Below are positions 1 through 64,000 of a stretch of 64,000 nucleotides of DNA, piece by piece. The notes under the pieces are model-generated. The model was given only the letters and a program-made list of their open reading frames with translations, was not told where the DNA came from and did no database searches. The first letter of the stretch is position 1, and each line of letters begins with the position of its first letter. The translations under genes were made by a program, and so were the position numbers. The DNA lies in contig DATLIY010000008.1 in assembly GCA_035539175.1 (NCBI GenBank), forward strand, positions 620,001 through 684,000, read 5' to 3'. Origin of the DNA: Acidisarcina sp. (GTDB lineage Bacteria > Acidobacteriota > Terriglobia > Terriglobales > Acidobacteriaceae).

Positions 1-583
1 CCAGGTAGATGAAGACGCTTTTTGCAATCTGCGCGATCGATACGTGGACCACCATTCCGTGCAGGCCCAGCTTTGCGGGCAGCACGGTAATGAAGATCCA
101 CGCATAGAGCGAATAGAAGAGGACCTGGAAGACGGAATTAAACGCCACCAGCCCGGCGGCATACTCCGTATCGCCCTTCGCCAGTTCGTTCCACACGATC
201 ACCATGGCGATGCAGCGCGCGAGCCCAATCATAATCAGCCCGGCCATGTACTCCGGATAGCCGCGGAGGAAGACCACCGCCAGCACAAACATCAGGATTG
301 GCCCGATGACCCAGTTCTGCAAGAGCGACAGCCCAAGGACCCGCTTGTTGCGGAAGACCTCGTGCAGCTCCTCATACCGCACCTTGGTAAAGGGCGGATA
401 CATCATCAGGATCAAGCCAATGGCAATCGGAATCGAGGTTGTGCCGAAGCTGAAGCGATTCAGAAACGGAACGATGCCCGGCGCAAGCCAGCCGGCAGCC
501 ACGCCGACGAGCATCGCGGCAAAGATCCATGCCGTCAGGTAGCGATCCAGAAATCCCAGTCTGCGTGTCGCAGTCTCTGCCAT
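1..583 (-). CDS. acr3: ACR3-family arsenite efflux permease (3' end outside window)
   Basis: Inner-membrane arsenite exporter; only the first 194 codons are in the window and the gene continues past base 1. The visible part starts [19 protein letters not shown] and carries successive hydrophobic helices plus the ACR3 signature around [19 protein letters not shown], whose cysteine is the residue known to be needed for transport in this family. The start at 583 lies 10 bases after the arsM stop, so the two are almost certainly one transcript (marR-arsM-acr3). ACR3 rather than ArsB is supported by the RCIAMVxVWN motif. The longer plus-strand frame over the same bases has no recognisable protein and is rejected. 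Confidence 0.93.
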
Positions 584-593
584 GTCGCGCCTC

Positions 594-1424
594 TTACTTT
601 CTGCCATGCAGCTTGATGGAGACGACTGCCTCTGCCGCCTGCCGAACCAGCTTGTCGGGATTCTTCAGCGAAGCCACCGAGACAGTCGATCCGCAGCAGG
701 AGGTCCTGCCCTCGCCAAAACCCTCTGGCGCCAGCACCTTCACCAGGTCCGAGCCATAGGCCATGCGCGGAATCGAGAGATCATGCAGCCCCGCCGCCAG
801 GGCAGTGCTCAGATAGTCCGTCAGCAGGCTGGCCCCGGAGATGCAGCCCACGTAGGCGCTGATGTCCTTGGCAACCGCCTCGGGCAACTGCTTCAGCAGC
901 ACAATGTCGCTCACCGCGAAACGCCCGCCCGGCTTCAGCACGCGCGCAATTTCACGGAAGACGGCAGGCTTGTCCGGCGACAGATTGATGACGCAGTTGC
1001 TGATGACATAATCCACCGACGCGCTCTCGATGGGCAGATTCTCGATAAAACCCTTGCGGAACTCCACGTTCGTTGCGCCGCGCTTCTCCGCGTTCTGCCG
1101 CGCCAGGGCCAGCATGTCGTCCGTCATATCGACGCCGATCACGCGGCCTGTTGGGCCTACGCGATTCCACGCAAGAAAGGCATCGAAGCCCGCGCCGGAG
1201 CCCAGATCGACGACCGTCATTCCCGGAGCGAGCTCGGTCAGTGCCAGAGGATTACCGCAGCCGAGACCAAGATTGGCATCCCCCGCCAAGGCCAATTCTT
1301 CCTCGCTATAGCCAATGGACTTGGCTACATCCGCCACCGGGGCCGCACAGCAGGAGGATTCCCCGCGAGCAACCGCGGCATAGTGCTCTTCCACAGCAGT
1401 AGTAAGCATCGCGTTGTCTGTCAT
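594..1424 (-). CDS. arsM: Arsenite S-adenosylmethionine methyltransferase
   Basis: Methylates trivalent arsenic with SAM. The 276-residue protein has the SAM-binding motif [11 protein letters not shown] near residue 72 and VIGVDM near 95, and the conserved thiols of ArsM: C56 (GLGCGNP), C144 (ISNCVINL) and C194 (YVGCISGA), with extra CC pairs at 25-26 and 243-244. I chose the ATG at 1424 (MTDNAMLTT) because a GAGGAGA ribosome site lies just upstream and it overlaps the regulator stop by ATGA; an upstream in-frame start at 1478 would add 18 unconserved residues. Translation is probably coupled to the upstream regulator. The downstream neighbour is the arsenite permease. Confidence 0.95.
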
Positions 1425-1918
1425 TCCGTCTCCTCGATTCTTGTCAGTTTTGCTACCGGTGCGTTCAGCGCGCAGCAACCGGCCGATTCAATTGCTGTGT
1501 TCAGGATTTGCAGCGCGCTCAGGACCTCCGTTCGCCGCTGCTCTGGGATGGATTCCATAATCTGGCTGGTTCGCTGCCGCATCAGCCCATCGAGCTGCTT
1601 GCGCGTGCGACGGCCCTCCGCCGTGATCCGCACCAGGGCCGCGCGGCCGTCAGCCTGGGCTCCACGGACCCGCTCCACCAGTCCACGAGCCTCCAGCTTC
1701 TCCAAAATGCGCGTCATCGCGCTGGGCGTGATGCCGGAGATGGCCGCCAGATCGGTGAGGCGGGCGCCCTCCCGGGCCACCAGCGTGCGCAGAATGGCGC
1801 ATTGCCGCTGGCTCAGGCCATCGCAACAAACTTCATCGGGACCTACCTGGCCGAGGATTCGCCCCAGCCGCTCCAGCTCATCCCACCATTGTTTGGTCGC
1901 TTCGCCGCTGATATCCAT
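1421..1918 (-). CDS. MarR-family regulator heading the arsenic operon
   Basis: 165-residue winged-helix regulator; LSQRQCAILRTLVA, LTDLAAISGITPSAMTRILEKLEARGLVER and the wing with DGRAALVRIT match MarR proteins, not the usual ArsR. Cysteines at 31, 32 and 40 before the DNA-binding helices and a CC pair at 148-149 near the C terminus could bind trivalent arsenic; this is inference. Its last bases overlap the arsM start (ATGA), giving the operon marR-arsM-acr3. A perfect inverted repeat lies 24 bases upstream of the start and is a likely autoregulatory operator. Confidence 0.9.
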   Translation of the reverse strand: MDISGEATKQWWDELERLGRILGQVGPDEVCCDGLSQRQCAILRTLVAREGARLTDLAAISGITPSAMTRILEKLEARGLVERVRGAQADGRAALVRITAEGRRTRKQLDGLMRQRTSQIMESIPEQRRTEVLSALQILNTAIESAGCCALNAPVAKLTRIEETE

Positions 1919-1941
1919 GGCAAGAGACTAGGCCGATATGC

Positions 1942-1958
1942 TTGCTTGCGTCAAGCAA
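1942..1958. promoter_or_regulatory. Palindromic candidate operator for the ars MarR regulator
   Basis: Perfect 7-bp inverted repeat ttgcttg-cgt-caagcaa between the divergent marR-arsM-acr3 operon and the hydrolase at 1988. On the minus strand a TTGACG (1949-1954) inside the palindrome could be a -35 box, with TAGTCT at 1925-1930 after an 18-base spacer, so a protein bound here would block transcription. Size and symmetry suit a MarR dimer. Binding itself is inferred. Confidence 0.55.
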
Positions 1959-1987
1959 ATAAATTAAACCGCTGGTAAACTGTAGTC

Positions 1988-3244
1988 ATGTTGAAGGATC
2001 TCTATGCCCGGTGGATGTATGCGTGGGAAACCGCGCTTACAACGCGTGACTCGAACCGTGTCGTACGCCCGCTGGAGTGGGGATTTGAGTGGCTGGACGA
2101 CTTTGTGAGCAGCCAGGGGCTGGCGTGGGAGGTCTACGGCCCCTCCGGCGTGCCGCCCACGGACATGGAGGCCGCCGAGCAGTCGATGGCCGCGCTCAAC
2201 CAGGCCGTTATCGACCGCAGCGACGACTATTACGGATATACGACGCCCGAGGACTTCCGTCTGGAGGAGCGCTATCCGCAGCTCTTCCCCACCAATGTGC
2301 GCCCGGAAACTCTCGCGCTGGATGCAAAGCTGAATGAACGCGCCCGCCAGGGCAAGATGAAGCTCGCTGAGTTTCTGCGCTTTACCTCGCCGGAGCGGAC
2401 TCCCCACCCCGAGAACGATCTCGTCAATGCGCGCTGGTATCCCGCATCGCCAGAAAAGATGGCGGGCAAACCCCGGCAGGCCATGATCGTGCTGCCGCAG
2501 TGGAATGCGGACGCCTTCAGCCATAACGCACTGTGCACCTTGTTCAACCGGTTTGGTATTTCGGCGCTGCGTCTCAGCAAGCCGTATCACGACATCCGCC
2601 GTCCCGCCGAGCTTGAGCGCTCCGACTACGCCTGCAGCGCCAACATCGGCCGTACGCTCTCCGCCTGCCGTCAGGCTGTGGTGGATATACGCTCCTCCAT
2701 CGACTGGCTGGAGCGGCAGGGATATGAGCAGTTCGGAGTCCTTGGCACGTCGCTCGGCTCCTGCTATGCCTTTATCGCCGCGGCGCACGATCCACGCATC
2801 CAGGTCTGCGCCTTCAACCACGCCTCCACGTCCTTCGGAGATGTGGTCTGGACGGGCCAGAGCACCCGTCATATTCGCGCTGCATTTGAGGGTTTGGTGA
2901 CGCGGGAGAGCCTCTCCCGCCTGTGGGCCGCCGTCAGCCCCATTCACTACATGGATCGATTTGCCTCCATGCCGCGCAAAGTCCTGGTTGTCCACGGAAA
3001 GTACGATCTCACCTTCCTCAACGAGTTCTCGCTGCAGGTGGTGGAGAATTTCCGCACACGCAACATTGACTTTGTCGATCGCGAGTTGCCTTGCGGCCAC
3101 TACACGCTGGGCGAGACGCCGTTCAAGTACATGGATGGATGGGCTCTCGGCTCTTTTGTCTACAACTCCTTCAAGCACCTCGCCAGCAATCCCTACCCGG
3201 CGCAAGCCTTCGAAGCCCAGGCCGAGGAATTTGCCTCCCGCTAA
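1988..3244 (+). CDS. Alpha/beta hydrolase, ABHD18/DUF2048-like
   Basis: 418-residue cytoplasmic hydrolase-fold protein without signal peptide. The nucleophile elbow GTSLGS sits near residue 256, an Asp candidate is in VLVVHGKYDLTF and the His in LPCGHYTLGETPFKYMDGWA, giving a plausible Ser-Asp-His triad. The long N-terminal half (WFGxEWL, YPASPEKMAGKPRQAMIVLPQWNAD) resembles the ABHD18/DUF2048 group. Substrate unknown. It stands alone: divergent from the arsenic operon and convergent with tyrA, 22 bases from that gene's stop. A TAAACT element 6 bases before the ATG could be a -10 box, which would leave almost no leader. Confidence 0.85.
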   Translation: MLKDLYARWMYAWETALTTRDSNRVVRPLEWGFEWLDDFVSSQGLAWEVYGPSGVPPTDMEAAEQSMAALNQAVIDRSDDYYGYTTPEDFRLEERYPQLFPTNVRPETLALDAKLNERARQGKMKLAEFLRFTSPERTPHPENDLVNARWYPASPEKMAGKPRQAMIVLPQWNADAFSHNALCTLFNRFGISALRLSKPYHDIRRPAELERSDYACSANIGRTLSACRQAVVDIRSSIDWLERQGYEQFGVLGTSLGSCYAFIAAAHDPRIQVCAFNHASTSFGDVVWTGQSTRHIRAAFEGLVTRESLSRLWAAVSPIHYMDRFASMPRKVLVVHGKYDLTFLNEFSLQVVENFRTRNIDFVDRELPCGHYTLGETPFKYMDGWALGSFVYNSFKHLASNPYPAQAFEAQAEEFASR

Positions 3245-3266
3245 GGTCGAGGCGTATCGCTGAGCT

Positions 3267-4160
3267 TTAGGCCTGTTCCGGATCTGGCGCCACTGGCCGG
3301 CAGAGACGAAACTGATTGGCGCGCTCGAACTCCTCGCGCAGCTCGGGTGTCTTCAGGTGCTCGCGCAAGTGGGCCAGGCGCTGCTCGAGCGCCAGCAATG
3401 CAGCGGCTATGTCATCGGAGTTGGTGTGGGCAATGTCGCGCCACATGGAGTAAGGGCTGCATCCCAGCCGTGTCATCTCGCGCAAGGCGCGCCCGCCAAT
3501 GGCCCGCATATCCTCGGCAGCGCCAAACTTGTCTTCCAGCATGGCGGTAAGCGCAGTGGAAACCATCTGAGGCAGGTGGCTCACCCAGGCGCAAAGCTCA
3601 TCGTGGCGCATCGCGTCCAGCTCCATGATCCGGGAGCCAAAGCGAACGATCCACTCGCGCCACTCCGCGGCTATGGCTTGAGACTGTTCGTCCATCACGC
3701 CGGTATTGGCCGGAGTAAACAACCAGACTGCTCCGTCGAACAGCGTGGCCTCTCCGTTGGCCGCGCCGCTGACCTCTTTGCCTGCCATGGGATGCCCGGG
3801 GAGGAAGCCGGCACGGCCCGGCTGATTGAACCACCGCTGCGCGCAGACGCTGATCTTGCGCTTCGTGCTGCCAACGTCGGTGACCAGTTGACCGGGCGTA
3901 AGGCAGGCAGACAGTTGCTCCATCCATCCCACAATGGCAAACACCGGCCCACTCAGTACTACCAGGTTCGCGCCCTTCACCGCACGGGGCGCGTCAATCG
4001 CCGCGATATCGACGGCTCCCCGGCTCAAGGCAATTTGTAACTGTTTTGGATCTCTGTCCCAGCCCGTGATGGTTCCGCTGAAGCCGTGCGCCCGCAAAGC
4101 CAGACCGACTGAGGTTCCCACCAGTCCGGTGCCCAGGATCGTGATCCGTTCCATCAACAT
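3267..4160 (-). CDS. tyrA: Prephenate dehydrogenase
   Basis: NAD-dependent oxidative decarboxylation of prephenate to 4-hydroxyphenylpyruvate, the tyrosine branch. The 297-residue protein opens with the Rossmann motif ITILGTGLVGTSVGLALR, has LSGPVF, VTDVGSTKRKI, the catalytic-region GHPMAGKEVSGAANGEATLF and the helical C-terminal domain with SHLPQMVSTAL. No ACT domain or fused mutase. Start at 4160 has a GAGAG ribosome site; MERITILG at 4154 is possible and the frame upstream to 4229 lacks conservation. Last gene of the trpC-to-tyrA operon, 104 bases after aroF. Confidence 0.94.
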   Translation of the reverse strand: MLMERITILGTGLVGTSVGLALRAHGFSGTITGWDRDPKQLQIALSRGAVDIAAIDAPRAVKGANLVVLSGPVFAIVGWMEQLSACLTPGQLVTDVGSTKRKISVCAQRWFNQPGRAGFLPGHPMAGKEVSGAANGEATLFDGAVWLFTPANTGVMDEQSQAIAAEWREWIVRFGSRIMELDAMRHDELCAWVSHLPQMVSTALTAMLEDKFGAAEDMRAIGGRALREMTRLGCSPYSMWRDIAHTNSDDIAAALLALEQRLAHLREHLKTPELREEFERANQFRLCRPVAPDPEQA

Positions 4161-4264
4161 CAGCGCACTCTCACTGTTACAGATGTTTTGATTTTCGCAT
4201 GCGGCCGATCTGGAAGAGATCAGCCGCATGCCGTTTGCCTGCCCGCAATCTTTGCGGGCGCTGC

Positions 4265-5284
4265 CTATGCTACGGTTCTGCCGACTGCCGGAGCGATCAT
4301 GCGCAGCTCCCCGACCAACTTGGCGAACTGCTCAGGATAGAGCGATTGCGCGCCATCGGACAGTGCCTTATCCGGATTGGGATGGACCTCGATGATCAGG
4401 CCGTCGCAACCTGCGGCCACCGCTGCCCGCGCCATTGCAGCTACCTTGTCGCGGCGTCCGGTACCGTGCGAAGGATCCGCGATCATCGGCAGATGCGACA
4501 GCTTCTTCACCACGGGAATCGCCGAGATATCCATCGTATTCCGTGTGTAGGTCTCAAAGGTGCGGATACCGCGCTCGCAGAGCATGACGTCATAGTTGCC
4601 GCCGGCCAGAATGTACTCCGCCGAAAGCAGCAGCTCTTCGATGGTCGCCGCGCTGCCGCGCTTCAGCAGCACAGGCTTGCGCACCGTTCCCAACTCGCGC
4701 AGCAGGTTGAAGTTCTGCATGTTGCGCGCCCCTACCTGGAAGACGTCGATGTAGGGCATCATCAGCTCGATCTGCGAAATCTCCATCACTTCCGTCGTCA
4801 CCAGCAGATTGAACGCGTCCCCGGCTTCGCGCAGCAGCTTGAGCGCCTCCAGCCCCATGCCCTGGAAGGAGTAGGGCGAGCTGCGCGGCTTGAAGGCGCC
4901 TCCGCGGAGGAATTGCGCGCCCGCAGCCTTCACCTGCTCTGCGCTCTTGAAGATCTGTTCCCGCGACTCCACCGAACAGGGACCAGCCATCAACACCACC
5001 TGCTCCCCGCCAACCGAGACTCCATTGGCGAAGTGGATCACCGTACCCTCGGGCCGAAAGTCCCGCCCGGCCAGCTTGTAGGGCGAGGAGATGCGATGGG
5101 CTTTCTCCACCCCCGGCATCACTTCAAAATCAACCACGTCAAAGGAGTCCGGCGTTCCCACACCGGCAAGAATCGTCTGTACGGTGCCCGTGGTCCGGTG
5201 AACATTGAATCCAAGCCCCACCAGCTTTTCGATTACATTGTCAATCTGCTCTTCGGTGGCCTTCTGCTCCATGGCTACAATCAT
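4265..5284 (-). CDS. aroF: 3-deoxy-7-phosphoheptulonate synthase, AroA-I-beta type
   Basis: Condenses phosphoenolpyruvate and erythrose 4-phosphate, first step of the shikimate pathway. Residues 1-75 form the ferredoxin-like regulatory domain seen in the Thermotoga-type enzyme; the barrel follows with VVLMAGPCSVES, LRGGAFKPRSSPYSFQG, QVGARNMQNF, PVLLKRG, CERGIRTFE, PIIADPSHGTG-like PMIADPSHGTGRRD and the metal-binding EVHPNPDKALSDG. 339 residues is the normal length for this type. The start overlaps the stop of the chorismate mutase gene (ATGA), so the pair is translationally coupled; in related bacteria mutase and synthase interact for feedback control, which is only inferred here. Confidence 0.95.
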   Translation of the reverse strand: MIVAMEQKATEEQIDNVIEKLVGLGFNVHRTTGTVQTILAGVGTPDSFDVVDFEVMPGVEKAHRISSPYKLAGRDFRPEGTVIHFANGVSVGGEQVVLMAGPCSVESREQIFKSAEQVKAAGAQFLRGGAFKPRSSPYSFQGMGLEALKLLREAGDAFNLLVTTEVMEISQIELMMPYIDVFQVGARNMQNFNLLRELGTVRKPVLLKRGSAATIEELLLSAEYILAGGNYDVMLCERGIRTFETYTRNTMDISAIPVVKKLSHLPMIADPSHGTGRRDKVAAMARAAVAAGCDGLIIEVHPNPDKALSDGAQSLYPEQFAKLVGELRMIAPAVGRTVA

Positions 5285-5637
5285 TTGTCGTTTCCTGTCT
5301 TGCGCGACTTGTCCGCGCTGGCTGGCGCTGCCTCGCCCCTGTCCGTTGAGGCGTCAGCGGTTCTTTGAGATGCCAACTCATTCTTCTGCATCGAGCGCAT
5401 CACGTCGATGATTCGTTCGTAAATGTGAATCAGCTCCGTGTCCGGCAGCGGTCCAGTGTTCGCTTTGCGCACGTTGTCATAGATCACGCGCTCGCGACTC
5501 GGTTCATACACTGGCAGGGAGGTCATCTGCTTCAGCCTACCGATCTCAAGCGCGGCACGTGCCCGCTCGCTGATCAACCGCACAAGCTGCCGGTCCAACT
5601 CATCGATCTTTAACCGGAAATCTTCGATATCTCCCAT
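5281..5637 (-). CDS. Chorismate mutase, AroQ type
   Basis: Converts chorismate to prephenate. The 118-residue protein is an all-helical AroQ mutase: DFRLKIDELDRQLVRLISERARAALEIGRLK contains the conserved helix-1 Arg and the ERAR/K pattern, followed by PVYEPSRERVIYDNVRKAN and the C-terminal helix ELIHIYERIIDVMRSMQ. A charged Ala/Ser/Lys tail of about 30 residues follows. The ATG at 5637 begins the conserved part; the open frame runs upstream without homology. It lies 124 bases after trpA and overlaps aroF by 4 bases. Confidence 0.93.
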   Translation of the reverse strand: MGDIEDFRLKIDELDRQLVRLISERARAALEIGRLKQMTSLPVYEPSRERVIYDNVRKANTGPLPDTELIHIYERIIDVMRSMQKNELASQRTADASTDRGEAAPASADKSRKTGNDK

Positions 5638-5761
5638 GCTGTCCTCTCGAAAAAGGATGAGGCTTTCACTCTGGGTCAGGTCTGGCCCAACCGTATGTAT
5701 GCCTGCATCTTGAAGAGTTGAAATCGTCGAATACGGCACAAATGCCGCGAAAATAGCGGGG

Positions 5762-6544
5762 TTAACGGGCCGGCGCCGGCTCAACCTGGCGCAGACCCTT
5801 GATAAATCGAGCCACTGCCGCGGGAGCTTCGCCTGGCGAGGAGGCCTCAATGGTCGCCACCACTGCGCTGCCCACCACTGCTGCATCGGCAAACTCGCCG
5901 AGCGCCGCCACGTGCTCCGCATTCGATACCCCGAAGCCAACCGCGATCGGCAGATCTGTATATTTGCGCAGCTTCGTCACCAGCTCCTTCGCGTCGGAGG
6001 CAAGCGTCTTCTGCGTGCCGGTAATTCCGGTGCGCGAGATCGCATAGACAAATCCCCGGGAGGCTTCGGCAATCGCTTTCAACCGCTTCTCCGTGCTGGT
6101 GGGAGCGGCGAGGAAGATCGGCGCAAGGCCAGCGCGCTGCAGGTGTTCCAGATACTCGCCCGCCTCCTCCACAATCATGTCCGTGATCAGCACGCCGTCT
6201 ACGCCTGCGGCTGCAGCGGCTGTGCAGAAGCGCTCCAGTCCAAAGCGCAGCACGGGATTGTAGTAGGAGAAGATCACCAGGCCAGCCGCAGGCCGCTGAG
6301 CCCGCAGCTCTTTCGCCAGTTCGAGCACATCCGCCAGCCGCGTGCCGCCTGCGACCGCGCGCTCGCTGGCTCGCTGGATGACAGGCCCGTCCGCGAGTGG
6401 ATCGCTGAACGGCACACCCAGCTCCAGCACGTCCGCTCCTGCGTCAATTGCCGCCAGTGCTATCTCGCGCGTGGTGGCCACATCAGGATCGCCGGCTGTC
6501 AGGTAGATGACAAGTCCCGGCTTATTGGCAAAGCGGATCGGCAT
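5762..6544 (-). CDS. trpA: Tryptophan synthase alpha subunit
   Basis: Cleaves indole-3-glycerol phosphate to indole within the alpha2beta2 complex. The 260-residue barrel has the catalytic Glu in ADVLELGVPFSDPLADGPVIQRASERA, the second catalytic acidic residue in GVDGVLITDMIVEE, and the phosphate-binding GFGVSNAEHV and ADAAVVGSAVV. Start MPIRFANKPGLVIYLTAGDP is the family N terminus, slightly shorter than enterobacterial TrpA. It follows trpB by 7 bases. Confidence 0.97.
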   Translation of the reverse strand: MPIRFANKPGLVIYLTAGDPDVATTREIALAAIDAGADVLELGVPFSDPLADGPVIQRASERAVAGGTRLADVLELAKELRAQRPAAGLVIFSYYNPVLRFGLERFCTAAAAAGVDGVLITDMIVEEAGEYLEHLQRAGLAPIFLAAPTSTEKRLKAIAEASRGFVYAISRTGITGTQKTLASDAKELVTKLRKYTDLPIAVGFGVSNAEHVAALGEFADAAVVGSAVVATIEASSPGEAPAAVARFIKGLRQVEPAPAR

Positions 6545-6551
6545 TTCCTGC

Positions 6552-7775
6552 TCAAGCTCCTTGCAAGTTCAGTTCGCGGGCCAGGATACCCATATCCTTA
6601 TCGCCGCGACCAGAGAGGTTCACTACCAGTATGTCACGCGCAGAAAGCTTCGGGGCAATCCGAATCGCTTCGGCAACCGCATGCGCGCTCTCCAGCGCCG
6701 GCAGAATGCCCTCCGTGCGCGCCAGCCGAACCGTGGCATCCAGCGCCGCCGAGTCCGCAGCCGAGACGTACTCCGCACGGCCAGAGTCATGCAGCGCTGC
6801 GTGTTCCGGCCCGACCGAAGCGTAGTCCAGCCCGGCGGAGACCGAGTGCGTCAACGCTACCTGTCCCGCATCATCCTGCAGCACATAGGAATAGGTTCCC
6901 TGCAGCACGCCTGGGGAGCCGCCTGCAAACCGCGCCGCATGCAGGCCCAGCTTCGTGCCGCGCCCCCCGGCTTCGACTCCGATCAGGCGCACTTCCTTGT
7001 CCGGAATAAATTCGTAGAACGCGCCGATCGAGTTGGACCCGCCGCCTACGCACGCCACAATCGCGCTTGGCAGCCGGCCTTCCTTCTCCAGAATCTGCCG
7101 TTTGATCTCCTTGCCGGTGATCTTGTGGAAGTCGCGAACCATCGTCGGATAGGGATGCGCCCCCAGCACGCTGCCCAGCAGGTAGTGGGTGGTGCGCACG
7201 TTCGTCACCCAGTCGCGCATCGCTTCGTTGATCGCGTCCTTCAGAGTCTTGGAGCCGGAGCTGACGCCGCGCACCTCGGCACCCAGCAGGCGCATGCGGT
7301 AGACGTTCAGCTCCTGCCGCCGCATATCTTCTTCGCCCATGTAGACGACGCACTCCATGCCAAACAGTGCGCATACCGTCGCCGTAGCCACGCCGTGCTG
7401 GCCCGCGCCGGTCTCGGCAATGATGCGATGCTTGCCCATGCGCCGCGCCAGCAGGCCCTGCCCCAGGCAGTTGTTGATTTTGTGCGCGCCGGTGTGCAGC
7501 AGGTCTTCCCGCTTCAGGTAGATCTTTGCTCCGCCAAGCTGCTCCGTCAGCCGCTTTGCCAGGTAGAGCGGTGTCGGTCGTCCGGCATAATCCGTCAGCA
7601 GCGAATCAAGCTCCGCGTGGAATGCAGGATCGGCCTGCGCCTCGGCGTATGCCTGCTCCAGCTCCTCCAGCGCCGCCATCAGCGTCTCTGGAACGTAGCG
7701 TCCGCCGTAGGCTCCAAATCTGCCGGGCTTCGTCTCTGTATTGGCTGCATTCTTTCCCGTTGCTGGCGTCGCCAT
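6552..7775 (-). CDS. trpB: Tryptophan synthase beta subunit
   Basis: PLP enzyme joining indole and serine. 407 residues; [16 protein letters not shown] near the start, the PLP lysine in [35 protein letters not shown], and the phosphate loop [10 protein letters not shown] are all present. This is the TrpB1 form, consistent with an adjacent trpA. The first 17 residues are a non-conserved extension. It follows trpF by 57 bases, the longest gap in the trp part of the operon. Confidence 0.97.
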
Positions 7776-7832
7776 AATCCCCTCAATCTCCCCGTCTTAA
7801 TCCCTGTCTCGATCTATCCGTGGTGGTCTTCT

Positions 7833-8543
7833 TTATCCTGAGACTTTGCCGGCTGCTGCGCTTTTCAGCTCCTCCGCAGCCCTGCGCGCCGTCGCGAGGA
7901 ACTCCCGCAAACGATCCGGATCCTTGCGCCCCGGCGACGCCTCCACACCGCTGGCAACATCCACGCCCCACGGCTGCAGCGTGGAGATAGCTTCCGCCAC
8001 GTTCTCTGGCCTTAGCCCTCCAGCGGCGATCAGGCGCAGGTGCTTGCCAGCGCGGGAAAAACTGCCGCGGGCCTCCTGCCAGTCAAAACTCACGCCGGTT
8101 CCACCCACGGCATCTGCGGTCCGCGAATCCACCAGCACGGCGTCCACCGCGTCGTTCTGGAGCAGGCTTGCAAGCTGTGCTTCCAGCCGCCCGCTCTGCA
8201 TCGGCTCTCCGTTCGGCAGCGGTTCGTAGTGGAGCACCTGCACAATCTTCAACCGGCTGGCCGAGTGCTCGCGCAGCCGCGCGGCAAGATTCGAGGCCGA
8301 GTGCAACTGCACACCCGTCAGGCCGCACTGCTCCACGGTCGATACAATTTCTTCGAAATCCGCATCGACAAAAACTCCGTACTTCTCCAAAGTCTCCGGC
8401 AGTCGGGGCGTAATGCGGCTGACTGCCTCCGCCGTCACTCGACGCGGGCTCGGCGCGAAGACGAATCCTACCGCATCCGCCCCATGGGAGGCGGCCAGTT
8501 GTGCGTCGTCCAGCGTCGTGTTGCCGCAAATCTTAATCCACAT
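7833..8543 (-). CDS. trpF: Phosphoribosylanthranilate isomerase
   Basis: Isomerises phosphoribosylanthranilate to the carboxyphenylamino deoxyribulose phosphate. 236 residues beginning MWIKICGNTTLDDA, with the catalytic Cys in KICG, GFVFAPSPRRV, VFVDADFEEI, VQLHSA, the Asp in AVLVDSR, and the phosphate-binding IAAGGLRPENV and GVDVASGVEASPGRKD. It is a separate polypeptide, not fused to TrpC, and starts 2 bases after the trpC stop. The C-terminal AEELKSAAAGKVSG tail is extra. Confidence 0.95.
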   Translation of the reverse strand: MWIKICGNTTLDDAQLAASHGADAVGFVFAPSPRRVTAEAVSRITPRLPETLEKYGVFVDADFEEIVSTVEQCGLTGVQLHSASNLAARLREHSASRLKIVQVLHYEPLPNGEPMQSGRLEAQLASLLQNDAVDAVLVDSRTADAVGGTGVSFDWQEARGSFSRAGKHLRLIAAGGLRPENVAEAISTLQPWGVDVASGVEASPGRKDPDRLREFLATARRAAEELKSAAAGKVSG

Positions 8544-8545
8544 CG

Positions 8546-9367
8546 TCAGGCTCGATCCGTTGCAGGCTTCTTCGCTGCGCCGCCGATCAGTTCTGCCAGC
8601 GCCTGCCCCGGTTCGGGCCGCTGCATCAGCGACTCGCCAATCAGGAAGGCTTGATAGCCTGCCGCCTGCAGCCGCTGAATATCCTCCGGGGTGTGGATGC
8701 CACTCTCCGCCACGCGGACCACGTTATCCGGCAGCTTTGGCGCCAGCTCAATCGCATTTTCGATTCGCGTCACGAAGCTGCGCAGGTCGCGACTATTTAC
8801 GCCCAGCGCATCGCAGCCAAGATCCAGGTCAAGCACCCGGTCCAGCTCCTCCGCTGTGTGAACTTCGCAAAGAATATCGAGGGAAAGGGAGTGCGCATTT
8901 TTGGCCAGGAGCTTCAATTCCGCGTCGGAAAGCGCGGCGACAATCAAGAGGATGGCATCCGCCGAATACGCCCGCGCCTCCACCAGTTGCCATTCATCGA
9001 CGATGAAGTCCTTGCGCAGGCAGGGAATCCTGACTGCTTCCGAGGCTGCCGCCAGATTGGCCAGGCTGCCCTGGAAGAAGGATTCCTCCGTCAGAACCGA
9101 GAGCGCCGCGGCTCCGCCCTGCTCCATCGCCCGGGCCAACTGCGTCACCTGAAAATGCGGGCGAATCAGCCCCTTCGAAGGAGAAGCTTTCTTGAGTTCG
9201 GCGATCACCGCGGCTCCGCTGGCCGCCTTTGCGCGCAGGGCCGCTGCAAATCCGCGCGGCTGGTGCGCCTCCGCGTTCTGCTCCAGCACCCGCCGCGGAA
9301 CGGATTGACGCCGCTCCTCGAGTGCGCGCCGCGTTGCCGCGAGAATATTGTCCAGTTGAGTAGCCAT
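8546..9367 (-). CDS. trpC: Indole-3-glycerol phosphate synthase
   Basis: Ring closure giving indole-3-glycerol phosphate. 273 residues from MATQLDNILAATRRALEERR, with AVIAELKKASPSKGLIR (catalytic Lys), ALSVLTEESFFQGSL, IPCLRKDFIVDEWQ, GVNSRDLRSF, VAESGIHTPEDI and GESLMQ. The ATG at 9367 is chosen because conservation begins there; the frame could extend to 9442 without homology. It is the first gene of the seven-gene aromatic operon; trpD, trpE and trpG are not in the window. Confidence 0.95.
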   Translation of the reverse strand: MATQLDNILAATRRALEERRQSVPRRVLEQNAEAHQPRGFAAALRAKAASGAAVIAELKKASPSKGLIRPHFQVTQLARAMEQGGAAALSVLTEESFFQGSLANLAAASEAVRIPCLRKDFIVDEWQLVEARAYSADAILLIVAALSDAELKLLAKNAHSLSLDILCEVHTAEELDRVLDLDLGCDALGVNSRDLRSFVTRIENAIELAPKLPDNVVRVAESGIHTPEDIQRLQAAGYQAFLIGESLMQRPEPGQALAELIGGAAKKPATDRA

Positions 9368-9442
9368 GGAAATCCCCGTTAAGGATGGAATCTCCAGTAT
9401 ATCGTTTCGCGGCGGGCTGGCTGTGGCCGCTGGAATCGTCAA

Positions 9443-9571
9443 CCCTGCCGGAGATTGTCATCCTGAGCGACGCGAAGGATCTGTTTCGTAGCGGTGGGCG
9501 CGGGAAGCGCCAATCCTGCCAGCCAGCAGTTACCCGCGCCACAGGTCAATAAATCGCCTCCAGAGATCGCT
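9443..9571. repeat. Dispersed repeat copy upstream of trpC
   Basis: Intergenic stretch holding, at 9455-9488, a copy of the 'ttgtcatcctgagcg-cgaaggatctg' element that recurs at 63776-63906. In my knowledge this word is frequent in Terriglobia intergenic DNA; its role is unknown. No gene is supported here. Confidence 0.7.
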
Positions 9572-10009
9572 TCAGGAGGTGGCTTCAGAAGATGGATTCG
9601 CGTCTTCCAAGTGATCCAAAAGGTGCTGGATCAGGTCTTTCCGCCGGGGAGTCATATCGGTGAACTGAATGCCGATACCGGAACGCATCCGCACTGCGCG
9701 AATGCCGCCCGCCACACGGAGCCTCATCTTGTCCACCTCGAAGGTCACCTCCAGATGAGTGCCCCGCTCCAACTGATGCTCCGTCTCGATGAAGCAACCA
9801 CTCTCGCTGACGTCGAGGATTCTTCCGCTGAAGCGCAGCCCCTTCCCAATCACCAGAAGCTCGGCGGTTCCGCAGCAGTTCCGACGGCGGTGAAGACGGC
9901 GGTCGCGGGAAGCCTCGGATTCGGATACCTCCATGCCGTCGCCGGAGTTTGTTTTGCCCATAGTCCCCATTGCCTTCGCTGCACCCGTTGTCGTTGCATG
10001 CTTGTTCAT
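9572..10009 (-). CDS. PilZ-domain protein
   Basis: 145 residues; after a disordered N terminus comes RDRRLHRRRNC then LRFSGRILDVSESGCFIETEHQLERGTHLEVTFEVDKMRLRVAGGIRAVRMRSGIGIQF. The arginine-rich segment and DVSESGCFIET correspond to the RxxxR and D/NxSxxG cyclic di-GMP motifs of PilZ domains, so it is probably a small diguanylate-sensing protein; the exact RxxxR spacing is not ideal. The start at 10009 lies 20 bases after the nuclease gene and has GGAGA upstream; longer starts would overlap that gene. Target process unknown. Confidence 0.75.
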   Translation of the reverse strand: MNKHATTTGAAKAMGTMGKTNSGDGMEVSESEASRDRRLHRRRNCCGTAELLVIGKGLRFSGRILDVSESGCFIETEHQLERGTHLEVTFEVDKMRLRVAGGIRAVRMRSGIGIQFTDMTPRRKDLIQHLLDHLEDANPSSEATS

Positions 10010-10029
10010 TCGCCAGCCGTCTCCGTGTC

Positions 10030-10503
10030 CTATCGGCAATACCGTTCCGTTTTGTCTTTGGCCTTTGCGTCCGATACCGTTTGCCACTGCATGTTGGCGG
10101 GAGCATCCGCTCCTCCGCACTCCAGAGGCCGCACATGATCAATCACATATCCTGGGCACGCCCCCCGGCTCCTGCCAGTGGAGGGGCATGGCTGCTGACG
10201 CTTGAACGCATTCTTCGCCGCTCCACTGCGCTTAATCCGGCCTCGACTGTCCCGCTCTCCCGATCCATAAGCGCGGGAGTATCCGGCCGCATACCTGCGG
10301 TGACTGCCACCCGAGGCGTAGCTGCGATAGCCCCGTCTTGTGTAGGAATGGGCTCGATAAGAACCGGCAGAGCTTCGAGAGCGGTACGAATAACTGCTGT
10401 ACGAGCGGCTCCCCGGGGCACGGCTCGATCCTCGATGGCTTCCGAACGCCATCGCCGGAGCAATGGCGATCCAGAGAGCGCACAGTAAAACGCCAATCCG
10501 CAT
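10030..10503 (-). CDS. Exported HNH nuclease-like protein
   Basis: 157 residues. MRIGVLLCALWIAIAPAMA is a signal peptide; residues 25-85 are a Ser/Tyr/Arg-rich low-complexity linker; the C-terminal part RIKRSGAAKNAFKR, CPSTGRSRGACPGYVIDHVRPLECGGADAPANMQWQ and KAKDKTE carries the HNH pattern (DH, N, and a final H-equivalent replaced by acidic/Lys context as in this small family). Predicted to cut nucleic acid outside the cytoplasm. An upstream frame start at 10563 would bury the signal peptide. It precedes the PilZ gene on the same strand. Confidence 0.75.
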   Translation of the reverse strand: MRIGVLLCALWIAIAPAMAFGSHRGSSRAPGSRSYSSYSYRSRSSAGSYRAHSYTRRGYRSYASGGSHRRYAAGYSRAYGSGERDSRGRIKRSGAAKNAFKRQQPCPSTGRSRGACPGYVIDHVRPLECGGADAPANMQWQTVSDAKAKDKTERYCR

Positions 10504-10639
10504 GGAAACAACCAGGAAAGTGGATTTGAGGGAGAATGTTAGTTTCGCAGGCAGAACAGCCATTGTCTAGATAACCAAGGAGTTAACCGAAGGCCGTCAT
10601 GGCTCGTTTGGCCTGATGATTTGCGGCTTACGCAGACAA

Positions 10640-10676
10640 GCAAAGGGGCCAGTCCGCGGTGGACTGGCCCCTTTGC
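10640..10676 (-). terminator. Strong hairpin after rplU-rpmA
   Basis: Perfect 16-bp stem (10640-10655 with 10661-10676) and 5-base loop, 16 bases beyond the rpmA stop. The run of T on the minus strand is weak (ctttgcttg), but the stem is strong enough to be the operon terminator. Confidence 0.75.
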
Positions 10677-10692
10677 CGATGCTGGTACTGGC

Positions 10693-10983
10693 TTACTTGG
10701 CGGCGGGCTCGGCTACGGCTTCCGCAGCGACCACAGGGTGGACGGCGACAAAGCGGCCGGTCTTTCCGCGGTCGATGAACTCGACTTTGCCGCTGATCTT
10801 GGCATAGAGCGTGTCGTCACTACCGCGGCCGACGTTGAGGCCGGGCTTGAGCCTGGTCCCGCGCTGCCGCACGATGATGGAGCCGCCGCTGACGACTTCT
10901 CCGGCAAACTTCTTGACTCCGAGCCGCTGTGCATTGGAATCGCGGCCGTTTTTCGAGCTTCCTAAACCTTTTTTATGTGCCAT
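10693..10983 (-). CDS. rpmA: 50S ribosomal protein L27
   Basis: 96 residues beginning [20 protein letters not shown], the canonical L27 N terminus that reaches the peptidyl transferase centre, followed by [23 protein letters not shown] and the barrel region. A C-terminal Ala/Val/Glu tail of about 12 residues is added. It follows rplU by 51 bases in the usual rplU-rpmA pair. Confidence 0.98.
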
Positions 10984-11034
10984 TTCAAACCTCGCGCAAG
11001 AGGGAGCAGACTCCCATCCGTATGATTTCGGAGC

Positions 11035-11361
11035 CTACTTCTGGGCGCCGTAGGTCGTGCCATCGACCTGAATTTCGTTGATGCGAACCTCGGTGAAGGA
11101 CTGGCGATGTCCCTGCAGCTTCTTGTACTGCTTCTTCCGCTTGTAATGGAAGACGAGGATCTTGTCGCCGCGGCCCTCGCCGAGCACGGAAGCGATGACC
11201 TTTGCCGACGCAGGCTTCGTGATGGAGCCGGAGTCACCAGAGAAAGCGAGCACGTCGCTGAACTCGATGGTTTCGCCGTCCGTCTCCGCCTTCTCAATCT
11301 TCAGAACGTCGCCCGGAGCGACACGATACTGCTTACCACCGGTACGGATGACCGCGTACAT
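11035..11361 (-). CDS. rplU: 50S ribosomal protein L21
   Basis: 108 residues: [18 protein letters not shown] is the standard L21 start, ending in [19 protein letters not shown]. The ATG at 11361 has a GGAGG ribosome site; the frame runs back to 11541 but that part is leader. A 6-bp hairpin (cgcccc/ggggcg, 11375-11391) lies just before the ribosome site, and a consensus promoter is at 11513-11541. Confidence 0.98.
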
Positions 11362-11512
11362 AAATCCTCCAAAACGCCCCAAGCCGGGGCGCGATGCAAT
11401 GTCTTGGCTGGGCAGATACATGCTTGCCCGGTTTGAATCGCTCGAACCCACACACTCTTCTACGGGTGAGCCGATCGCACCGGCAGTACGGGCAGGATCG
11501 CCAAACTTAATA

Positions 11513-11541
11513 AGTGTAAAGGCGTTCGGGTTCCGGGTCAA
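11513..11541 (-). promoter_or_regulatory. Sigma-70 type promoter for rplU-rpmA
   Basis: On the minus strand TTGACC (11536-11541), exactly 17 bases, then TACACT (11513-11518). It is the best-spaced promoter upstream of L21 and would give a leader of about 145 bases. Confidence 0.7.
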
Positions 11542-11595
11542 TGCCGCAATGGAACTGAAGCGTCAAAGAGGGCATTTTCGAGCGCTCTGCGGGCC

Positions 11596-12633
11596 TCAGG
11601 AGAGCCATTTCAGCAGCCGGATGGCCCCCATCGCCGCGGGCCGGGAGTGGGCGGAGACATCTTTCCGGGCATGGATCTCTTTCCGCTGGCTGGCGTAGTA
11701 GCGGTAGGCACGGATCAGCATCTCCTGGTTATTGAGCGTGGGCTGCCAGCCGAGCCGCTCGCGAATCTTGCTGGTATCGAAGATAAAGTCTTCCGCAATC
11801 ATGCGGTAGTGGTAGGGGCCAAGGGGAGAGATCTTCAAGCGGTGAGCCAGCTTCATAGCGGCGATCGTGGGGCCTTTGGGCAACGAGCAGACACGGGAGG
11901 CGCTGCCTGCCTCCCGGATCACAGCTTCGTAGACCTCGCGCAGGGAGCTAACGTTGTCGGAGCCGACATGGAAGATGTCCGAGGCGTCATAATCCAGCGC
12001 CTTCAGGCAGGCCGTGGCAAGATCCTGGGCATAGATGAACTGGTAGCGATTGGAGCCGTCACCCACTACCCAGACCTTCTTCCCGTCCTGGATGAATTCG
12101 TAGAGTATGGCCAGGAGTCCCAGGCGTCCGCTGTCGATGATGGTAGGACTGCGCAGGATGACGACGTTGAGATCCTTGCTGTATCCGGCGAGGATCTGCT
12201 CCGCCGCGAGCTTGGAGCGCCCGTACAGCTCGACGGGCTGGGGAGGCTCTTCCTCCCGGACGGGATGCCCCAGATTGCTGGCCCACAGGCAGTTGGAGGA
12301 GATAAAGACGAACTTGGAGACTCCGAACTGGCGGCAGGCGTCGGCAAGGATGCGGGTGCCATCCACGTTCGAGGTCCAGAGCAGTTGGTCGTCGATGGAT
12401 TCGTGCGCCAGCATGGCCGCGCAATGCATAACGGCGGAGAACCTTGTCTCGCGGAAGAGGCGCTCGACCAGCGCCTGATCGCGAATATCCCCTTGAATGC
12501 TGCGCAGCGCCGGGTGCTGGTCCCGGTCGGGCACGAGATCGATGTTAATACAGGAGAAACCCTCGGAGAGGAGGCGCTGCTTCAGGATTCCGCCGAAGAA
12601 TCCGGACCCGCCGGTGACAAGGATGTGGGGCAC
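11596..12633 (-). CDS. NAD-dependent epimerase/dehydratase (extended SDR)
   Basis: 345-residue short-chain dehydrogenase of the sugar epimerase or 3-beta-HSD type. HILVTGGSGFFGG binds NAD, GDIRD and FSAVMHCAAML follow, and the active site is FISSNCLWA with YGRSKLAAE (Tyr-xxx-Lys). Substrate not predictable; the GT-C protein just upstream suggests envelope glycan or polyprenyl chemistry. The start is uncertain: I take GTG at 12633 (VPHILVTGG), which lacks a ribosome site and follows TACACT by 7 bases, hinting at a leaderless start; a TTG at 12675 is the alternative. Confidence 0.85.
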   Translation of the reverse strand: MPHILVTGGSGFFGGILKQRLLSEGFSCINIDLVPDRDQHPALRSIQGDIRDQALVERLFRETRFSAVMHCAAMLAHESIDDQLLWTSNVDGTRILADACRQFGVSKFVFISSNCLWASNLGHPVREEEPPQPVELYGRSKLAAEQILAGYSKDLNVVILRSPTIIDSGRLGLLAILYEFIQDGKKVWVVGDGSNRYQFIYAQDLATACLKALDYDASDIFHVGSDNVSSLREVYEAVIREAGSASRVCSLPKGPTIAAMKLAHRLKISPLGPYHYRMIAEDFIFDTSKIRERLGWQPTLNNQEMLIRAYRYYASQRKEIHARKDVSAHSRPAAMGAIRLLKWLS

Positions 12634-12721
12634 GAAGAGAAGTGTAACGACCGCGGCGAGCGCGGTGCAAGTCAAGCCCGGTGCAAGTCAGGTAAAGGTG
12701 TGTGGCCTGTCAGGGAGCGGG

Positions 12722-14017
12722 CTATGAGGTGGGTCGTCGGGCGTGGCGCGGGGTTGCCGACTGGAAGAGGTAGACGCCCAGCACGACGAGAAGCGGTTCA
12801 ATGGGATGGCGCTGCCGGGCCTGCACAAAGACGAAGTAGTAAACCAGCGGCACCACCAGGACCGCCATGGCAAAGAGCGTCGCCGCAGGCACGCGGCGGC
12901 GCAGGGCCAGCGCGAGGCCGAGAAGTCCTGCGATGCTGGCGAAGGAGAAGTTAAGGTTGCGGCCAAACTCGACCCAGGGTGCGTCGAATGCCGTATGCGG
13001 GACTCCGGCCCAGAAGTAGTAGATGCGGCGCAGGGAGAGCTCCAGAAAAGCGCGCGGGTTGCTTCGGATATAGGCGACAGCCTCATGACCGCGGGACTTG
13101 GCGTAGGCGATCTCCCCCATCTGCCGATAGAGCCGCAACTGGCTGGGGAGGGCGACCGGAGCGCCGATCAGCATTCCGTTCGCGCCGGGACCGTTCCCCA
13201 TGGCAAACTCGGCTCCAAAGTTGCCGCGCATCGGGACAAACTGGTGGAACACGCGCCAGTTGCGGTAGGACCACGGTGCGATGCAGGCAAGGCAGAGACA
13301 GGAGGCGAGCGCCACGTTGGAGATCTGACGCTTCCACTCCGGCGCTCCGGCCAGGATCCAGAGACCGCAAAGCGGTAGAAAAAGCAGCAGCGAGGGATTG
13401 CTGAGGGCGATGAGCCCCCACAGCAGTCCGAAGACAGCCCAGCGGCGCCGGGTCATGGAGGTGGCAGCCTCTTCGGGCGGCCCGCCGATATTTCGCATGC
13501 GCAGGGCCAGCACCAGCACCCAGGAGAAGAGGAAGGCGGAGAGGGTCATCTCCCACACCCACCGCACCGCATACTGCATGGCCGCGGGATAGAGCGCCCA
13601 GATCCACGCCGACCAGCGGGCTACGCCGGGGTTGAAGCAGCGCGCGCCGAGCTCCCACGTCGTCCGCACCATGAGCGCGGAGAGGACGCAGTTGATGGCC
13701 AGCAGCACCCAGGCGGAGGGCGCAGTGTAGACGCCAAGAACCTTGAAGACTCCCCCAATAAGGAGCGGGTAAAGCGGCGTGACCCATGCGGTGGGGCCGG
13801 TGTGCACGCCAAAGGGATCCGCGAATCCATAGCCGGTGGCAAGCGCACGCCCGATGCGCCCCATCTCCCAGCCAAACTGGAAATGATCGTCGTAGGGGCG
13901 GATGCGCCAGGTATGGGCGAGCGTCATATAGGCGATGCGCACCAGGAGCGCGATCCAGACGATCTTCCACGGCGCGGAGGCCGGGGCGCTTTTGTTGTCC
14001 TGCTGGGTGGCTGGCAA
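12722..14017 (-). CDS. GT-C fold membrane glycosyltransferase, family 39-like
   Basis: 431 residues with about ten hydrophobic segments. The first loop after helix 1 carries YDDHFQFGWEMGRIGRALATGYGFADPFG and PTAWVTPLYPLLIGG, the layout of ArnT/PMT-type enzymes that use polyprenyl-linked sugars, although the acidic residues of the motif are not an exact match. Likely places sugar on an envelope acceptor. It precedes the epimerase by 88 bases on the same strand, and that gap holds two copies of a cggtgcaagtca word (12666-12690). Confidence 0.75.
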   Translation of the reverse strand: MPATQQDNKSAPASAPWKIVWIALLVRIAYMTLAHTWRIRPYDDHFQFGWEMGRIGRALATGYGFADPFGVHTGPTAWVTPLYPLLIGGVFKVLGVYTAPSAWVLLAINCVLSALMVRTTWELGARCFNPGVARWSAWIWALYPAAMQYAVRWVWEMTLSAFLFSWVLVLALRMRNIGGPPEEAATSMTRRRWAVFGLLWGLIALSNPSLLLFLPLCGLWILAGAPEWKRQISNVALASCLCLACIAPWSYRNWRVFHQFVPMRGNFGAEFAMGNGPGANGMLIGAPVALPSQLRLYRQMGEIAYAKSRGHEAVAYIRSNPRAFLELSLRRIYYFWAGVPHTAFDAPWVEFGRNLNFSFASIAGLLGLALALRRRVPAATLFAMAVLVVPLVYYFVFVQARQRHPIEPLLVVLGVYLFQSATPRHARRPTS

Positions 14018-14099
14018 GGATTCTCCCTAAGGGTATGGTCTGGGGTGTGGTCTTGAGCTTGGTTTTGCCGCTTCGGCTTTGATTCTAATCTCGTAACCG

Positions 14100-14127
14100 G
14101 GCAGGGTTGGAGGGGCAGGGTTGGAGG
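14100..14127. repeat. 14-bp tandem duplication
   Basis: Two identical back-to-back units ggcagggttggagg in the gap between the divergent GT-C gene and rpmB. Confidence 0.85.
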
Positions 14128-14134
14128 GTTTGTC

Positions 14135-14164
14135 TTGCCCTAGTGGGCGGACTTCGGCTACACT
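14135..14164 (+). promoter_or_regulatory. Candidate promoter for rpmB
   Basis: TTGCCC, 18 bases, TACACT on the plus strand, giving a leader of about 125 bases before rpmB. Confidence 0.5.
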
Positions 14165-14296
14165 AAGGGTTCGGCAGCCAGGTGGGTTTCTTTCTCTCCG
14201 CCTTCCATCGCACACGATTCAGCGATTGAGACTTGGTTGAGGCGTTATGCCCCAGGGTCTTGTCTGCGCGAAAAGTTCATAAATCTGGAGTAAGTC

Positions 14297-14485
14297 ATGG
14301 CTCAGGTCTGCAATATCTGTGGCAAGGGACCGCAATTCGGCAACAACGTTTCGCACGCGCACAACATCAGCCGTCGCCGCTGGAGCGTGAATCTGCGCCC
14401 GGTCAAGGCAAAGGTCGAGGGTGGCACCAAGCGCATCCGCGTCTGCACGAGCTGCATTAAGGGTGGCAAGGTCGTCAAGGCCTAG
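14297..14485 (+). CDS. rpmB: 50S ribosomal protein L28
   Basis: 62 residues: MAQVCNICGKGPQFGNNVSHAHN then RRRWSVNLRPVK and RIRVCTSCIKGGKV. The two CxxC pairs (CNIC, CTSC) make this a zinc-binding C+ L28. Single-gene transcript, with a promoter candidate upstream and a clear terminator downstream. The ATG is preceded by GGAGTAAGTC, a fair ribosome site. Confidence 0.98.
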   Translation: MAQVCNICGKGPQFGNNVSHAHNISRRRWSVNLRPVKAKVEGGTKRIRVCTSCIKGGKVVKA

Positions 14486-14545
14486 CTCCCCCGGAGATCG
14501 CAGTCAGGCTGCCCAGTTCGCGGCATATCCGATATCAGAAAATTG

Positions 14546-14580
14546 AAGCCCCGCTGCCGGAACCAGCATGCGGGGCTTTT
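14546..14580 (+). terminator. Intrinsic terminator after rpmB
   Basis: Stem aagccccgc/gcggggctt with a 15-base loop followed by TTTT, 60 bases past the rpmB stop. Confidence 0.85.
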
Positions 14581-14631
14581 CGTGTTGCGTGGGGATTTTG
14601 CGTGATTTGAGCCGCGAACCCTTCGACCCTT

Positions 14632-15036
14632 CTAGTTGCCCTCTTCAAATTTGAGAGAAGCGGAATTAATACAGTAGCGCTGTCCGGTGGGTTTGGGGCC
14701 GTCGGGGAAAAGATGCCCCAGGTGGCCGCCACATTGGGCACAGGTCACCTCGACGCGGCGCATCCCGTGACTCAGATCCTCATGAGTTTCCACGGCAGTC
14801 GAATGAGCGGGTAGAAAGAAGCTCGGCCACCCGCTGCCGGACTCGAACTTGGTGTCTGACTTGAAGAGTTCGGCTCCGCAGCCGGCGCAGTGATAGGTTC
14901 CATCAGCGTGGTTGTGGTAGAGAGCGCCGGAGAAGGCTGGTTCGGTGCCCTTCTGGCGCAGGATGTCATACTGCTCCGGCGTCAAATCGCGGCGCCACTC
15001 CTCTTCGGTTTTCTGGATCCTGGTGGTCTCAGGCAT
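14632..15036 (-). CDS. msrB: Peptide-methionine (R)-S-oxide reductase
   Basis: Reduces methionine-R-sulfoxide. 134 residues with two zinc CxxC pairs (CAGC, CAQC), [20 protein letters not shown] and the catalytic Cys in [11 protein letters not shown]. The start at 15036 ([14 protein letters not shown]) fits the family; the frame extends upstream to 15186 but is interrupted in sense by a 19-bp tandem repeat. Cytoplasmic, no signal peptide. Stands alone between rpmB and ridA. Confidence 0.95.
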
Positions 15037-15050
15037 AGCACACTCCCTTC

Positions 15051-15088
15051 CCTTGCACTCTTGTTTCTGCCTTGCACTCTTGTTTCTG
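15051..15088. repeat. 19-bp tandem duplication upstream of msrB
   Basis: Two identical copies of ccttgcactcttgtttctg immediately upstream of the msrB start codon, in its leader. Confidence 0.9.
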
Positions 15089-15197
15089 TTTGATGAGCGC
15101 GCGGGGACTTGGGTGCAAGCCCGGACCAGCAATTCCCCGGGAAATTCCCGAAAAAGTCTTCGAAAAAGGTCCTTGAAATGGCGCAAAGAAGACTGCG

Positions 15198-15593
15198 CTA
15201 CACCGTGGCGATGACTTCAATCTCGACCAGAGAATCCTTGGGCAGGCGGGCTACTTCAACGGTAGAGCGCGCCGGGGCAACGACGCCCTCGGGGGCAAAG
15301 TACTGGCCATAGATCTCGTTCATCGCGGCGAAGTCGCCGATGTCGTTGAGAAAGACAACTGTTTTGACGACGTTCTTCATGTCCGATCCGGCGGCGGCGA
15401 GGACGGCCTTCAGATTTTCCAGCACGCGCGTGGTCTGCTCGCGGATGCCTCCCCGGACCAGTTGCCCCGTCGCGGGGTCGAGGGCGATCTGCCCGGAGGT
15501 GTAGATCAGGTCACCAATGCGAACAGCCTGCGAGTAGGGGCCGATGGCGGCTGGTGCTTCCTTGCTGGAGACTGCGATCTTCGGATTCGTCAT
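15198..15593 (-). CDS. ridA: RidA-family enamine/imine deaminase
   Basis: 131 residues. [38 protein letters not shown] and the C-terminal [26 protein letters not shown] carry the conserved Tyr, the substrate-binding Arg and the terminal Glu of RidA proteins that clear reactive 2-aminoacrylate. Start at 15593 gives the standard N terminus; longer frames lack homology. Divergent from the GH42 gene. Confidence 0.95.
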
Positions 15594-15796
15594 GTGGAGT
15601 GCTTTCCAATTCTCAAGAAATTTGGTTCGTTTGCAAAGGCTTCTGCCATGGATTGTAAACGCTGTGGCGGCAGGGGACGGGAGGGTGCTGCGTGCTTCGA
15701 ATCTTTCTCTCCTCAGCGGCGGTTTGCCCTCCTCAATGGCGGTTTGCATTGATACGATGGCTCGTCCTGACCGAACCCCCATTGCGAGGATCCCCA

Positions 15797-17962
15797 ATGA
15801 AGTCTCTTCCTATGGTTGCCACTGTAATGGCCATCGCGCTTGCCGGTGTTGCGCCAGTGTATGCTGCGGCGATGAGCGAAACCGCGCCTGCCGCTAATGC
15901 TCCACAAAAGGAATGGCCAGCCTCGGTGCATTTCGACACCATTCTGTATGGCGCGGCGTATTACCACGAATACATGCCCTACGAGCGGCTGGATAAAGAT
16001 GTGGCGCTCATGAAGCAGGCAGGCATCTCCGTGGTGCGCATGGGCGAATCTACCTGGAGCCTGTGGGAGCCGGAGGATGGCCACTTTGAATATGCGTGGA
16101 TGGATCGCGTGGTGGAGGCCATGGGAAAGGCCGGGATCAAGGTGATTCTGGGGACGCCCACCTATTCGATTCCGACCTGGATGTACAAGGAGCATCCCGA
16201 AGTGCTGGCGCGGCCTCTCGGCGGTGGGGAGACGTTCTATGGCATGCGGCAGAACATGGACACGGACAACCCCGTGTATCGCTTCTATGCGCAGAGACTG
16301 ATCCGCAACCTGGCGGAGCACTACCGCAGCAACCCCGCCGTGATTGGCTGGCAGGTAGATAACGAAACCTCGTCGTATGGAGCCAGCAATACCGATGTCT
16401 TCGCGGGATTTGTGAATCACCTGAAGAAGAAGTTCGGCACCACAGACAATCTAAACAAGGCATGGTTCCTGAACTATTGGGGCGAGGATGTCAACGGGTG
16501 GGAGAACATGCCGACGCGCGACAGCGCTACCAGCACCAGCTACAAACTGGAGTGGAGCCGCTGGTCGCAGATGCGGGTTACCGATTTTCTGTCGTGGCAG
16601 GCGGCGCTTATCCGCGAGTATGCCGGACCGAAGCAGTTTGTGACGCATGACTACGGCGGCATGATGCGCCTGGATGTGAACGATCCGGAGCAGGCAAAGA
16701 GCCTGGATATTGTGGCCAACAACGTATACCACGGCACGCAGGACCATCTGGACGGCGCATGGCAGGCGGAGCAGGGCGATTACACACGCTCGCTGAAGCG
16801 CAGCAACTTCCTGATCACGGAGACGAATGCGCAGACGCTTGGATGGGACTCCGCGGGCCAGTTCCCTCCCTATGACGGGCAGCTCCGGCTCGACGTATAT
16901 ACCCACATTTCAAGCGGAGCCAACATGGTGGAGTATTGGCATTGGCACTCCATCCATGCCGGGCAGGAAACCTATTGGAAGGGCGTGCTGAGTCACGATC
17001 TGGAGCCGAACCGCGCCTATGCGGAGGTATCGCGCACCGCGCACGAGCTGCAGAAGATTGGACCTCATCTTGTCAATCTGAAGATCGACAACAAGGTTGC
17101 GATTCTGTACAGCGTGGACTCAGCGAATGCCCTGCACTTCATGCCCTACGAGCGGCAGGATGGCAACGGATGGATTCCAGGGAAGGCCGCGGGCGGCTAT
17201 AACGCGCTGGTGACGCAGCTTCACCGCTCCCTCTACGAAGCCAATGTGGGAGCGGATTTTGTTTTTCCGGGAGACCCGGACTTCGCCAGATACAAGCTGC
17301 TGATCGTGCCGGCGCTCTACATTGCCGACGATGCCCTGCTGACGAAGATCTCCGACTACGTGAAGCAGGGCGGACACGTGCTGATGACCTTCAAGAGCGG
17401 CTTTGCGAACGAAAATTCCGCCGTGCGATGGGTACGCGCTCCTGGGCCGCTGCGAGAGGCTGCGGGCTTCAGTTACCAGGAGTTCTCCAATCTGGAGAAG
17501 CCGCTGGCGCTGAAGGGTGATCCGCTGAAGGCGGGCGACGAAAACAAGGTCTCCACCTGGGCGGAGTTTCTGCTACCGGAGCATGCCGAGGCGGTGGCCT
17601 GGTATGACCATCCTTTCTTCGGGAAGTGGCCAGCGATTACGCGCAACACCTATGGAGCGGGAACCCTGACCTACGAAGGCACAGTTCTGAGCGATGCGCT
17701 GCAGAAGAATCTGCTGCGGGAGGAACTGGCAAAGGCTGGATTGACCGGGGCGGATCAACAGCTACCTGCGGCGGTACGCGTGAAGAGCGGCGTGAATGCT
17801 CTGGGAAGGCAACTGCACTACTACCTGAATTATTCGAGCGACAAGCAAAACTTCATGTATCCGCACGGCGCAGGAACCGACCTGCTGACAGGCAAGGCAG
17901 TCGCGTCGAATCAGCAGGTAACGCTGGACCCGTGGGATCTGGTGATTGTGGAAGAGAAGTAG
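15797..17962 (+). CDS. Exported beta-galactosidase, glycoside hydrolase family 42
   Basis: 721 residues. [23 protein letters not shown] is a signal peptide. The TIM barrel opens with [45 protein letters not shown]; the acid/base Glu is in [12 protein letters not shown] near residue 200 and the nucleophile Glu in [13 protein letters not shown] near 341. A trimerisation/Rossmann-like domain ([15 protein letters not shown]) and a small beta domain follow. GH42 members hydrolyse beta-galactosides or arabinosides, so a plant-polysaccharide role is likely, though no transporter is adjacent. ATG at 15797 chosen because it starts the signal peptide. Confidence 0.92.
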
Positions 17963-17984
17963 ACGCCGATGAGATTGCGTTGCA

Positions 17985-18013
17985 TCCCGGGTCTCAGAGA
18001 TCGAGACCCGGGA
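17985..18013. terminator. Bidirectional hairpin between convergent genes
   Basis: Perfect 11-bp stem tcccgggtctc/gagacccggga with 7-base loop, between the GH42 gene and the minus-strand gene at 18043. No T run on either side. Confidence 0.6.
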
Positions 18014-18042
18014 GCCTGATGAGTCAGGCCGGGAAAACCCAG

Positions 18043-18789
18043 CTACTTGGGAACGTAGCTGAGGTCAGCGCGGTAGACAGACATTTCGGTGTAGATACTG
18101 CGGCAACTGCGGCGAAGCTGGTCGAGCACCTGCGGGCCAGAGTCTCCGTAGGCCTCCTTAAGGGCGTCTTCCATTGGCTTCTCGGGTGGCTCCATGTCGG
18201 CCCAGGAAGCGCGGTCAACGATGAGGACGAAGGCGGGTACTTCGCCCCCATTGGCGAGCGAATACCAACGGGAAGGCTTGGTGGGGTAGTTTGTCTTCTC
18301 CAGTGCCGCATTGATCTTCTTGACGGCGTCAATGAAGTCATTGAAGTGTTCGGGGTTGACGCTGTAGTAGGTATTCGTGTGCAACATCGGGGGAGTCGCC
18401 GGCGGCTTGCTGCGGCTGAGATCTTCACGATAGGCGAAGTAGCTTCTGGAACTGCTGGCCGCGTAGGGAAGAATGTTTTTTGCGACATCGGCCTGATCCA
18501 GTTTGTTGAAAGCTTCGCGGGCATCGAAGTCGCTCCAGTGGTGCCCGGGAGAAACCATCACGTAGGACCCGGCGCGCTCACCGGTGAGAACCTGCCAGAC
18601 GTAAATGCTCCAGGTATCCTTCTGGGCGGCGTGGAAGGCCGAGTGCGCCTTACGTCCGGCCTCAAATTGGGCAGCCATGCCGGGTTTGGGGGTGACAAGG
18701 TTAACCTCGGAGACCGGGCGGGATGAGGATTGCGCAAGGATCGAGGTCGAGGCAGACAGCAAGGCGCAGAACAACGCAAACTTTTGCAT
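18043..18789 (-). CDS. Exported protein of unknown function
   Basis: 248 residues. MQKFALFCALLSASTSILA is a signal peptide. Two regions look alike in layout, VSEVNLVTPKPGMAAQFEAGRKAHSAF with YVMVSPGHHWSDFDAREAF, and TNTYYSVNPEHFNDFIDAVKKINAAL with FVLIVDRASWADMEP, suggesting a duplicated ferredoxin-like (dimeric alpha-beta barrel/NIPSNAP-like) fold. I do not recognise a family and give no function. Convergent with GH42. Confidence 0.75.
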   Translation of the reverse strand: MQKFALFCALLSASTSILAQSSSRPVSEVNLVTPKPGMAAQFEAGRKAHSAFHAAQKDTWSIYVWQVLTGERAGSYVMVSPGHHWSDFDAREAFNKLDQADVAKNILPYAASSSRSYFAYREDLSRSKPPATPPMLHTNTYYSVNPEHFNDFIDAVKKINAALEKTNYPTKPSRWYSLANGGEVPAFVLIVDRASWADMEPPEKPMEDALKEAYGDSGPQVLDQLRRSCRSIYTEMSVYRADLSYVPK

Positions 18790-18952
18790 ATGGGACTCCT
18801 GGTTCGAGATCGCGACACCAATGGGAGAACGGCCGCGTTACAAAGGGCCCAGGGAGCAGAGGAAAAATAAACTGCAGCCCGCAGAATGTCAATCCGTGTG
18901 TTGCTGAAGATCGTGTTGCCGGTAGAGGGCAGTGGGCCGGGATGGCTTGAGC

Positions 18953-21208
18953 TTACAGCTTCTGCGTACGCTGCACTTCTCTCACGCCAGGAATGCGGCG
19001 AAGGGCGGTGACGAGGCGGTTGAGGTGGCGGACGTCCTCGGCTTCGATGACAAACTCGACGACGGCTTCGCCGTTCTCCTGCGATTTGGAATCGACTCCG
19101 CGGATGTTGGTGCCGTCGTCGCTGATGATGGCGGTCATCTCTTTGAGCATGCCGGCTTTGTCATCGCAATAGACGGTGAGCTTCACCGGATAGGTCAGGC
19201 GGGAGCTCTTGTCGGCGGCGGTGCGGGCCCACTCGACATTGATGCGGCGATCCGCTTCATAGAGCAGGTTCTGCACATTGGGACAACTGCGCGCGTGCAC
19301 TGCCACTCCCTTGCCGCGGGTGACGTAGCCAACGATCTCCTCGCCGCGAATGGGATTGCAACATCGCGCACGATAGACGAGCAGATCGTTCTGCCCCTCG
19401 ACTTCCAGTGAGTCCGAGCGCGGGTTGAGGTGGAGACGCTTGACGGCGTCCGACATGCTCCCCGGCTTGGCCTCAACTCCGGTAGCTGCCTCCGCTTCCG
19501 GCGTTTGCGTGTTGGTAATGCCGGGGGAGAGTTTGTTGAGCACCTGCCGGGCGGAGAACTTGCCGAAGCCGATGCCTGCCATCAGGTCCGCGGCAGTGGC
19601 CACACCCGCCTCACCGGCAATGCGGGCATAATCGGCGTCGTTGAAGCGATTGAGCGAGATCTTGTAGCGGCGCCCTTCGCGTTCCAGCAGCTTTCTGCCA
19701 ATCTCGATGGCGCGGACGCGCTGATGCTCGTTGAGCCAGTGCTTGATCTTGTTGCGGGCGCGGGGACTCTTGGTAAAGGTCAGCCAGTCGCGGCTGGGAG
19801 TATGGCCGTTCTGCGTCACCACTTCGACGATGTCGCCGTTGCGCAGGCGGGTGCGAAGCTGCACCATGCGGCCATTCACCTTGGCGCCGACGCAGGTGTT
19901 GCCCACCTCGGTGTGGATGGAGTAGGCAAAGTCGATCGGGGTGGAATCCTTCGGAAGCACCACCACCTTGCCTTTGGGGGTAAAGGTGTAGACCTCCTCG
20001 GGGTAGAGGTCGATCTTGAGCATGGAGAGGAACTCGTTGGGATCGGTCATCTCCCGCTGCCACTCTACGAGCTGCCTTACCCATGCCAGGCGCTGCTCAT
20101 CGCGGGCGCTGATGGGGGAGTTGCCGGCCTTGTATTTCCAGTGCGCCGCGATGCCCTCTTCGGCGATGCGGTGCATCTCCTCGGTGCGGATCTGCACCTC
20201 AAATTGATGGCCGCCCTCGCCCATAACCGTTGTGTGCAGTGATTGATACAAATTAGGCCGGGGCATCGCAATAAAGTCCTTGATGCGGCCGGGCACGGGA
20301 CGCCAGATGCTGTGGATGAGGCCGAAGACGGCGTAACAATCCTGCACGCTGGTCGTGATGACGCGGATGGCGAGCAGATCGTAGACCTGATCGACGGAGG
20401 ACTGCGTCTTTTGTAACTTCTGGTGGATGCTATAGAGACGCTTGATGCGCCACTCCACGCGCGCCTTGATATCGCTCTCGCGGAGCTTCTCCTTGAGCGT
20501 CTCTTCGACGCCTTTCAGGAACTGTTCCCCCTCCTGGCGGCGTGCCTCGACCGAGTCATGCACCTGCTCATAGGCAGCGCTGTCCACGTAGCGGAACGCC
20601 AGATCCTCCAGCTCGCCGCGCACTTTGCCCATTCCCAGGCGGTGGGCGAGAGGTGCGTAGATATCCAGAGTTTCGCGGGCGATGGAGACCTGCCGCTCCG
20701 GCATAAGATGCTCGAGCGTACGCATGTTGTGGAGCCGGTCGGCCAGCTTGATCAGGACCACGCGAACATCGGTCACCATGGCGAGCAGCATCTTGCGGAC
20801 GTTCTCCGCCTGGCGGTCTTCGCGGTTGGCGAACTCGATCTTGTCGATCTTGGTGACGCCTTCGACGATGTGCGCGACCTGCTCGCCGAACTGCTCCACG
20901 ATATCGGCGGTGGTGACCGGGGTATCCTCAACGGCATCGTGCAGCAGGCCGGCCGCGATGGCGGTCGAGTCCAGCTTCATCTCCGCAAGCACCTGGGCTA
21001 CTTCCAGCGGATGGGTGATGTAGGGTTCGCCCGAGGCGCGCAGTTGCCCCTCATGATGGCGAACGCAGAACTCCCAGGCCCTGCGAATGATTTCCAGATC
21101 GTCGGTGGGGCGATTGGCGCGCACCGTCTCCAGCAACGTGCGGAACTTGGCCGCCGTCGGATCGGGGACCGGATCGGTGCCCACGGGAGATGGATGCAAC
21201 ATCGCCAT
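18953..21208 (-). CDS. Bifunctional (p)ppGpp synthetase/hydrolase
   Basis: 751 residues, RelA/SpoT homologue of the Rel type. The hydrolase domain keeps HHEGQLRASGEPYITHPLEVA, GLLHDAVEDT and KLADRLHNMRTLE; the synthetase domain keeps AIRVIT, PGRIKDFIAMPRPNLYQSLHTTV and EVQIRTEEMH. The RxKD motif (RIKD) is the version found in bifunctional enzymes rather than the ExDD of RelA. TGS (VVLPKDSTPIDFAYSIHTEVG), zinc-finger-like CCNPIRGEEIVGYVTRGKGVAVHARSCPN and a C-terminal ACT domain follow. The only stringent-response enzyme visible. A TATAAT 7 bases before the ATG suggests a leaderless message. Confidence 0.96.
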   Translation of the reverse strand: MAMLHPSPVGTDPVPDPTAAKFRTLLETVRANRPTDDLEIIRRAWEFCVRHHEGQLRASGEPYITHPLEVAQVLAEMKLDSTAIAAGLLHDAVEDTPVTTADIVEQFGEQVAHIVEGVTKIDKIEFANREDRQAENVRKMLLAMVTDVRVVLIKLADRLHNMRTLEHLMPERQVSIARETLDIYAPLAHRLGMGKVRGELEDLAFRYVDSAAYEQVHDSVEARRQEGEQFLKGVEETLKEKLRESDIKARVEWRIKRLYSIHQKLQKTQSSVDQVYDLLAIRVITTSVQDCYAVFGLIHSIWRPVPGRIKDFIAMPRPNLYQSLHTTVMGEGGHQFEVQIRTEEMHRIAEEGIAAHWKYKAGNSPISARDEQRLAWVRQLVEWQREMTDPNEFLSMLKIDLYPEEVYTFTPKGKVVVLPKDSTPIDFAYSIHTEVGNTCVGAKVNGRMVQLRTRLRNGDIVEVVTQNGHTPSRDWLTFTKSPRARNKIKHWLNEHQRVRAIEIGRKLLEREGRRYKISLNRFNDADYARIAGEAGVATAADLMAGIGFGKFSARQVLNKLSPGITNTQTPEAEAATGVEAKPGSMSDAVKRLHLNPRSDSLEVEGQNDLLVYRARCCNPIRGEEIVGYVTRGKGVAVHARSCPNVQNLLYEADRRINVEWARTAADKSSRLTYPVKLTVYCDDKAGMLKEMTAIISDDGTNIRGVDSKSQENGEAVVEFVIEAEDVRHLNRLVTALRRIPGVREVQRTQKL

Positions 21209-21214
21209 AACTGA

Positions 21215-21220
21215 TTATAG
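21215..21220 (-). promoter_or_regulatory. Consensus -10 box abutting the (p)ppGpp synthetase start
   Basis: TATAAT on the minus strand with six bases before the ATG at 21208, so transcription should begin at or next to the start codon. A second TATAAT lies at 21239-21244. No good -35 matches either. Confidence 0.55.
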
Positions 21221-21332
21221 GCCGGATGCGTGCGATGCATTATAGGACGGACTGCGCGATGCAAATGGAAGCTGTGGCCGGGGGAGGCCGCGACACGTGC
21301 AAAGATGCGTTTGAACCGATACTCTCAGAGCC

Positions 21333-22754
21333 ATGCCAAGACGCGAAAAAGAGAAGACAACAGCCGGGAAGTCCGCTCCGAAGACGACGCTGAGAACGAA
21401 ATCGGGGCCCAGCGCCCAGGATGGATCCCCCAGCAGCATACAGAAGGCAAGCCACCGCAAGAAGACAGCCTCTGCGGGCGAAGCGGGAAGATCCGGAGCC
21501 GCAAGGCCGGGTACGCGTACCGTAAAGCCCAGTGTGGAGTTGAGTGCTCCCGCGGCCGTCGTCTCGCGGCGCGCCTGTGACCGGCTGCGCATGGGCCACG
21601 TCTGGGTCTATCAGTCGGACCTCGAGCAGGTAGTGGCTCCGTTGGACGACTCCGGGCTGTTGCCGGTTCTCGACAACCGCGGCATTCCAATGGGCACGGC
21701 GCTCTACAGCCCGTCCTCGCAGATTGCCCTGCGGCTGATTTCAAGGGAGATTCTCGAGGACGCGCAATGGCTGATGCTGCTTCGCGAGCGTCTGCGCATC
21801 GCCCTCTTCCGGCGCAAGCCGATCCTGGCGCGCCACGATACCGACGCCTGCCGCCTGGTCTTCAGCGAAGCGGACGCGCTGCCGGGGCTGATCATCGATA
21901 AGTACGGCGACCTGGTCATTCTGCAGTTGCTGACGCGCGGGATGGATCGCGCCGAGGTGCGTGCGGCCATCGTCGAGGTGCTGCGCGAGGAGCTTGCCCC
22001 GGTAACCATTCTGGAGCGGCCCGATGCGCGCATCCGCGAACTGGAGGAGCTTGGCGCACCTTCGGCGGAGCCGCTCTTCAGCGAGGACCTCAGACATCCG
22101 CTGAGCGCGACCCTCTTCCATCTGAATGGCCTGCGCTTTCACTACGACTCCAACTCCGGGCAGAAGACCGGGGCCTTTCTCGACCAGCGGCAAAACTATG
22201 TCGCCGCCGCCGCCCACGCACGGGGCGAGGCGCTGGATGTCTGCTGCTACCAGGGGGGATTTGCGCTGCATCTGGCACGGGTGTGCAGCCGGGTGACGGG
22301 GGTGGATGCCTCCCGCAATGCGCTGGAGGTGGCCGAGCAGAATCTGCAGCTCAACCGGGAGCTGGCCGAGGCGGGCAGCGTCGATTGGATTGAGGCGAAC
22401 GCCTTTGACCTGCTCCGCGACTGGAGCACCGCAGGGCCAGCCTACGACACAATCGTGCTCGATCCTCCCGCCTTTGCGAAATCCAAGCGGGCGGTGGAAG
22501 GCGCGGTCCGCGGATACAAGGAGCTGAACCTGCGGGCGATGAAGATGCTTCGCCCCGGGGGAACGCTGGTTACCTGCTCCTGCTCGCACCACGTCTCCGG
22601 CGAGGAGTTCACCGCCGTGGTGGCAGCGGCGGCAGGAGATGCGGGGCGGCGGGTTCGACTGATCGAGCGCAGGGGCGCGTCGGAAGACCACCCGGTGCAG
22701 CTCACCATCCCAGAGACGGAGTATTTGAAGTGCCTGATCTGTGAGGTGGAATAG
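21333..22754 (+). CDS. Class I rRNA (cytosine-C5)-methyltransferase, RlmI-like
   Basis: 473 residues. Residues 1-70 are a basic Lys/Ser/Ala-rich extension; a PUA-like domain follows (RMGHVWVYQSDL), then the RlmI fold with RLVFSEADALPGLIIDKYGD, GQKTGAFLDQRQN, the SAM motif DVCCYQGGFALHLA, and the catalytic region DPPAFAKSK and LVTCSCSHHV. Family members methylate 23S rRNA C1962 or a nearby base. The extension is about 70 residues longer than E. coli RlmI and may bind rRNA. Divergent from the (p)ppGpp gene. Confidence 0.9.
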   Translation: MPRREKEKTTAGKSAPKTTLRTKSGPSAQDGSPSSIQKASHRKKTASAGEAGRSGAARPGTRTVKPSVELSAPAAVVSRRACDRLRMGHVWVYQSDLEQVVAPLDDSGLLPVLDNRGIPMGTALYSPSSQIALRLISREILEDAQWLMLLRERLRIALFRRKPILARHDTDACRLVFSEADALPGLIIDKYGDLVILQLLTRGMDRAEVRAAIVEVLREELAPVTILERPDARIRELEELGAPSAEPLFSEDLRHPLSATLFHLNGLRFHYDSNSGQKTGAFLDQRQNYVAAAAHARGEALDVCCYQGGFALHLARVCSRVTGVDASRNALEVAEQNLQLNRELAEAGSVDWIEANAFDLLRDWSTAGPAYDTIVLDPPAFAKSKRAVEGAVRGYKELNLRAMKMLRPGGTLVTCSCSHHVSGEEFTAVVAAAAGDAGRRVRLIERRGASEDHPVQLTIPETEYLKCLICEVE

Positions 22755-23005
22755 GGGAGGTGGATCGTAGCGTGAAGGCGTGGCGAGGAGTCGGAAGTGC
22801 CCTCTTTTCAGTGCAATGCCGAGGAAAGAGGCGCAGTTCCCGGCTCGGTAAGTCATTAATCTCGTTGATGATAGCAATGCATATATAAAATGTGATAGTA
22901 ATACGTGCAGGTTTTATGCAACGTATCGATCTGCCTCCGCATCTTAATGCTGTATAAGGCCGGACGGGTCCGGCCCCAAGAACTTTACAGTTTGGAGGTA
23001 AAGAG
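22755..23005 (+). promoter_or_regulatory. Leader region of hsp20
   Basis: 251 bases without a gene. 22854-22925 is distinctly AT-rich (ttgatg and tatataaaat words, no well-spaced pair), probably the heat-shock promoter. 22958-22975 is a perfect 8-bp hairpin ggccggac/gtccggcc that ends 18 bases before the GGAGG of hsp20; its closeness to the ribosome site makes a heat-sensitive leader possible but unproven. No CIRCE element was seen. Confidence 0.45.
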
Positions 23006-23515
23006 ATGGCAATTACCCGTTGGGATCCCTTCCGGGATGTAATGACGCTGCAGAATCGTATGAACTCGCTCTTCCAGGACTTTTCTCGTGCGGAGAATGA
23101 CGCAGTAACGACCGCGAACTTCGTGCCGCCGGTCGATGTTTACGAAGATGAGCATGAAGTGGTTTTGAAGCTTGAAATACCGGGCATCAAACAGGAAGAC
23201 CTATCGATCCAGGTTGAGAACAATACTCTGAACATTCATGGTGAGCGGAAGTTCGAGAAAGAAGAGAAAGAGGAGAACTTCCACCGCATTGAGCGTCGTT
23301 ATGGCACTTTCTATCGCGCCTTCACGCTGCCGACGACGGTCGATCCCGACAGCATTCGCGCGAGCTACGACGCTGGAGTGTTGAAGGTGGAGTTGAAGAA
23401 GCGTGCGGAAGCCAAGCCGAAGCAGATCAAGGTGTCCGTGGGGCCGATGTTGACCGGGGAAAAGCAACCCGAGGCCGCGGCGAAGACCCAGGTCAAGACG
23501 CCAACGGCGGCGTAA
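23006..23515 (+). CDS. Small heat shock protein, Hsp20 family
   Basis: 169 residues, ATP-independent holdase. N terminus MAITRWDPFRDVMTLQNRMNSLF is typical of class A sHsps, the alpha-crystallin domain spans roughly 42-140 (PPVDVYEDEHEVVLKLEIPGIKQEDL to ASYDAGVLKVELKK, with the AxxxxGVL motif), and the tail is Pro/Ala/Lys-rich without a clear IxI motif. GGAGG precedes the ATG. clpB follows on the same strand, so the pair forms a holdase-disaggregase unit. Confidence 0.96.
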   Translation: MAITRWDPFRDVMTLQNRMNSLFQDFSRAENDAVTTANFVPPVDVYEDEHEVVLKLEIPGIKQEDLSIQVENNTLNIHGERKFEKEEKEENFHRIERRYGTFYRAFTLPTTVDPDSIRASYDAGVLKVELKKRAEAKPKQIKVSVGPMLTGEKQPEAAAKTQVKTPTAA

Positions 23516-23567
23516 ACTGTCGTCGTTACAGCTAAGGGAAAAGCCTTCGACGGCTGTTGTATCACGG

Positions 23568-23602
23568 GCGGGGGAGGGCCGTAAGAGAGCGCCTTCCCCC
23601 GC
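23568..23602 (+). terminator. GC-rich hairpin between hsp20 and clpB
   Basis: 11-bp stem with one mismatch (gcgggggaggg/ccttcccccgc, loop 13) followed by ttgttctt. Could end part of hsp20 transcription while leaving read-through into clpB. Confidence 0.55.
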
Positions 23603-23653
23603 TTGTTCTTGCAGTGAATTTCAAAATCAAAAACAAGGAACGAAGCAAACGAT

Positions 23654-26278
23654 ATGGCCATTCGATGGGATAAATTTACGGTCAAGTCGCAGGAGGCAAT
23701 GCAGAATGCAAGCACGCTGGCCGCGGAAAATGGCAACCCGGAGTTGCTGCCGCTGCACTTGCTAGGCGTTCTGCTGGAAGACAAGGATGGCGTGATTGTG
23801 CCGGTGCTGCAGAAGGTTGGCGTGGCCACCGAGCAACTGGCGAACAACGTAAGGCAGGCTGTCGAAAAGCTGCCCAAAGTCTCTGGCAGCGCGGCGCAGC
23901 CAACGATGTCGAATGCGCTGCAGAAGGTTCTCGACCAGGCTTTTAAGGAAGCGGAGAACTTCAAGGATGAGTACGTCTCGACCGAGCACCTGCTGCTGGC
24001 GTTGACGAAGCAGAAGAACGATCCGGCACAATTGGCGCTGGCGGCGCAGGGGGCAACGCACGACACAATTCTGCGCGGCCTGACCGCCGTGCGTGGAACG
24101 CAGCGCGTGACGGACCAGAATCCCGAAGCCAAGTACCAGGCGCTCGAGCGCTATGCCAAGGATCTGACGGAGCTGGCGCGCCGCGGCAAGTTGGACCCTG
24201 TGATTGGCCGCGATGAGGAGATCCGCCGCGTCGTCCAGGTGCTCTCGCGCCGCACCAAGAATAACCCGGTGCTGATTGGCGAACCTGGCGTGGGCAAGAC
24301 GGCAATCGTAGAGGGGTTGGCCCGCCGCATCGTCTCCGGTGACGTGCCGGAGAGTCTCAAGAACAAGCGCGTGATCTCGCTCGATCTGGCCTCGATGCTG
24401 GCCGGAGCGAAGTACCGGGGAGAGTTTGAAGACCGTCTGAAGGCGGTGTTGAAGGAGATTGAAGAGTCGAACGGAGAGATCATTCTCTTTATCGACGAGT
24501 TGCACACGCTGGTGGGAGCCGGCGCTGCAGAAGGAGCGATTGACGCCAGCAACATGCTGAAGCCTGCGCTGGCGCGAGGCGAGCTGCGCGCAATTGGCGC
24601 CACCACGTTGAACGAGTATCGCAAGTACATCGAGAAGGATGCCGCGCTCGAACGCCGCTTCCAGATCGTGTATGTGGGCGAGCCGAACGTGGAGGACACC
24701 ATTGCCATCCTTCGCGGGCTGAAGGATCGCTATGAAGCGCATCACAACGTCCGCATCAAGGATTCGGCGATTGTTGCCGCCGCTGTTTTGTCGCACCGCT
24801 ATATCTCAGACCGGTTCCTGCCGGATAAGGCGATTGACCTGGTAGATGAGGCTGCGGCCTCGCTGGCCATTCAGATCGGCTCCGTGCCGACGGAGATTGA
24901 CCAGATCGAGCGGCAGTCTACATCGCTTGAGATCGAGCGCACGGCGTTGAAGCGGGAGACGGACAGCGCCTCCAAGGAGCGGCTGCAGGCCGTGGAGAAG
25001 GAGCTGGCCGAGCTGAAGGAGAAGTCGAGCGGATTGCGCGCCCGGTGGCAGAAGGAGCGCGAAGCAATCTCACGGATCAGCGAGCTGAAGAAGAAGATCG
25101 AAGCAGTGAAGCTTGAGCTGGAGGAGCAGACCCGGCGCGGAAATCTGGAACGAGCAGGCCAGATCCAATACGGAGAACTGCCCAAGCTTGAAGCAGAGCT
25201 GAAGAAGCTGAGCGCCGCGCAGGAGGGTACGGCGGGCGCGCAGCGCATGTTGAAAGAAGAGGTGGATGAGGAAGACATCGCACGCATCGTCAGCAAATGG
25301 ACCGGCATCCCCGTGGCCAAGATGCTGGAAGGCGAGGTCGAGAAGCTGGTGAACATGGAGAGCCGTCTGCGGGAGCGCGTCGTCGGCCAGGATGAGGCGT
25401 TGAGTTCGGTCGCCAATGCGATTCGCCGTTCCCGCGCTGGCCTCAGCGATCCCAAGCGTCCCATTGGATCATTCATCTTTCTGGGACCGACGGGCGTTGG
25501 CAAGACAGAGACGGCCCGGGCGCTGGCGGAGTATCTGTTCGACGATGAGCAGGCGATGGTCCGCATCGATATGTCGGAGTACATGGAGAAGCACGCTGTG
25601 TCGCGCTTGATTGGCGCGCCTCCGGGCTACATCGGTTATGACGAAGGTGGACAGCTTACCGAAGCTGTGCGGCGGCGTCCTTACTCGGTGGTGCTCTTCG
25701 ACGAAATCGAGAAGGCGCATCCCGATGTGTTTAACGTGCTGCTTCAGGTGCTGGACGATGGCCGCCTGACGGATTCGAAAGGCCGCACGGTGGACTTCAA
25801 GAACACGGTGCTCATCATGACGTCGAACCTCGGCTCTCAGGTATTGCAGGCGGAGTCTTTGGAGACGGAGGAGTCGTTTGAGCTGGCGCGGGAACAGGTG
25901 ATGGATGTCCTGCGACAGAGCTTCCGGCCGGAGTTCCTGAACCGCGTGGACGACATTGTGATCTTCCGCCCGTTGGGCGAAGAGCAGTTGAGCCACATTA
26001 TCGATCTACGACTGGCCGATCTGAAGAAGCTGCTGGCCGACAGAAAGATCACGCTGGAGCTGACCGATGCGGCACGTCACATGCTGCTGGTGGTGGGCTA
26101 CGACCGGGCCTATGGTGCACGGCCGCTGAAGCGTGCTCTGCAACGTATGATCCAGGATCCGCTGGCACTGAAGATCCTCGACGGCGAAGTACGCAACGGG
26201 GATCATGTGCGGGTGGATGCCGATAGCGCGTCCAATCAGTTGAACTTTGAAGTCGCGGGACGGGAAGCAGCCGTATAA
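23654..26278 (+). CDS. clpB: ATP-dependent disaggregase ClpB
   Basis: 874 residues, AAA+ chaperone that works with DnaK to dissolve aggregates. Clp-N domain at 1-145 ([17 protein letters not shown]), first AAA with GEPGVGKT and [22 protein letters not shown], a coiled-coil middle domain about 400-520 (repeated Glu/Lys/Arg with [16 protein letters not shown]), second AAA with [55 protein letters not shown]. The full-length middle domain separates it from ClpA and ClpC. AAGGAA serves as ribosome site. Confidence 0.98.
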
Positions 26279-26293
26279 GTCGCAACGAAAATA

Positions 26294-26337
26294 GGCCGCA
26301 GAGATTTCTCTTGAGAGATTTTTCTGCGGCCTTTTTT
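26294..26337 (+). terminator. Intrinsic terminator after clpB
   Basis: Stem ggccgcaga/tctgcggcc around an inner gagatt-rich loop, followed by six T; lies 15 bases after the clpB stop. Confidence 0.9.
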
Positions 26338-26366
26338 ATTGCTGCTGGAGCGATTCGCGGAAAGGC

Positions 26367-27215
26367 CTATGTCCTGCGGCGAGCGCACGCAACTCGCGGA
26401 ATCCCCTGCAAATCCGGCACGAAGGTCACGTCGCTCCAATCCGCGAGCAGAGCTTCGATGGCCGGCTGCTGGCCGTAGCCTATCTCCATCAGGAGCCAGC
26501 CGTGCGGCTTGAGCACGGCATGAGCCTGGGGAATGAGACGCCGGTAGATATCCAGTCCGGTGCTGCCAGCAAAGAGCGCCGAGGCTGGCTCAAAGTCGCG
26601 TACCTGGCTGCTGAGCGTTGCGCGATCCTGCTCGGCGACATAGGGCGGATTGGAGACTACCGCATCGAAATGCTCGTGCGCCACCGCATCGAGTAGATCG
26701 GAGGATAGAAAGCGCACGCGGTCCGCGACTCCGTTGAGAGCGGCGTTGCTCTGCGCCAGTTGCAGAGCTTCGCTGGAGATGTCGAGTGCTGTGAGGTGCG
26801 CCATTGGCAGGTGGAACGCTAGTGCGATTGCGATGGCTCCCGATCCTGTGCCCACATCGACGATGGACAGGGGCTTATCTTTTGGCACGCGATGAAGGAG
26901 GGATTCGACGAGGTGCTCCGTCTCCGGGCGCGGAATGAGTACCCTGCCATCCACCTCGAAGGGCAGCCCGTAAAACTCCGCGCGGCCCAGGATGTACTGC
27001 ACCGGCTCGGAGGTCTCTCTGCGGGAGAGGCACTCGCGATAGGCGCGCTCCTCCTCCGCCGTCAGCACCCGCTCCGGGTATGCAAGCAGCGAGGCGCGGT
27101 CACACGACAGTACGTGCATCATGAGGAGCTGCGCATCCTGCCTTGCAGCGGAAGCATCCTGAATGGAAGCCAAACGTTGCGCGGCTTCGGCAAGCATCTG
27201 GCGAATCGTCGCCAT
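26367..27215 (-). CDS. prmC: Peptide chain release factor glutamine methyltransferase
   Basis: Methylates the GGQ glutamine of RF1 and RF2. 282 residues with an N-terminal helical domain, YILGRAEFYGLPFEVDGRVLIPRPETEHLVE, the SAM motif IVDVGTGSGAIAIALA and the catalytic NPPYV. It starts 2 bases after the prfA stop, the common prfA-prmC pair, placing enzyme and substrate in one transcript. Confidence 0.96.
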   Translation of the reverse strand: MATIRQMLAEAAQRLASIQDASAARQDAQLLMMHVLSCDRASLLAYPERVLTAEEERAYRECLSRRETSEPVQYILGRAEFYGLPFEVDGRVLIPRPETEHLVESLLHRVPKDKPLSIVDVGTGSGAIAIALAFHLPMAHLTALDISSEALQLAQSNAALNGVADRVRFLSSDLLDAVAHEHFDAVVSNPPYVAEQDRATLSSQVRDFEPASALFAGSTGLDIYRRLIPQAHAVLKPHGWLLMEIGYGQQPAIEALLADWSDVTFVPDLQGIPRVACARRRT

Positions 27216-27217
27216 CG

Positions 27218-28294
27218 TCAGCCGATATTCGCAGTCTCGGCCTTCAGCCGCTCTGCCTGGTAGTGGGAGATCAAAGCATCGATGGTCGGCTGTAGCTTGC
27301 CCTCCATCACCTCGGCAAGCTGGTGGTTGGTCAGCCCGATGCGGTGATCGGTGAGCCGGTTCTGGGGGAAGTTGTAGGTGCGGATCTTCTCGCTGCGATC
27401 CCCGGTTCCCACCTGCTGTTTGCGCTCCTTTGCCAGCTCGGCGTGCTGCTTCTCCATCTCCTGCTCGTAGAGGCGCGCACGCAGAACGCGCATGCCCTTT
27501 TCGCGATTCTTGATCTGCGATTTCTCATCCTGGCAACTGACCACGGTGCCGGTGGGCAGGTGAGTGATGCGTACGGCGGAGTAGGTTGTATTCACCGACT
27601 GGCCGCCGGGTCCGGAGGAGCAGAAGGTGTCGATGCGGAGGTCCTTGGCTTCGATCTTGACGTCCACCTCTTCGGCCTCCGGCAACACCGCAACCGTGAT
27701 GGCGGAGGTGTGTACGCGGCCCTGCGTCTCCGTTGCCGGAACGCGCTGCACGCGATGCACGCCGCTCTCATACTTCATTTGCGAGAAGACGCGATCGCCT
27801 TCAATAATGGCGATCACTTCCTTCAAGCCGCCGACGCCCGACTCCGAGGAGGACAATACCTCTACCTTCCAATGATGCTGCTCGGCGAAGCGGGTATACA
27901 TGCGGAAGACCTCGGCGACGAACAGCGAGGCCTCGTCGCCACCGGTGCCGGCGCGGAGTTCGATAATGACGTTCTTCTCGTCATTCGGATCCTTGGGCAG
28001 CAGCATGACCTTGAGCTCTTCTTCAATTGCGGGCATGCGGGCTTCCAACTGCGCCAGCTCGTCGGCGGCCATGGCGCGAATCTCCGGGTCGCTCTCGTTA
28101 AGCATGCTGCGGGCATCGTCGGCGCCGTTCTTGAGCCGCGTGTACTCGCGGAATTTTTCGACTGTATCCTGCAGGTCGCGATGCTGCTTCGCGATCTTCT
28201 GATATTTCTGCTGGTCGCTGACGATTTCAGGATCGCCTAATTGGGCGCCCAGCTCTTCATAGCGGGCTTCCATCTGCTCCAGACGGTCAAACAT
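27218..28294 (-). CDS. prfA: Peptide chain release factor 1
   Basis: 358 residues, reads UAA and UAG. The PxT codon-recognition motif is in [18 protein letters not shown] and the GGQ loop in [25 protein letters not shown]. Normal length, no frameshift (which marks RF2). Followed directly by prmC. Upstream 28295-28539 is a non-coding gap shared with the divergent ligase gene and contains two acacggtc words near 28435-28460. Confidence 0.98.
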
Positions 28295-28539
28295 AAGTGC
28301 CTTTCCCCGCTGCCAATGAGCGGGTTACTGCTGGGATTTTAAGGTAACAGGGCGAAGAGATAGAGAGACACAATGAGCGGCAGGGCCGCTAGAGGAGAGC
28401 GTGGCAGGCGGCGCCGCGTGAGGCCCGGATTGGAAACACGGTCATTGAGAACACGGTCTTCACGGTATCTTCTCTTTTATTTTACCGCGAAAGCCCCGGG
28501 AAGGAGCACGGATTTGCCTTCGCTGCATCTATAACCGGC

Positions 28540-30423
28540 ATGGCCGCCGGTTTCCTTGAGTTTGCCGAATTGTCGGAAGCGCTGGCCGAGACCAGCAGCA
28601 AACTGCAGAAGCGGTCTCGAATCGCGGATTGGTTGCGGACGCTTTCTCCGGAAGATGCGGCCCTGGCTGCGCTGTATCTGGCGGGACAGCCCTTTGCGGA
28701 GACGGATCGAAGAGCGCTGAATCTGGGCGGATCTCTGCTGACAAGGGCGGTGATGCAGTTGACCGGGGCCAGCACGCAAGCGCTGCATGCGACGTACCTG
28801 GGGCACGGCGACCTGGGCTCTGCCGCATCTGACCTGATGCAGCCGGAGCCTGAAAACGCAGTCCTGCCCAGGCTGACGCTGAGCGACGTGGACGCAACCC
28901 TTGGCGCCATAGCAGAGGCGCGCGGAGCCAGCGTCAAGCTGCGTATCCTGGTGCCGCTCTTGGCCCGGATGACCCCGCTCGAAGCAAAGTATCTGATCAA
29001 ACTTGCACTCGGAGACATGCGGACCGGCGTGCGGCAGAGCCTGATTGAAGAGGCGATTGCTGCTGCGTTTGTGGCGCGCGTGGCGGAGGTGCGGCGCGCG
29101 GTCATGCTGGTTGGCGACCTTGGCGAGGTTGTCGGTATGGCGGCCACCCGCAGATTACGGGATGCGCGTATGCGGCTGTTTCACCCGCTCGGCTTCATGC
29201 TGGCGAGTCCAGTGGCGACCGTAGAAGAAGCAATGCAGCGCTTTGCCGCCGAAGTGAAGAGGGAATGCGCCGGAACGGAAGGAGCAGAAGAGGAGGAGAG
29301 CGAAAGAATCGTGGCGAAGGGGAAGCAGCCGCAAGCTGATATGGAAGCCCAGATTGGAACCCAGGATCAAGTCCCGGTTCCGGCCCCAGTTCAGGCCCAG
29401 GTGGAAGATAAATACGATGGCATCCGCTGCCAGCTCCACTGCGGTGAGGAGGGCCGCGTCGTCCTGTTTTCGCGCACACGGGAGGAACTCACCGCCAGCT
29501 TTCCAGAGATCGTCACAGCATTCGTTACAATTCCGCAGCCCGTGATCCTCGACGGCGAAATCCTCGCCTGGGATCCGGTGAATGGGCGGGCGCGTCCCTT
29601 CGCGTCCTTGCAAACCAGGGTAGGCCGCAAGCGGGTTTCCCTGTCCATGCAGCGGGAGACACCGGTGGTATTCATGGCATTTGACGTACTGTATTTCCGC
29701 GGGGAGTTGACGCTGGAAGAGCCGCTCTGGAAGCGGAGGCGGATGCTTGAGGAGTTCGTTTGCGAATACCGCGAGCGGACAACCGTGGGAGCTGGGGATG
29801 CGGGGAATTGCGACCAACCTCTGCTGTTTGCCATGCCATTGGAGGACAACGCCTTTCCCCGGCTGATGCTGTCGCCTTCTGGAATTCTCAACTCGGCCGA
29901 ACAACTGGAGCAGGCCTACATGGATGCCAGAACCCGTGGCAATGAAGGAGTCATGATTAAATCGCGCAACAGCGTGTATCAACCTGGACGGCGCGGCCTG
30001 GCGTGGCTCAAGATGAAGCGCGAACTGGCTACGCTGGATGTGGTGGTAACAGCGGTCGAATTCGGGCACGGGAGACGCGCCAATGTCCTGAGCGACTATA
30101 CCTTCGCCGTTCGCGATGGTGAGCGGCTTCGCAATGTGGGGAAAGCCTATTCAGGATTGACCGACAGCGAGATTGAGGATCTGACTGTTTTCTTCCGCGA
30201 GCATACGCTGGAGGACTTCGGCAGGATTCGCTCCGTGGAGCCGCTGATCGTACTGGAGGTCGCCTTCAACAACGTGATGCGATCCGAACGGCACGACAGT
30301 GGATTTGCGTTACGGTTCCCACGCATTCTGCGCCTTCGCACGGACAAGCCAGTGGCTGAAATCGACAGCCTGCAGCGTGTGGAAGAGATCTACGCCAGCC
30401 AGCCTGACCGGCCTGCAGGATGA
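28540..30423 (+). CDS. ATP-dependent DNA ligase
   Basis: 627 residues, nick-sealing ligase of the bacterial/archaeal LigB type. N-terminal DNA-binding helices cover 1-210; the AMP-accepting lysine is K291 in VEDKYDGIRCQLH, followed by motif III VFMAFDVLYF, motif IV EGVMIKS and motif V GLAWLKMKRE, then an OB-fold with ALRFPRILRLRTDKP. Residues about 244-287 form a Glu-rich then Pro/Gln/Val-rich linker (QVPVPAPVQAQ) right before the catalytic lysine, unusual because that lysine normally follows the N-domain closely. No ligD partners (Ku, polymerase) nearby, so repair role is inferred. No ribosome site is evident at the ATG. Confidence 0.9.
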   Translation: MAAGFLEFAELSEALAETSSKLQKRSRIADWLRTLSPEDAALAALYLAGQPFAETDRRALNLGGSLLTRAVMQLTGASTQALHATYLGHGDLGSAASDLMQPEPENAVLPRLTLSDVDATLGAIAEARGASVKLRILVPLLARMTPLEAKYLIKLALGDMRTGVRQSLIEEAIAAAFVARVAEVRRAVMLVGDLGEVVGMAATRRLRDARMRLFHPLGFMLASPVATVEEAMQRFAAEVKRECAGTEGAEEEESERIVAKGKQPQADMEAQIGTQDQVPVPAPVQAQVEDKYDGIRCQLHCGEEGRVVLFSRTREELTASFPEIVTAFVTIPQPVILDGEILAWDPVNGRARPFASLQTRVGRKRVSLSMQRETPVVFMAFDVLYFRGELTLEEPLWKRRRMLEEFVCEYRERTTVGAGDAGNCDQPLLFAMPLEDNAFPRLMLSPSGILNSAEQLEQAYMDARTRGNEGVMIKSRNSVYQPGRRGLAWLKMKRELATLDVVVTAVEFGHGRRANVLSDYTFAVRDGERLRNVGKAYSGLTDSEIEDLTVFFREHTLEDFGRIRSVEPLIVLEVAFNNVMRSERHDSGFALRFPRILRLRTDKPVAEIDSLQRVEEIYASQPDRPAG

Positions 30424-30470
30424 GTCCTCTCCCGGCGTGCAGGAGCCTTACTCCTAAGCTCCAGAAGCGT

Positions 30471-31415
30471 TCAGTGAGGATGCGAGTGGCCGTGGTGGTG
30501 AGCGTGCGCGCCAACGGGATCGACGGGAATGATGCAGCCGTGGGCGATCTCGCACTCCGCATCTTCAAACTGGATGGTGGTGTGATGGATGCGGAACTGG
30601 TCGCGCAGCGTGCCGTTAATCTCGGCGAGGATCCGCGCGCTCTCCGACGGTGGAATATCGTCGATGGTCACGTGGCAGGCAAGCGCATGGGTCTGCGAGC
30701 CGAGACTCCATACATGCAGGTCGTGAACGTCGAGCACGCCTTTCACCTCCTGCAGCCTGTGACGGATGGCAGGAATGGAGAGACCGCGCGGTGTTCCTTC
30801 GAGCAGGATGTTGAGCGTCTCCTTCACGATGGAGAGCGACGTCCACAGGATGAGCGCCGCGATGAGGATGGAGAGCGCGGGGTCGATCCAGTTCTGCCCG
30901 GTAAGCATGATGCCAAAGCCGCCTGCGATCACTGCTCCGGTGGAGAGCGTATCGCCGAGCATGTGCAGGAAGACGCTGCGTATATTGACATCGTGCGCCA
31001 CGCGCCAGAGCAGGGCCGCGATCACGCCATTCATCAGGAGACCGGCGGCGGCGACAATCATCATCATCTTGGGATGCACGGCGACCGGCGCGCTGAGGCG
31101 ATGAATGGCTTCCACCGCGATCCAGGCAGCGATCACGACGAGGGTGAGCGCGTTGAGGAAGGCGGCCAGCACGCCGGCGCGCTGATAGCCGAAGGTCTTT
31201 TCATCCGTAGCCGGCTGCGACTGGAAGTAGACCGCGACAAAGGACAGCAGCAGCGCGAGGAAATCCGAGACGTTATGTCCCGACTCCGAGATAAGGGCAA
31301 GCGAGTGGGCGCGCACTCCCGCGAAGAAGGTGAGCAACACGTAGGCCAGCGTCGCGATCAGGGAGAAGCGCAGGACGCGTTGCATTTTCTGCGTCGTTGC
31401 ACCATGCACATGCAT
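30471..31415 (-). CDS. Cation diffusion facilitator metal exporter
   Basis: 314 residues, inner-membrane zinc/cadmium/cobalt proton antiporter of the CzcD type. Six transmembrane segments; metal-site motifs SESGHNVSDF (TM2, HxxxD) and HMLGDTLSTG (TM5, HxxxD), and a cytoplasmic domain with VLDVHDLHVWSLGSQTHALACHV. The C terminus HAHHHGHSHPH is a histidine-rich metal chelating tail. No regulator adjacent. Confidence 0.95.
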   Translation of the reverse strand: MHVHGATTQKMQRVLRFSLIATLAYVLLTFFAGVRAHSLALISESGHNVSDFLALLLSFVAVYFQSQPATDEKTFGYQRAGVLAAFLNALTLVVIAAWIAVEAIHRLSAPVAVHPKMMMIVAAAGLLMNGVIAALLWRVAHDVNIRSVFLHMLGDTLSTGAVIAGGFGIMLTGQNWIDPALSILIAALILWTSLSIVKETLNILLEGTPRGLSIPAIRHRLQEVKGVLDVHDLHVWSLGSQTHALACHVTIDDIPPSESARILAEINGTLRDQFRIHHTTIQFEDAECEIAHGCIIPVDPVGAHAHHHGHSHPH

Positions 31416-31507
31416 AGTCTTCAGTTTAGAGCAATTTGGCTTCTATGGAGCCTATGTGTATGCAGCCTGGGTGGTGGTTGCTGCCCCGTGTTCCACGCTT
31501 GTTCCGT

Positions 31508-31993
31508 TTAGCTCAGGGGATAGGTAGACTCGGGCCGGTCGGCATGTGGGCGGAAAGCGCCACGGCCGATGGCGGCGGAGTCGCGCAGTCCTGACCAGTT
31601 TTCCGCCACGATGATGCTGTTTTCCGGGTTGTGCGCGTCATAGCGAATGGAGGCCGGAAAGCTGAGGCGGATCTGGTAGATGTCCACAACTCCCGAGATA
31701 TGTGTAACATCCTGCGAACAGTTGTAGACCACGCCAGCGATCTCATAGCGATAGAGGATGAGCTTCATGCCATCGGGGCGGCCGCTTTCGGCAGCGTCGA
31801 GATCGGCAATATCGACGACCGTGCCATCGACGATGCGCCCGGTTTTGACCAGGCCAAGGCGGCGTTCCCGCTCTATCTCCTCGTCTGTCTTTCGCTTGCG
31901 CATCAGGGACCAGGTGGCAGCCGCGCCTCCCACAAGAATTGCTGTTGCCGCCAGGGCCTCCAGCAGTTCGGGATTACGAAGAGAAAAATTCAT
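31508..31993 (-). CDS. Single-span membrane protein of unknown function
   Basis: 161 residues. One transmembrane helix near the N terminus (LLEALAATAILVGGAAATWSLM), then a charged stretch with KRKTDEEIERERRLGLVKTGRIVDGTVVDI and a beta-rich region resembling DUF3592-like domains (ILYRYEIAGVVYNCSQDV, SFPASIRYDAHNPENSIIVAENWSGLR). No function assigned. Start at 31993 chosen because the helix then follows directly; a start at 32047 adds an unrelated segment. Confidence 0.75.
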   Translation of the reverse strand: MNFSLRNPELLEALAATAILVGGAAATWSLMRKRKTDEEIERERRLGLVKTGRIVDGTVVDIADLDAAESGRPDGMKLILYRYEIAGVVYNCSQDVTHISGVVDIYQIRLSFPASIRYDAHNPENSIIVAENWSGLRDSAAIGRGAFRPHADRPESTYPLS

Positions 31994-32152
31994 GATCCAG
32001 TCTTGGGCCCCCCGGCCAGCAAACGCCGCGCGGACAACCTGCGCCAACGAAAGCTATAGATGCAGGATACCGCAGGCGGGCCTGCTGCTGCGTTCGTGGC
32101 GAGGTGAGTTTTGAGCCCCTGAATGCGGGCAGCGCAGCACATCGCTGCGTTA

Positions 32153-32158
32153 TATACT
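32153..32158 (+). promoter_or_regulatory. Candidate -10 box of hslVU
   Basis: TATACT (within tatatactt) 10 bases before the hslV ATG, preceded by a small hairpin cgcagc/gctgcg (32133-32149). No convincing -35; with this box the mRNA leader would be only a few bases. Confidence 0.4.
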
Positions 32159-32168
32159 TAAAGGGAGC

Positions 32169-32831
32169 ATGCCCAACCGTTCGACTCTACCGGCGGCCCA
32201 GTCCGGCGCCACTCATCTCTCCGATTCTCCTTCGCGTCTTGAGCCCTCTGCATCAGGGGTTCAGCACGCTGCACCCACCTCCGCCTACTCAGGACCCAGG
32301 ATCCGCTCCACCACAGTTTTGTGCGTTCGTCGCGGTAACAGCGTCGTCATGGCGGCGGATGGCCAGGTAACTTTGGGCGAGAGCGTCATCAAGCACTCGG
32401 CACGCAAGATTCGCCGGCTCTACCAGGACAAGATTCTGGCAGGCTTTGCGGGTTCGACGGCGGATGCCTTCTCCCTTTTCAGCCGCTTTGAGTCCAAGCT
32501 GGAGCAGTACGCCGGCAACCTTGGGCGTTCCGCGGTGGAACTGGCGAAGGATTGGCGCACCGACAAGATGCTGCGCAGCCTGGAAGCCCTGCTCGTCGTG
32601 GCCGATCTGCAGCAGACCTACATTCTCAGCGGCGCCGGGGATGTGATCGAGCCGGACGAGGGCATTGCGGCCATTGGCAGCGGCGGTTCCTATGCGCTGG
32701 CCTCTGCCCGTGCGCTGATGGAGAACACGGACCTTTCCGCGCGGGCTATCGCCGAGAAGTCGCTGCGTATCGCAGGCCAGATCTGCATCTACACGAACGA
32801 TCAAATCACGATCGAAGAACTGCACGCCTAG
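32169..32831 (+). CDS. hslV: ATP-dependent protease peptidase subunit HslV
   Basis: 220 residues, threonine protease forming the core of HslUV. The catalytic Thr is T48 in [11 protein letters not shown], followed by [23 protein letters not shown] and [14 protein letters not shown]. Usually only one or a few residues precede this Thr; here 47 do, Ser/Ala/Pro/Arg-rich, with no in-frame ATG, GTG or TTG after the first codon. AAGGGAG sits 2 bases before the ATG. Self-removal of a long propeptide is expected. hslU follows by 42 bases. Confidence 0.95.
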
Positions 32832-32873
32832 AGGGCTCCGAGTAACGCCCCCGGCTACACAAGGAGCAGAATT

Positions 32874-34460
32874 ATGGCCATTTATTTACCAGGAACGGCA
32901 GAAGACCAGGAACTCGCGCTGGAGGATCTGACACCCCGCGAGATTGTGGCGGAGCTGGATAAGCACGTCGTAGGACAGGGAGCCGCCAAGCGGGCCGTCG
33001 CCGTAGCCTTGCGCAACCGCATGCGCCGTCAGAAGCTCGCGCCGGATCTCGCCGAAGAGATCATGCCGAAGAACATCATCATGATCGGGCCGACCGGCGT
33101 TGGCAAGACGGAGATCGCGCGGCGGCTGGCAAAGCTGACGAACTCGCCGTTTCTGAAGGTGGAAGCCTCCAAGTTTACCGAGGTGGGGTATGTTGGCCGC
33201 GATGTTGAGTCCATGATCCGCGACCTGGTAGAGATCGCCATCGACATGGTGCGCGAAGAGAAGCTGGAAGAGGTCGAGGACAAGGCGGAGTTGAATGCCG
33301 AGGAGCGGCTGCTGGACCTGCTGCTGCCACCCATAGCGACCACTCCCGCTGCTGCTCCCGCGCCTGCGCCGCCCACTCCGGATGGCGGGACGGGCGTGCT
33401 CACCTTCCCCGCGGCATCGGGCGAATCGCACAATCAGGCCAGCGAATCGCAGAACCGGACCAATGAATCGCACAACCGGACGAGGGAGAAGCTGCGCCAG
33501 CAGTTCCGCGAAGGGCGCCTGGACGAGCGTGTGGTGGAGATCGACGTGCGCGAGCGCAATGCTCCGTCGTTTGAAATCATCTCCAACCAGGGTGTCGAGG
33601 AGATGGACATCAACCTCAAAGACATTCTCCCGAGCATCTTTGGCGCACGCACCAAGAAGCGCAAGATGAAGGTGGGCGAGGCTTTTGAGTACCTGGTGCA
33701 GGAAGAGGAGAGCCGCCTGATCGACATGGATCAGGTGCAGCGCACGGCCACGGAGCGAGTAGAGAATTCGGGCATCATCTTTCTGGACGAGATCGACAAG
33801 ATCGCAGGCCGAGAGGGCAGTCATGGGCCGGACATCTCCCGCGAGGGTGTGCAGCGCGACATTCTGCCAATTGTGGAAGGCACCACGGTAAACACCCGCT
33901 ACGGCATGGTGCGCACCGATCACATCCTGTTTATCGCCGCCGGAGCGTTTCATGTCTCCAAGCCGAGCGATCTGATTCCCGAGTTGCAGGGCCGCTTCCC
34001 TATCCGCGTAGAGCTGCAGTCGCTGACGGTAGAGGACTTCGTCCGCATCCTCACGGAACCCAAGTCGTCGCTGACCAAGCAGTACGCAGCCCTGCTTGAA
34101 ACAGAAGGACTGAAGCTGGAGTTCACGGCGGAGTCTCTGGAGGAGATGGCGCGTTTTGCCTTCAGCGTGAACGAGGCAACGGAGAACATCGGAGCACGCC
34201 GGCTGCACACCATCATGGAGCGGGTGCTGGACGAGATCAGCTTTGTCGCTCCCGACCTGACCAAGGCGCACAAGAGCGACTCCACCGTTGACCTGGCCGC
34301 CGCGGCCCGGGACAACGGTGCGACGGTAGCCCTGCCCATCAGCGACCGTGAGACGGCTGCGGGAAACCGGGAGATGGTTGTCGTCATCAACCCGGAATAT
34401 GTGCGGCAGATGGTGGCTTCCATCGTGAAGGATCAGGACTTGTCGCGCTATATCCTTTAA
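32874..34460 (+). CDS. hslU: ATP-dependent unfoldase HslU
   Basis: 528 residues, AAA+ ring that feeds Hsl[24 protein letters not shown], Walker [31 protein letters not shown], Walker [28 protein letters not shown]-like region, and the C-terminal SRYIL that docks into HslV. The I domain (about 140-230) is Pro/Ala-rich and holds a threefold heptad [21 protein letters not shown] at 184-204, which makes the protein about 80 residues longer than E. coli HslU. Confidence 0.97.
33423..33485 (+). repeat. In-frame 21-bp tandem repeat inside hslU
   Basis: Three 21-bp units encoding [14 protein letters not shown] and ESHNRTR in the I domain of HslU. Confidence 0.85.
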
Positions 34461-34475
34461 GCAAACCGGCAGAGC

Positions 34476-34517
34476 CGTCATCCGTGGCCAGCGATCTTTA
34501 CCGAGCCACGGATGACG
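34476..34517. terminator. Long hairpin between hslU and a convergent gene
   Basis: Perfect 13-bp stem cgtcatccgtggc/gccacggatgacg, 16-base loop, 16 bases past the hslU stop; no T run follows. Confidence 0.6.
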
Positions 34518-34563
34518 ACCCTCCTTATCTACCTGCCGCTATCTTTCCTCTAGCCATTCCGCT

Positions 34564-35112
34564 TTACATCAGGTAACGTGGCTCTTCCCGGGACGGCAGC
34601 GCTCCGGGACTGCGCAGCGCCAGCTCTTCACGCACCAGCGTGAGGCCGTAGATGCAGCGCTCGAAGTATCGCGAGAGGCGCGCAAAGAGCGGCGCCTCGT
34701 CGGCATACTCGAACAAGTCGAAGGTGGAAACGATGTAGTAGCTCTCCTTGCCTGCGCGGACCATCTCCACAAAGCTCTCGCGCTGGGGCGATCTCCACAG
34801 ATGCATCGACTCGGGATACATGCCGGTCAGAAAGAGCGTGTAGTCGCCGATGTGCTTGCGGACCTCGCGCTCGGCATCGAAGGATGCGGCGGTGCCGTGG
34901 ACGGGATCGGAGGCAACCAGCATCTCAGCCACCTCCTTCAAAGGCCGCCCGTGGGCATCGCGCACGGTATAGAGATGGTCACTATTACAGAAGTCGATGA
35001 GCAGCCGCGAGACATAGTCTGCGAGCTCTTGATCGAAGATTCCGATGTGCCCGTAGGTGTTGGTGACCAGTTCGTGGAAGAGCTTGCATAGGGGATGTTC
35101 TTCTGGAATCAT
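34564..35112 (-). CDS. Conserved hypothetical cytoplasmic protein
   Basis: 182 residues from MIPEEHPLCKLFHELVTNTYGHIGI. Soluble, mostly helical, with CNSDHLYTV, DPVHGTAASFDAEREVRKHIGDYTLFLTGMYPES and SYYIVSTFDLFEYADEAPLFARLSRYFERCIYGL. I believe it belongs to an acidobacterial conserved family without assigned function, but recognise no domain. An alternative ATG at 35124 adds four residues. Single gene between hslU and a gap. Confidence 0.75.
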   Translation of the reverse strand: MIPEEHPLCKLFHELVTNTYGHIGIFDQELADYVSRLLIDFCNSDHLYTVRDAHGRPLKEVAEMLVASDPVHGTAASFDAEREVRKHIGDYTLFLTGMYPESMHLWRSPQRESFVEMVRAGKESYYIVSTFDLFEYADEAPLFARLSRYFERCIYGLTLVREELALRSPGALPSREEPRYLM

Positions 35113-35451
35113 CGCTGCCTCCATCGAATTCGACGACTCAACGAGGTATCACTTTGGACGCGAGCTTACCTCGTTGGTTTCGGTACCGCACCAAAAAATG
35201 TGCATGTCGAATTAGATTTCTGGCACTCGACGCGGCAGAGTGCGTCATTCTTTCGCCTTCTCGCAGATTGTGAATACAGCACTTAGAGGAGGATGAGTCT
35301 GCGCGGCGCACTCTTTTTGAGGAGAGCAATATGAGAGCAGGCGCGCAATGGAAGCGGGCAAGCGGCAGCCGGATCGAGCCCATCCAGCTACCGCTTTGCC
35401 TAAACCCATCGAGCAAACACCTTGCCTGAAAATGTTAGGGGCAAACAAGCC
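35113..35451. other. Gene-free stretch of 339 bases
   Basis: Between the hypothetical protein and the outer-membrane protein. Open frames here are short and compositionally random; no promoter pair, hairpin or RNA gene stands out. Confidence 0.6.
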
Positions 35452-36540
35452 TTAGAAGGTTCTGGTGTACGAGGCGATTACGGTGTAATCCGCAAAGGCC
35501 GCATCGCCGTGGGAGTGGTTTGCAATGTCGGTGACGCTGATCTTGCGATTGCGCTCCATCGCCCAGGGGCCGCTGACGTTCCACATGTTTCTGCCTCGGG
35601 AGTAGATCAGACCCGGTTCTATGGAGATGACATATCCCGGCCGCCGGAAGCCGTTGCTGGAGCCGAAGGCATCGCGCACCGGGACGCCTTCCATGCGGCC
35701 TCCGATGGAGAGCGCCGCGCCGCGAATCCTGGGTACGGCATGGGAAAATCCACCGCGCCAGAGATATTGATCCGCAGCGGAGATGACGCCTTCGCCGGGC
35801 GCAGAGCGAAATTGCTTCACTCCTGTTGTGTCCTGGGGATTGAAGAGCCAGGATCCGGTAAAGTAGCCAATCGTGTCGAAGTAGAGTTTTTTATAGGCCT
35901 CGGTTCCAAGTGCGAAGCCCCAGGTGCCGTCGCCCGGCTGGATCGATTCGTCGAAGGGGCGTAACTGCTTTTGCCCATTCGCGAGAATGGTGGTGCCCTT
36001 AGCGTCATTGATGCCGGTAGGCAACTTGAGGGAGGCAGAGAAGTTGATGTTGCCCTGGCTCTCTGTTGGAGGGCGAAAGACCCAGGCTTGAGCGCCCACG
36101 GTGACATCGCCGATTCCACCGGAACGGTAGACGTTCACATTCCCCTGCTGACGACGTGTGGCGGTCAGCGCGGGAACGTCGGCGATCAGGCTCCATCGTG
36201 GTGTCACCTGGTAGTTGATGGCGAAATCGTACAGGTCAACGTGATTGAGTACCGCATTGTGCTTTTGCTCGCGGATGAGCTGATAGTCCGTTCCAACATA
36301 GTGGCGGAATGAGCTGTAGGTGCGGAAGCCCACGGTAACGGAGAGCCCATGTAACTTGCTGAGTCCGCTGTGCTGGCTGCCAGGCGCGAGCCCGGAGATG
36401 ACGGGTTGCACGGTATGCGCGGCGACGCAGCCCTGTGCAAGTGCCTGGGGTGCCAGTATGTGGGGTAATGCAGCGAGGAAGAGCGTGAGTGCCAGCGTGG
36501 CACCCAGGGGGATCTTTAACCTCTCGGGATGCTTCTTCAT
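35452..36540 (-). CDS. Putative outer-membrane beta-barrel protein
   Basis: 362 residues. Signal peptide KIPLGATLALTLFLAALPHILAPQALA; mature part alternates short polar/hydrophobic strands (YDFAINYQVTPRWSLIADVPALTATRRQ, GGIGDVTVGAQAWVFRPP, INFSASLKLPTGINDAKG, GYVISIEPGLIYSRG) and ends YTVIASYTRTF, a terminal Phe as in barrel proteins. LPTG and transporter-like strands recall the uncharacterised 'phenol MetA degradation/transporter' barrels. Start at 36540 has AAGGAG; an upstream ATG at 36564 lacks one. Function unknown. Confidence 0.75.
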   Translation of the reverse strand: MKKHPERLKIPLGATLALTLFLAALPHILAPQALAQGCVAAHTVQPVISGLAPGSQHSGLSKLHGLSVTVGFRTYSSFRHYVGTDYQLIREQKHNAVLNHVDLYDFAINYQVTPRWSLIADVPALTATRRQQGNVNVYRSGGIGDVTVGAQAWVFRPPTESQGNINFSASLKLPTGINDAKGTTILANGQKQLRPFDESIQPGDGTWGFALGTEAYKKLYFDTIGYFTGSWLFNPQDTTGVKQFRSAPGEGVISAADQYLWRGGFSHAVPRIRGAALSIGGRMEGVPVRDAFGSSNGFRRPGYVISIEPGLIYSRGRNMWNVSGPWAMERNRKISVTDIANHSHGDAAFADYTVIASYTRTF

Positions 36541-36785
36541 TTCTGTACTCCTTGCGTCACGCAAATTGAATCAAAGTGGAATCAATGGCCTTGAGGAGAA
36601 GCATCTGGCGCGGGGATGGCAGCCATAGGCTTCGAAGAGTCTATGAACCATACAAAGCTAGGAGGCTGCTGTCTTCGTTCGTAGGATGGAGGCCGTGGTC
36701 CTCCCTTCGGATGAAGGAGATTGGGGGCGGGCGCGCATAGACTCACAACCTGGTATTCATCTGACTGCTGTCCATTTCCGTTGAG

Positions 36786-37334
36786 GTGATTCTTCTGATT
36801 CGAGCCGTGCGACTGTCTCTGCCGATCCTTCTCGTCCTTGCGCTTCTGCTTCCGCAGCCGGGCTTTTCCGACGGCAGGCGAGTTCACGATCTTGAGTTGC
36901 GCGACCTCGCCGGCCACATGCAGAAGCTTTCCTCTCTGCGAGGGCAGATCGTGGTTGTGAACTTCTGGGCAACGTGGTGCGGGCCCTGCCGGGAGGAGTT
37001 GCCTCTGCTGGCCAGACTGAGCCGCCAGTATGCTGATCGCAAGGTCAAGTTCCTCGCGGTCTCGATCGACGAAGGCAAGACTCGCGCGCAGGTTCAGCCA
37101 TACATTGACAGGGAGCATCTTGCGCTGGAGGTGTGGCTGGGCGGCAGTAGCGAATTGCTGGAGCGGTACAACATGGGGCAGATTGTTCCGGCAACGCTGA
37201 TCCTGGATGAGCAAGGCTACGCGGTTGCCCGCATTCAGGGCGAGGCGCGGGAAGAGGATCTTCGAGGCAGGCTGGACTGGCTTCTGAATGGCCGGGCAGG
37301 GGTTGCGCCAGCCGCAGTGTTGAAGCGGTATTGA
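36786..37334 (+). CDS. TlpA-like thioredoxin-fold protein, exported or membrane-tethered
   Basis: 182 residues. N-terminal hydrophobic segment VRLSLPILLVLALLLPQPGFS is a signal peptide or anchor; the redoxin domain has LSSLRGQIVVVNFWATWCGPCREELP (active-site WCGPC), FLAVSIDEGK and the cis-Pro in NMGQIVPATLILDEQG. Periplasmic thiol oxidoreductase by family knowledge; partner unknown. Starts with GTG. Downstream of the barrel gene in divergent orientation. Confidence 0.88.
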   Translation: MILLIRAVRLSLPILLVLALLLPQPGFSDGRRVHDLELRDLAGHMQKLSSLRGQIVVVNFWATWCGPCREELPLLARLSRQYADRKVKFLAVSIDEGKTRAQVQPYIDREHLALEVWLGGSSELLERYNMGQIVPATLILDEQGYAVARIQGEAREEDLRGRLDWLLNGRAGVAPAAVLKRY

Positions 37335-37470
37335 GAAACGGCAAAGCTTCGCGGGACCAAACAGGAAAACCAAACGCTGAACCAAACATGGAAGAACCAT
37401 AGTGGTCACTTCCCGCTTCTCCGCTCCCTCCTTAGCATAGAAACATCTGGGATTCTCCGCGGTCCCGCTC

Positions 37471-38499
37471 ATGCGTCGTTCCGTACTGTTGCTCGCGCTA
37501 GTGTGTGCGATGTTTTCGGTAATGGCGAAGGCTGACGTTCCGCGTCACAACTCCGCTAGCTCGCGCACCCATGATGCCAGGGTGAAGTCGACGCACGTCC
37601 AGGCTTCTACACGGCGCGGCGCTGCCCGCACGCACGCTGCAAGGCGTGGGGAGGCAGGCTCTGTGCGCGCCGAAGCGCGGCATCATGCAGCCAACCATGC
37701 GGGAGCCAGCCATGCGGCAGCCAGCCATGCAGTCGCCCGTGCTACCCCTGCTCGCGCCAGCACTGTTCGCGCCAGCACTGTTCGCGCCAGCGCAGTGTGC
37801 CGGCACGGCAGACGCCGCTGCGCAGTCTCGCGAGAGGACGCCCTGGCGCCGGAGCACCGGACGCCGAAGGCAACTTTGCGCACGGTCTCGTTAAAGCATG
37901 TAAGGTTTGAGCTGCCGCCGCCGATGCTCGGTTCGCATGAGTCGCTGGTGCGGCAGAATGTGCGGGCCGACCAGGATGGCCTGACGCGCATCGAGGATGA
38001 CGCCGACCTGGCAAACATGCTGCGCACGCAGCAGCTTGTGTCGTTGCCGGTCAGTGAGGATCTCAGGGTCGATCCCCGGCTCCCGGCGAACCGCCGTTAT
38101 TGCCGCAAATGGACCGCGACCTTTCTCGCGGACATGGCACGTGCGCACTATGGCCGCTTTAGCTCGCCGCTGCAGGTCAACTCCGCTGTACGCACGGTGC
38201 AGTATCAGCGCCATCTGCAGAGCATCAACGGGAATGCCGCCCCCGCTGAGGGCGATATTGCCTCTCCTCACCTGACAGGTGCAACCATCGATATCGCCAA
38301 AAAGGGTTTGTCCACCTCTGAGATAGGCTGGATGCGGGCGTACCTGATACCTCTGCAATCCACCGGACGAATTGATGTAGAGGAGGAGTTCCAGCAGGCT
38401 TGCTTCCACATCACGGTCTACAAGAGCTATTTCCCGGAACCGCAACCTCGCAATGAGGCGCGGGCCGCAGGTGCAATGCTGGCAACTCACGTGCGCTAG
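37471..38499 (+). CDS. Exported DUF5715 / M15 peptidase-like protein
   Basis: 342 residues. Signal peptide MRRSVLLLALVCAMFSVMAKA; residues 25-130 are His/Ala/Arg-rich with short repeats (HAGASHAAASHAV, RASTVRASTVRASAV); the C-terminal domain has KWTATFLADMARAHYGRFSSPLQVNSAVRTVQYQRHL, SPHLTGATIDI (S265, H267, G270, D274), then VEEEFQQACFHITVY (E304-306, H313). This is the SxHxxGxxxD plus E..H layout of LAS-type peptidases such as VanY and YcbK, so cell-wall hydrolysis is possible; the final HxH pair is reduced to one His. DUF5715 assignment is from memory. Confidence 0.75.
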   Translation: MRRSVLLLALVCAMFSVMAKADVPRHNSASSRTHDARVKSTHVQASTRRGAARTHAARRGEAGSVRAEARHHAANHAGASHAAASHAVARATPARASTVRASTVRASAVCRHGRRRCAVSREDALAPEHRTPKATLRTVSLKHVRFELPPPMLGSHESLVRQNVRADQDGLTRIEDDADLANMLRTQQLVSLPVSEDLRVDPRLPANRRYCRKWTATFLADMARAHYGRFSSPLQVNSAVRTVQYQRHLQSINGNAAPAEGDIASPHLTGATIDIAKKGLSTSEIGWMRAYLIPLQSTGRIDVEEEFQQACFHITVYKSYFPEPQPRNEARAAGAMLATHVR

Positions 38500-38553
38500 A
38501 GCCTGTTAACATGCCCTGGCGCAAACAAGGCCGGCATCGCGCCGGCCCGCAGC

Positions 38554-38585
38554 AAAAAAGGCCCCCGCAATCGCGGTGGCCTTTT
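38554..38585 (-). terminator. Terminator of acpP-fabF (also readable from the plus side)
   Basis: aaaaaggcc / ggcctttt stem with inner gcgg pairing, ending in T runs on both strands, 24 bases beyond the fabF stop. A second hairpin ggccggc/gccggcc lies at 38529-38547. Confidence 0.8.
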
Positions 38586-38608
38586 GAATTGGTAACTGTA
38601 TCTGTTTC

Positions 38609-39856
38609 TTATTCCGTCCAGCGGCGGAACATGAGCGAGCCGTTGGTGCCGCCGAATCCAAAAGAATTGGAGAGTGCGACATCGAGTTTGGCCGCCTGCG
38701 GCTTCTTGGGAACGTAATTCAGGTCGCAGACGGGATCCGGATCGTCCAGATTTGCCGTAGGTGGAGCCATCTGATTCTGCAGCGCGAGGATGGTAATGCC
38801 TGCCTCAAGCCCACCTGCGCCGCCGAGCAGATGCCCGGTCATCGATTTGGTGGAGCTGACCAGCAGCTCGTGGTTGATCGCGCGCTCGCCGAAGAGCTTC
38901 TTCATGGCCGCTGTCTCCAGGGCGTCTCCAAGGGGTGTAGAGGTGGCGTGAGCATTGACGTATCCGACATCCTCGGGCGTGAGATGCGCGCTTTGGATCG
39001 CGTTTCTCATGGCGCGGTAGCAGCCCTCGCCTTCGGGAGCCATACCTGTGATGTGATACGCATCGGCGCTCATGCCGTAGCCGATGACCTCGGCGAGGAT
39101 CTTGGCGCCGCGAGCCTTGGCAAACTCCAGCTCTTCGAGGATCAGGATTCCGGCGCCTTCTCCGACAACGAATCCATCTCGGTCCTTGTCGAAGGGGCGG
39201 CAGGCATGCTCCGGGTCGTCATTGCGCGTGGAGAGCGCGCGCATGGCGGCGAAACCGCCGATGCCCATAGGGGTAATGGCCGCCTCTGCACCACCGGCGA
39301 TCATGGCGTCGGCATCGCCGCGTTCAATGATGCGGTAGGCGTCTCCGATGCTATGCGCGCTGCTGGTGCAGGCGGTTGCCGTAGCTTCATTGGGTCCGCA
39401 GGCGTGGTAGCGGATGCTGACCTGCCCCGCGGCGAGATTGACAATGGCAGCCGGGATGAAGAATGGGGAGATCTTGCGCGGACCGCCAGCAAGCATAGCG
39501 CTGTGTTCGCGCTCGATGATGTCGAATCCGCCGATGCCGGAGCCGATATGGACACCGACGCGCTCGCTGATCTCCGGCGTAATCTTCAGGCCGGAGCTCT
39601 CCATGGCTTCAGTCGCAGCGGCGAGGGCGAAGTGGATGAATCGCGCCATCTTGCGCGATTCCTTCTTGTCCACAAAGTTCAGTGGATCGAAGTTCTTCAC
39701 CTCAGCCGCGAAGGTTACGGGGTAGCCGGTGGCGTCGAAGTGAGTGATCGGGGCCATCCCGCTCTTGCCCGCAAGAAGGTTCTTCCAGACTTCGGGCGCG
39801 GTATTTCCGACTCCGCAAAGGAGCCCGATGCCGGTGACTACGACGCGCCTTTGCAA
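38609..39856 (-). CDS. fabF: 3-oxoacyl-ACP synthase II
   Basis: 415 residues, elongates acyl chains with malonyl-ACP. Catalytic triad visible: Cys in ATATACTSSAHSIG, His in NAHATSTPLGD and His in SMTGHLLGGAG; C-terminal NSFGFGGTNGSL is the family signature. The start MQRRVVVTGIGLLCGVGN lies one base after the acpP stop, so the two are co-transcribed and probably coupled. GDAMIAGGAEAAI and HIGSGIGGFD also match KAS II. Confidence 0.98.
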   Translation of the reverse strand: MQRRVVVTGIGLLCGVGNTAPEVWKNLLAGKSGMAPITHFDATGYPVTFAAEVKNFDPLNFVDKKESRKMARFIHFALAAATEAMESSGLKITPEISERVGVHIGSGIGGFDIIEREHSAMLAGGPRKISPFFIPAAIVNLAAGQVSIRYHACGPNEATATACTSSAHSIGDAYRIIERGDADAMIAGGAEAAITPMGIGGFAAMRALSTRNDDPEHACRPFDKDRDGFVVGEGAGILILEELEFAKARGAKILAEVIGYGMSADAYHITGMAPEGEGCYRAMRNAIQSAHLTPEDVGYVNAHATSTPLGDALETAAMKKLFGERAINHELLVSSTKSMTGHLLGGAGGLEAGITILALQNQMAPPTANLDDPDPVCDLNYVPKKPQAAKLDVALSNSFGFGGTNGSLMFRRWTE

Positions 39857-39857
39857 A

Positions 39858-40103
39858 CTACTTGCCGCCTTTCGCGTGCTTGTCGATGTACTCGACCGCG
39901 TCCTTTACGGTTTTGATCTTTTCGGCATCTTCGTCGGGAATTTCCAGATCAAAGGCCTCTTCGAACTGCATCACGAGCTCCACCACGTCGAGCGAATCGG
40001 CGCCAAGGTCTTCCTGAAAAGATGCGCTGGGGGTAACTTCGGCCTCATCTACCTGAAGCTGCTCGACGATAATCTGCTTAACCTTATCTTCCACTGCGGC
40101 CAT
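39858..40103 (-). CDS. acpP: Acyl carrier protein
   Basis: 81 residues, acidic helical carrier. [32 protein letters not shown] contains the phosphopantetheine Ser in DSL (S37). AGGAGA precedes the ATG. First gene of acpP-fabF; a TATGAT box for it lies at 40137-40142. Confidence 0.98.
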
Positions 40104-40416
40104 GCGTGTCTCCTGTTATATGAAAACGGCAAAACTATCATACGGGCAGCGAGGGGTTTGCTCCACTTTTCCGCAAGCCCAATAACTTGATGCCAAGCGA
40201 GTAGCATCCCCGGAACACGCCTCGACAAGGAGGCGCTCCACCTTGGATGCACTGATTGACCCCGAAGTTCCAAGTCTACCGGGCACTTATGACGGTGTAA
40301 AGAGAGGCATCGGGAAAGGCACGTCCGCCGGCTCCGGTTTCTCCCCGGCCAGGGTGGGAAACGAGTAAAGTGGCAAAGACGGGAGGCGGGGCAATGTTGG
40401 AAGCAGGTGTCCTGTC
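40104..40416. promoter_or_regulatory. Gap between acpP and rmuC with acpP promoter
   Basis: 313 bases without a gene. On the minus strand TATGAT (40137-40142) 34 bases before the acpP ATG is a likely -10 box; its -35 is weak. Nothing else recognisable apart from a short GC hairpin near 40225-40240. Confidence 0.45.
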
Positions 40417-42117
40417 ATGATCCTAACGATGACAACTCTCAATATCGCTGTTGTGGTGGCATTTGTGGTCGGCGCGCTGCTCGCCTGGATAGTTGCCTCC
40501 GGCCGGGGGCGCAAAGACCGGGACGCAGCACTCGCGGAGATGAAGAGCGAGTGGATGGCGCAACTCGCCGTGCGCGAGTCCAATCTGCAGAGCTTGCGGG
40601 ACGAGGAGTACCGGCAGCGTGCTGAGCTGGCGCAGCTTCGGGAGCAGAGCCTGCGCCTGCCGGAGCTCAAGCAGGAGCTGAGCCAGGTGCGGGAGCAGAA
40701 AGATCGTCTGGAGCAGGAGGCGGGTATCCTGCGCCAGGACCAGGCCAGGTATGAATCCACCCAGCAGCTCCAGCAACAGCAGCTTACGCGGCTGGAGCGG
40801 GAACTGGCGGAGCTCAAGCCCAGGTATGAGCAGGCTCTGGCCGAGCAGAGAACCCTGAGCGAGCAGTTGGCCGAGACGCGCACCTCTCTGGAGGCCGAGC
40901 GCAGCCAGATACCGGAAAAGGTCGCGCTGCTGCAGGGCACCAGGGAGCAGCTCTCCGATCACTTCTCGACCCTGGCCAACAACATTCTGGAAGAAAAGAC
41001 CAGGCGATTCACGGAGCAGAACCAGACGAATCTGGGGCAGCTTCTGGACCCCTTAAAGGTTCAACTGGAGCAGTTCCGCGGCAGGGTGGACGAGGTCTAC
41101 GTGCAGGAGAGCAAGGACCGCTCGGCGCTCTCCGCCCAGGTGCAGCATTTGATGGCGCTGAACCAGCAGCTCTCCGAGGACGCGGACAACCTGACCAAGG
41201 CGCTCAAAGGCTCCTCCAAGACCCAGGGAAACTGGGGAGAGCTGATTCTGGAACGGGTGCTGGAAGCAGGCGGCCTGCGCAAGGGCGAGGAGTACACCGT
41301 GCAGGACAGCCGCGTGCGGGAAGACGGCTCGCGAGGCCAGCCCGACGTGGTGATCAACCTGCCGGAGGAGCGGCACCTGGTGATCGACGCCAAGGTTTCG
41401 TTGACGGCTTATGAAGAGCACGTGAACGCGGACACCGACCTGGCGCGCGAGGCGGCCCTGGAGCGCCACACCGAATCGATCCGCTCGCACATCAAGGGAC
41501 TCTCGAGCAAGACCTATCAGAATCTCTACGGGCTGGAGACGCTGGATTTCGTCATCATGTTCCTCCCCATCGAGCCTGCTTTCATGCTGGCGATCTCACG
41601 GGATCCGAAGCTTTGGCAGGAGGCATGGCAGAAGAACGTGCTGATGGTAAGCCCCAGCACGCTGCTGTTTGTTGTGCGCACCGTCTCCCACCTGTGGCGG
41701 CAGGAGAAGCAGAATCGCAGCGTGCAGGAGATTGTTACGCGGGGAGCGCTGCTCTATGACAAGCTGTGCGGCTTTGTCGGCGATCTGACCAAGGTAGGAG
41801 AGCGGTTAACGCAGGCGGAGTCGAGTTACGAAGAGGCATTCAAGAAGCTATCTGCCGGCACGGGAAATGTGGTCTGGCAGGCGGAGAAGCTGAAGGATCT
41901 TGGCGTGAAGCCAAGCAAGGCGCTTCCCCGGGAACTGGTGAGCATCGCAAACGGGGAACAGCGGCCGGAGGGAAGGCACGGCGAGACGCTGGCCCTGGAA
42001 TCCGAATCCAGCAATGAGGAACCAGTCAACAGGGAATCGGATCCTGGGGAATCGGATCCCGGCGAGTCCTATCCGGGGGAGCAATTCTCCTTTGCCGCCG
42101 TGGACCGCGAATCGTAA
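40417..42117 (+). CDS. rmuC: DNA recombination protein RmuC
   Basis: 566 residues. N-terminal membrane anchor (LNIAVVVAFVVGALLAWIVAS), a long Gln/Glu/Leu coiled coil to about 210, then the nuclease-like core with GNWGELILERVLEAGGLRKGEEY, QPDVVINLPEERHLVIDAKVSLTAYEEH (D..xAK of PD-(D/E)xK enzymes), FLPIEPAFMLAI and LMVSPSTLLFVVRTV. The tail contains a 15-bp repeat encoding ESDPG units (42033-42077). RmuC limits inversions and degrades phage DNA in some bacteria. ATG at 40417 or 40429. Confidence 0.95.
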   Translation: MILTMTTLNIAVVVAFVVGALLAWIVASGRGRKDRDAALAEMKSEWMAQLAVRESNLQSLRDEEYRQRAELAQLREQSLRLPELKQELSQVREQKDRLEQEAGILRQDQARYESTQQLQQQQLTRLERELAELKPRYEQALAEQRTLSEQLAETRTSLEAERSQIPEKVALLQGTREQLSDHFSTLANNILEEKTRRFTEQNQTNLGQLLDPLKVQLEQFRGRVDEVYVQESKDRSALSAQVQHLMALNQQLSEDADNLTKALKGSSKTQGNWGELILERVLEAGGLRKGEEYTVQDSRVREDGSRGQPDVVINLPEERHLVIDAKVSLTAYEEHVNADTDLAREAALERHTESIRSHIKGLSSKTYQNLYGLETLDFVIMFLPIEPAFMLAISRDPKLWQEAWQKNVLMVSPSTLLFVVRTVSHLWRQEKQNRSVQEIVTRGALLYDKLCGFVGDLTKVGERLTQAESSYEEAFKKLSAGTGNVVWQAEKLKDLGVKPSKALPRELVSIANGEQRPEGRHGETLALESESSNEEPVNRESDPGESDPGESYPGEQFSFAAVDRES

Positions 42118-42171
42118 GACGAGCGGAGTAGCACGAGTCGAGTCAGTCCGGGCAGATTAAGTGCGGCAGGG

Positions 42172-42750
42172 TCAGCGGTCTTCCGAGGCGAGAAAACCCG
42201 CGCGCATCTTCTCCCAGGTGGTGTCGAGCGTTTCCGGCAGAACGCGGGCTTCCCCGATGACCGTCATGAAGTTGGTATCCCCCTGCCAGCGTGGCAGCGC
42301 ATGCAGGTGGAGGTGCCCGGCAACCCCGGCGCCCGCGGCCTTGCCCAGGTTCATGCCAAGGTTGATGCCGTGCGGGGAGTACAACCTCTCAAGAACGCGC
42401 ACCGTCTGCTGCGACAGATCCATCATCTCCCGCGCCGTCTCCGGCGCCAGGGCGGCAAGCGAAGGCTCATGTTCGTAGGGAATGACCATGACATGGCCGG
42501 AGGTGTAGGGGTAGGCGTTGAGGCAGATAAAGCATCCCTGACCACGCAGCACGATATGCGCGGCGCGCTCTGCCTCCTCGGCCGGCATGCCGTGAGCCTC
42601 GGCGTAATCCGCGGCCGCGATCAGGTTGCAGAAGACGCAGTGCATGTCTCCAGGCCATGCATCGAGTTCAGGGGGCACACCCTGACGCTGTTTTTCTCCT
42701 TCAGGCTGGTTGATGTAGGAGTAGCGCCAGGGTGTCCATAGATGATCCAT
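42172..42750 (-). CDS. HIT-domain nucleotide hydrolase/phosphorylase
   Basis: 192 residues. A CVFCNLI zinc-type segment, GHVMVIPYEHEPSL, and the histidine triad in GVAGHLHLHALPRW. The N terminus MDHLWTPWRYSYI is typical of bacterial AP4A phosphorylase-like HIT proteins, acting on diadenosine polyphosphates or other nucleotide phosphates. No paralogue nearby. Convergent with rmuC, 54 bases between stops. Confidence 0.92.
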   Translation of the reverse strand: MDHLWTPWRYSYINQPEGEKQRQGVPPELDAWPGDMHCVFCNLIAAADYAEAHGMPAEEAERAAHIVLRGQGCFICLNAYPYTSGHVMVIPYEHEPSLAALAPETAREMMDLSQQTVRVLERLYSPHGINLGMNLGKAAGAGVAGHLHLHALPRWQGDTNFMTVIGEARVLPETLDTTWEKMRAGFLASEDR

Positions 42751-42835
42751 GTCTCCAGAGTGTAAGCCATGGGACCGTTATGGATCCGTCATGGGACCGT
42801 GCAAAGGGGTAACTGGCATGAATCCTCCTCGCGTC

Positions 42836-43843
42836 CTAATCCGCCAGGTGAATCACTACCTTTCCCGTGTGGCTGTCGCCCGAACGCAGCATGTCGATGA
42901 AGGCCGCGGGAGCATTCTCGATTCCTTCGACCGTGGTTTCGTGGCTCTTGACCTTGCCGCTCTTGAGCGCGGGCGCCACTTCGGCGAGGAACTTCGGTCG
43001 ATCCGCGAGATGATCGGAGACGATGAAACCCTCCAGGCGAAGGCGTTTCCCGATCACCAGCATCAGGTTGCGAGGCCCGGGAACCGGGTTGTTATACCCG
43101 GCGATGGCTCCGCACATGGCGACGCGGCCGTGATTCTTGAGCGCGGAGAGCGCCGCCTCCAGTTGCGGGCCGCCCGTGTTGTCAAAGTAGACATCGATTC
43201 CCTCGGGCGCGGCTTTCTTCAGGTGATCCAACGGATCGCCATCCTTGTAGCTGAAGGCGAAATCGACGCCGAGTTCATCGCGCAGCATGGCGACTTTGGC
43301 GGCGGATCCCGCACTGGCGATGACCTTGCATCCGTGCAGTTTGGCGAACTGGCAGGCAGCAGAGCCGACGGCGCCCGCTCCAGCGGAGATAAAGACGGTC
43401 TCCGCAGGCGATAGCCGGGCCACCTTCCACAGGCCCACCCATGCGGTAAGCCCGGTAACTCCGAGAATGCCGAGGAATGTGCTGGGCGGGGCAAGCAAGG
43501 GATCGATTTGCTGCAGGCTCGTCGCCGGTGCGACAAAGGCCTCTCGCCATCCGTTCATGCTGAATACAAGCGCCCCAACGGGAAGCGGGGATTGATTGGA
43601 GGCAGTCACAATGCCCACAGCGGAGCCCTCGAGCGGTTTGCCGATGACGAAGGGCGGCACATAGGACTGGGCATCGTTCATGCGGCCTCGCATATAGGGA
43701 TCGACGGAGAAGCAGAGATTCTTGACCAGAACTTCCCCGGCAGCCGGTGGATTCAGTTCCACCTGCGCCAGGGCAAAGTCTTCCAGCCGGGGCTCTCCGT
43801 TGGGACGAGCGGCCAGACGGATTTCGCGGGATGATGTTGGCAT
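42836..43843 (-). CDS. NADP-dependent medium-chain oxidoreductase, CurA/LTB4DH-like
   Basis: 335 residues. VDPYMRGRMNDAQSY, FVIGKPLEGSAVG, LTAWVGLWKVA, and the NADP motif VFISAGAGAVGSAACQFAKLHG identify the zinc-free double-bond reductase group (curcumin reductase, 12-hydroxy-leukotriene dehydrogenase). Likely reduces alpha,beta-unsaturated carbonyls. DGIDVYFDNTGGPQLEAAL and GFIVSDH are also conserved. Divergent from rpsA. Confidence 0.93.
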   Translation of the reverse strand: MPTSSREIRLAARPNGEPRLEDFALAQVELNPPAAGEVLVKNLCFSVDPYMRGRMNDAQSYVPPFVIGKPLEGSAVGIVTASNQSPLPVGALVFSMNGWREAFVAPATSLQQIDPLLAPPSTFLGILGVTGLTAWVGLWKVARLSPAETVFISAGAGAVGSAACQFAKLHGCKVIASAGSAAKVAMLRDELGVDFAFSYKDGDPLDHLKKAAPEGIDVYFDNTGGPQLEAALSALKNHGRVAMCGAIAGYNNPVPGPRNLMLVIGKRLRLEGFIVSDHLADRPKFLAEVAPALKSGKVKSHETTVEGIENAPAAFIDMLRSGDSHTGKVVIHLAD

Positions 43844-43936
43844 GGGTGTTACACTCCTTTCGTCGCATACAGTACCAGTTAGTTATGAAAAGTGTTAAGA
43901 ACTCGTTGAATTCGCGGCATAAAGTCGATTCGTTCG

Positions 43937-43965
43937 TTGACGCCTCCTGGTGCGGTTGCTATAGT
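43937..43965 (+). promoter_or_regulatory. Consensus promoter of rpsA
   Basis: TTGACG (43937-43942), exactly 17 bases, then TATAGT (43960-43965), with TG one base before the -10 box (extended -10). Start near 43972. Confidence 0.75.
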
Positions 43966-43971
43966 TAAAGA

Positions 43972-44296
43972 TGTAGCTTCGCGTCGGGATTCACACGTGG
44001 AGCTACGACCGCCGCATCGCTCATTCCCTGCCTGCCGGATGCTCCCGATCGGAGACCGACGTAGTGCCGGGCCACTCACTCTGGCCACACTCTCCGTCTC
44101 CCTGAGATTATCCGTTCGGATCATGGGAGGAACCTGCACGGTCCCCCGGAACTTCGCGGATTCGCATAGTAAAGTACGAGCCTTTCCAGCGAAGCAATCT
44201 GCAGTCCAGCTACGGATTGTCCTTTGGAGATCCGAGGTTCACGCACTGCAGGGCGGACGCGGGATCCGTCGACGAAGAATCCCGGAGCTGGCAGTC
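43972..44296 (+). promoter_or_regulatory. Long 5' leader of rpsA
   Basis: About 325 bases of predicted untranslated leader within the 453-base gap 43844-44296. It opens with a gtagct/agctac pair and contains several short complementary segments but no known riboswitch. Long leaders are common where S1 represses its own mRNA; that is inferred. No gene in the gap is supported. Confidence 0.5.
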
Positions 44297-46225
44297 ATGG
44301 CAGACGTCCTTAATCCTGAACAAACCGAGAGCAAACCCCTGAACACCGAACTGGAAACCCCAACATTGGAAGCAGCGACGGAGATTTCTGAGCCGTCCAT
44401 CGAATTAACCCACAACCCCGAAGCCTCCGCCCTCCCCGCTGAAAATCCCGTTACCGAAACGACCGCTGCCCAGCCACAGACCGTGGCCGATGCCGCCGAT
44501 CACCACGACGATTCCGAGTTCAGTGGCATGGAAGATTTTGCCGCCGCGCTTGAATCCTTCGACCGTGAGCAGGCCGCCGAGGCAGCAACCCAGAATTTCG
44601 ATGACAATATCGTCGCGGGAACCGTGCTCAAGCTTACGGATAAGCACGTCGTTGTCGACGTTGGACTGAAGTCCGAAGGCCTGATTCCGCTTGAGCAGGT
44701 AGTGGACCACACCGGTCAGCCAAAGCTGAAGCCAGGCGACGTCGTCGATGTGGTAATCGAGCGCGAAGAGGCTGAAGGCGGCTACCTGGTGAGCTATGAA
44801 AAGGCTCAGCGGCTGCGCGTGTGGGACACGATCGAGAAGGCTGCCAGTGAGAAGAGCGTGGTAACAGGAACGGTGCTGGGCCGCGTCAAGGGCGGACTGA
44901 CCGTGGACATCGGGATCAAGGCATTCCTGCCCGGCTCGCAGCTCGAGATCCGTCCGGTACGCAACCTGGATGGTTATATCGGCCAGCAGATTGAAGTTCG
45001 CGTCATCAAGCTGAACAAGAAGCGCGGCAATGTAGTCGTCTCCCGCAAGGAGATTCTGGAAGAAGAGCAGAACGCCCGCCGCTCCACCACACTGGAGCAT
45101 CTGGAAGAGGGAACGGTTCTGACCGGTACGGTGAAGAACCTGACCGATTACGGCGCGTTTGTGGATATGGGCGGAATCGACGGCTTGCTGCACATTACGG
45201 ATATGTCCTGGGGCCGCCTGACCCATCCTCGGGACCTGGTGAACGTCGGCGACGAGATCCAGGTGAAGGTGCTCAAATTCGACAAAGACAAGCAGCGCGT
45301 ATCCCTCGGATTCAAGCAGTTGACGCCCGATCCGTGGCTGGATGCCGTGGAGCGCTATCCGATCGGCGCACATGTTCGCGGCCGCGTGCTGAGCGTTACC
45401 GATTACGGCTCTTTCGTCGAGCTGGAGCAGGGCATTGAAGGGCTGGTTCACGTCTCGGAGATGACCTGGTCCAAGAGGATGAAGCACCCCTCGAAGCTGG
45501 TGAAGCCCGGCGACGAAGTGGAGACGGTTGTCCTCAGCGTCAACCCGAATGACCGGCGGATCTCGCTGGGCATGAAGCAGTTGCTGGAGAATCCCTGGGA
45601 GCATCTGGCGGAGCGTTACCCTACCGGGCAGATCGTGGAAGGCCGGGTTCGCAACCTGACCGACTTCGGTGCATTCATCGAGATTGAAGACGGTATTGAC
45701 GGACTGGTTCACGTGAGCAATCTGAGCTGGACCAAGCGCGTCAAGCATCCTTCTGAGGTTCTGAAGAAGGGCGAGAAGGTCCGCGCCGTAGTTCTTGGCG
45801 TGGAGCCCGAGAATCGCCGCCTTTCGCTCGGTGTGAAGCAGTTGCAGCCCGATGTGTGGGAGACCTTCTTTGAGCAGCATCGCGTAGGCGATGTGGTCAA
45901 GGGCAAGGTTCTGCGCACCGCACAGTTTGGCGCGTTCGTCGAGATCGCGGAAGGCATCGAAGGCTTATGCCACGTGTCCGAGGCTACCGACAGCCACGGT
46001 ACACCGGTGAAGCTCGAAGCCGGCCAGGAGTTCGACTTCAAGATCATCAAGATGAATGCCGAGGAGAAGAAGGTTGGCCTGAGCCTGCGCGCCGTGGGCG
46101 AAGAAGCCAGCCGTGCCGATGTGGAAGCATACAAGCAGCCTTCCACCTCATCCTCCAGCTCCTCCAGCTCAACCACGACGCTGGGCGATCTGATGAACTG
46201 GAAGCGCAGCGAGCACGAGAACTAA
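44297..46225 (+). CDS. rpsA: 30S ribosomal protein S1
   Basis: 642 residues, mRNA-binding protein. An acidic Thr/Glu/Pro-rich extension of about 100 residues (MADVLNPEQTESKPL to DFAAALESFDREQ) precedes six S1 domains, recognisable by VDVGLKSEGLIP, VDIGIKAFLPGSQ, TDYGAFVDMGGIDGLLHITDMSWGR, TDYGSFVELEQGIEGLVH, TDFGAFIEIEDGIDGLVH and AQFGAFVEIAEGIEGLCH. The tail is a Ser run then LGDLMNWKRSEHEN. GGAG before the ATG at 44297; upstream in-frame codons would lie in the leader. Confidence 0.97.
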   Translation: MADVLNPEQTESKPLNTELETPTLEAATEISEPSIELTHNPEASALPAENPVTETTAAQPQTVADAADHHDDSEFSGMEDFAAALESFDREQAAEAATQNFDDNIVAGTVLKLTDKHVVVDVGLKSEGLIPLEQVVDHTGQPKLKPGDVVDVVIEREEAEGGYLVSYEKAQRLRVWDTIEKAASEKSVVTGTVLGRVKGGLTVDIGIKAFLPGSQLEIRPVRNLDGYIGQQIEVRVIKLNKKRGNVVVSRKEILEEEQNARRSTTLEHLEEGTVLTGTVKNLTDYGAFVDMGGIDGLLHITDMSWGRLTHPRDLVNVGDEIQVKVLKFDKDKQRVSLGFKQLTPDPWLDAVERYPIGAHVRGRVLSVTDYGSFVELEQGIEGLVHVSEMTWSKRMKHPSKLVKPGDEVETVVLSVNPNDRRISLGMKQLLENPWEHLAERYPTGQIVEGRVRNLTDFGAFIEIEDGIDGLVHVSNLSWTKRVKHPSEVLKKGEKVRAVVLGVEPENRRLSLGVKQLQPDVWETFFEQHRVGDVVKGKVLRTAQFGAFVEIAEGIEGLCHVSEATDSHGTPVKLEAGQEFDFKIIKMNAEEKKVGLSLRAVGEEASRADVEAYKQPSTSSSSSSSSTTTLGDLMNWKRSEHEN

Positions 46226-46244
46226 GCGAGAACCATGCTGTAGC

Positions 46245-46277
46245 AAAACAGGCCGCCCGGCAAGGGCGGCCTGTTTT
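46245..46277 (+). terminator. Intrinsic terminator after rpsA
   Basis: Perfect 14-bp stem aaaacaggccgccc/gggcggcctgtttt, loop ggcaa, ending in T run; also works for the minus strand. Confidence 0.95.
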
Positions 46278-46333
46278 GTGTTGTCATGGAAAGAGTGTTG
46301 TCCTCTCAGGACCTCAGAGGATCTTCGAGAGAG

Positions 46334-46711
46334 CTATTTGCTTAGCTTCAGGTTGATTGTGTACAGCGTTTTCTGGTCGAAGGAGCTCACGGTCCGCGTC
46401 GGGCTCTTCTTGCCGCCCTGTTCAGCCCAAATCTCATAGTCGACGGCGAGAGACAATTGGCCAAAGCGGTAGCTGCCATCCGAGGTGCTGATGAAGCTCT
46501 TCACGCCAAGGGTCTTCACATCTTTCAGGTACACGACTGCACCTGATACTGGCTCCTCGCTTGCGCCAAAAACCTTTCCCTGGATGACTCTCTGCTGCTC
46601 TGCACTGCTGAACGACGGCAGCAACGCGATGCCTAGCCCAACCAGCACGACCGCAATGTAAGCAAGAGTCCTGTATGCACTTCGGGAACCCGACCGCTTC
46701 GACTCCTCCAT
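46334..46711 (-). CDS. Exported carboxypeptidase-regulatory-like domain protein
   Basis: 125 residues. Signal peptide or anchor AYIAVVLVGLGIALLPSFSSA, then a beta-sandwich QRVIQGKVFGASEEPVSGAVVYLKDVKTLGVKSFISTSDGSYRFGQLSLAVDYEIWAEQGGKKS, the CarboxypepD_reg (CNA-B-like) fold frequent in acidobacterial exported proteins. Function unknown; likely envelope scaffold. It begins 4 bases after the LysW-like gene stop. Confidence 0.85.
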   Translation of the reverse strand: MEESKRSGSRSAYRTLAYIAVVLVGLGIALLPSFSSAEQQRVIQGKVFGASEEPVSGAVVYLKDVKTLGVKSFISTSDGSYRFGQLSLAVDYEIWAEQGGKKSPTRTVSSFDQKTLYTINLKLSK

Positions 46712-46715
46712 TTAT

Positions 46716-46910
46716 TTATTCCTCTTCCTCGTCCGGGAACTCTTCGTCCTCGTCCTCAAGACCATCGTCATCGACGCGCGCTAACTCCAGCGGCTCCGTC
46801 GCGACAATCTCATATTCCGTTCCACATTCATCGCACACGATGACGTCGCCTTCTTCTGCTTCTTCCGCATCGAAGTCCAGCACCGTATCGCACTCAGAAC
46901 AAATCGCCAT
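46716..46910 (-). CDS. LysW-like acidic zinc-ribbon mini-protein
   Basis: 64 residues: MAICSECDTVLDFDAEEAEEGDVIVCDECGTEYEIVATEPLELA then an Asp/Glu tail ending FPDEEEE. The CSEC and CDEC knuckles, EEGDVIVCDECG and the EPLEL strand match LysW, the amino-group carrier protein of lysine/arginine biosynthesis, but the C-terminal EDWGE is missing and no lysZ/lysX genes are near. The chosen ATG (46910) has GGAGGGG upstream; an ATG four codons earlier lacks a site. It could be a general small zinc-ribbon protein instead. Confidence 0.75.
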   Translation of the reverse strand: MAICSECDTVLDFDAEEAEEGDVIVCDECGTEYEIVATEPLELARVDDDGLEDEDEEFPDEEEE

Positions 46911-47054
46911 GAACCCCTCCATCTATTTGGAGTAATTAAGATGATGATGACACACCACGCGGGTGCGACTTCGCTAGTTTTAGAGTGAAGTTCGCGCCGC
47001 GTCAAGCGATGGAAGCGGGAATATTCGTGAATTCACCTCTTTGGAGAATAGTTG

Positions 47055-48566
47055 ATGAAGAAATCTCGTGTTGGATTCAGGATTCCTCATGTCTCTATAT
47101 CCCACTATTGGAACCCGCGGCCCGGTATTTGGTTGTTGCCGCTGGCAGCGCTTCTGGTAACCTCTCCCGCGTATCTGCATGCAGATCCACCCTCCCGGGA
47201 CCTGGACGCAGCGGGCCACCCGGTTGCGATTGCGCCCGTCGATCCGGCCATCCGGCAGGCTTTGTCGCAGGTTTCCGCCCTGGAGATTCGACGCACGATC
47301 GAGAAACTGGTGAGCTTCGGGAACCGGAATACCCTCTCCAGCATGGAGACGGGGCTGCCTGCAAATACGGGAGCAGCGGCGGCGGCAGACTGGCTGGAGG
47401 GGGAGCTCCAGCGTTTCTCCGCCCAATGCGGGAATTGCCTTGAGGTAAAGCGCGACACTTTTACGGAGACTCCGCAGTCGCGAATCCCCAGGCCTACGGT
47501 CATCACCAATATTTACGCGATCTTACGCGGCACGGATCCCGCACGGACAAAAGAGATTTACCTGGTTTCAGGCCATTATGACTCTCGCAACACGGACACG
47601 CTGGACACAAGGAAGGCGGCTCCGGGAGCGAACGACGACGCCAGCGGGACAGCGGTAAGCCTGGAGTGCGCACGAGTCCTGAGCCGGTTGAAGTTCCCCG
47701 CCACCGTGGTCTTTGCTGTCGTGGATGGCGAGGAGCAGGGCTTGAACGGCAGCCGTCACCTGGCAAAGCTGGCCAAGGCTGAGGGCTGGCAGATCCGGGG
47801 CGTGCTGAACAATGACATCGTGGGGGGAGACACCACGCCGGGCAGCACGCAGCAGCAGAAATCCCTGGTGCGGGTCTTCTCGGAAGGCGTTCCGGTGACC
47901 ACGACTCCAGAGCAACTGAAGGGCATCCAGACGCTGGGCAGCGAGAACGATTCGCCCTCCCGCGAGCTGGCGCGGGCAACGGTGGAGGTGGCGCGGAGCT
48001 ACTTTCGAGTTGTCAACCAAAGCGGCGACATCGCCTACCGCTCCACTTCGTTCCGTCCGGTGATGGAGTATCGGCGGGACCGCTTTCTGCGCGGTGGCGA
48101 CCACACTTCGTTCAACCAGGAGGGCTATGCCGCGGTGCGCCTTACCGAGTGGCGCGAGAACTTCGACCATCAACACCAGGACGTCCGCACGGAGAATGGC
48201 GTGGAGTATGGCGATCTGGCCAGGTTTGTCGATTACGACTACGTTGCCAATGTGACGCGGCTGAACGCGGCCACGCTGGCAACGCTGGCCAGTGCTCCTG
48301 CTCCGCCGGACGAGGTGAAGATCTCGACGAAGAATCTCGACAACAATTCAACGTTGAGCTGGAAGCCGGGGCCGGGCATGGCTGCGAAAAGCTATGAGAT
48401 TGTGTGGAGGGAGACCTCCGAGGCGGAGTGGCAGCGCGCAGCGGCAAGCAATGGGGCGACGACGATCACCCTTCCGGTCTCCAAAGACAATGTGATCTTT
48501 GGCGTGCGCGCGGTGGATGCGGCGGGGCATCGCAGCCTGGCCGTCCTGCCGACGCCGGAGCGCTAA
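47055..48566 (+). CDS. Exported M28-family zinc aminopeptidase
   Basis: 503 residues. Signal-like segment IWLLPLAALLVTSPAYLHA, then the M28 fold: SGHYDSR (zinc His), GANDDASGTA (bridging Asp), DGEEQGLNGSRH (catalytic Glu-Glu), LNNDIVGGD (zinc Asp) and GGDHTSFNQEGYAAVRLTEWREN with HQHQD (final zinc His). A C-terminal fibronectin-III-like domain (PPDEVKISTKNLDNNSTLSWKPG to FGVRAVDAAGHRS) follows. Start ATG 47055 behind GGAGA; a TTG three bases earlier is in frame. Periplasmic or secreted peptide scavenging inferred. Confidence 0.93.
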   Translation: MKKSRVGFRIPHVSISHYWNPRPGIWLLPLAALLVTSPAYLHADPPSRDLDAAGHPVAIAPVDPAIRQALSQVSALEIRRTIEKLVSFGNRNTLSSMETGLPANTGAAAAADWLEGELQRFSAQCGNCLEVKRDTFTETPQSRIPRPTVITNIYAILRGTDPARTKEIYLVSGHYDSRNTDTLDTRKAAPGANDDASGTAVSLECARVLSRLKFPATVVFAVVDGEEQGLNGSRHLAKLAKAEGWQIRGVLNNDIVGGDTTPGSTQQQKSLVRVFSEGVPVTTTPEQLKGIQTLGSENDSPSRELARATVEVARSYFRVVNQSGDIAYRSTSFRPVMEYRRDRFLRGGDHTSFNQEGYAAVRLTEWRENFDHQHQDVRTENGVEYGDLARFVDYDYVANVTRLNAATLATLASAPAPPDEVKISTKNLDNNSTLSWKPGPGMAAKSYEIVWRETSEAEWQRAAASNGATTITLPVSKDNVIFGVRAVDAAGHRSLAVLPTPER

Positions 48567-48692
48567 GAGCTTTGATGCAGGTGCGGCGAGCGCGCGAGGC
48601 GGCTTTTCCGTCCAGCAGATGCTGCACTGGTTACGCTGCACTTGGCTACTCCTGCCACAATTGCTCTAAACTGCAGGGAGAGAGCATCCCTT

Positions 48693-49517
48693 ATGCCACG
48701 TACCGCCGGTATCATGACCTTCCCTGAGTTCCGCGGCTTTACCCGCAAGCTCATTCTGTGGAACCTCGGAGTCTTTTTCTTTCTGCTCGTGCTGGGACTC
48801 GTTGCCCGCGGTGCTGCGGCAACCATCGTCGGCTACACTGCGCTGGTTCCGGCAATGGTGGCTCACGGCGCCATCTGGCAACTGGTCACGTACAGCTTTC
48901 TGCATCAGGGTCTGCTTAACACTGCGCTGGAGATGCTGTCGCTGTGGTTCCTGGGCAGTTTTCTGGAGCAGTTCCACGGCTCGCGGTGGATGGGTGAGCT
49001 GTACTTCATCTCCGTGATCGGCTCGGGGGTTACGGCGGTCGCGCTCTCTTTTGCGCTGGCTCCGTCGATGGGGTTTGCGGGCGTCGCCATCATGGGTTCC
49101 TTCGGCGGACTCTTCGGCCTGCTGATCGCCTTCGGCGTGCTGCATGGGGATATGGAGTTCATGCTCTTCCCGCTGCCGGTGCAGATCAAGGCAAAGTACC
49201 TGGTAACGGTGTATCTGCTGATTGCCTTTGCCAGCTTTTTTCTGAGCGACCGGATCTACGCGCTGGCGCAACTTGGCGGCGCGCTCTGCGGATTCCTCTA
49301 TGTGAAGACAGCGCCGCGGCGCGGCATCTTCTCCGGCGCAAGCGACCGCTACTTTGACCTGCGGAACAGCTACTACAAATGGAAGCGGCGGCGCGCGGCC
49401 CGCAAGTTCGAGGTCTACATGCGCAAGCAGAACCGCGAGGTTCACTTTGACCAGGAGGGCCGCTACATCGATCCGGACCGGAACCAGAATCCAAAAGATA
49501 AGCGGTGGATGAATTAG
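48693..49517 (+). CDS. Rhomboid-fold membrane protein lacking the catalytic dyad
   Basis: 274 residues with six hydrophobic segments and a basic C-terminal cytoplasmic region (YKWKRRRAARKFEVYMRKQNREVHF). The layout FLHQGLLNTALEMLSLWFLGSFLEQ, IMGSFGGLFGLLIAFG and LAQLGGALCGFLY is clearly rhomboid, but residues that match GlpG His150, Asn154, Ser201 and His254 are N76, E80, F137 and Q193. It is therefore predicted to be a pseudoprotease. ATG at 48693 has GGGAGAG upstream; 48714 would also keep all helices. Confidence 0.85.
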   Translation: MPRTAGIMTFPEFRGFTRKLILWNLGVFFFLLVLGLVARGAAATIVGYTALVPAMVAHGAIWQLVTYSFLHQGLLNTALEMLSLWFLGSFLEQFHGSRWMGELYFISVIGSGVTAVALSFALAPSMGFAGVAIMGSFGGLFGLLIAFGVLHGDMEFMLFPLPVQIKAKYLVTVYLLIAFASFFLSDRIYALAQLGGALCGFLYVKTAPRRGIFSGASDRYFDLRNSYYKWKRRRAARKFEVYMRKQNREVHFDQEGRYIDPDRNQNPKDKRWMN

Positions 49518-49555
49518 GGCCTGCCCCCAGGCCTATTCCACGGCCTAATCGAGTC

Positions 49556-50227
49556 CTAATCGCTCGTGACCAGTCCGATGGCGAGTCCGTCGTATCCATG
49601 GCTGCCTACGGTCTGGAGGATCGTCGCACTCACCCGCGGCTCGGCGGAAAGCAGTTCGATGAATCTGCGAATTCCCTTGACGTTGCTGTCCTCGCAGGAT
49701 GCGTCGGCAATTCGTCCTTCCTGCACAGCATTGTCGGCCACAATCAGGCTGCCTTTGCGGGCAAGCTTCATCGCCCACTCAAAGTAACCTGGGTAGTTTC
49801 CTTTGTCCGCGTCGATGAAGATCAGGTCAAAGGGGCCGAGTCGTTCCGCAGCGAGGAGCGGCAGCGTCTTCAGCGCAGCCCCTACGCGCACCTCGACGCG
49901 ATCGGCCAGGCCAGCGCGCGCCATATTGGCGCGGGCAACCGCAGCATGCTTCGGCTCGAACTCCAGCGTGATCAGCCGGCCATCGGCAGGTAGTCCCCGC
50001 GCCATCCAGATGGTGCTGTAACCGGCCAGCGTGCCAATCTCCAGAATGGAGCGTGCCTTGTTCATCCTTACCAGCAAATTGAGAAGCTTGCCGTGGTTGG
50101 GCGAAATCTGGATCGCAGGCATTCCCGCAGCATCGGAGGCCGCAATCACAGCGTCCAGCACCTCGTCCTTCTTCACCACCTGGTCCGCGATGTAGTGCTC
50201 GACTGCCGTCCACTGCTCTTGATTCAT
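49556..50227 (-). CDS. SAM-dependent O-methyltransferase
   Basis: 223 residues of the Methyltransf_3 (catechol O-methyltransferase-like) type: QISPNHGKLLNLLVRM, SILEIGTLAGYSTIWMARGL, LITLEFEPKHAAVARANM, DLIFIDADKGNYPGYFEWAMKLARKGSLIVADN, with the metal-ligand Asp in FIDADK and DN. Substrate not predictable. Convergent with the rhomboid gene. Confidence 0.93.
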   Translation of the reverse strand: MNQEQWTAVEHYIADQVVKKDEVLDAVIAASDAAGMPAIQISPNHGKLLNLLVRMNKARSILEIGTLAGYSTIWMARGLPADGRLITLEFEPKHAAVARANMARAGLADRVEVRVGAALKTLPLLAAERLGPFDLIFIDADKGNYPGYFEWAMKLARKGSLIVADNAVQEGRIADASCEDSNVKGIRRFIELLSAEPRVSATILQTVGSHGYDGLAIGLVTSD

Positions 50228-50429
50228 AGTTGCCTTTCTGGATGCAGACGACCGATTTTACTATCGAAGCTTCAGCCAAATCACCTCGTAAACCACAGTC
50301 CTCCCCGGCGCTCCGCCTGACAACAGGCCCTGAAACCATGTATCTTCAAAGAAGCGAAAGCTCTTTTCTTTTGAAGCCAGGCCTGCGGGCGGATTCGTCT
50401 GCTGCCTGGGATGAGGTAATCAAGACAGC

Positions 50430-51116
50430 GTGTTTTCTATCCAACGATTCTTCCGCATGCATCGCTCGCCTTCCGCGGCACTGATATCCTGCGCACTGCT
50501 CGGCGCCGCGCTCCTGGCCTCTCCCCATCGTGTTGCAGCACAGATTACCCTTGCGCCTCTGGCAGCAACGGGAGCCGATTATCAGAATCGCTGGGATATC
50601 TTTGGCGGTTTCTCCTATTCGTACTTCTCGACAACCATCGGTCACGGTCATAAGACCAATCTCTATGGCGGCGGCGCAGAGGGAACCGTGTGGCTCTCGC
50701 CGGTAGTCGGCGCCACGGCCGCAGTTCGCGAAGTATCGGGGCACCTCCCGGTCGATCCCAATATATTTGGCGTTACCAATCCCCGCATGTCGGAGACGCT
50801 CTTCCTCTTCGGCCCGGAAGTACGGCTGTACCGCGCGGAGCGCGCAGCGGTATCCGCGCATTGGCTGGTCGGCGGCACCTACGGCGTCTTCGATTCGGAC
50901 CTGAAGGGCATCTCCCCCAATACGCTGGGCCTGTACAACAACCAACTGGCCTTTGCCATGGCGGCAGGCGCCGCCTGGGACTACAACCTGTCTCCGCGTT
51001 TCTCGGTTCGTGCCATCACCGACTTTCAGCCGACGTACTTTGGCAGCAGCGTCCAGAAGGAGTTCGGCGGCCAGGTGGGCCTGGTTTACAAGATCGGATC
51101 TCTGAAGAAGAAGTAA
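50430..51116 (+). CDS. Outer-membrane beta-barrel protein (OmpA/OMP_b-brl-like)
   Basis: 228 residues. Signal peptide SAALISCALLGAALLASPHRVAA, then alternating strands: RWDIFGGFSYSYFSTT, NLYGGGAEGTVWLSPVVGATAAVREVSG, TLFLFGPEVRLYRAERAAVSAHWLVGGTYGVF, QLAFAMAAGAAWDYNLSPRFSVRAITDFQPTYFG, QVGLVYKIG. An eight-strand barrel is likely. Start is GTG at 50430; ATG at 50457 (MHRSPSAAL) is equally plausible and also keeps the signal peptide. Confidence 0.82.
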   Translation: MFSIQRFFRMHRSPSAALISCALLGAALLASPHRVAAQITLAPLAATGADYQNRWDIFGGFSYSYFSTTIGHGHKTNLYGGGAEGTVWLSPVVGATAAVREVSGHLPVDPNIFGVTNPRMSETLFLFGPEVRLYRAERAAVSAHWLVGGTYGVFDSDLKGISPNTLGLYNNQLAFAMAAGAAWDYNLSPRFSVRAITDFQPTYFGSSVQKEFGGQVGLVYKIGSLKKK

Positions 51117-51160
51117 GGCTCGAGTCCGCAGCCTAGAAGGATCAGCAGAAGAACGCAGCA

Positions 51161-51189
51161 AAAAGCCCAGCCACGATGGCTGGGCTTTT
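51161..51189. terminator. Bidirectional terminator between barrel gene and aspS
   Basis: Perfect 13-bp stem aaaagcccagcca/tggctgggctttt, loop cga; T runs on both strands serve both converging genes. Confidence 0.92.
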
Positions 51190-51211
51190 GTGTGTTCCGG
51201 CTATGCTGCCT

Positions 51212-53080
51212 TTAGCCCTTGAGGACGGGGCGGATGTGCAGTTCTCTGAGTTGCTGGTCGCTGACCGGAGCCGGGGCATTGACCATGAGGTCGATGGCCT
51301 TGGCGGTCTTGGGGAAGGCGATGACCTCGCGCAGGCTCTGCTCCCCAGCCAGGATCATCACAATGCGGTCGAGGCCAAGCGCGATGCCGCCATGCGGTGG
51401 CGCACCATACTCCATTGCCTCCAGGAAGTAGCCGAAGCGCTTGCGGGCTTCTTCCTCCGTCATTCCCAGGGCGCGGAAGATCTGCGCCTGCACGTCCTGG
51501 CGGTGGATACGGATCGATCCCGAGCCGAGCTCGGTGCCATTCAGCACAATGTCATACGCCAGCGCGCGCACAGCGCCTGGATCCGAGGTCAGGCGGCCAG
51601 CCTTCAAATCGTCTTCATGCGGAGAGGTGAAGGGATGATGGGCGGCAACCCACGTCTTCGTCTCTTCGTCCCACTCGAAGAACGGGAAATCCGTAACCCA
51701 GAGGAATTTGTAATCCTCGGCAGTTCCGCGCTTTTCAAATGCCTTGTGGCGATCGGCGAACTTCTGTGCCAGCGCCAGCCTCACCTGCCCGGCCATCTCG
51801 TAGATGGTTCGCTCGCGCCCGGTAAGCACGGAGGCGGATACGCCATTCACCACAGGACGCTCGCTCGCTTTGCCGTTGCCAAACTCGGACTTGCTATCCG
51901 CAACGACCATCACGATCAGATCCTGCTCCGCTGCACCGCTCAGTTCGCGGATGGTCTTGACCATCTCTGGAAATGATTTTTCCAGGCGCTTGAAGTCGTC
52001 CATCACCTTGAGGCCGTTTGGCGCAAGCTTGGCGGGATAGACCAGGCGAAGATCGTCGCGCTCCTTGCGGGAGAGCTCGCCAACGCTGGGAATGCGAACC
52101 GCTACGATGGGCTGTCCGGGTGTGATTGCCAGCGTCTCCAGTTGCTGCGGCGTAAAGGCCGCGCTCACTTCGGTCATGGCGGGCAGGCGCAGGTCTGGCT
52201 TGTCGATGCCGTAGAGGCGCAGCGCCTCATCGAACGTCATGCGCGGAAAGGGCGCGGAGAGCGGCTCCCCTGCAACACCGAAGGCGGCTTTGAGGAAGCC
52301 TTCTACCACGGCGAAGATCATCTCCTGCTGGGGAAAGGACATCTCCAGGTCGATTTGCGTGAACTCCGGCTGGCGGTCGGCGCGAAGGTCTTCATCGCGG
52401 AAGCAGCGGGCAATTTGAAAGTAGCGATCGAAGCCGGAGATCATCAGAATCTGCTTGAAGAGCTGCGGCGACTGCGGCAGTGCATAGAAGCTGCCCGGAT
52501 GGACGCGGCTGGGAACGAGATAATCGCGGGCGCCCTCTGGCGTGGAGCCCATCAGGATTGGTGTTTCCACCTCGTAGAAGCCCTCTCCCGAGAGATATTG
52601 CCGGATGGCCAGCGCAACCTTATGGCGCAGCGCGAAGTTTTTGAGCATCGCCGGGCGGCGCAGATCAAGATATCGGTACTTGAGGCGCACCTCCTCGTTG
52701 GTAATCGCATCTTCCGCGGGGGAGAACGGCGGCACCTTGGAGTCGTTGAGCACCAGCAACTGGTCGGTTACGATCTCGATTTCGCCCGTGTCCATCTTGG
52801 GATTGATGACATCGGCGCCGCGAAGTCGAACCTTGCCGACGACGGCCACAACGTACTCCGGGCGGATCTGCTCGGCTTTCGCGTGCCCTTCGGGGCTCAG
52901 ATCCCGGTCGAGGACAATCTGCGTGATTCCGGTGCGGTCGCGCAGATCAAGAAAGATGAGGTTGCCATGATCGCGGCGGCGGTTGACCCATCCCATCAAA
53001 ACGACGGAGCTGCCGGCATCTGCCGCGCGCAGTTCTCCGCAAGTGTGCGTGCGCTGAAGTGTGCCTAGAAAATCGAGCAA
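51212..53080 (-). CDS. aspS: Aspartyl-tRNA synthetase (probably non-discriminating)
   Basis: 622 residues, class II. Anticodon-binding OB domain VLMGWVNRRRDHGNLIFLDLRDRTG, motif 2 region RYFQIARCFRDEDLRADRQPEFTQIDLEMSF, the bacterial GAD insertion about 300-430, and motif 3 GGIALGLDRIVMILAG. The residue after RRRD is His, where discriminating E. coli AspRS has Leu; His there is associated with enzymes that also charge tRNA-Asn for amidation by GatCAB. Second gene of hisS-aspS, 8 bases after the hisS stop. Confidence 0.97.
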   Translation of the reverse strand: MLDFLGTLQRTHTCGELRAADAGSSVVLMGWVNRRRDHGNLIFLDLRDRTGITQIVLDRDLSPEGHAKAEQIRPEYVVAVVGKVRLRGADVINPKMDTGEIEIVTDQLLVLNDSKVPPFSPAEDAITNEEVRLKYRYLDLRRPAMLKNFALRHKVALAIRQYLSGEGFYEVETPILMGSTPEGARDYLVPSRVHPGSFYALPQSPQLFKQILMISGFDRYFQIARCFRDEDLRADRQPEFTQIDLEMSFPQQEMIFAVVEGFLKAAFGVAGEPLSAPFPRMTFDEALRLYGIDKPDLRLPAMTEVSAAFTPQQLETLAITPGQPIVAVRIPSVGELSRKERDDLRLVYPAKLAPNGLKVMDDFKRLEKSFPEMVKTIRELSGAAEQDLIVMVVADSKSEFGNGKASERPVVNGVSASVLTGRERTIYEMAGQVRLALAQKFADRHKAFEKRGTAEDYKFLWVTDFPFFEWDEETKTWVAAHHPFTSPHEDDLKAGRLTSDPGAVRALAYDIVLNGTELGSGSIRIHRQDVQAQIFRALGMTEEEARKRFGYFLEAMEYGAPPHGGIALGLDRIVMILAGEQSLREVIAFPKTAKAIDLMVNAPAPVSDQQLRELHIRPVLKG

Positions 53081-53088
53081 TCGAGTGC

Positions 53089-54396
53089 CTACTTTTCTGC
53101 TGATTTGAGGGCGGCGACGAGGTGCTCCCGGGCAACCTTCGTCTGCTCGCCAGTTGCAAAGTTCTTTACAGTCAAGATACCGGATTGCTGCTCATCCTCG
53201 CCAAAGAGGATGATGTTGCGGGCCAGCTTGTTCCCGGTCTCAAACGATTTCTTCAAACGGAACGAGCCATCGCCAAGATCGATGCGCAATCCGGCACGGC
53301 GCAGTTCGCGGGCCAGCGCAAGCGCGGGAGCGTCCAGAGTCGTCCCCATCGGCGCAAGATAGGCATCGGCCAGAACCGGCGGCAGCGATTGCGCGTCGGA
53401 CAGTTGAGCCTCCAGCGTAAGCACCAGGCGATCGGCCCCGATGGCGAAGCCAATGCCGGGAGCTTTGGGGCCTCCCAACATCTCGGACAGGCCATCGTAG
53501 CGGCCGCCGCCGACAAGCGCATTCTGCGCGCCCAGTCCCCCATGCGTGAATTCAAAGGTCGTGCGGCTGTAGTAATCCAGTCCGCGCACCAGGCGGTGAT
53601 TGCGGTGATACGGCACGCCGCAGGCGTCGAGCGCGGCACAGACGGCGGCAAAGTGCGCCCGGGATGCCTCATCGAGCGAGTCCGCGATTCTAGGCAGCGC
53701 CTCGATGATGGGCTGATCCTCCGGCACCTTGCAATCCAGCACGCGCAACGGATTTGTCTCCGCGCGGCGTTGGCAATCGACGCACATGCGGCCTACCACG
53801 GGCTTCAATGCCTCGCGCAGGGCTTCGACATAGAGCGGCCGGTCGACGCTCGAACCAACAGAGTTGATGTTGAGCGTCCATCCTGAAATGCCCAGCTCGT
53901 CGAGCAGACTGGCCAGCATCTCAAGCACCTCGGCGTCGCGCAGCGGCGATTCGGCACCGGCGCTCAGCGGACCGATCACCTCAGCGCCAATCTGGTAGAA
54001 CTGGCGGTAGCGGCCCTTCTGCGGCCGTTCGCGGCGAAACTGCGGGCCGATGTAGTAGAGCTTCTGCAGCAGGCCGCTCTCGCCCAGCCGGTGCTCGATG
54101 TAGGCGCGGACAACGCCGGCCGTGTTCTCTGGCCGCAGCGTGAGCGATTGCGCCTTCTCTGACTGCGCGCGGGCCCGGTCCTCCCAGGTGTACATCTCCT
54201 TGGAGACGATGTCGGTTTCCTCACCGACTCCGCGGGCGAAGAGCTGCGTGTCCTCGAAGATGGGTGTGCGGATCTCGCCGAAGTTATAGCGGGCAAAGAC
54301 GCGGCGGGCGGTCGACTCCACCTGGTTCCAGAGTTCGGTCTCCGGCGGCAACAGATCCCGCGTGCCGCGTACGGCTTTAATGATTTTCTCTGACAT
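53089..54396 (-). CDS. hisS: Histidyl-tRNA synthetase
   Basis: 435 residues, class II. KAVRGTRDLLPPE, TLRPENTAGVVRAY (motif 2 start), GPQFRRERPQKGRYRQFYQIGAEVIG, the HisA motif LVRGLDYYSRTTFEF and motif 3 APGIGFAIGADRLVL. Start MSEKIIKAVRG at 54396; the frame upstream to 54495 lacks homology. Cotranscribed with aspS. Confidence 0.97.
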   Translation of the reverse strand: MSEKIIKAVRGTRDLLPPETELWNQVESTARRVFARYNFGEIRTPIFEDTQLFARGVGEETDIVSKEMYTWEDRARAQSEKAQSLTLRPENTAGVVRAYIEHRLGESGLLQKLYYIGPQFRRERPQKGRYRQFYQIGAEVIGPLSAGAESPLRDAEVLEMLASLLDELGISGWTLNINSVGSSVDRPLYVEALREALKPVVGRMCVDCQRRAETNPLRVLDCKVPEDQPIIEALPRIADSLDEASRAHFAAVCAALDACGVPYHRNHRLVRGLDYYSRTTFEFTHGGLGAQNALVGGGRYDGLSEMLGGPKAPGIGFAIGADRLVLTLEAQLSDAQSLPPVLADAYLAPMGTTLDAPALALARELRRAGLRIDLGDGSFRLKKSFETGNKLARNIILFGEDEQQSGILTVKNFATGEQTKVAREHLVAALKSAEK

Positions 54397-54540
54397 GTGT
54401 TTTCGCGAACGGAAGGTGGATGCGGCCCTTGCAGGTATTCGATCTCGATCCGAAGTCGTCTCTTCTAGAATACCAAGAGGAGTTTGCAAGCACATCCTGA
54501 GAGCACTTTTGCCCAGCTTTGGCCGAGAGAGCTCTTGCCT

Positions 54541-55065
54541 TCAGCGCCAGTTCTTTTGCTCTTCAAGATAGATGGCGACGTAATCCAGATAATTCCTGGC
54601 GTACTGGAGAATAAGTTCGCGGTCCTTGTCAGCCAGCTCGCGGCGGACTTTGCCGGGAACGCCGGCGACGAGCGAGCGCGGTGGAATCACCGTGTTTTCC
54701 GGGATCACGGCGCCAGCAGCGATGATCGAACCCTCACCAATGCGGGCGTTATTGAGGACGCTCGACCCCATGCCAATGAGGCAGGCATCTTCAATCACGC
54801 AGCCATGCACGGTGGCGTTGTGCCCGATCGTTACCCAATCGCCAACAATGACCGGGTATTTGTAACGCATTCCGTGAAGCACGGAGCAGTCCTGCACATT
54901 GGAGTTGGCTCCGATGCGGATGGAGTGGACGTCGCCCCGGACCACAGCATTCATCCAGATGCTAGAGTGTTCTCCCAGTACAACATCGCCCAGAACCTGT
55001 GCGGATACATCGACATAGCAGCTTGCGGGGATGACAGGGGTGTGACCCTGATAGGAGCGGATCAT
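54541..55065 (-). CDS. Gamma-type carbonic anhydrase-like hexapeptide protein
   Basis: 174 residues of left-handed beta-helix repeats: IPASCYVDVSAQVLGDVVLGEHSSIWMNAVVRGDVHSIRIGANSNVQDCSVLHG, then VTIGHNATVHGCVIEDACLIGMGSSVLNNARIGEGSIIAAGAVIPENTVIPPRSLVAGVPGKVRREL. The three zinc-ligand histidines of gamma carbonic anhydrases match H in VLHG, IGHN and VHGC. YrdA/CaiE-like proteins without proven activity look the same. Start 55065 chosen where homology begins. Confidence 0.93.
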   Translation of the reverse strand: MIRSYQGHTPVIPASCYVDVSAQVLGDVVLGEHSSIWMNAVVRGDVHSIRIGANSNVQDCSVLHGMRYKYPVIVGDWVTIGHNATVHGCVIEDACLIGMGSSVLNNARIGEGSIIAAGAVIPENTVIPPRSLVAGVPGKVRRELADKDRELILQYARNYLDYVAIYLEEQKNWR

Positions 55066-55276
55066 GGGCAGGAGACCTCGAATCTTTCTCTCCGAGTGTA
55101 ACGAATCCGGCAGGAATCGCACCAATGCGGCGGGTGGACAGTCTGGCATAAAAAAAGAAGTGATCCTGGCACAAAAAGAGGAAAGTGATGCTCTTTTTCG
55201 ATTCAGCTTGACGATAGTCGGCCAGACTCACGTATTCTTATAGAAGCCTTTTTGGCAGGTTTGGAGGTGTGTTTCT

Positions 55277-55474
55277 TTGGCAGAGGTTCGAGTACAGGAA
55301 GGCGAACCGCTTGAAAATGCGTTGCGCCGCTTTAAGCGGAAGGTGCAGCAGGAGGACATTATCAAAGAAGTAAAACGTCACTCCTTCTACCTGAAGCCGG
55401 GCGAGAAAAAGCGCGTAAAGGAAGCGCTGGCACGCAAGCGGAATCGTAAGAAGGCTCGCAAAGAAGCGGACTAA
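55277..55474 (+). CDS. rpsU: 30S ribosomal protein S21 with TTG start
   Basis: 65 residues: AEVRVQEGEPLENALRRFKRKVQQEDIIKEVKRHSFYLKPGEKKR then a basic RKRNRKKARKE tail. The first codon is TTG, 11 bases after GGAGG. A possible promoter upstream is TTGACG (55208-55213) and TATTCT (55233-55238), but the 19-base spacing is long. Confidence 0.96.
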   Translation: MAEVRVQEGEPLENALRRFKRKVQQEDIIKEVKRHSFYLKPGEKKRVKEALARKRNRKKARKEAD

Positions 55475-55794
55475 CTCTCTAAACCGGGGCTACCATCCCA
55501 GCGCAGGATTCAATTCTCTGGGATGGTCCCTCGGCACAGTTCATAAGCTGGCAACGCTTGCTGTACAACTTTTAGACCCCAATTCTGGGCATCGCTTCTT
55601 CCCTGGCGCATGCCATCCTGAGTTTCTTCGCGGCAACTAGGCCGCGCTTCAACGCCGCACCCCTTCTTCGCGGTCAGGGCCCATCAACACTCACCAAAGT
55701 GCAAGGAACGATACCAGGCTGCTCTCCGTTCAGGAGCGTGGCGTGGCGCTGTTGCCTCATCTGCGGTTCGAGGCGCAGCCCGGGGGACGCGAGG
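55475..55794 (+). other. Gap after rpsU with a stable hairpin
   Basis: 320 bases without a gene. At 55492-55527 a perfect 10-bp stem accatcccag/ctgggatggt encloses a 16-base loop 18 bases after the rpsU stop; there is no T run, so it may be a factor-dependent terminator or 3' stabiliser. Around 55605 there is a degenerate remnant of the 'catcctgag' dispersed repeat. Confidence 0.5.
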
Positions 55795-56118
55795 ATGGAC
55801 TTCGTAGACAAGATTTTGAAATGCGTAGACTGCGGAAGTGATTTTGTTTTCACGGCCGGGGAACAACTCTTCTTTCACGATAAGCAATTCAAGAACGATC
55901 CCAAGCGTTGCAAACAATGCAAGGCAAAGAGGGCTGCCGGATCAGGTTCCGGAGTGCGGGCGGAGACGCGTACCGTCTGCTCGCAGTGCGGAATGGAGAC
56001 GACGGTTCCGTTTAAGCCGACTCAGGGCAGACCGGTACTCTGCCGATCCTGTTTCCAGCAGGCCAGACCGCCAGCGGCAAGCGTGCACGCGCCTGCAGCG
56101 GCAACCGGTACTGCATAG
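55795..56118 (+). CDS. Double zinc-ribbon protein
   Basis: 107-codon frame, 107 residues or so. MDFVDKILKCVDCGSDFVFTAGEQLFFHDKQFKNDPKRCKQCKAKR is one ribbon (CVDC, CKQC) and VCSQCGMETTVPFKPTQGRPVLCRSCF a second (CSQC, CRSC, the CxxC-x17-CxxC type). Such proteins are widespread in Acidobacteriota and Chloroflexota without known role; nucleic-acid or redox binding is possible. The ATG at 55795 directly follows GCGAGG, a close-set site. Ends in a Pro/Ala tail. Confidence 0.85.
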   Translation: MDFVDKILKCVDCGSDFVFTAGEQLFFHDKQFKNDPKRCKQCKAKRAAGSGSGVRAETRTVCSQCGMETTVPFKPTQGRPVLCRSCFQQARPPAASVHAPAAATGTA

Positions 56119-56220
56119 GATTCAGAAACCCAGGGGCGGACGCACTTCAGGGTCCAGCCAATCGTAGGACAAACGTGCGGTCTATAGGGCGCGAGGGGGT
56201 AAGTGCGCCCGAATGAGGGA

Positions 56221-56679
56221 CTAGATCCGTCTGGATCCGGTTCTAGGCTTGGCGGCTGCTATCGTTGAGGATGCTGGTTGTTCGGCGACAGGTTTGCGCG
56301 TTTTGAGCTTCTTGTCCTCGTGACTTACCAGCAAGGCTTCGATCTGCAATAACAGGTCCTGCGTGTTCATCGGCTTGACCAGCATCTCATCGGCACCTTC
56401 ATCCTGCCAGTTCGTCCCAGCCATGGGATACGCCGTAAGCATGGCGACAGCCGGCTGGTATGGGGCCTTCTTGGCGGCATGTACCACCTCCAGCCCGGAG
56501 TTGTCGCTCTCCATCTTCATGTCGGTAATGACCATGTGATATTCGTTGCCGCGAATCTTGGCCTTGGCCTCTCGCGCGGAGGCCGCTGTCTCTACGTCAA
56601 AGCCATGAATCTCGAGGACTGCTTTGAGTGTAAGCAGAATTGCGAGTTCATCGTCCACCAGCAGAATGCGACGTTTCAT
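56221..56679 (-). CDS. Single-domain response regulator
   Basis: 152 residues. Receiver domain RRILLVDDELAILLTLKAVLEIHGFDVETAASAREAKAKI with the phospho-acceptor Asp in MVITDMKM, the Thr in AVAMLTAYP and Lys in EMLVKPM. Following residue 120 there is only a Lys/Pro/Ala tail, so no output domain. GGAGG sits 6 bases before the ATG at 56679. Its kinase is not in the window. Confidence 0.93.
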   Translation of the reverse strand: MKRRILLVDDELAILLTLKAVLEIHGFDVETAASAREAKAKIRGNEYHMVITDMKMESDNSGLEVVHAAKKAPYQPAVAMLTAYPMAGTNWQDEGADEMLVKPMNTQDLLLQIEALLVSHEDKKLKTRKPVAEQPASSTIAAAKPRTGSRRI

Positions 56680-56980
56680 CGGAGTCCTCCAACTTTCTTG
56701 CATATATTGCGGGACAAGCTTTCAGGGGAAACCATTGAGAAGTCGCTCGTAGCAAAAGCCCGCAGGGCCGGTTACATTCAATCCATTACGAAACTGAACA
56801 ACGTGGCAGGATACCACGCCGCTCAACCTGTCACTCTCCTAAAAAAATCAATTGGTCAGGCGATTGCCTTCGCCAGCGAACCTTTCGGGCAAGAGATCGT
56901 ATCTAAATAAGAAGCAGGAATGGCCTGGCGTAGAACGTTGCTGCAGTGGCATCGATTCCCCAGGAAAGTTCCAAAACCAA

Positions 56981-56989
56981 TGCTATACT
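56981..56989 (+). promoter_or_regulatory. Extended -10 promoter of infC
   Basis: tgcTATACT, an extended -10 element, about 45 bases before the infC start; -35 is poor, as expected for this class. A 7-bp hairpin cgaaggg/cccttcg follows at 56997-57014, just ahead of the ribosome site. Confidence 0.6.
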
Positions 56990-57031
56990 CGTCAGGCGAA
57001 GGGTGCGCCCTTCGCGTCCCGGAGGAGACCC

Positions 57032-57658
57032 ATCGATAAGCGTTCAGCAAAGTCGTTCATTCGCATTAACGAAAAGATTCGCGCACGGGAAGTGCGTGTT
57101 ATAGATGATGCCGGTAACCAGCTCGGCATTCTCCCGCCATTTGAAGCCTTGAAGATCGCCCGCGAACGCGGCCTCGATCTGGTCGAGGTTTCGCCCAGCG
57201 CCGTACCGCCGGTCTGCCGTATTCAGGACTATGGAAAGTTCCTGTACGAGAAGGACAAGAGCGATCGCGCCGCACGCAAGAAGCAGAAGATCATCACCAT
57301 CAAGGAAGTGAAGTTCTCCGTCACCGTGGATGAGCACGACTACGTGACGAAGAAGAACAAGGCGATCGGCTTTCTTACGGATGGCGACAAGGTGAAGGCT
57401 TCGCTGCGCTTCAAAGGGCGGCAAATGGCCCACCGCGACCTCGGCTACAAGATCATCAATCGGTTGATTCAGGACATTGGCGATCTGGGTGTGGTGGAGT
57501 TTATGCCGCGCATGGAAGGGACCACGCTGCACGCCATCATCGCTCCGGGCAAGAAGCCGGAGGTGCAGAAGCCTGCCAAGCCCGTTGCGCCGAAGCCTGA
57601 GGCAAAAACGGTGCCTGTGGCTGCAGCACCCGCGCCGACGACTCCTGTTCAGCCGTAA
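57032..57658 (+). CDS. infC: Translation initiation factor IF-3 with ATC start
   Basis: 208 residues. FIRINEKIRAREVRVIDDAGNQLGILP, ARERGLDLVEVSPSAVPPVCRIQDYGKFLYEK, KEVKFSVTVDEHDYVTKKNKAIGFL and RQMAHRDLGYK are IF-3. The only start consistent with GGAGG (57021-57025, 6-base spacing) is ATC at 57032 (IDKRSAKSF); no ATG, GTG or TTG follows before the conserved part. Non-AUG starts of infC allow IF-3 to reject its own mRNA. A Pro/Ala/Lys tail of about 30 residues is added. rpmI and rplT follow. Confidence 0.95.
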   Translation: MDKRSAKSFIRINEKIRAREVRVIDDAGNQLGILPPFEALKIARERGLDLVEVSPSAVPPVCRIQDYGKFLYEKDKSDRAARKKQKIITIKEVKFSVTVDEHDYVTKKNKAIGFLTDGDKVKASLRFKGRQMAHRDLGYKIINRLIQDIGDLGVVEFMPRMEGTTLHAIIAPGKKPEVQKPAKPVAPKPEAKTVPVAAAPAPTTPVQP

Positions 57659-57686
57659 AGACAGCAAGCCGGGCGGCCTCCGCGAT

Positions 57687-57720
57687 CCCTGGTTTTCGAC
57701 TGCCCCTGGTTTTTCGACTG
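57687..57720 (+). repeat. Imperfect 17-bp direct repeat between infC and rpmI
   Basis: ccctggttttcgactg followed by cccctggtttttcgactg, and a further weak copy downstream, within the 208-base gap. This lies where rpmI-rplT mRNA is controlled by L20 in other bacteria. Confidence 0.6.
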
Positions 57721-57866
57721 CGGGTTTTCTGCCTGCCTCGATTTCGCCCGGACCGGGGCTTGCGGGACATGTCCGCAAGCCTCTAATCCGGCAAGGGTTG
57801 CCTGAGGTGTGCCAAGACCTGTAGACTGGTTGATGTTGCACGTACGTCAATCGAAGTAGGACAACC

Positions 57867-58064
57867 ATGCCCAAACTAAAGAGTCACCGGGGCGCGATGA
57901 AGCGCTTCAAGAAGACTGGTACCGGCAAAATCAAGCGCGGCCAGACCAAGATGCGCCATATCCTTACGTCGAAGTCGATCAAGTCCAAGCGCAAGCTCGC
58001 CAAGGTTGTACTGGTGTCGGACGCCGACTACGCGAAGGTTTCGCGCATGATTCCTTACCTCTGA
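57867..58064 (+). CDS. rpmI: 50S ribosomal protein L35
   Basis: 65 residues: [26 protein letters not shown] and [14 protein letters not shown] are the L35 pattern. Middle gene of infC-rpmI-rplT; the 179-base gap to rplT has no ORF. Confidence 0.97.
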
Positions 58065-58243
58065 TCAACCCCTGACAGGGTTCGGGCCGCGGTAAAGCGT
58101 TCCGCAATGGCCCCCGGAAAGCCTGATTTGCAGGCTCCGAGAGATCCGAGATGCAAGCGAGTGAAGAGGTCTAAAGCGTCCCCCAACGGGTGACGCCTCC
58201 TGCCTCCAGCCGCACAACGAAACACGCAAAGGAGAAGAACAAA

Positions 58244-58615
58244 ATGCCCCGTGTAAAACGGAGTACGAAGCGGAACGATCGCCGCAAGAAGATTCTCAAG
58301 CGGGCGAGTGGATATTTCCTCACCAAATCCAAGCTGTACCAGGCTGCGCAGGAAGCCGTAGAGCGCGGCATGAAGTTCAGCTACATTGGCCGCCGCCAGA
58401 AGAAGCGCCAGTATCGCTCTCTCTGGATTGTGCGTATCAACGCCGCGGCACAGTTGAACGGCTTGAATTACAGCCTGCTGATCAACGGATTGAAGAAGGC
58501 TGGCGTGGAGCTGGACCGCAAGGTTCTGGCAGACATCGCCGTCAACGACGCAGAAGGTTTTGCAGCGCTTGTGGCGCAGGCAAAGTCTGCGCTGAGCGCG
58601 ACGGCAGCGGCGTAA
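58244..58615 (+). CDS. rplT: 50S ribosomal protein L20
   Basis: 123 residues starting [25 protein letters not shown], with [24 protein letters not shown] and [23 protein letters not shown]. Start at 58244 behind AAAGGAGAA; the frame extends upstream to 58190 but that is leader. L20 normally represses its own operon; the leader was not resolved. Confidence 0.98.
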
Positions 58616-58646
58616 CCGCGAGCTGGAAATTAACATCGCAATAAAA

Positions 58647-58681
58647 AAGAAGAGGCGCAGCAACAAGCTGCGCCTCTTCTT
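58647..58681 (+). terminator. Intrinsic terminator after rplT
   Basis: 14-bp stem aagaagaggcgcag/ctgcgcctcttctt, 7-base loop, flanked by A and T runs. Confidence 0.95.
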
Positions 58682-58780
58682 TTTGCCATATTCCCATAAA
58701 GAAACCGGAATTTGCGGGGCACAGCGATTCCCTGCTGTTTGTGGATTGCATGGAAAATCGGATTCGGACAGAATCGTGTC

Positions 58781-59008
58781 ATGCAGATCCCTGCGACGAT
58801 TGCATCTCCGAGCCCGACCTATCCGCGCGATGGGTTCGCCGCGTACTACGTAACAACGCTCAAGGACACGAGGCAGGTCGCCCGGATTGAGTGGGAGGGG
58901 GACCAGTTCAGCGCGCATGTGCTGGGGCCTCCGCCGCTGACGGCACGCGGCGCGACCATAGAAGCAGCCGAGATTCTGCTGGACTACCGCGTAAGCGTCT
59001 ATGCCTGA
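58781..59008 (+). CDS. Small hypothetical protein
   Basis: 75 residues, MQIPATIASPSPTYPRDGFAAYYVTTLKDTRQVARIEWEGDQFSAHVLGPPPLTARGATIEAAEILLDYRVSVYA. No ribosome site, no recognised family, no membrane segment. Beta-rich with a plausible short fold. Position between rplT terminator and the pheS repeats; may be a real gene because codon use matches neighbours. Confidence 0.5.
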   Translation: MQIPATIASPSPTYPRDGFAAYYVTTLKDTRQVARIEWEGDQFSAHVLGPPPLTARGATIEAAEILLDYRVSVYA

Positions 59009-59053
59009 AGGATCCACTCTCCCGGGACGCTGCTGGACGCGATATCTCGGCCT

Positions 59054-59123
59054 CAGTAATTCGGTCCCAGCAATTCGACCGCAGCAATTCGACCGCCGGT
59101 GATTTGACCCCGTGATTCGCCCC
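59054..59123 (+). repeat. 14-bp tandem repeat, five degenerate units, before pheS
   Basis: cagtaattcggtcc, cagcaattcgaccg twice (identical), ccggtgatttgacc and ccgtgattcgcccc run head to tail in the pheS leader, ending 40 bases before the ATG. Confidence 0.85.
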
Positions 59124-59162
59124 GATGGTTCCCGGGCAGTGGTTTATTCTTTTAGATAGACC

Positions 59163-60269
59163 ATGTCGCAAGAACAGATTCCACAATTGAGCAGCTTTGA
59201 CGAAGCCGCGCTGGAACAGGCTTTCGGCGCGCTTGCCGCGCAGGCCGCCGAGTCAGCCCGGGCGCTGGCCTCGCCGGAAGCGGTTGAGCACTTTCGGCTG
59301 GAGTGGCTGGGGCGCAAACAGGGACGGCTGAAGCTGGTAAGCGAGGCGTGGCTGAAGTCCGCTCCCCCAGAGGCGAAGAAGCAGATTGGCCAGCGCTTTA
59401 ACAAGCTGAAGGAGCAGGTAGAAGAGCTGCTGGCGAGCGCCGGCAGCGCCGGGCCGGATGATGCCGCCCTGGCGCGCGAGGCCATCGACGTCACTCTGCC
59501 CGGGACCCGCAACTTGATCGGCGCGGAGCATCCGATCCTGCGCACGATGAACGAGATCGTCTCCGTTTTCCAGGGCATGGGCTACTCCGTCGGAGTGGGG
59601 CCTGAGGTCGAGACCGACTACTACAACTTCGAATCGCTGAATTTTCCGCCGAATCATCCGGCACGCGACACCCAGGACACGCTGGTGGTGGCGAACCAGG
59701 AGCGTCGCCCCCTGCGCGATCGGCTGCTGATGCGCACCCATACTTCGCCGGTGCAGATCCGCACGATGGAGCAGCAGCCGCCGCCGGTACGCATCGTGAT
59801 TCCGGGCAAGGTACATCGTAATGACGCGTCTGATGCCACGCACTCGCCGATCTTTCACCAGGTGGAGGGCTTGTGCGTCGGGGAAAACGTAACTTTCAGT
59901 GATCTAAAAGGAACGCTCGATCGCGCGATGAAGGCGTTCTTCGGCCTGGGAGTGAAGACGCGCTTCTTCCCGTCGTTCTTCCCCTTCACGGAGCCGAGCG
60001 CAGATGTGCAGATCAGCTGCATCTTCTGCGGCGGCAAGGGCTGCCGCAAGTGCAAGCACTCGGGATGGATCGAGTTGCTGGGCTGCGGCATGGTGGACCC
60101 CGCGGTGTTCGGCTTTGTGCAGCAGAAACAGCCCGGCTACGACCCGAAGAAGATCAGTGGATTTGCCTTCGGCATGGGCGTCGAGCGCATCGCGATGATG
60201 AAGTACGGCGTAAGCGATATCGGCCAGTTCTATTCGGGAGATATGAGGTTTTTGCGGCAATTTGCTTAG
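59163..60269 (+). CDS. pheS: Phenylalanyl-tRNA synthetase alpha subunit
   Basis: 368 residues, class II catalytic chain. N-terminal coiled coil, DVTLPGTRNLIGAEHPI, MGYSVGVGPEVETDYYNFESLN, motif 2 RTHTSPVQIRTME and GKVHRNDASDATHSPIFHQVEG, motif 3 GFAFGMGVERIAMMKYG. A CxxC..CxxC-like IFCGGKGCRKCKHSGWIELLG is present. Works with PheT to charge tRNA-Phe. pheT follows after a four-helix-bundle gene, so the usual tight pheS-pheT linkage is broken by 498 bases. Confidence 0.98.
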   Translation: MSQEQIPQLSSFDEAALEQAFGALAAQAAESARALASPEAVEHFRLEWLGRKQGRLKLVSEAWLKSAPPEAKKQIGQRFNKLKEQVEELLASAGSAGPDDAALAREAIDVTLPGTRNLIGAEHPILRTMNEIVSVFQGMGYSVGVGPEVETDYYNFESLNFPPNHPARDTQDTLVVANQERRPLRDRLLMRTHTSPVQIRTMEQQPPPVRIVIPGKVHRNDASDATHSPIFHQVEGLCVGENVTFSDLKGTLDRAMKAFFGLGVKTRFFPSFFPFTEPSADVQISCIFCGGKGCRKCKHSGWIELLGCGMVDPAVFGFVQQKQPGYDPKKISGFAFGMGVERIAMMKYGVSDIGQFYSGDMRFLRQFA

Positions 60270-60273
60270 GGGC

Positions 60274-60320
60274 AGCAGGTTAGCGAGTCAGCAAAGGGGC
60301 GGTCAGCGAGTCAGCAAAAG
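60274..60320. repeat. Left octamer array flanking the four-helix-bundle gene
   Basis: Degenerate 8-bp units agcaggtt, agcgagtc, agcaaagg, ggcggtc, agcgagtc, agcaaaag begin 4 bases after the pheS stop and end 9 bases before the next gene. Opposite sense to the right array at 60719-60766. The 14-mer agcgagtcagcaaa occurs twice. Confidence 0.85.
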
Positions 60321-60329
60321 TAGGCAGAA

Positions 60330-60710
60330 TTGGCAAGAACCAGGCATTTTCGGGACCTGATCGTGTGGCAGAAGGCCATGCAACTTGCCCGCGATGTTTA
60401 CTCGGCCACTCGTGCATTCCCCCGCGAAGAGATCTTTGGGCTGACCAGCCAGATGCGGCGTGCTGCAGTGTCTATTCCCAGCAACATCGCGGAAGGACAC
60501 GGCAGGCTCTCCGATCCAGGTTTGCGCACCTTTCTGGCGCAGGCTCGCGGGTCATTGTTTGAACTGGAGACACAGATTGATTTGGCTCGTGACGTCGGCT
60601 ATTTCGATGCACGGGCAGCGAAAGGATTATGCGAAGAGTGCGAGGAAGTAGCAAGACTGCTGAATGGACTGATCGCCGCAATTAACGGCAATACCCAGGG
60701 ACAAGGGTGA
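60330..60710 (+). CDS. Four-helix-bundle protein, S23/IVP family
   Basis: 126 residues starting with TTG: ARTRHFRDLIVWQKAMQLARDVYSATRAFPREEIFGLTSQMRRAAVSIPSNIAEGHGRLSDPGLRTFLAQARGSLFELETQIDLARDVGYFDARAAKGLCEECEEVARLLNGLIAAI. DLxVWQKAM, QMRRAAVSIPSNIAEG and ELETQI are the hallmarks of proteins first seen inside 23S rRNA intervening sequences and of Avd in diversity-generating retroelements. Function unknown; DNA or RNA binding is likely. Lies between pheS and pheT, bordered by the two octamer arrays. Confidence 0.9.
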   Translation: MARTRHFRDLIVWQKAMQLARDVYSATRAFPREEIFGLTSQMRRAAVSIPSNIAEGHGRLSDPGLRTFLAQARGSLFELETQIDLARDVGYFDARAAKGLCEECEEVARLLNGLIAAINGNTQGQG

Positions 60711-60718
60711 TTTCCGCC

Positions 60719-60766
60719 GCTGACTTGCTGTTCCGCTGGCTTGCTAACTCGCTGATTTGCTGAAGT
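60719..60766. repeat. Right octamer array flanking the four-helix-bundle gene
   Basis: Six contiguous 8-bp units gctgactt, gctgttcc, gctggctt, gctaactc, gctgattt, gctgaagt, beginning 8 bases after the gene's stop and ending one base before the pheT ATG, so it replaces the pheT ribosome site. Inverse complement in style to the left array. Confidence 0.9.
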
Positions 60767-60767
60767 C

Positions 60768-62876
60768 ATGAAGATTCTGACGGAGTGGTTGCGTGAATAT
60801 CTCCCGGGGATTCCCGTGGAGGACCATAAGCTTGCCGAGGACCTGACGCTGCGTGGCATCGCCGTGGATGGCGCCTTTGACCTTGGCCCCGGCAAGGGCT
60901 TGCTGCTCGAGATGGACATCACGACCAACCGCGTAGACGCGATGAACCACTACGGCATCGCACGCGAGGCGAGCGCGATCTATGGGCTGGCTCTGCCGCC
61001 GCTCGATGCTTCCGTACCCGTGTCCGGGTCCACATCCGGGTCCACGTCTGCAACCAAGCCCTACCCGGTGCGCATTGAAGCACCCGATCTCTGCGGCCGA
61101 TTCACGGCGCGCGTGCTGCGCAGCGTCACCATCAAACCCTCTACGGGGTTGCTGGCCCGGCGATTCGCCGCGCTCGAGCAGAAGCTGATTTCCAATGCGG
61201 TGGATGCGACCAACTACGCGTGGATTGCGATGGGGCAGCCCACCCACGTCTTCGATCTCGACAAGCTGGAGGGCGGCATCGTTGTCCGCCGCGCCCGCAA
61301 AGGCGAAAAGCTGCGCACCCTGGATGGCGTAGAGCGCACGCTGTATCCCGACGACCTGGTGGTGGCTGACGAGAAGAAGGCACTGGCGATTGCCGGCGTG
61401 ATGGGCGGCTGGGACTCGATGATTACTCCGGAGACGAAGAACGTGCTGGTGGAAGCGGCATGGTTCGATCCGGCAAGCATTCGCGGCACCTCGCGCCGTC
61501 ATGGCCTGCATACGGATGCCTCGCATCGCTTTGAACGCGGCGCCGACTTTAATGCTCCTCCGGTAGCTTCCGCGCTGGTGAGCCGCATGCTGCTGGCCGA
61601 TGGTGGCGAAGCAGAGGGCGAACTGGTGGACGTTGCCATTCCCGAGGCCGCGGCACGCACGGCAAACCGCTCCGCTGTCCGGCTGGAGCTGAGCGAGGTT
61701 CGCCGCATCCTGGGAACGACGGTTGACGCAGAGGGAATCACCACGTCGATTGTTGAGAACGTGCTGACGGCGCTGGGCTGCTCGCTGGTGCTGCATTCCG
61801 AGGGCGTCTACGACGTAACCCTGCCAAGCTGGCGGCTCGATCTGGAGCGCGAAATCGACCTGATCGAAGAGATCGCCCGCGTCTATGGGTACAACCGCTT
61901 TGCCAATACGCTGCCCGTGCTGGATTGCACCGTGGTGGAGCTGCCCTGGGCGCGGCAGCAGGATGCGGTGCGCTCGACCCTGCTGGCGCTGGGCTGGAAT
62001 GAGGCGTTGTCCAGCACCTTTGCATCTGCAACCGATGCGGTTGCATTTGCGCCGCAGCCCTCGTCCACCGTCGCCATGGGCAATCCTTTGAACGAAGAAG
62101 CCGGCATCCTGCGGCCTTCGCTGGTGCCGGGAATGCTGACCATGCTGGGCAGCAATCTGAACCGCAATGTGGAGGATGTGCGGCTCTTCGAAATGGGGAC
62201 CGTCTTCAGCGGAACAACAGACCGCGTGGACGAGCGGCCCGCGCTGTCCATAGGCGCAACCGGGCTGACCGCCGTCGAAGGACCGCATCAGCCGCCGCGG
62301 CCAGTGGACTTCTACGACGTAAAGGGCTCGATCGAAGAGCTGCTGAGCCGCTTTGCGATGCGCTCCCTCTACTTTGACAACTTTGCCGTGGAGAGCCACC
62401 TGATGCCGAAATGGCTGCATCCGGGGCGTTCTGCGCGGGTGGTCGTGGAGGGCTCGACGATCGGCTACTTCGGAGAGCTGCATCCAGCGGAAGCGCACAG
62501 CAGAAAGCTGAAGCAGAAGGTCTTCGTGGGCGAAATCTACCTCGACCGGCTGTATCGCCAGGCATTGCGCCAGCCGTCAGCGCGGGAGCTATCGCGCTTC
62601 CAGGCCGTGCGCCGCGATTTTTCGTTGATCTTTCCCGATACGGTTCTCTGGTCGCAGGTGGACGGCGCACTGCGCGAATTGCGCATCGAAGAATTGGTCA
62701 GCGTGGCGGCAAAGGAGGTCTTCCGCGACAGAAAGCAGGAGAAGCCGGAGTACTCTCTGCTGCTGGGCACCGTCTTTCAATCGCAGGAGCGCACCTTGCG
62801 CGAAGAGGAAGTGCAGGGTTACTCCGAGCAGATTCTGAAAGCGATGGAGCAACTTGGGGGACGTCTGCGCAGTTGA
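60768..62876 (+). CDS. pheT: Phenylalanyl-tRNA synthetase beta subunit, short form
   Basis: 702 residues. MKILTEWLREYLPGIPVEDHKLAEDLTLRGIAVDGAF runs straight into LEMDITTNRVDAMNHYGIAREASAIYG; the roughly 110-residue B2 (EMAP/OB-fold) domain usually in between is absent, explaining the length against about 790. B3/4 editing domain (VDATNYAWIAMGQPTHVFDLDKL, RRHGLHTDASHRFERGADF), B5 (LIEEIARVYGYNRF) and the FDX-ACB anticodon domain (FQAVRRDFSLIFPD) are present. No ribosome site is visible before the ATG. Confidence 0.96.
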   Translation: MKILTEWLREYLPGIPVEDHKLAEDLTLRGIAVDGAFDLGPGKGLLLEMDITTNRVDAMNHYGIAREASAIYGLALPPLDASVPVSGSTSGSTSATKPYPVRIEAPDLCGRFTARVLRSVTIKPSTGLLARRFAALEQKLISNAVDATNYAWIAMGQPTHVFDLDKLEGGIVVRRARKGEKLRTLDGVERTLYPDDLVVADEKKALAIAGVMGGWDSMITPETKNVLVEAAWFDPASIRGTSRRHGLHTDASHRFERGADFNAPPVASALVSRMLLADGGEAEGELVDVAIPEAAARTANRSAVRLELSEVRRILGTTVDAEGITTSIVENVLTALGCSLVLHSEGVYDVTLPSWRLDLEREIDLIEEIARVYGYNRFANTLPVLDCTVVELPWARQQDAVRSTLLALGWNEALSSTFASATDAVAFAPQPSSTVAMGNPLNEEAGILRPSLVPGMLTMLGSNLNRNVEDVRLFEMGTVFSGTTDRVDERPALSIGATGLTAVEGPHQPPRPVDFYDVKGSIEELLSRFAMRSLYFDNFAVESHLMPKWLHPGRSARVVVEGSTIGYFGELHPAEAHSRKLKQKVFVGEIYLDRLYRQALRQPSARELSRFQAVRRDFSLIFPDTVLWSQVDGALRELRIEELVSVAAKEVFRDRKQEKPEYSLLLGTVFQSQERTLREEEVQGYSEQILKAMEQLGGRLRS

Positions 62877-63063
62877 GGAATCTACACCGTCCGCGTAGCG
62901 GCGACTGCGGCTTATGGGGCATCGCTGAACGGGGACGAAAGAATGTACGGTAAAAACGCGGCGAAAGAACATGTTCTGGCACCTGCCAGGTGTGTTTTCT
63001 TCCGGTTTACGGGCCTTTAAGGGCCTATCGGCGCTATACTGCGCCAAGGGAGCGGCAAAAACA

Positions 63064-63360
63064 GTGGACGAAACAACTATGCCAACACTTGCATTAGGGG
63101 AGCCGGAGCAGGCAATCGCCATCGACGATTTCCAGGCTCTGGAGCAACGAGTGCTGCGCACCGTGCAATTGCTCAAGTCGGAGCGGGAACAACGCGCTGC
63201 TGCCGAAGAGCGTGCTTCGACCGCCGAACAGCGGCTGGAAGAGAGCAATGCCATGCTCGCCAGCCTGGAAGCGGAACTTACCGGCCTGCGGCGTGAGCGC
63301 GATGGCGTGCGCAACCGCGTGGAGCGACTCTTGACTCAACTCGATGATCTTGCAGTCTGA
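63064..63360 (+). CDS. Short coiled-coil protein upstream of zapA
   Basis: 98 residues from a GTG start behind GGGAG; ATG at 63079 is the alternative. Almost wholly helical: DDFQALEQRVLRTVQLLKSEREQRAAAEERASTAEQRLEESNAMLASLEAELTGLRRERDGVRNRVERLLTQLDDL has heptad spacing and resembles ZapB-like coiled coils that sit next to zapA in several phyla. It precedes zapA by 17 bases, so a cell-division partner role is inferred. Confidence 0.8.
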   Translation: MDETTMPTLALGEPEQAIAIDDFQALEQRVLRTVQLLKSEREQRAAAEERASTAEQRLEESNAMLASLEAELTGLRRERDGVRNRVERLLTQLDDLAV

Positions 63361-63377
63361 TTGAGGAACTGCGGCCT

Positions 63378-63722
63378 ATGACAGCACCTTCGAACGACGA
63401 ACAGCAGATGAGCAGCGTGACGGTGGAGATCTACGACCAGATCTATCACTTACGCGGCCACGACCAGGAATACATCCAGATGCTGGCGGGCATGGTCGAC
63501 TCGAAGATGCGCGCGGTGGCCGCGCAGGGCACCACGGTGGACTCACTGCGGGTTGCCGTGCTGGCTGCGCTGAACATTGCCGACGAGCTTGCCATGCTGG
63601 CCGAGAAATATCGCGCGTTAAGCGGCAGCATGAGCGAGACGCAGACCAGCATCCGCTCCCGCGCCAGCAACCTGGCAGGGCTGCTCGACTCCGTCCTCGG
63701 CGAGGAGCGCCGGATCGGCTAG
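63378..63722 (+). CDS. zapA: Cell division protein ZapA
   Basis: 114 residues. VTVEIYDQIYHLRGHDQEYIQMLAGMVDSKMRAVAAQ is the ZapA N-terminal domain, followed by a helical coil VLAALNIADELAMLAEKYRAL. Bundles FtsZ filaments at the division site. Starts 17 bases after the coiled-coil gene. No 6S RNA was seen downstream. Confidence 0.92.
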   Translation: MTAPSNDEQQMSSVTVEIYDQIYHLRGHDQEYIQMLAGMVDSKMRAVAAQGTTVDSLRVAVLAALNIADELAMLAEKYRALSGSMSETQTSIRSRASNLAGLLDSVLGEERRIG

Positions 63723-63775
63723 CGTTTCCGCTCCGGTTTTCACTGGACAGATTCTTCATCAGAGGGTGGCAAAGC

Positions 63776-63906
63776 GGGTCCTTCACTTCGTTCAGGATGA
63801 CAATATCCGCGATCCTTCAACGCTTAGGTTTGTCATCCTGAGCAAGTCTGTTTGTCGCCCTCAGCAAAATCTTTTTGTCATCCTGAGCGAAGCGAAGGAC
63901 CTGCTT
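63776..63906. repeat. Cluster of dispersed repeats, inverted and direct copies
   Basis: An inverted copy gcgggtccttcacttcg-tcaggatgacaat (63776-63804), two decayed partial copies (63829-63871) and a full direct copy ttgtcatcctgagcgaagcgaaggacctg (63873-63904) of the repeat also at 9455. The outer pair could form a long stem. The rest to 64000 shows no gene. Confidence 0.75.
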
Positions 63907-64000
63907 TCCCCCCGCAATACCCCCGCATACGCCGTTCTCCGCCTGCGCAAGCTCATGGGAAATAGAGGGGAAATCCCCTTTCGCGGAGATTGGTCAGCGT

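Follow-up and report, generated by a model that had tools for sequence, protein, structure and literature searches.

Opposing short tandem arrays around S23 genes: a cassette at a pheS-pheT junction and its probable place among foldback-type elements

The cassette at the pheS-pheT junction

The window, by which we mean the whole 64,000-nucleotide stretch of Acidisarcina sp. DNA analysed here, carries a small cassette between pheS and pheT (Table 1). The left array begins 4 bases past the TAG stop codon of pheS and reads, unit by unit, AGCAGGTT AGCGAGTC AGCAAAGG GGCGGTC AGCGAGTC AGCAAAAG; the right array stops one base short of the pheT ATG. A preliminary description of this DNA had reported a TTG-started S23 gene between opposing octamer arrays, and every coordinate that it gave is correct. 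When the right array is reverse-complemented, AG recurs at a period of 8 in 6/6 units, which none of 20000 random window stretches equalled; in strict phase the left array shows AG at this period in 3/6 units, as do 3% of random stretches. The inverted match of the two arms scores 12.5, a value reached by 0/3000 random pairs, and in single-strand folding the two arrays pair together in a 38 bp stem, in the DNA fold and the RNA fold alike. The cassette is not inside a 16S or 23S rRNA gene, and Rfam gave only sub-threshold matches over it (best E 1). The largest open reading frame between the arms is the S23 gene, which matches S23/Avd families only, and no RAYT Y1 transposase was found there. 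A search at E 0.001 detected only this one S23 gene in the genome. Separately, TRF reports 2.7 tandem copies of a 23-base unit (score 80) at 63828-63888, near the window end.

Table 1. Features of the cassette and its host genes (window coordinates)
Feature	Position	Strand	Basis
pheS, upstream host gene	59163..60269	+	PF01409, E 3.1e-93
Left arm, six octamers of AGCRARTC type, one shortened by a base	60274..60321	+	Sequence; pairing in folds
S23 / 23S_rRNA_IVP four-helix-bundle gene, TTG start, 126 aa	60330..60710	+	PF05635, TIGR02436, AF2 model
Right arm, six GCTNNNNN octamers (left-arm unit reverse-complemented)	60719..60766	-	Sequence; AG at period 8
pheT, downstream host gene	60768..62876	+	PF03483, PF17759, PF03484, PF03147

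The encoded protein is a member of the S23 / 23S_rRNA_IVP family with a four-helix-bundle fold. It matches PF05635 (E 1.3e-38; 131.9 bits vs a cut-off of 33.8) and TIGR02436 (122.2 bits vs 24), and Avd profiles fall below their cut-offs (23.2 bits vs 40; 26.6 vs 80). Its AF2 model (pLDDT 92.6) fits the Xanthomonas S23 structure 2GSC, which holds five chains, at 0.7-0.9 Å rmsd; Avd (4DWL) and the DGR complex 8UB7 are more distant matches, with TM 0.75-0.79 and E 0.015-0.1. We know of no catalytic site in S23. Purifying selection acts on S23: dN/dS is 0.05-0.19 in 11 of the 14 gene pairs tried, dS is saturated in the remaining three, and the pair that includes the window gene is near saturation (dS 3.1). 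S23 has been reported to be a homopentamer (Lin 2006, as cited in the accessible portions of PMC4990558 and PMC10053308), and the S23 of rRNA intervening sequences is described in the accessible text of PMC4990558 as having no known function.

We surveyed pheS in the window genome and its relatives, finding a match in 40 of 41 genomes and obtaining loci for 30. At four of these loci (L063, L064, L065 and L082) pheS and pheT overlap by 4 bases with nothing inserted; L065 belongs to the same genus as the window. Seven loci have a gap of 0-24 bases, two have an S23 gene at the junction (the window and L062), 16 have a gap of 43-502 bases in which no S23 was recognised, and one has no pheT nearby. 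By eye, some of these 16 loci contain arrays, among them an inverted heptamer hairpin (L079) and a right-hand remnant (L060). Relatives with an empty junction, which the preliminary description had suggested seeking, thus occur in the same genus (G019) and in three others. The preliminary description had suggested that the cassette may lower or couple pheT translation; since the empty junctions overlap, the ancestral pheT may have relied on translational coupling rather than on a separate ribosome site. Three more S23 genes at pheS-pheT came from outside the survey (L099, L134 and L297). The inserts of L099 and L134 keep RTGA on both sides, GTGA on the left and ATGA on the right, which could be a 4-base target duplication or could simply reflect that a stop codon and a start codon are required there. 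In two other genera (L067 and L068), a pheS-pheT gap of ~480-500 bp holds a different small open reading frame, the two being similar to each other by eye; the junction therefore accepts other genes too.

S23 genes in other genomes

For each gene, we compared the 260 bases upstream with the 260 bases downstream, took their best ungapped inverted match as the arm score, and counted the gene as framed when this score was at least 14. The family set comprised 91 loci (the window, 30 others and 60 more), all of them non-random, being among the best-scoring of 786 copies; the named set comprised the best 80 of 586 candidates, sorted into 14 groups by record title. Five loci are common to the two sets (L160, L162, L165, L183 and L203), such that the 171 loci are 166 distinct ones. 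Two smaller sets, from five many-copy genomes and from eight named genomes, repeat seven and eight loci of earlier sets, respectively. The preliminary description had proposed counting how often an S23 gene lies between opposite-facing arrays, and most of those examined do: 85/91 in the family set, 66/80 in the named set, 29/30 in the five many-copy genomes (30 of 59 listed matches examined) and 25/30 in the eight named genomes (30 of 40 listed matches examined). In addition, 6/6 S23 copies on cyanobacterial plasmids are framed (6 of 27 plasmid records examined). At a score of at least 12, the family set rises to 90/91. The window's own element is counted as a miss, with 12.5 against the cut of 14, probably because its unit is short. 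Merging the family and named sets, 146 of the 166 distinct loci pass.

The named set has at least one pass in every one of its 14 groups, including Acidobacteriota (24/25), Planctomycetes (8/10), Proteobacteria (9/10), Firmicutes (5/5), Bacteroidetes (9/16), Cyanobacteria (1/2) and Methanophagales archaea (1/2). Loci below the cut (6/91 in the family set, 14/80 in the named set and 5/30 in the eight-genome set) are above all from Bacteroidota. Framing was rare in the controls: 1/224 for mock genes, 2/132 for real genes of at least 100 aa away from S23, 0/26 for pheS, and, for swapped flank pairs, 4% of 600 in the family set and 21/800 in the named set. Same-direction matches between the arms reached the cut at 6/91 family and 11/80 named loci, and were stronger than the opposing match at L192, L201, L227 and the plasmid copy L354 (66 vs 25). 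We conclude that opposing short tandem arrays around S23 are a general architecture, of which the window is one case. Taken with the empty, overlapping junctions in G019 and three other genera, the framing of most S23 genes examined bears out the earlier proposal that repeats and gene together are a single self-contained insertion at this junction.

The left neighbour of the S23 gene lies on the opposite strand in 32/90 cases, with neighbour strands taken from the longest open frames. Of the 58 cases in the family set with a same-strand left neighbour, 42 have an arm that starts -12 to +15 bases from the stop codon of that neighbour. Genes of the PDDEXK_3 family (GxxExxY, PF13366) are framed alike at 29/30 loci of best-scoring matches (L229-L258); their arms have 8-9-base units such as ACACGGAG or ACGCCGAG, which by eye are more uniform than the S23 units. 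S23 and PDDEXK_3 co-occur across genomes (67/44/7/32 genomes, p 5e-6, a statistic without correction for kinship).

Repeat units, arm matching and turnover

Among 151 passing elements, the period is 7 in 130, 8 in nine, 15 in six and another value in six; counting distinct elements, it is 7 in 126/146. The window has period 8. Read on the strand running into S23, the heptamer has the consensus [A/G]-G-N-N-N-Y-Y (A80/G16 - G96 - T52 - N - N - Y - Y), with a unit logo of 3.87 bits as compared with at most 2.35 in scrambled columns, and this value changes by no more than 0.01 when repeated loci are left out. The almost fixed G is also the least variable position inside arrays (2.6%), AG occurs in the left arm at 1.89 times expectation, and the window octamer AGCRARTC retains AG. 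Arms have a median length of 4.4 units, about 31 bases. The unit varies between elements, and the two arms of one element match. The published heptamers GGGAATC, GGGGAYT, TAACTGA and GTGATTA fit RGNNNYY on one strand after rotation, as would ~1/3 of random heptamers by a hand estimate; the Coxiella heptamer GACAGAT does not fit even after rotation.

A tree of 92 S23 proteins shows related proteins with common units at different host junctions. All eight members of one group (support 94/79) carry AGTTCTC-type units, and 4/5 members of another (support 99/95) carry AGTACC units. Nine elements at the dprA-topA junction, assigned by eye, form one S23 group (support 95/62), with AGCTTCT-type arms in seven and both arms changed in the other two (L094 and L132). 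At the trpG and prfA junctions, also assigned by eye, S23 genes of different clades carry different units. The window S23 lies in a clade of ten (support 100/97) that holds 7/9 of the passing elements of the family set with a period other than 7 (periods 8, 11 and 14-15). Across different junctions and genomes, protein identity correlates with arm similarity (Mantel r 0.375, reached in 0/2000 permutations). Of 22 pairs with at least 70% S23 identity, 86% have arms that are alike, as do 15% of 310 pairs at 60-70%, 5% of 680 pairs at 55-60%, and at most 0.4% of pairs below 55%. Copies inside one genome differ in their units, with 5% of 20 pairs alike, and the same holds in the many-copy genomes. 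Because the unit tracks the S23 clade and copies in the same genome differ, the unit belongs to the element; together with the trpG and prfA junctions, this leads us to reject a unit set by the genome or by the host junction. Recognition of the octamers by the protein had been put forward as a possibility in the preliminary description. That the unit is inherited with the S23 clade, as expected of cognate pairs, speaks in part for that suggestion, but the constant part is only [A/G]G every 7 (sometimes 8) bases, and a linked unit could simply be passed on along with the protein, with no binding involved. At the trpG junctions of L126 and L137, an outer AGTGGCT left array adjoins the inner AGTTTCG arms of an S23 element, an arrangement that looks like a newer element placed inside an older one.

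If the arms were maintained as an RNA stem, differences between them should favour G-U over A-C. In the 151 elements, 117 differences are of the G-U type and 116 of the A-C type (p 1.0), and in the 146 distinct elements the counts are 112 and 116. Looser scoring of the 151 elements gives 187 vs 172 and 334 vs 353. When counted per element, the G-U side is slightly ahead (49 vs 39, 62 vs 43 and 61 vs 54), the lowest p being 0.08, a lead far smaller than selection on an RNA stem should produce. With no excess of G-U, the arms match as DNA, as arm-to-arm copying or selection for a DNA hairpin would give, and these counts lead us to reject selection for an RNA stem as the main force.

At other places in the genome, the window octamer forms opposing pairs that enclose no S23, two examples being C8:542693-542851 and C12:36419-36559. 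Hits to the octamer pattern exceed those to a reversed control in the window genome (17 vs 4), G064 (69 vs 4), G047 (55 vs 0) and G019, which lacks S23 (10 vs 1); nine of the 16 genomes searched (G002, G012, G013, G016, G017, G020, G025, G034 and G070) have 2-7 hits, near or little above their controls. The 36 stretches read in G047 and G064 comprise S23 elements, opposing pairs and arrays standing alone, and by eye some of the latter lie within reading frames. The G064 arrays that by eye lie inside open frames without S23 are L303, L311, L315 and L319; at ~428-466 of L319, the frame resembles, by eye, MnmG with a short repeat peptide inserted. We also followed a single junction through 24 genomes of one genus, 22 of them readable. 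The junction holds S23 in one orientation in 2 genomes and S23-homologous sequence reversed in 4; an 87-174 bp insert without S23 includes arms of the same type in 5, arms of other units are present in 3, and other palindromes or inserts are present in 8. Hence, the loop can lack S23 or carry it in reverse, and hairpins continue to arrive at this site. The preliminary description had listed frequent arrays lacking an S23 gene among the outcomes that would refute its cassette. This outcome was observed in part, such arrays being numerous, but by appearance they are gene-less derivatives rather than evidence against the cassette.

Related systems and the origin of the cassette

The nearest known relative of the cassette is the 23S rRNA intervening sequence. 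According to the accessible text of PMC4990558, the Coxiella intervening sequence has an S23 open reading frame, inverted 28-bp ends and excision by RNase III, with three GACAGAT heptamers upstream of the frame (two in some strains); its authors repeat older ideas of mobility and name Leptospira too. With an S23 frame, inverted ends and, in Coxiella, heptamers already on record there, the view in the preliminary description that no described system has this architecture was too strong. Both the intervening sequence and the window cassette have complementary ends that form a stem, with the S23 frame in the loop. However, intervening sequences lie within rRNA helices and are excised as RNA, whereas the window element lies between protein genes and has octamer arms, and arm matching in its class shows no RNA bias. 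Drosophila foldback (FB) elements have inverted ends of short tandem repeats around a loop, the same end design as that of the window element, although their hosts and genes are unrelated and their units and ends are longer. Inverted terminal arrays of short repeats and gene-less copies also make the class resemble foldback or MITE-like DNA. RAYT (TnpA-REP) is a transposase, whereas no activity is known for the four-helix bundle S23, and the arms around S23 are tandem 7-8-mers that vary by element. REP/BIME sequences are otherwise similar in being dispersed intergenic inverted repeats, many of them gene-less and some beside a cognate gene (see also the accessible portions of PMC2817692, PMC3116915 and PMC8266576). 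Avd of diversity-generating retroelements has a fold in common with S23 (4DWL, 8UB7), but the window genome has no reverse transcriptase match.

Intergenic heptamers have been described before. In the accessible portions of the respective papers, heptamer repeats are reported from Xanthomonas (GGGAATC, with 70 opposing pairs in Xcc) and from Nostoc (PMC4692102), TAACTGA from between Beggiatoaceae genes (PMC4679880), and tandem heptamers as the most abundant intergenic repeats in many species among 7006 prokaryotic genomes, with "no clear clue" to their function (PMC6344855). As far as their accessible descriptions go, the cyanobacterial STRR, GGGAATC and TAACTGA share the 7-base period and the intergenic position with the arms around S23. 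The accessible portions of PMC4692102, PMC4679880 and PMC6344855 make no mention of S23 or a four-helix protein. We found no carrier of the Xanthomonas GGGAATC among the 274 Gammaproteobacteria genomes drawn. A search of largely open-access literature found no paper joining S23 genes outside rRNA with such arrays; in the literature searched, only PMC4990558, to the extent of its accessible text, brought together S23, an intervening sequence and heptameric repeats. Earlier work already covers the S23 family and the notion that S23 elements are selfish; what appears to be new is the arm architecture as a general feature, together with its cognate units and its connection to heptamer repeats.

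We think it probable that the cassette is a foldback-type mobile element of a widespread class, with S23 as its cognate end-binding protein. Elements of this class consist of one S23 gene in a loop between inverted arrays with a near-invariant purine-G at a fixed step, mostly 7 and here 8. A pentameric ring of S23 would bind the purine-G units while these are single-stranded, at the 5' arm of each strand and with about one unit per subunit, and host DNA-processing enzymes together with S23 would copy or move the folded element into intergenic gaps. Copying of one arm from the other would keep the arms matched while the unit drifts, and gene-less arrays would spread or persist as MITE- or REP-like derivatives. 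The published pentamer and arms of four to five units would fit one unit per subunit, so far a coincidence. The element encodes no recognisable nuclease or polymerase. Counting against the proposal, binding, excision and transposition have not been seen, nor has any certain recent jump, and the sole near-identical pair of copies in one genome (L337/L348, 94%) lies at contig ends.

Other origins of the cassette were considered. TRAP binds repeats at the 5' end of a message; a ring of S23 could likewise bind the 5'-terminal purine-G repeats of the message that encodes it and tune S23 and the downstream gene. The spaced AG on the sense strand of the left arm, the ring structure (five chains in 2GSC; homopentamer in the accessible text of PMC4990558) and the occurrence of Avd relatives in DGR ribonucleoprotein structures (8UB7) are consistent with such a regulator, but it would account neither for the matching of the right arm nor for gene-less arrays, the reversed S23 at one site or the change of host gene between elements, and we consider it quite unlikely. 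An insert acting at the RNA level, like the 23S rRNA intervening sequence, is simply unlikely. The arms would here be a stem cut by RNase III to free the flanking messages, with S23 as a passenger or RNA chaperone. The window arms pair well as RNA (z -3.8), some elements sit between genes of the same operon, and in Coxiella RNase III cuts a 28-bp stem whose loop contains the S23 frame (accessible text of PMC4990558), but G-U type mismatches between arms are no commoner than A-C ones, and about a third of left neighbours lie on the other strand.

Heptamer arrays might alternatively arise from replication slippage and hairpin copying, with S23 elements preferring to land there. The abundance of arrays without S23, the many kinds of hairpin at one site and the framing of PDDEXK_3 genes argue for a passive association of this kind; a passive target would, however, follow the genome or the site, whereas the unit tracks the S23 clade and differs within genomes, making this account improbable. 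Least probable, to our mind very much so, is a non-autonomous retroelement in which S23, like Avd, would use a reverse transcriptase supplied in trans. The fold match to Avd and the DGR complex and the weak Avd profile hits point in this direction, but the window genome (G000) has no PF00078 match, PF00078 is absent from 27/66 genomes with at least five S23 copies (some of these genomes being incomplete), and the presence of S23 is not associated with that of reverse transcriptase (115/100/37/48, p 0.13). We therefore reject a need for reverse transcriptase, which is lacking in the window genome and in those 27 S23-rich genomes.

The foldback reading can be extended, tentatively and with more doubt than belief on our part, to S23 proteins at large. 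They may be the cognate end-binding proteins of a pan-bacterial foldback DNA without its own nuclease or polymerase, with each subunit of the pentamer reading a single purine-G unit, 7 bases from the next; the class may be the source of the abundant intergenic heptamers, and rRNA intervening sequences may be members that landed in rRNA genes. The heptamer puzzle of the 7006-genome survey and the puzzle of S23 function meet in the framed S23 elements, and if these elements make or maintain heptamer arrays, both puzzles become testable. If true, this would be a kind of mobile DNA in which a period plus a two-base anchor, and no fixed sequence, marks the ends for recognition.

Two of the plasmid-borne S23 cassettes lie between cas6 and cas4, in Anabaena sp. 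90 pANA02 (L351) and Pseudanabaena galeata pPg_01 (L354); in L351, cas1d lies beyond cas4 in the cas6-S23-cas4 arrangement.
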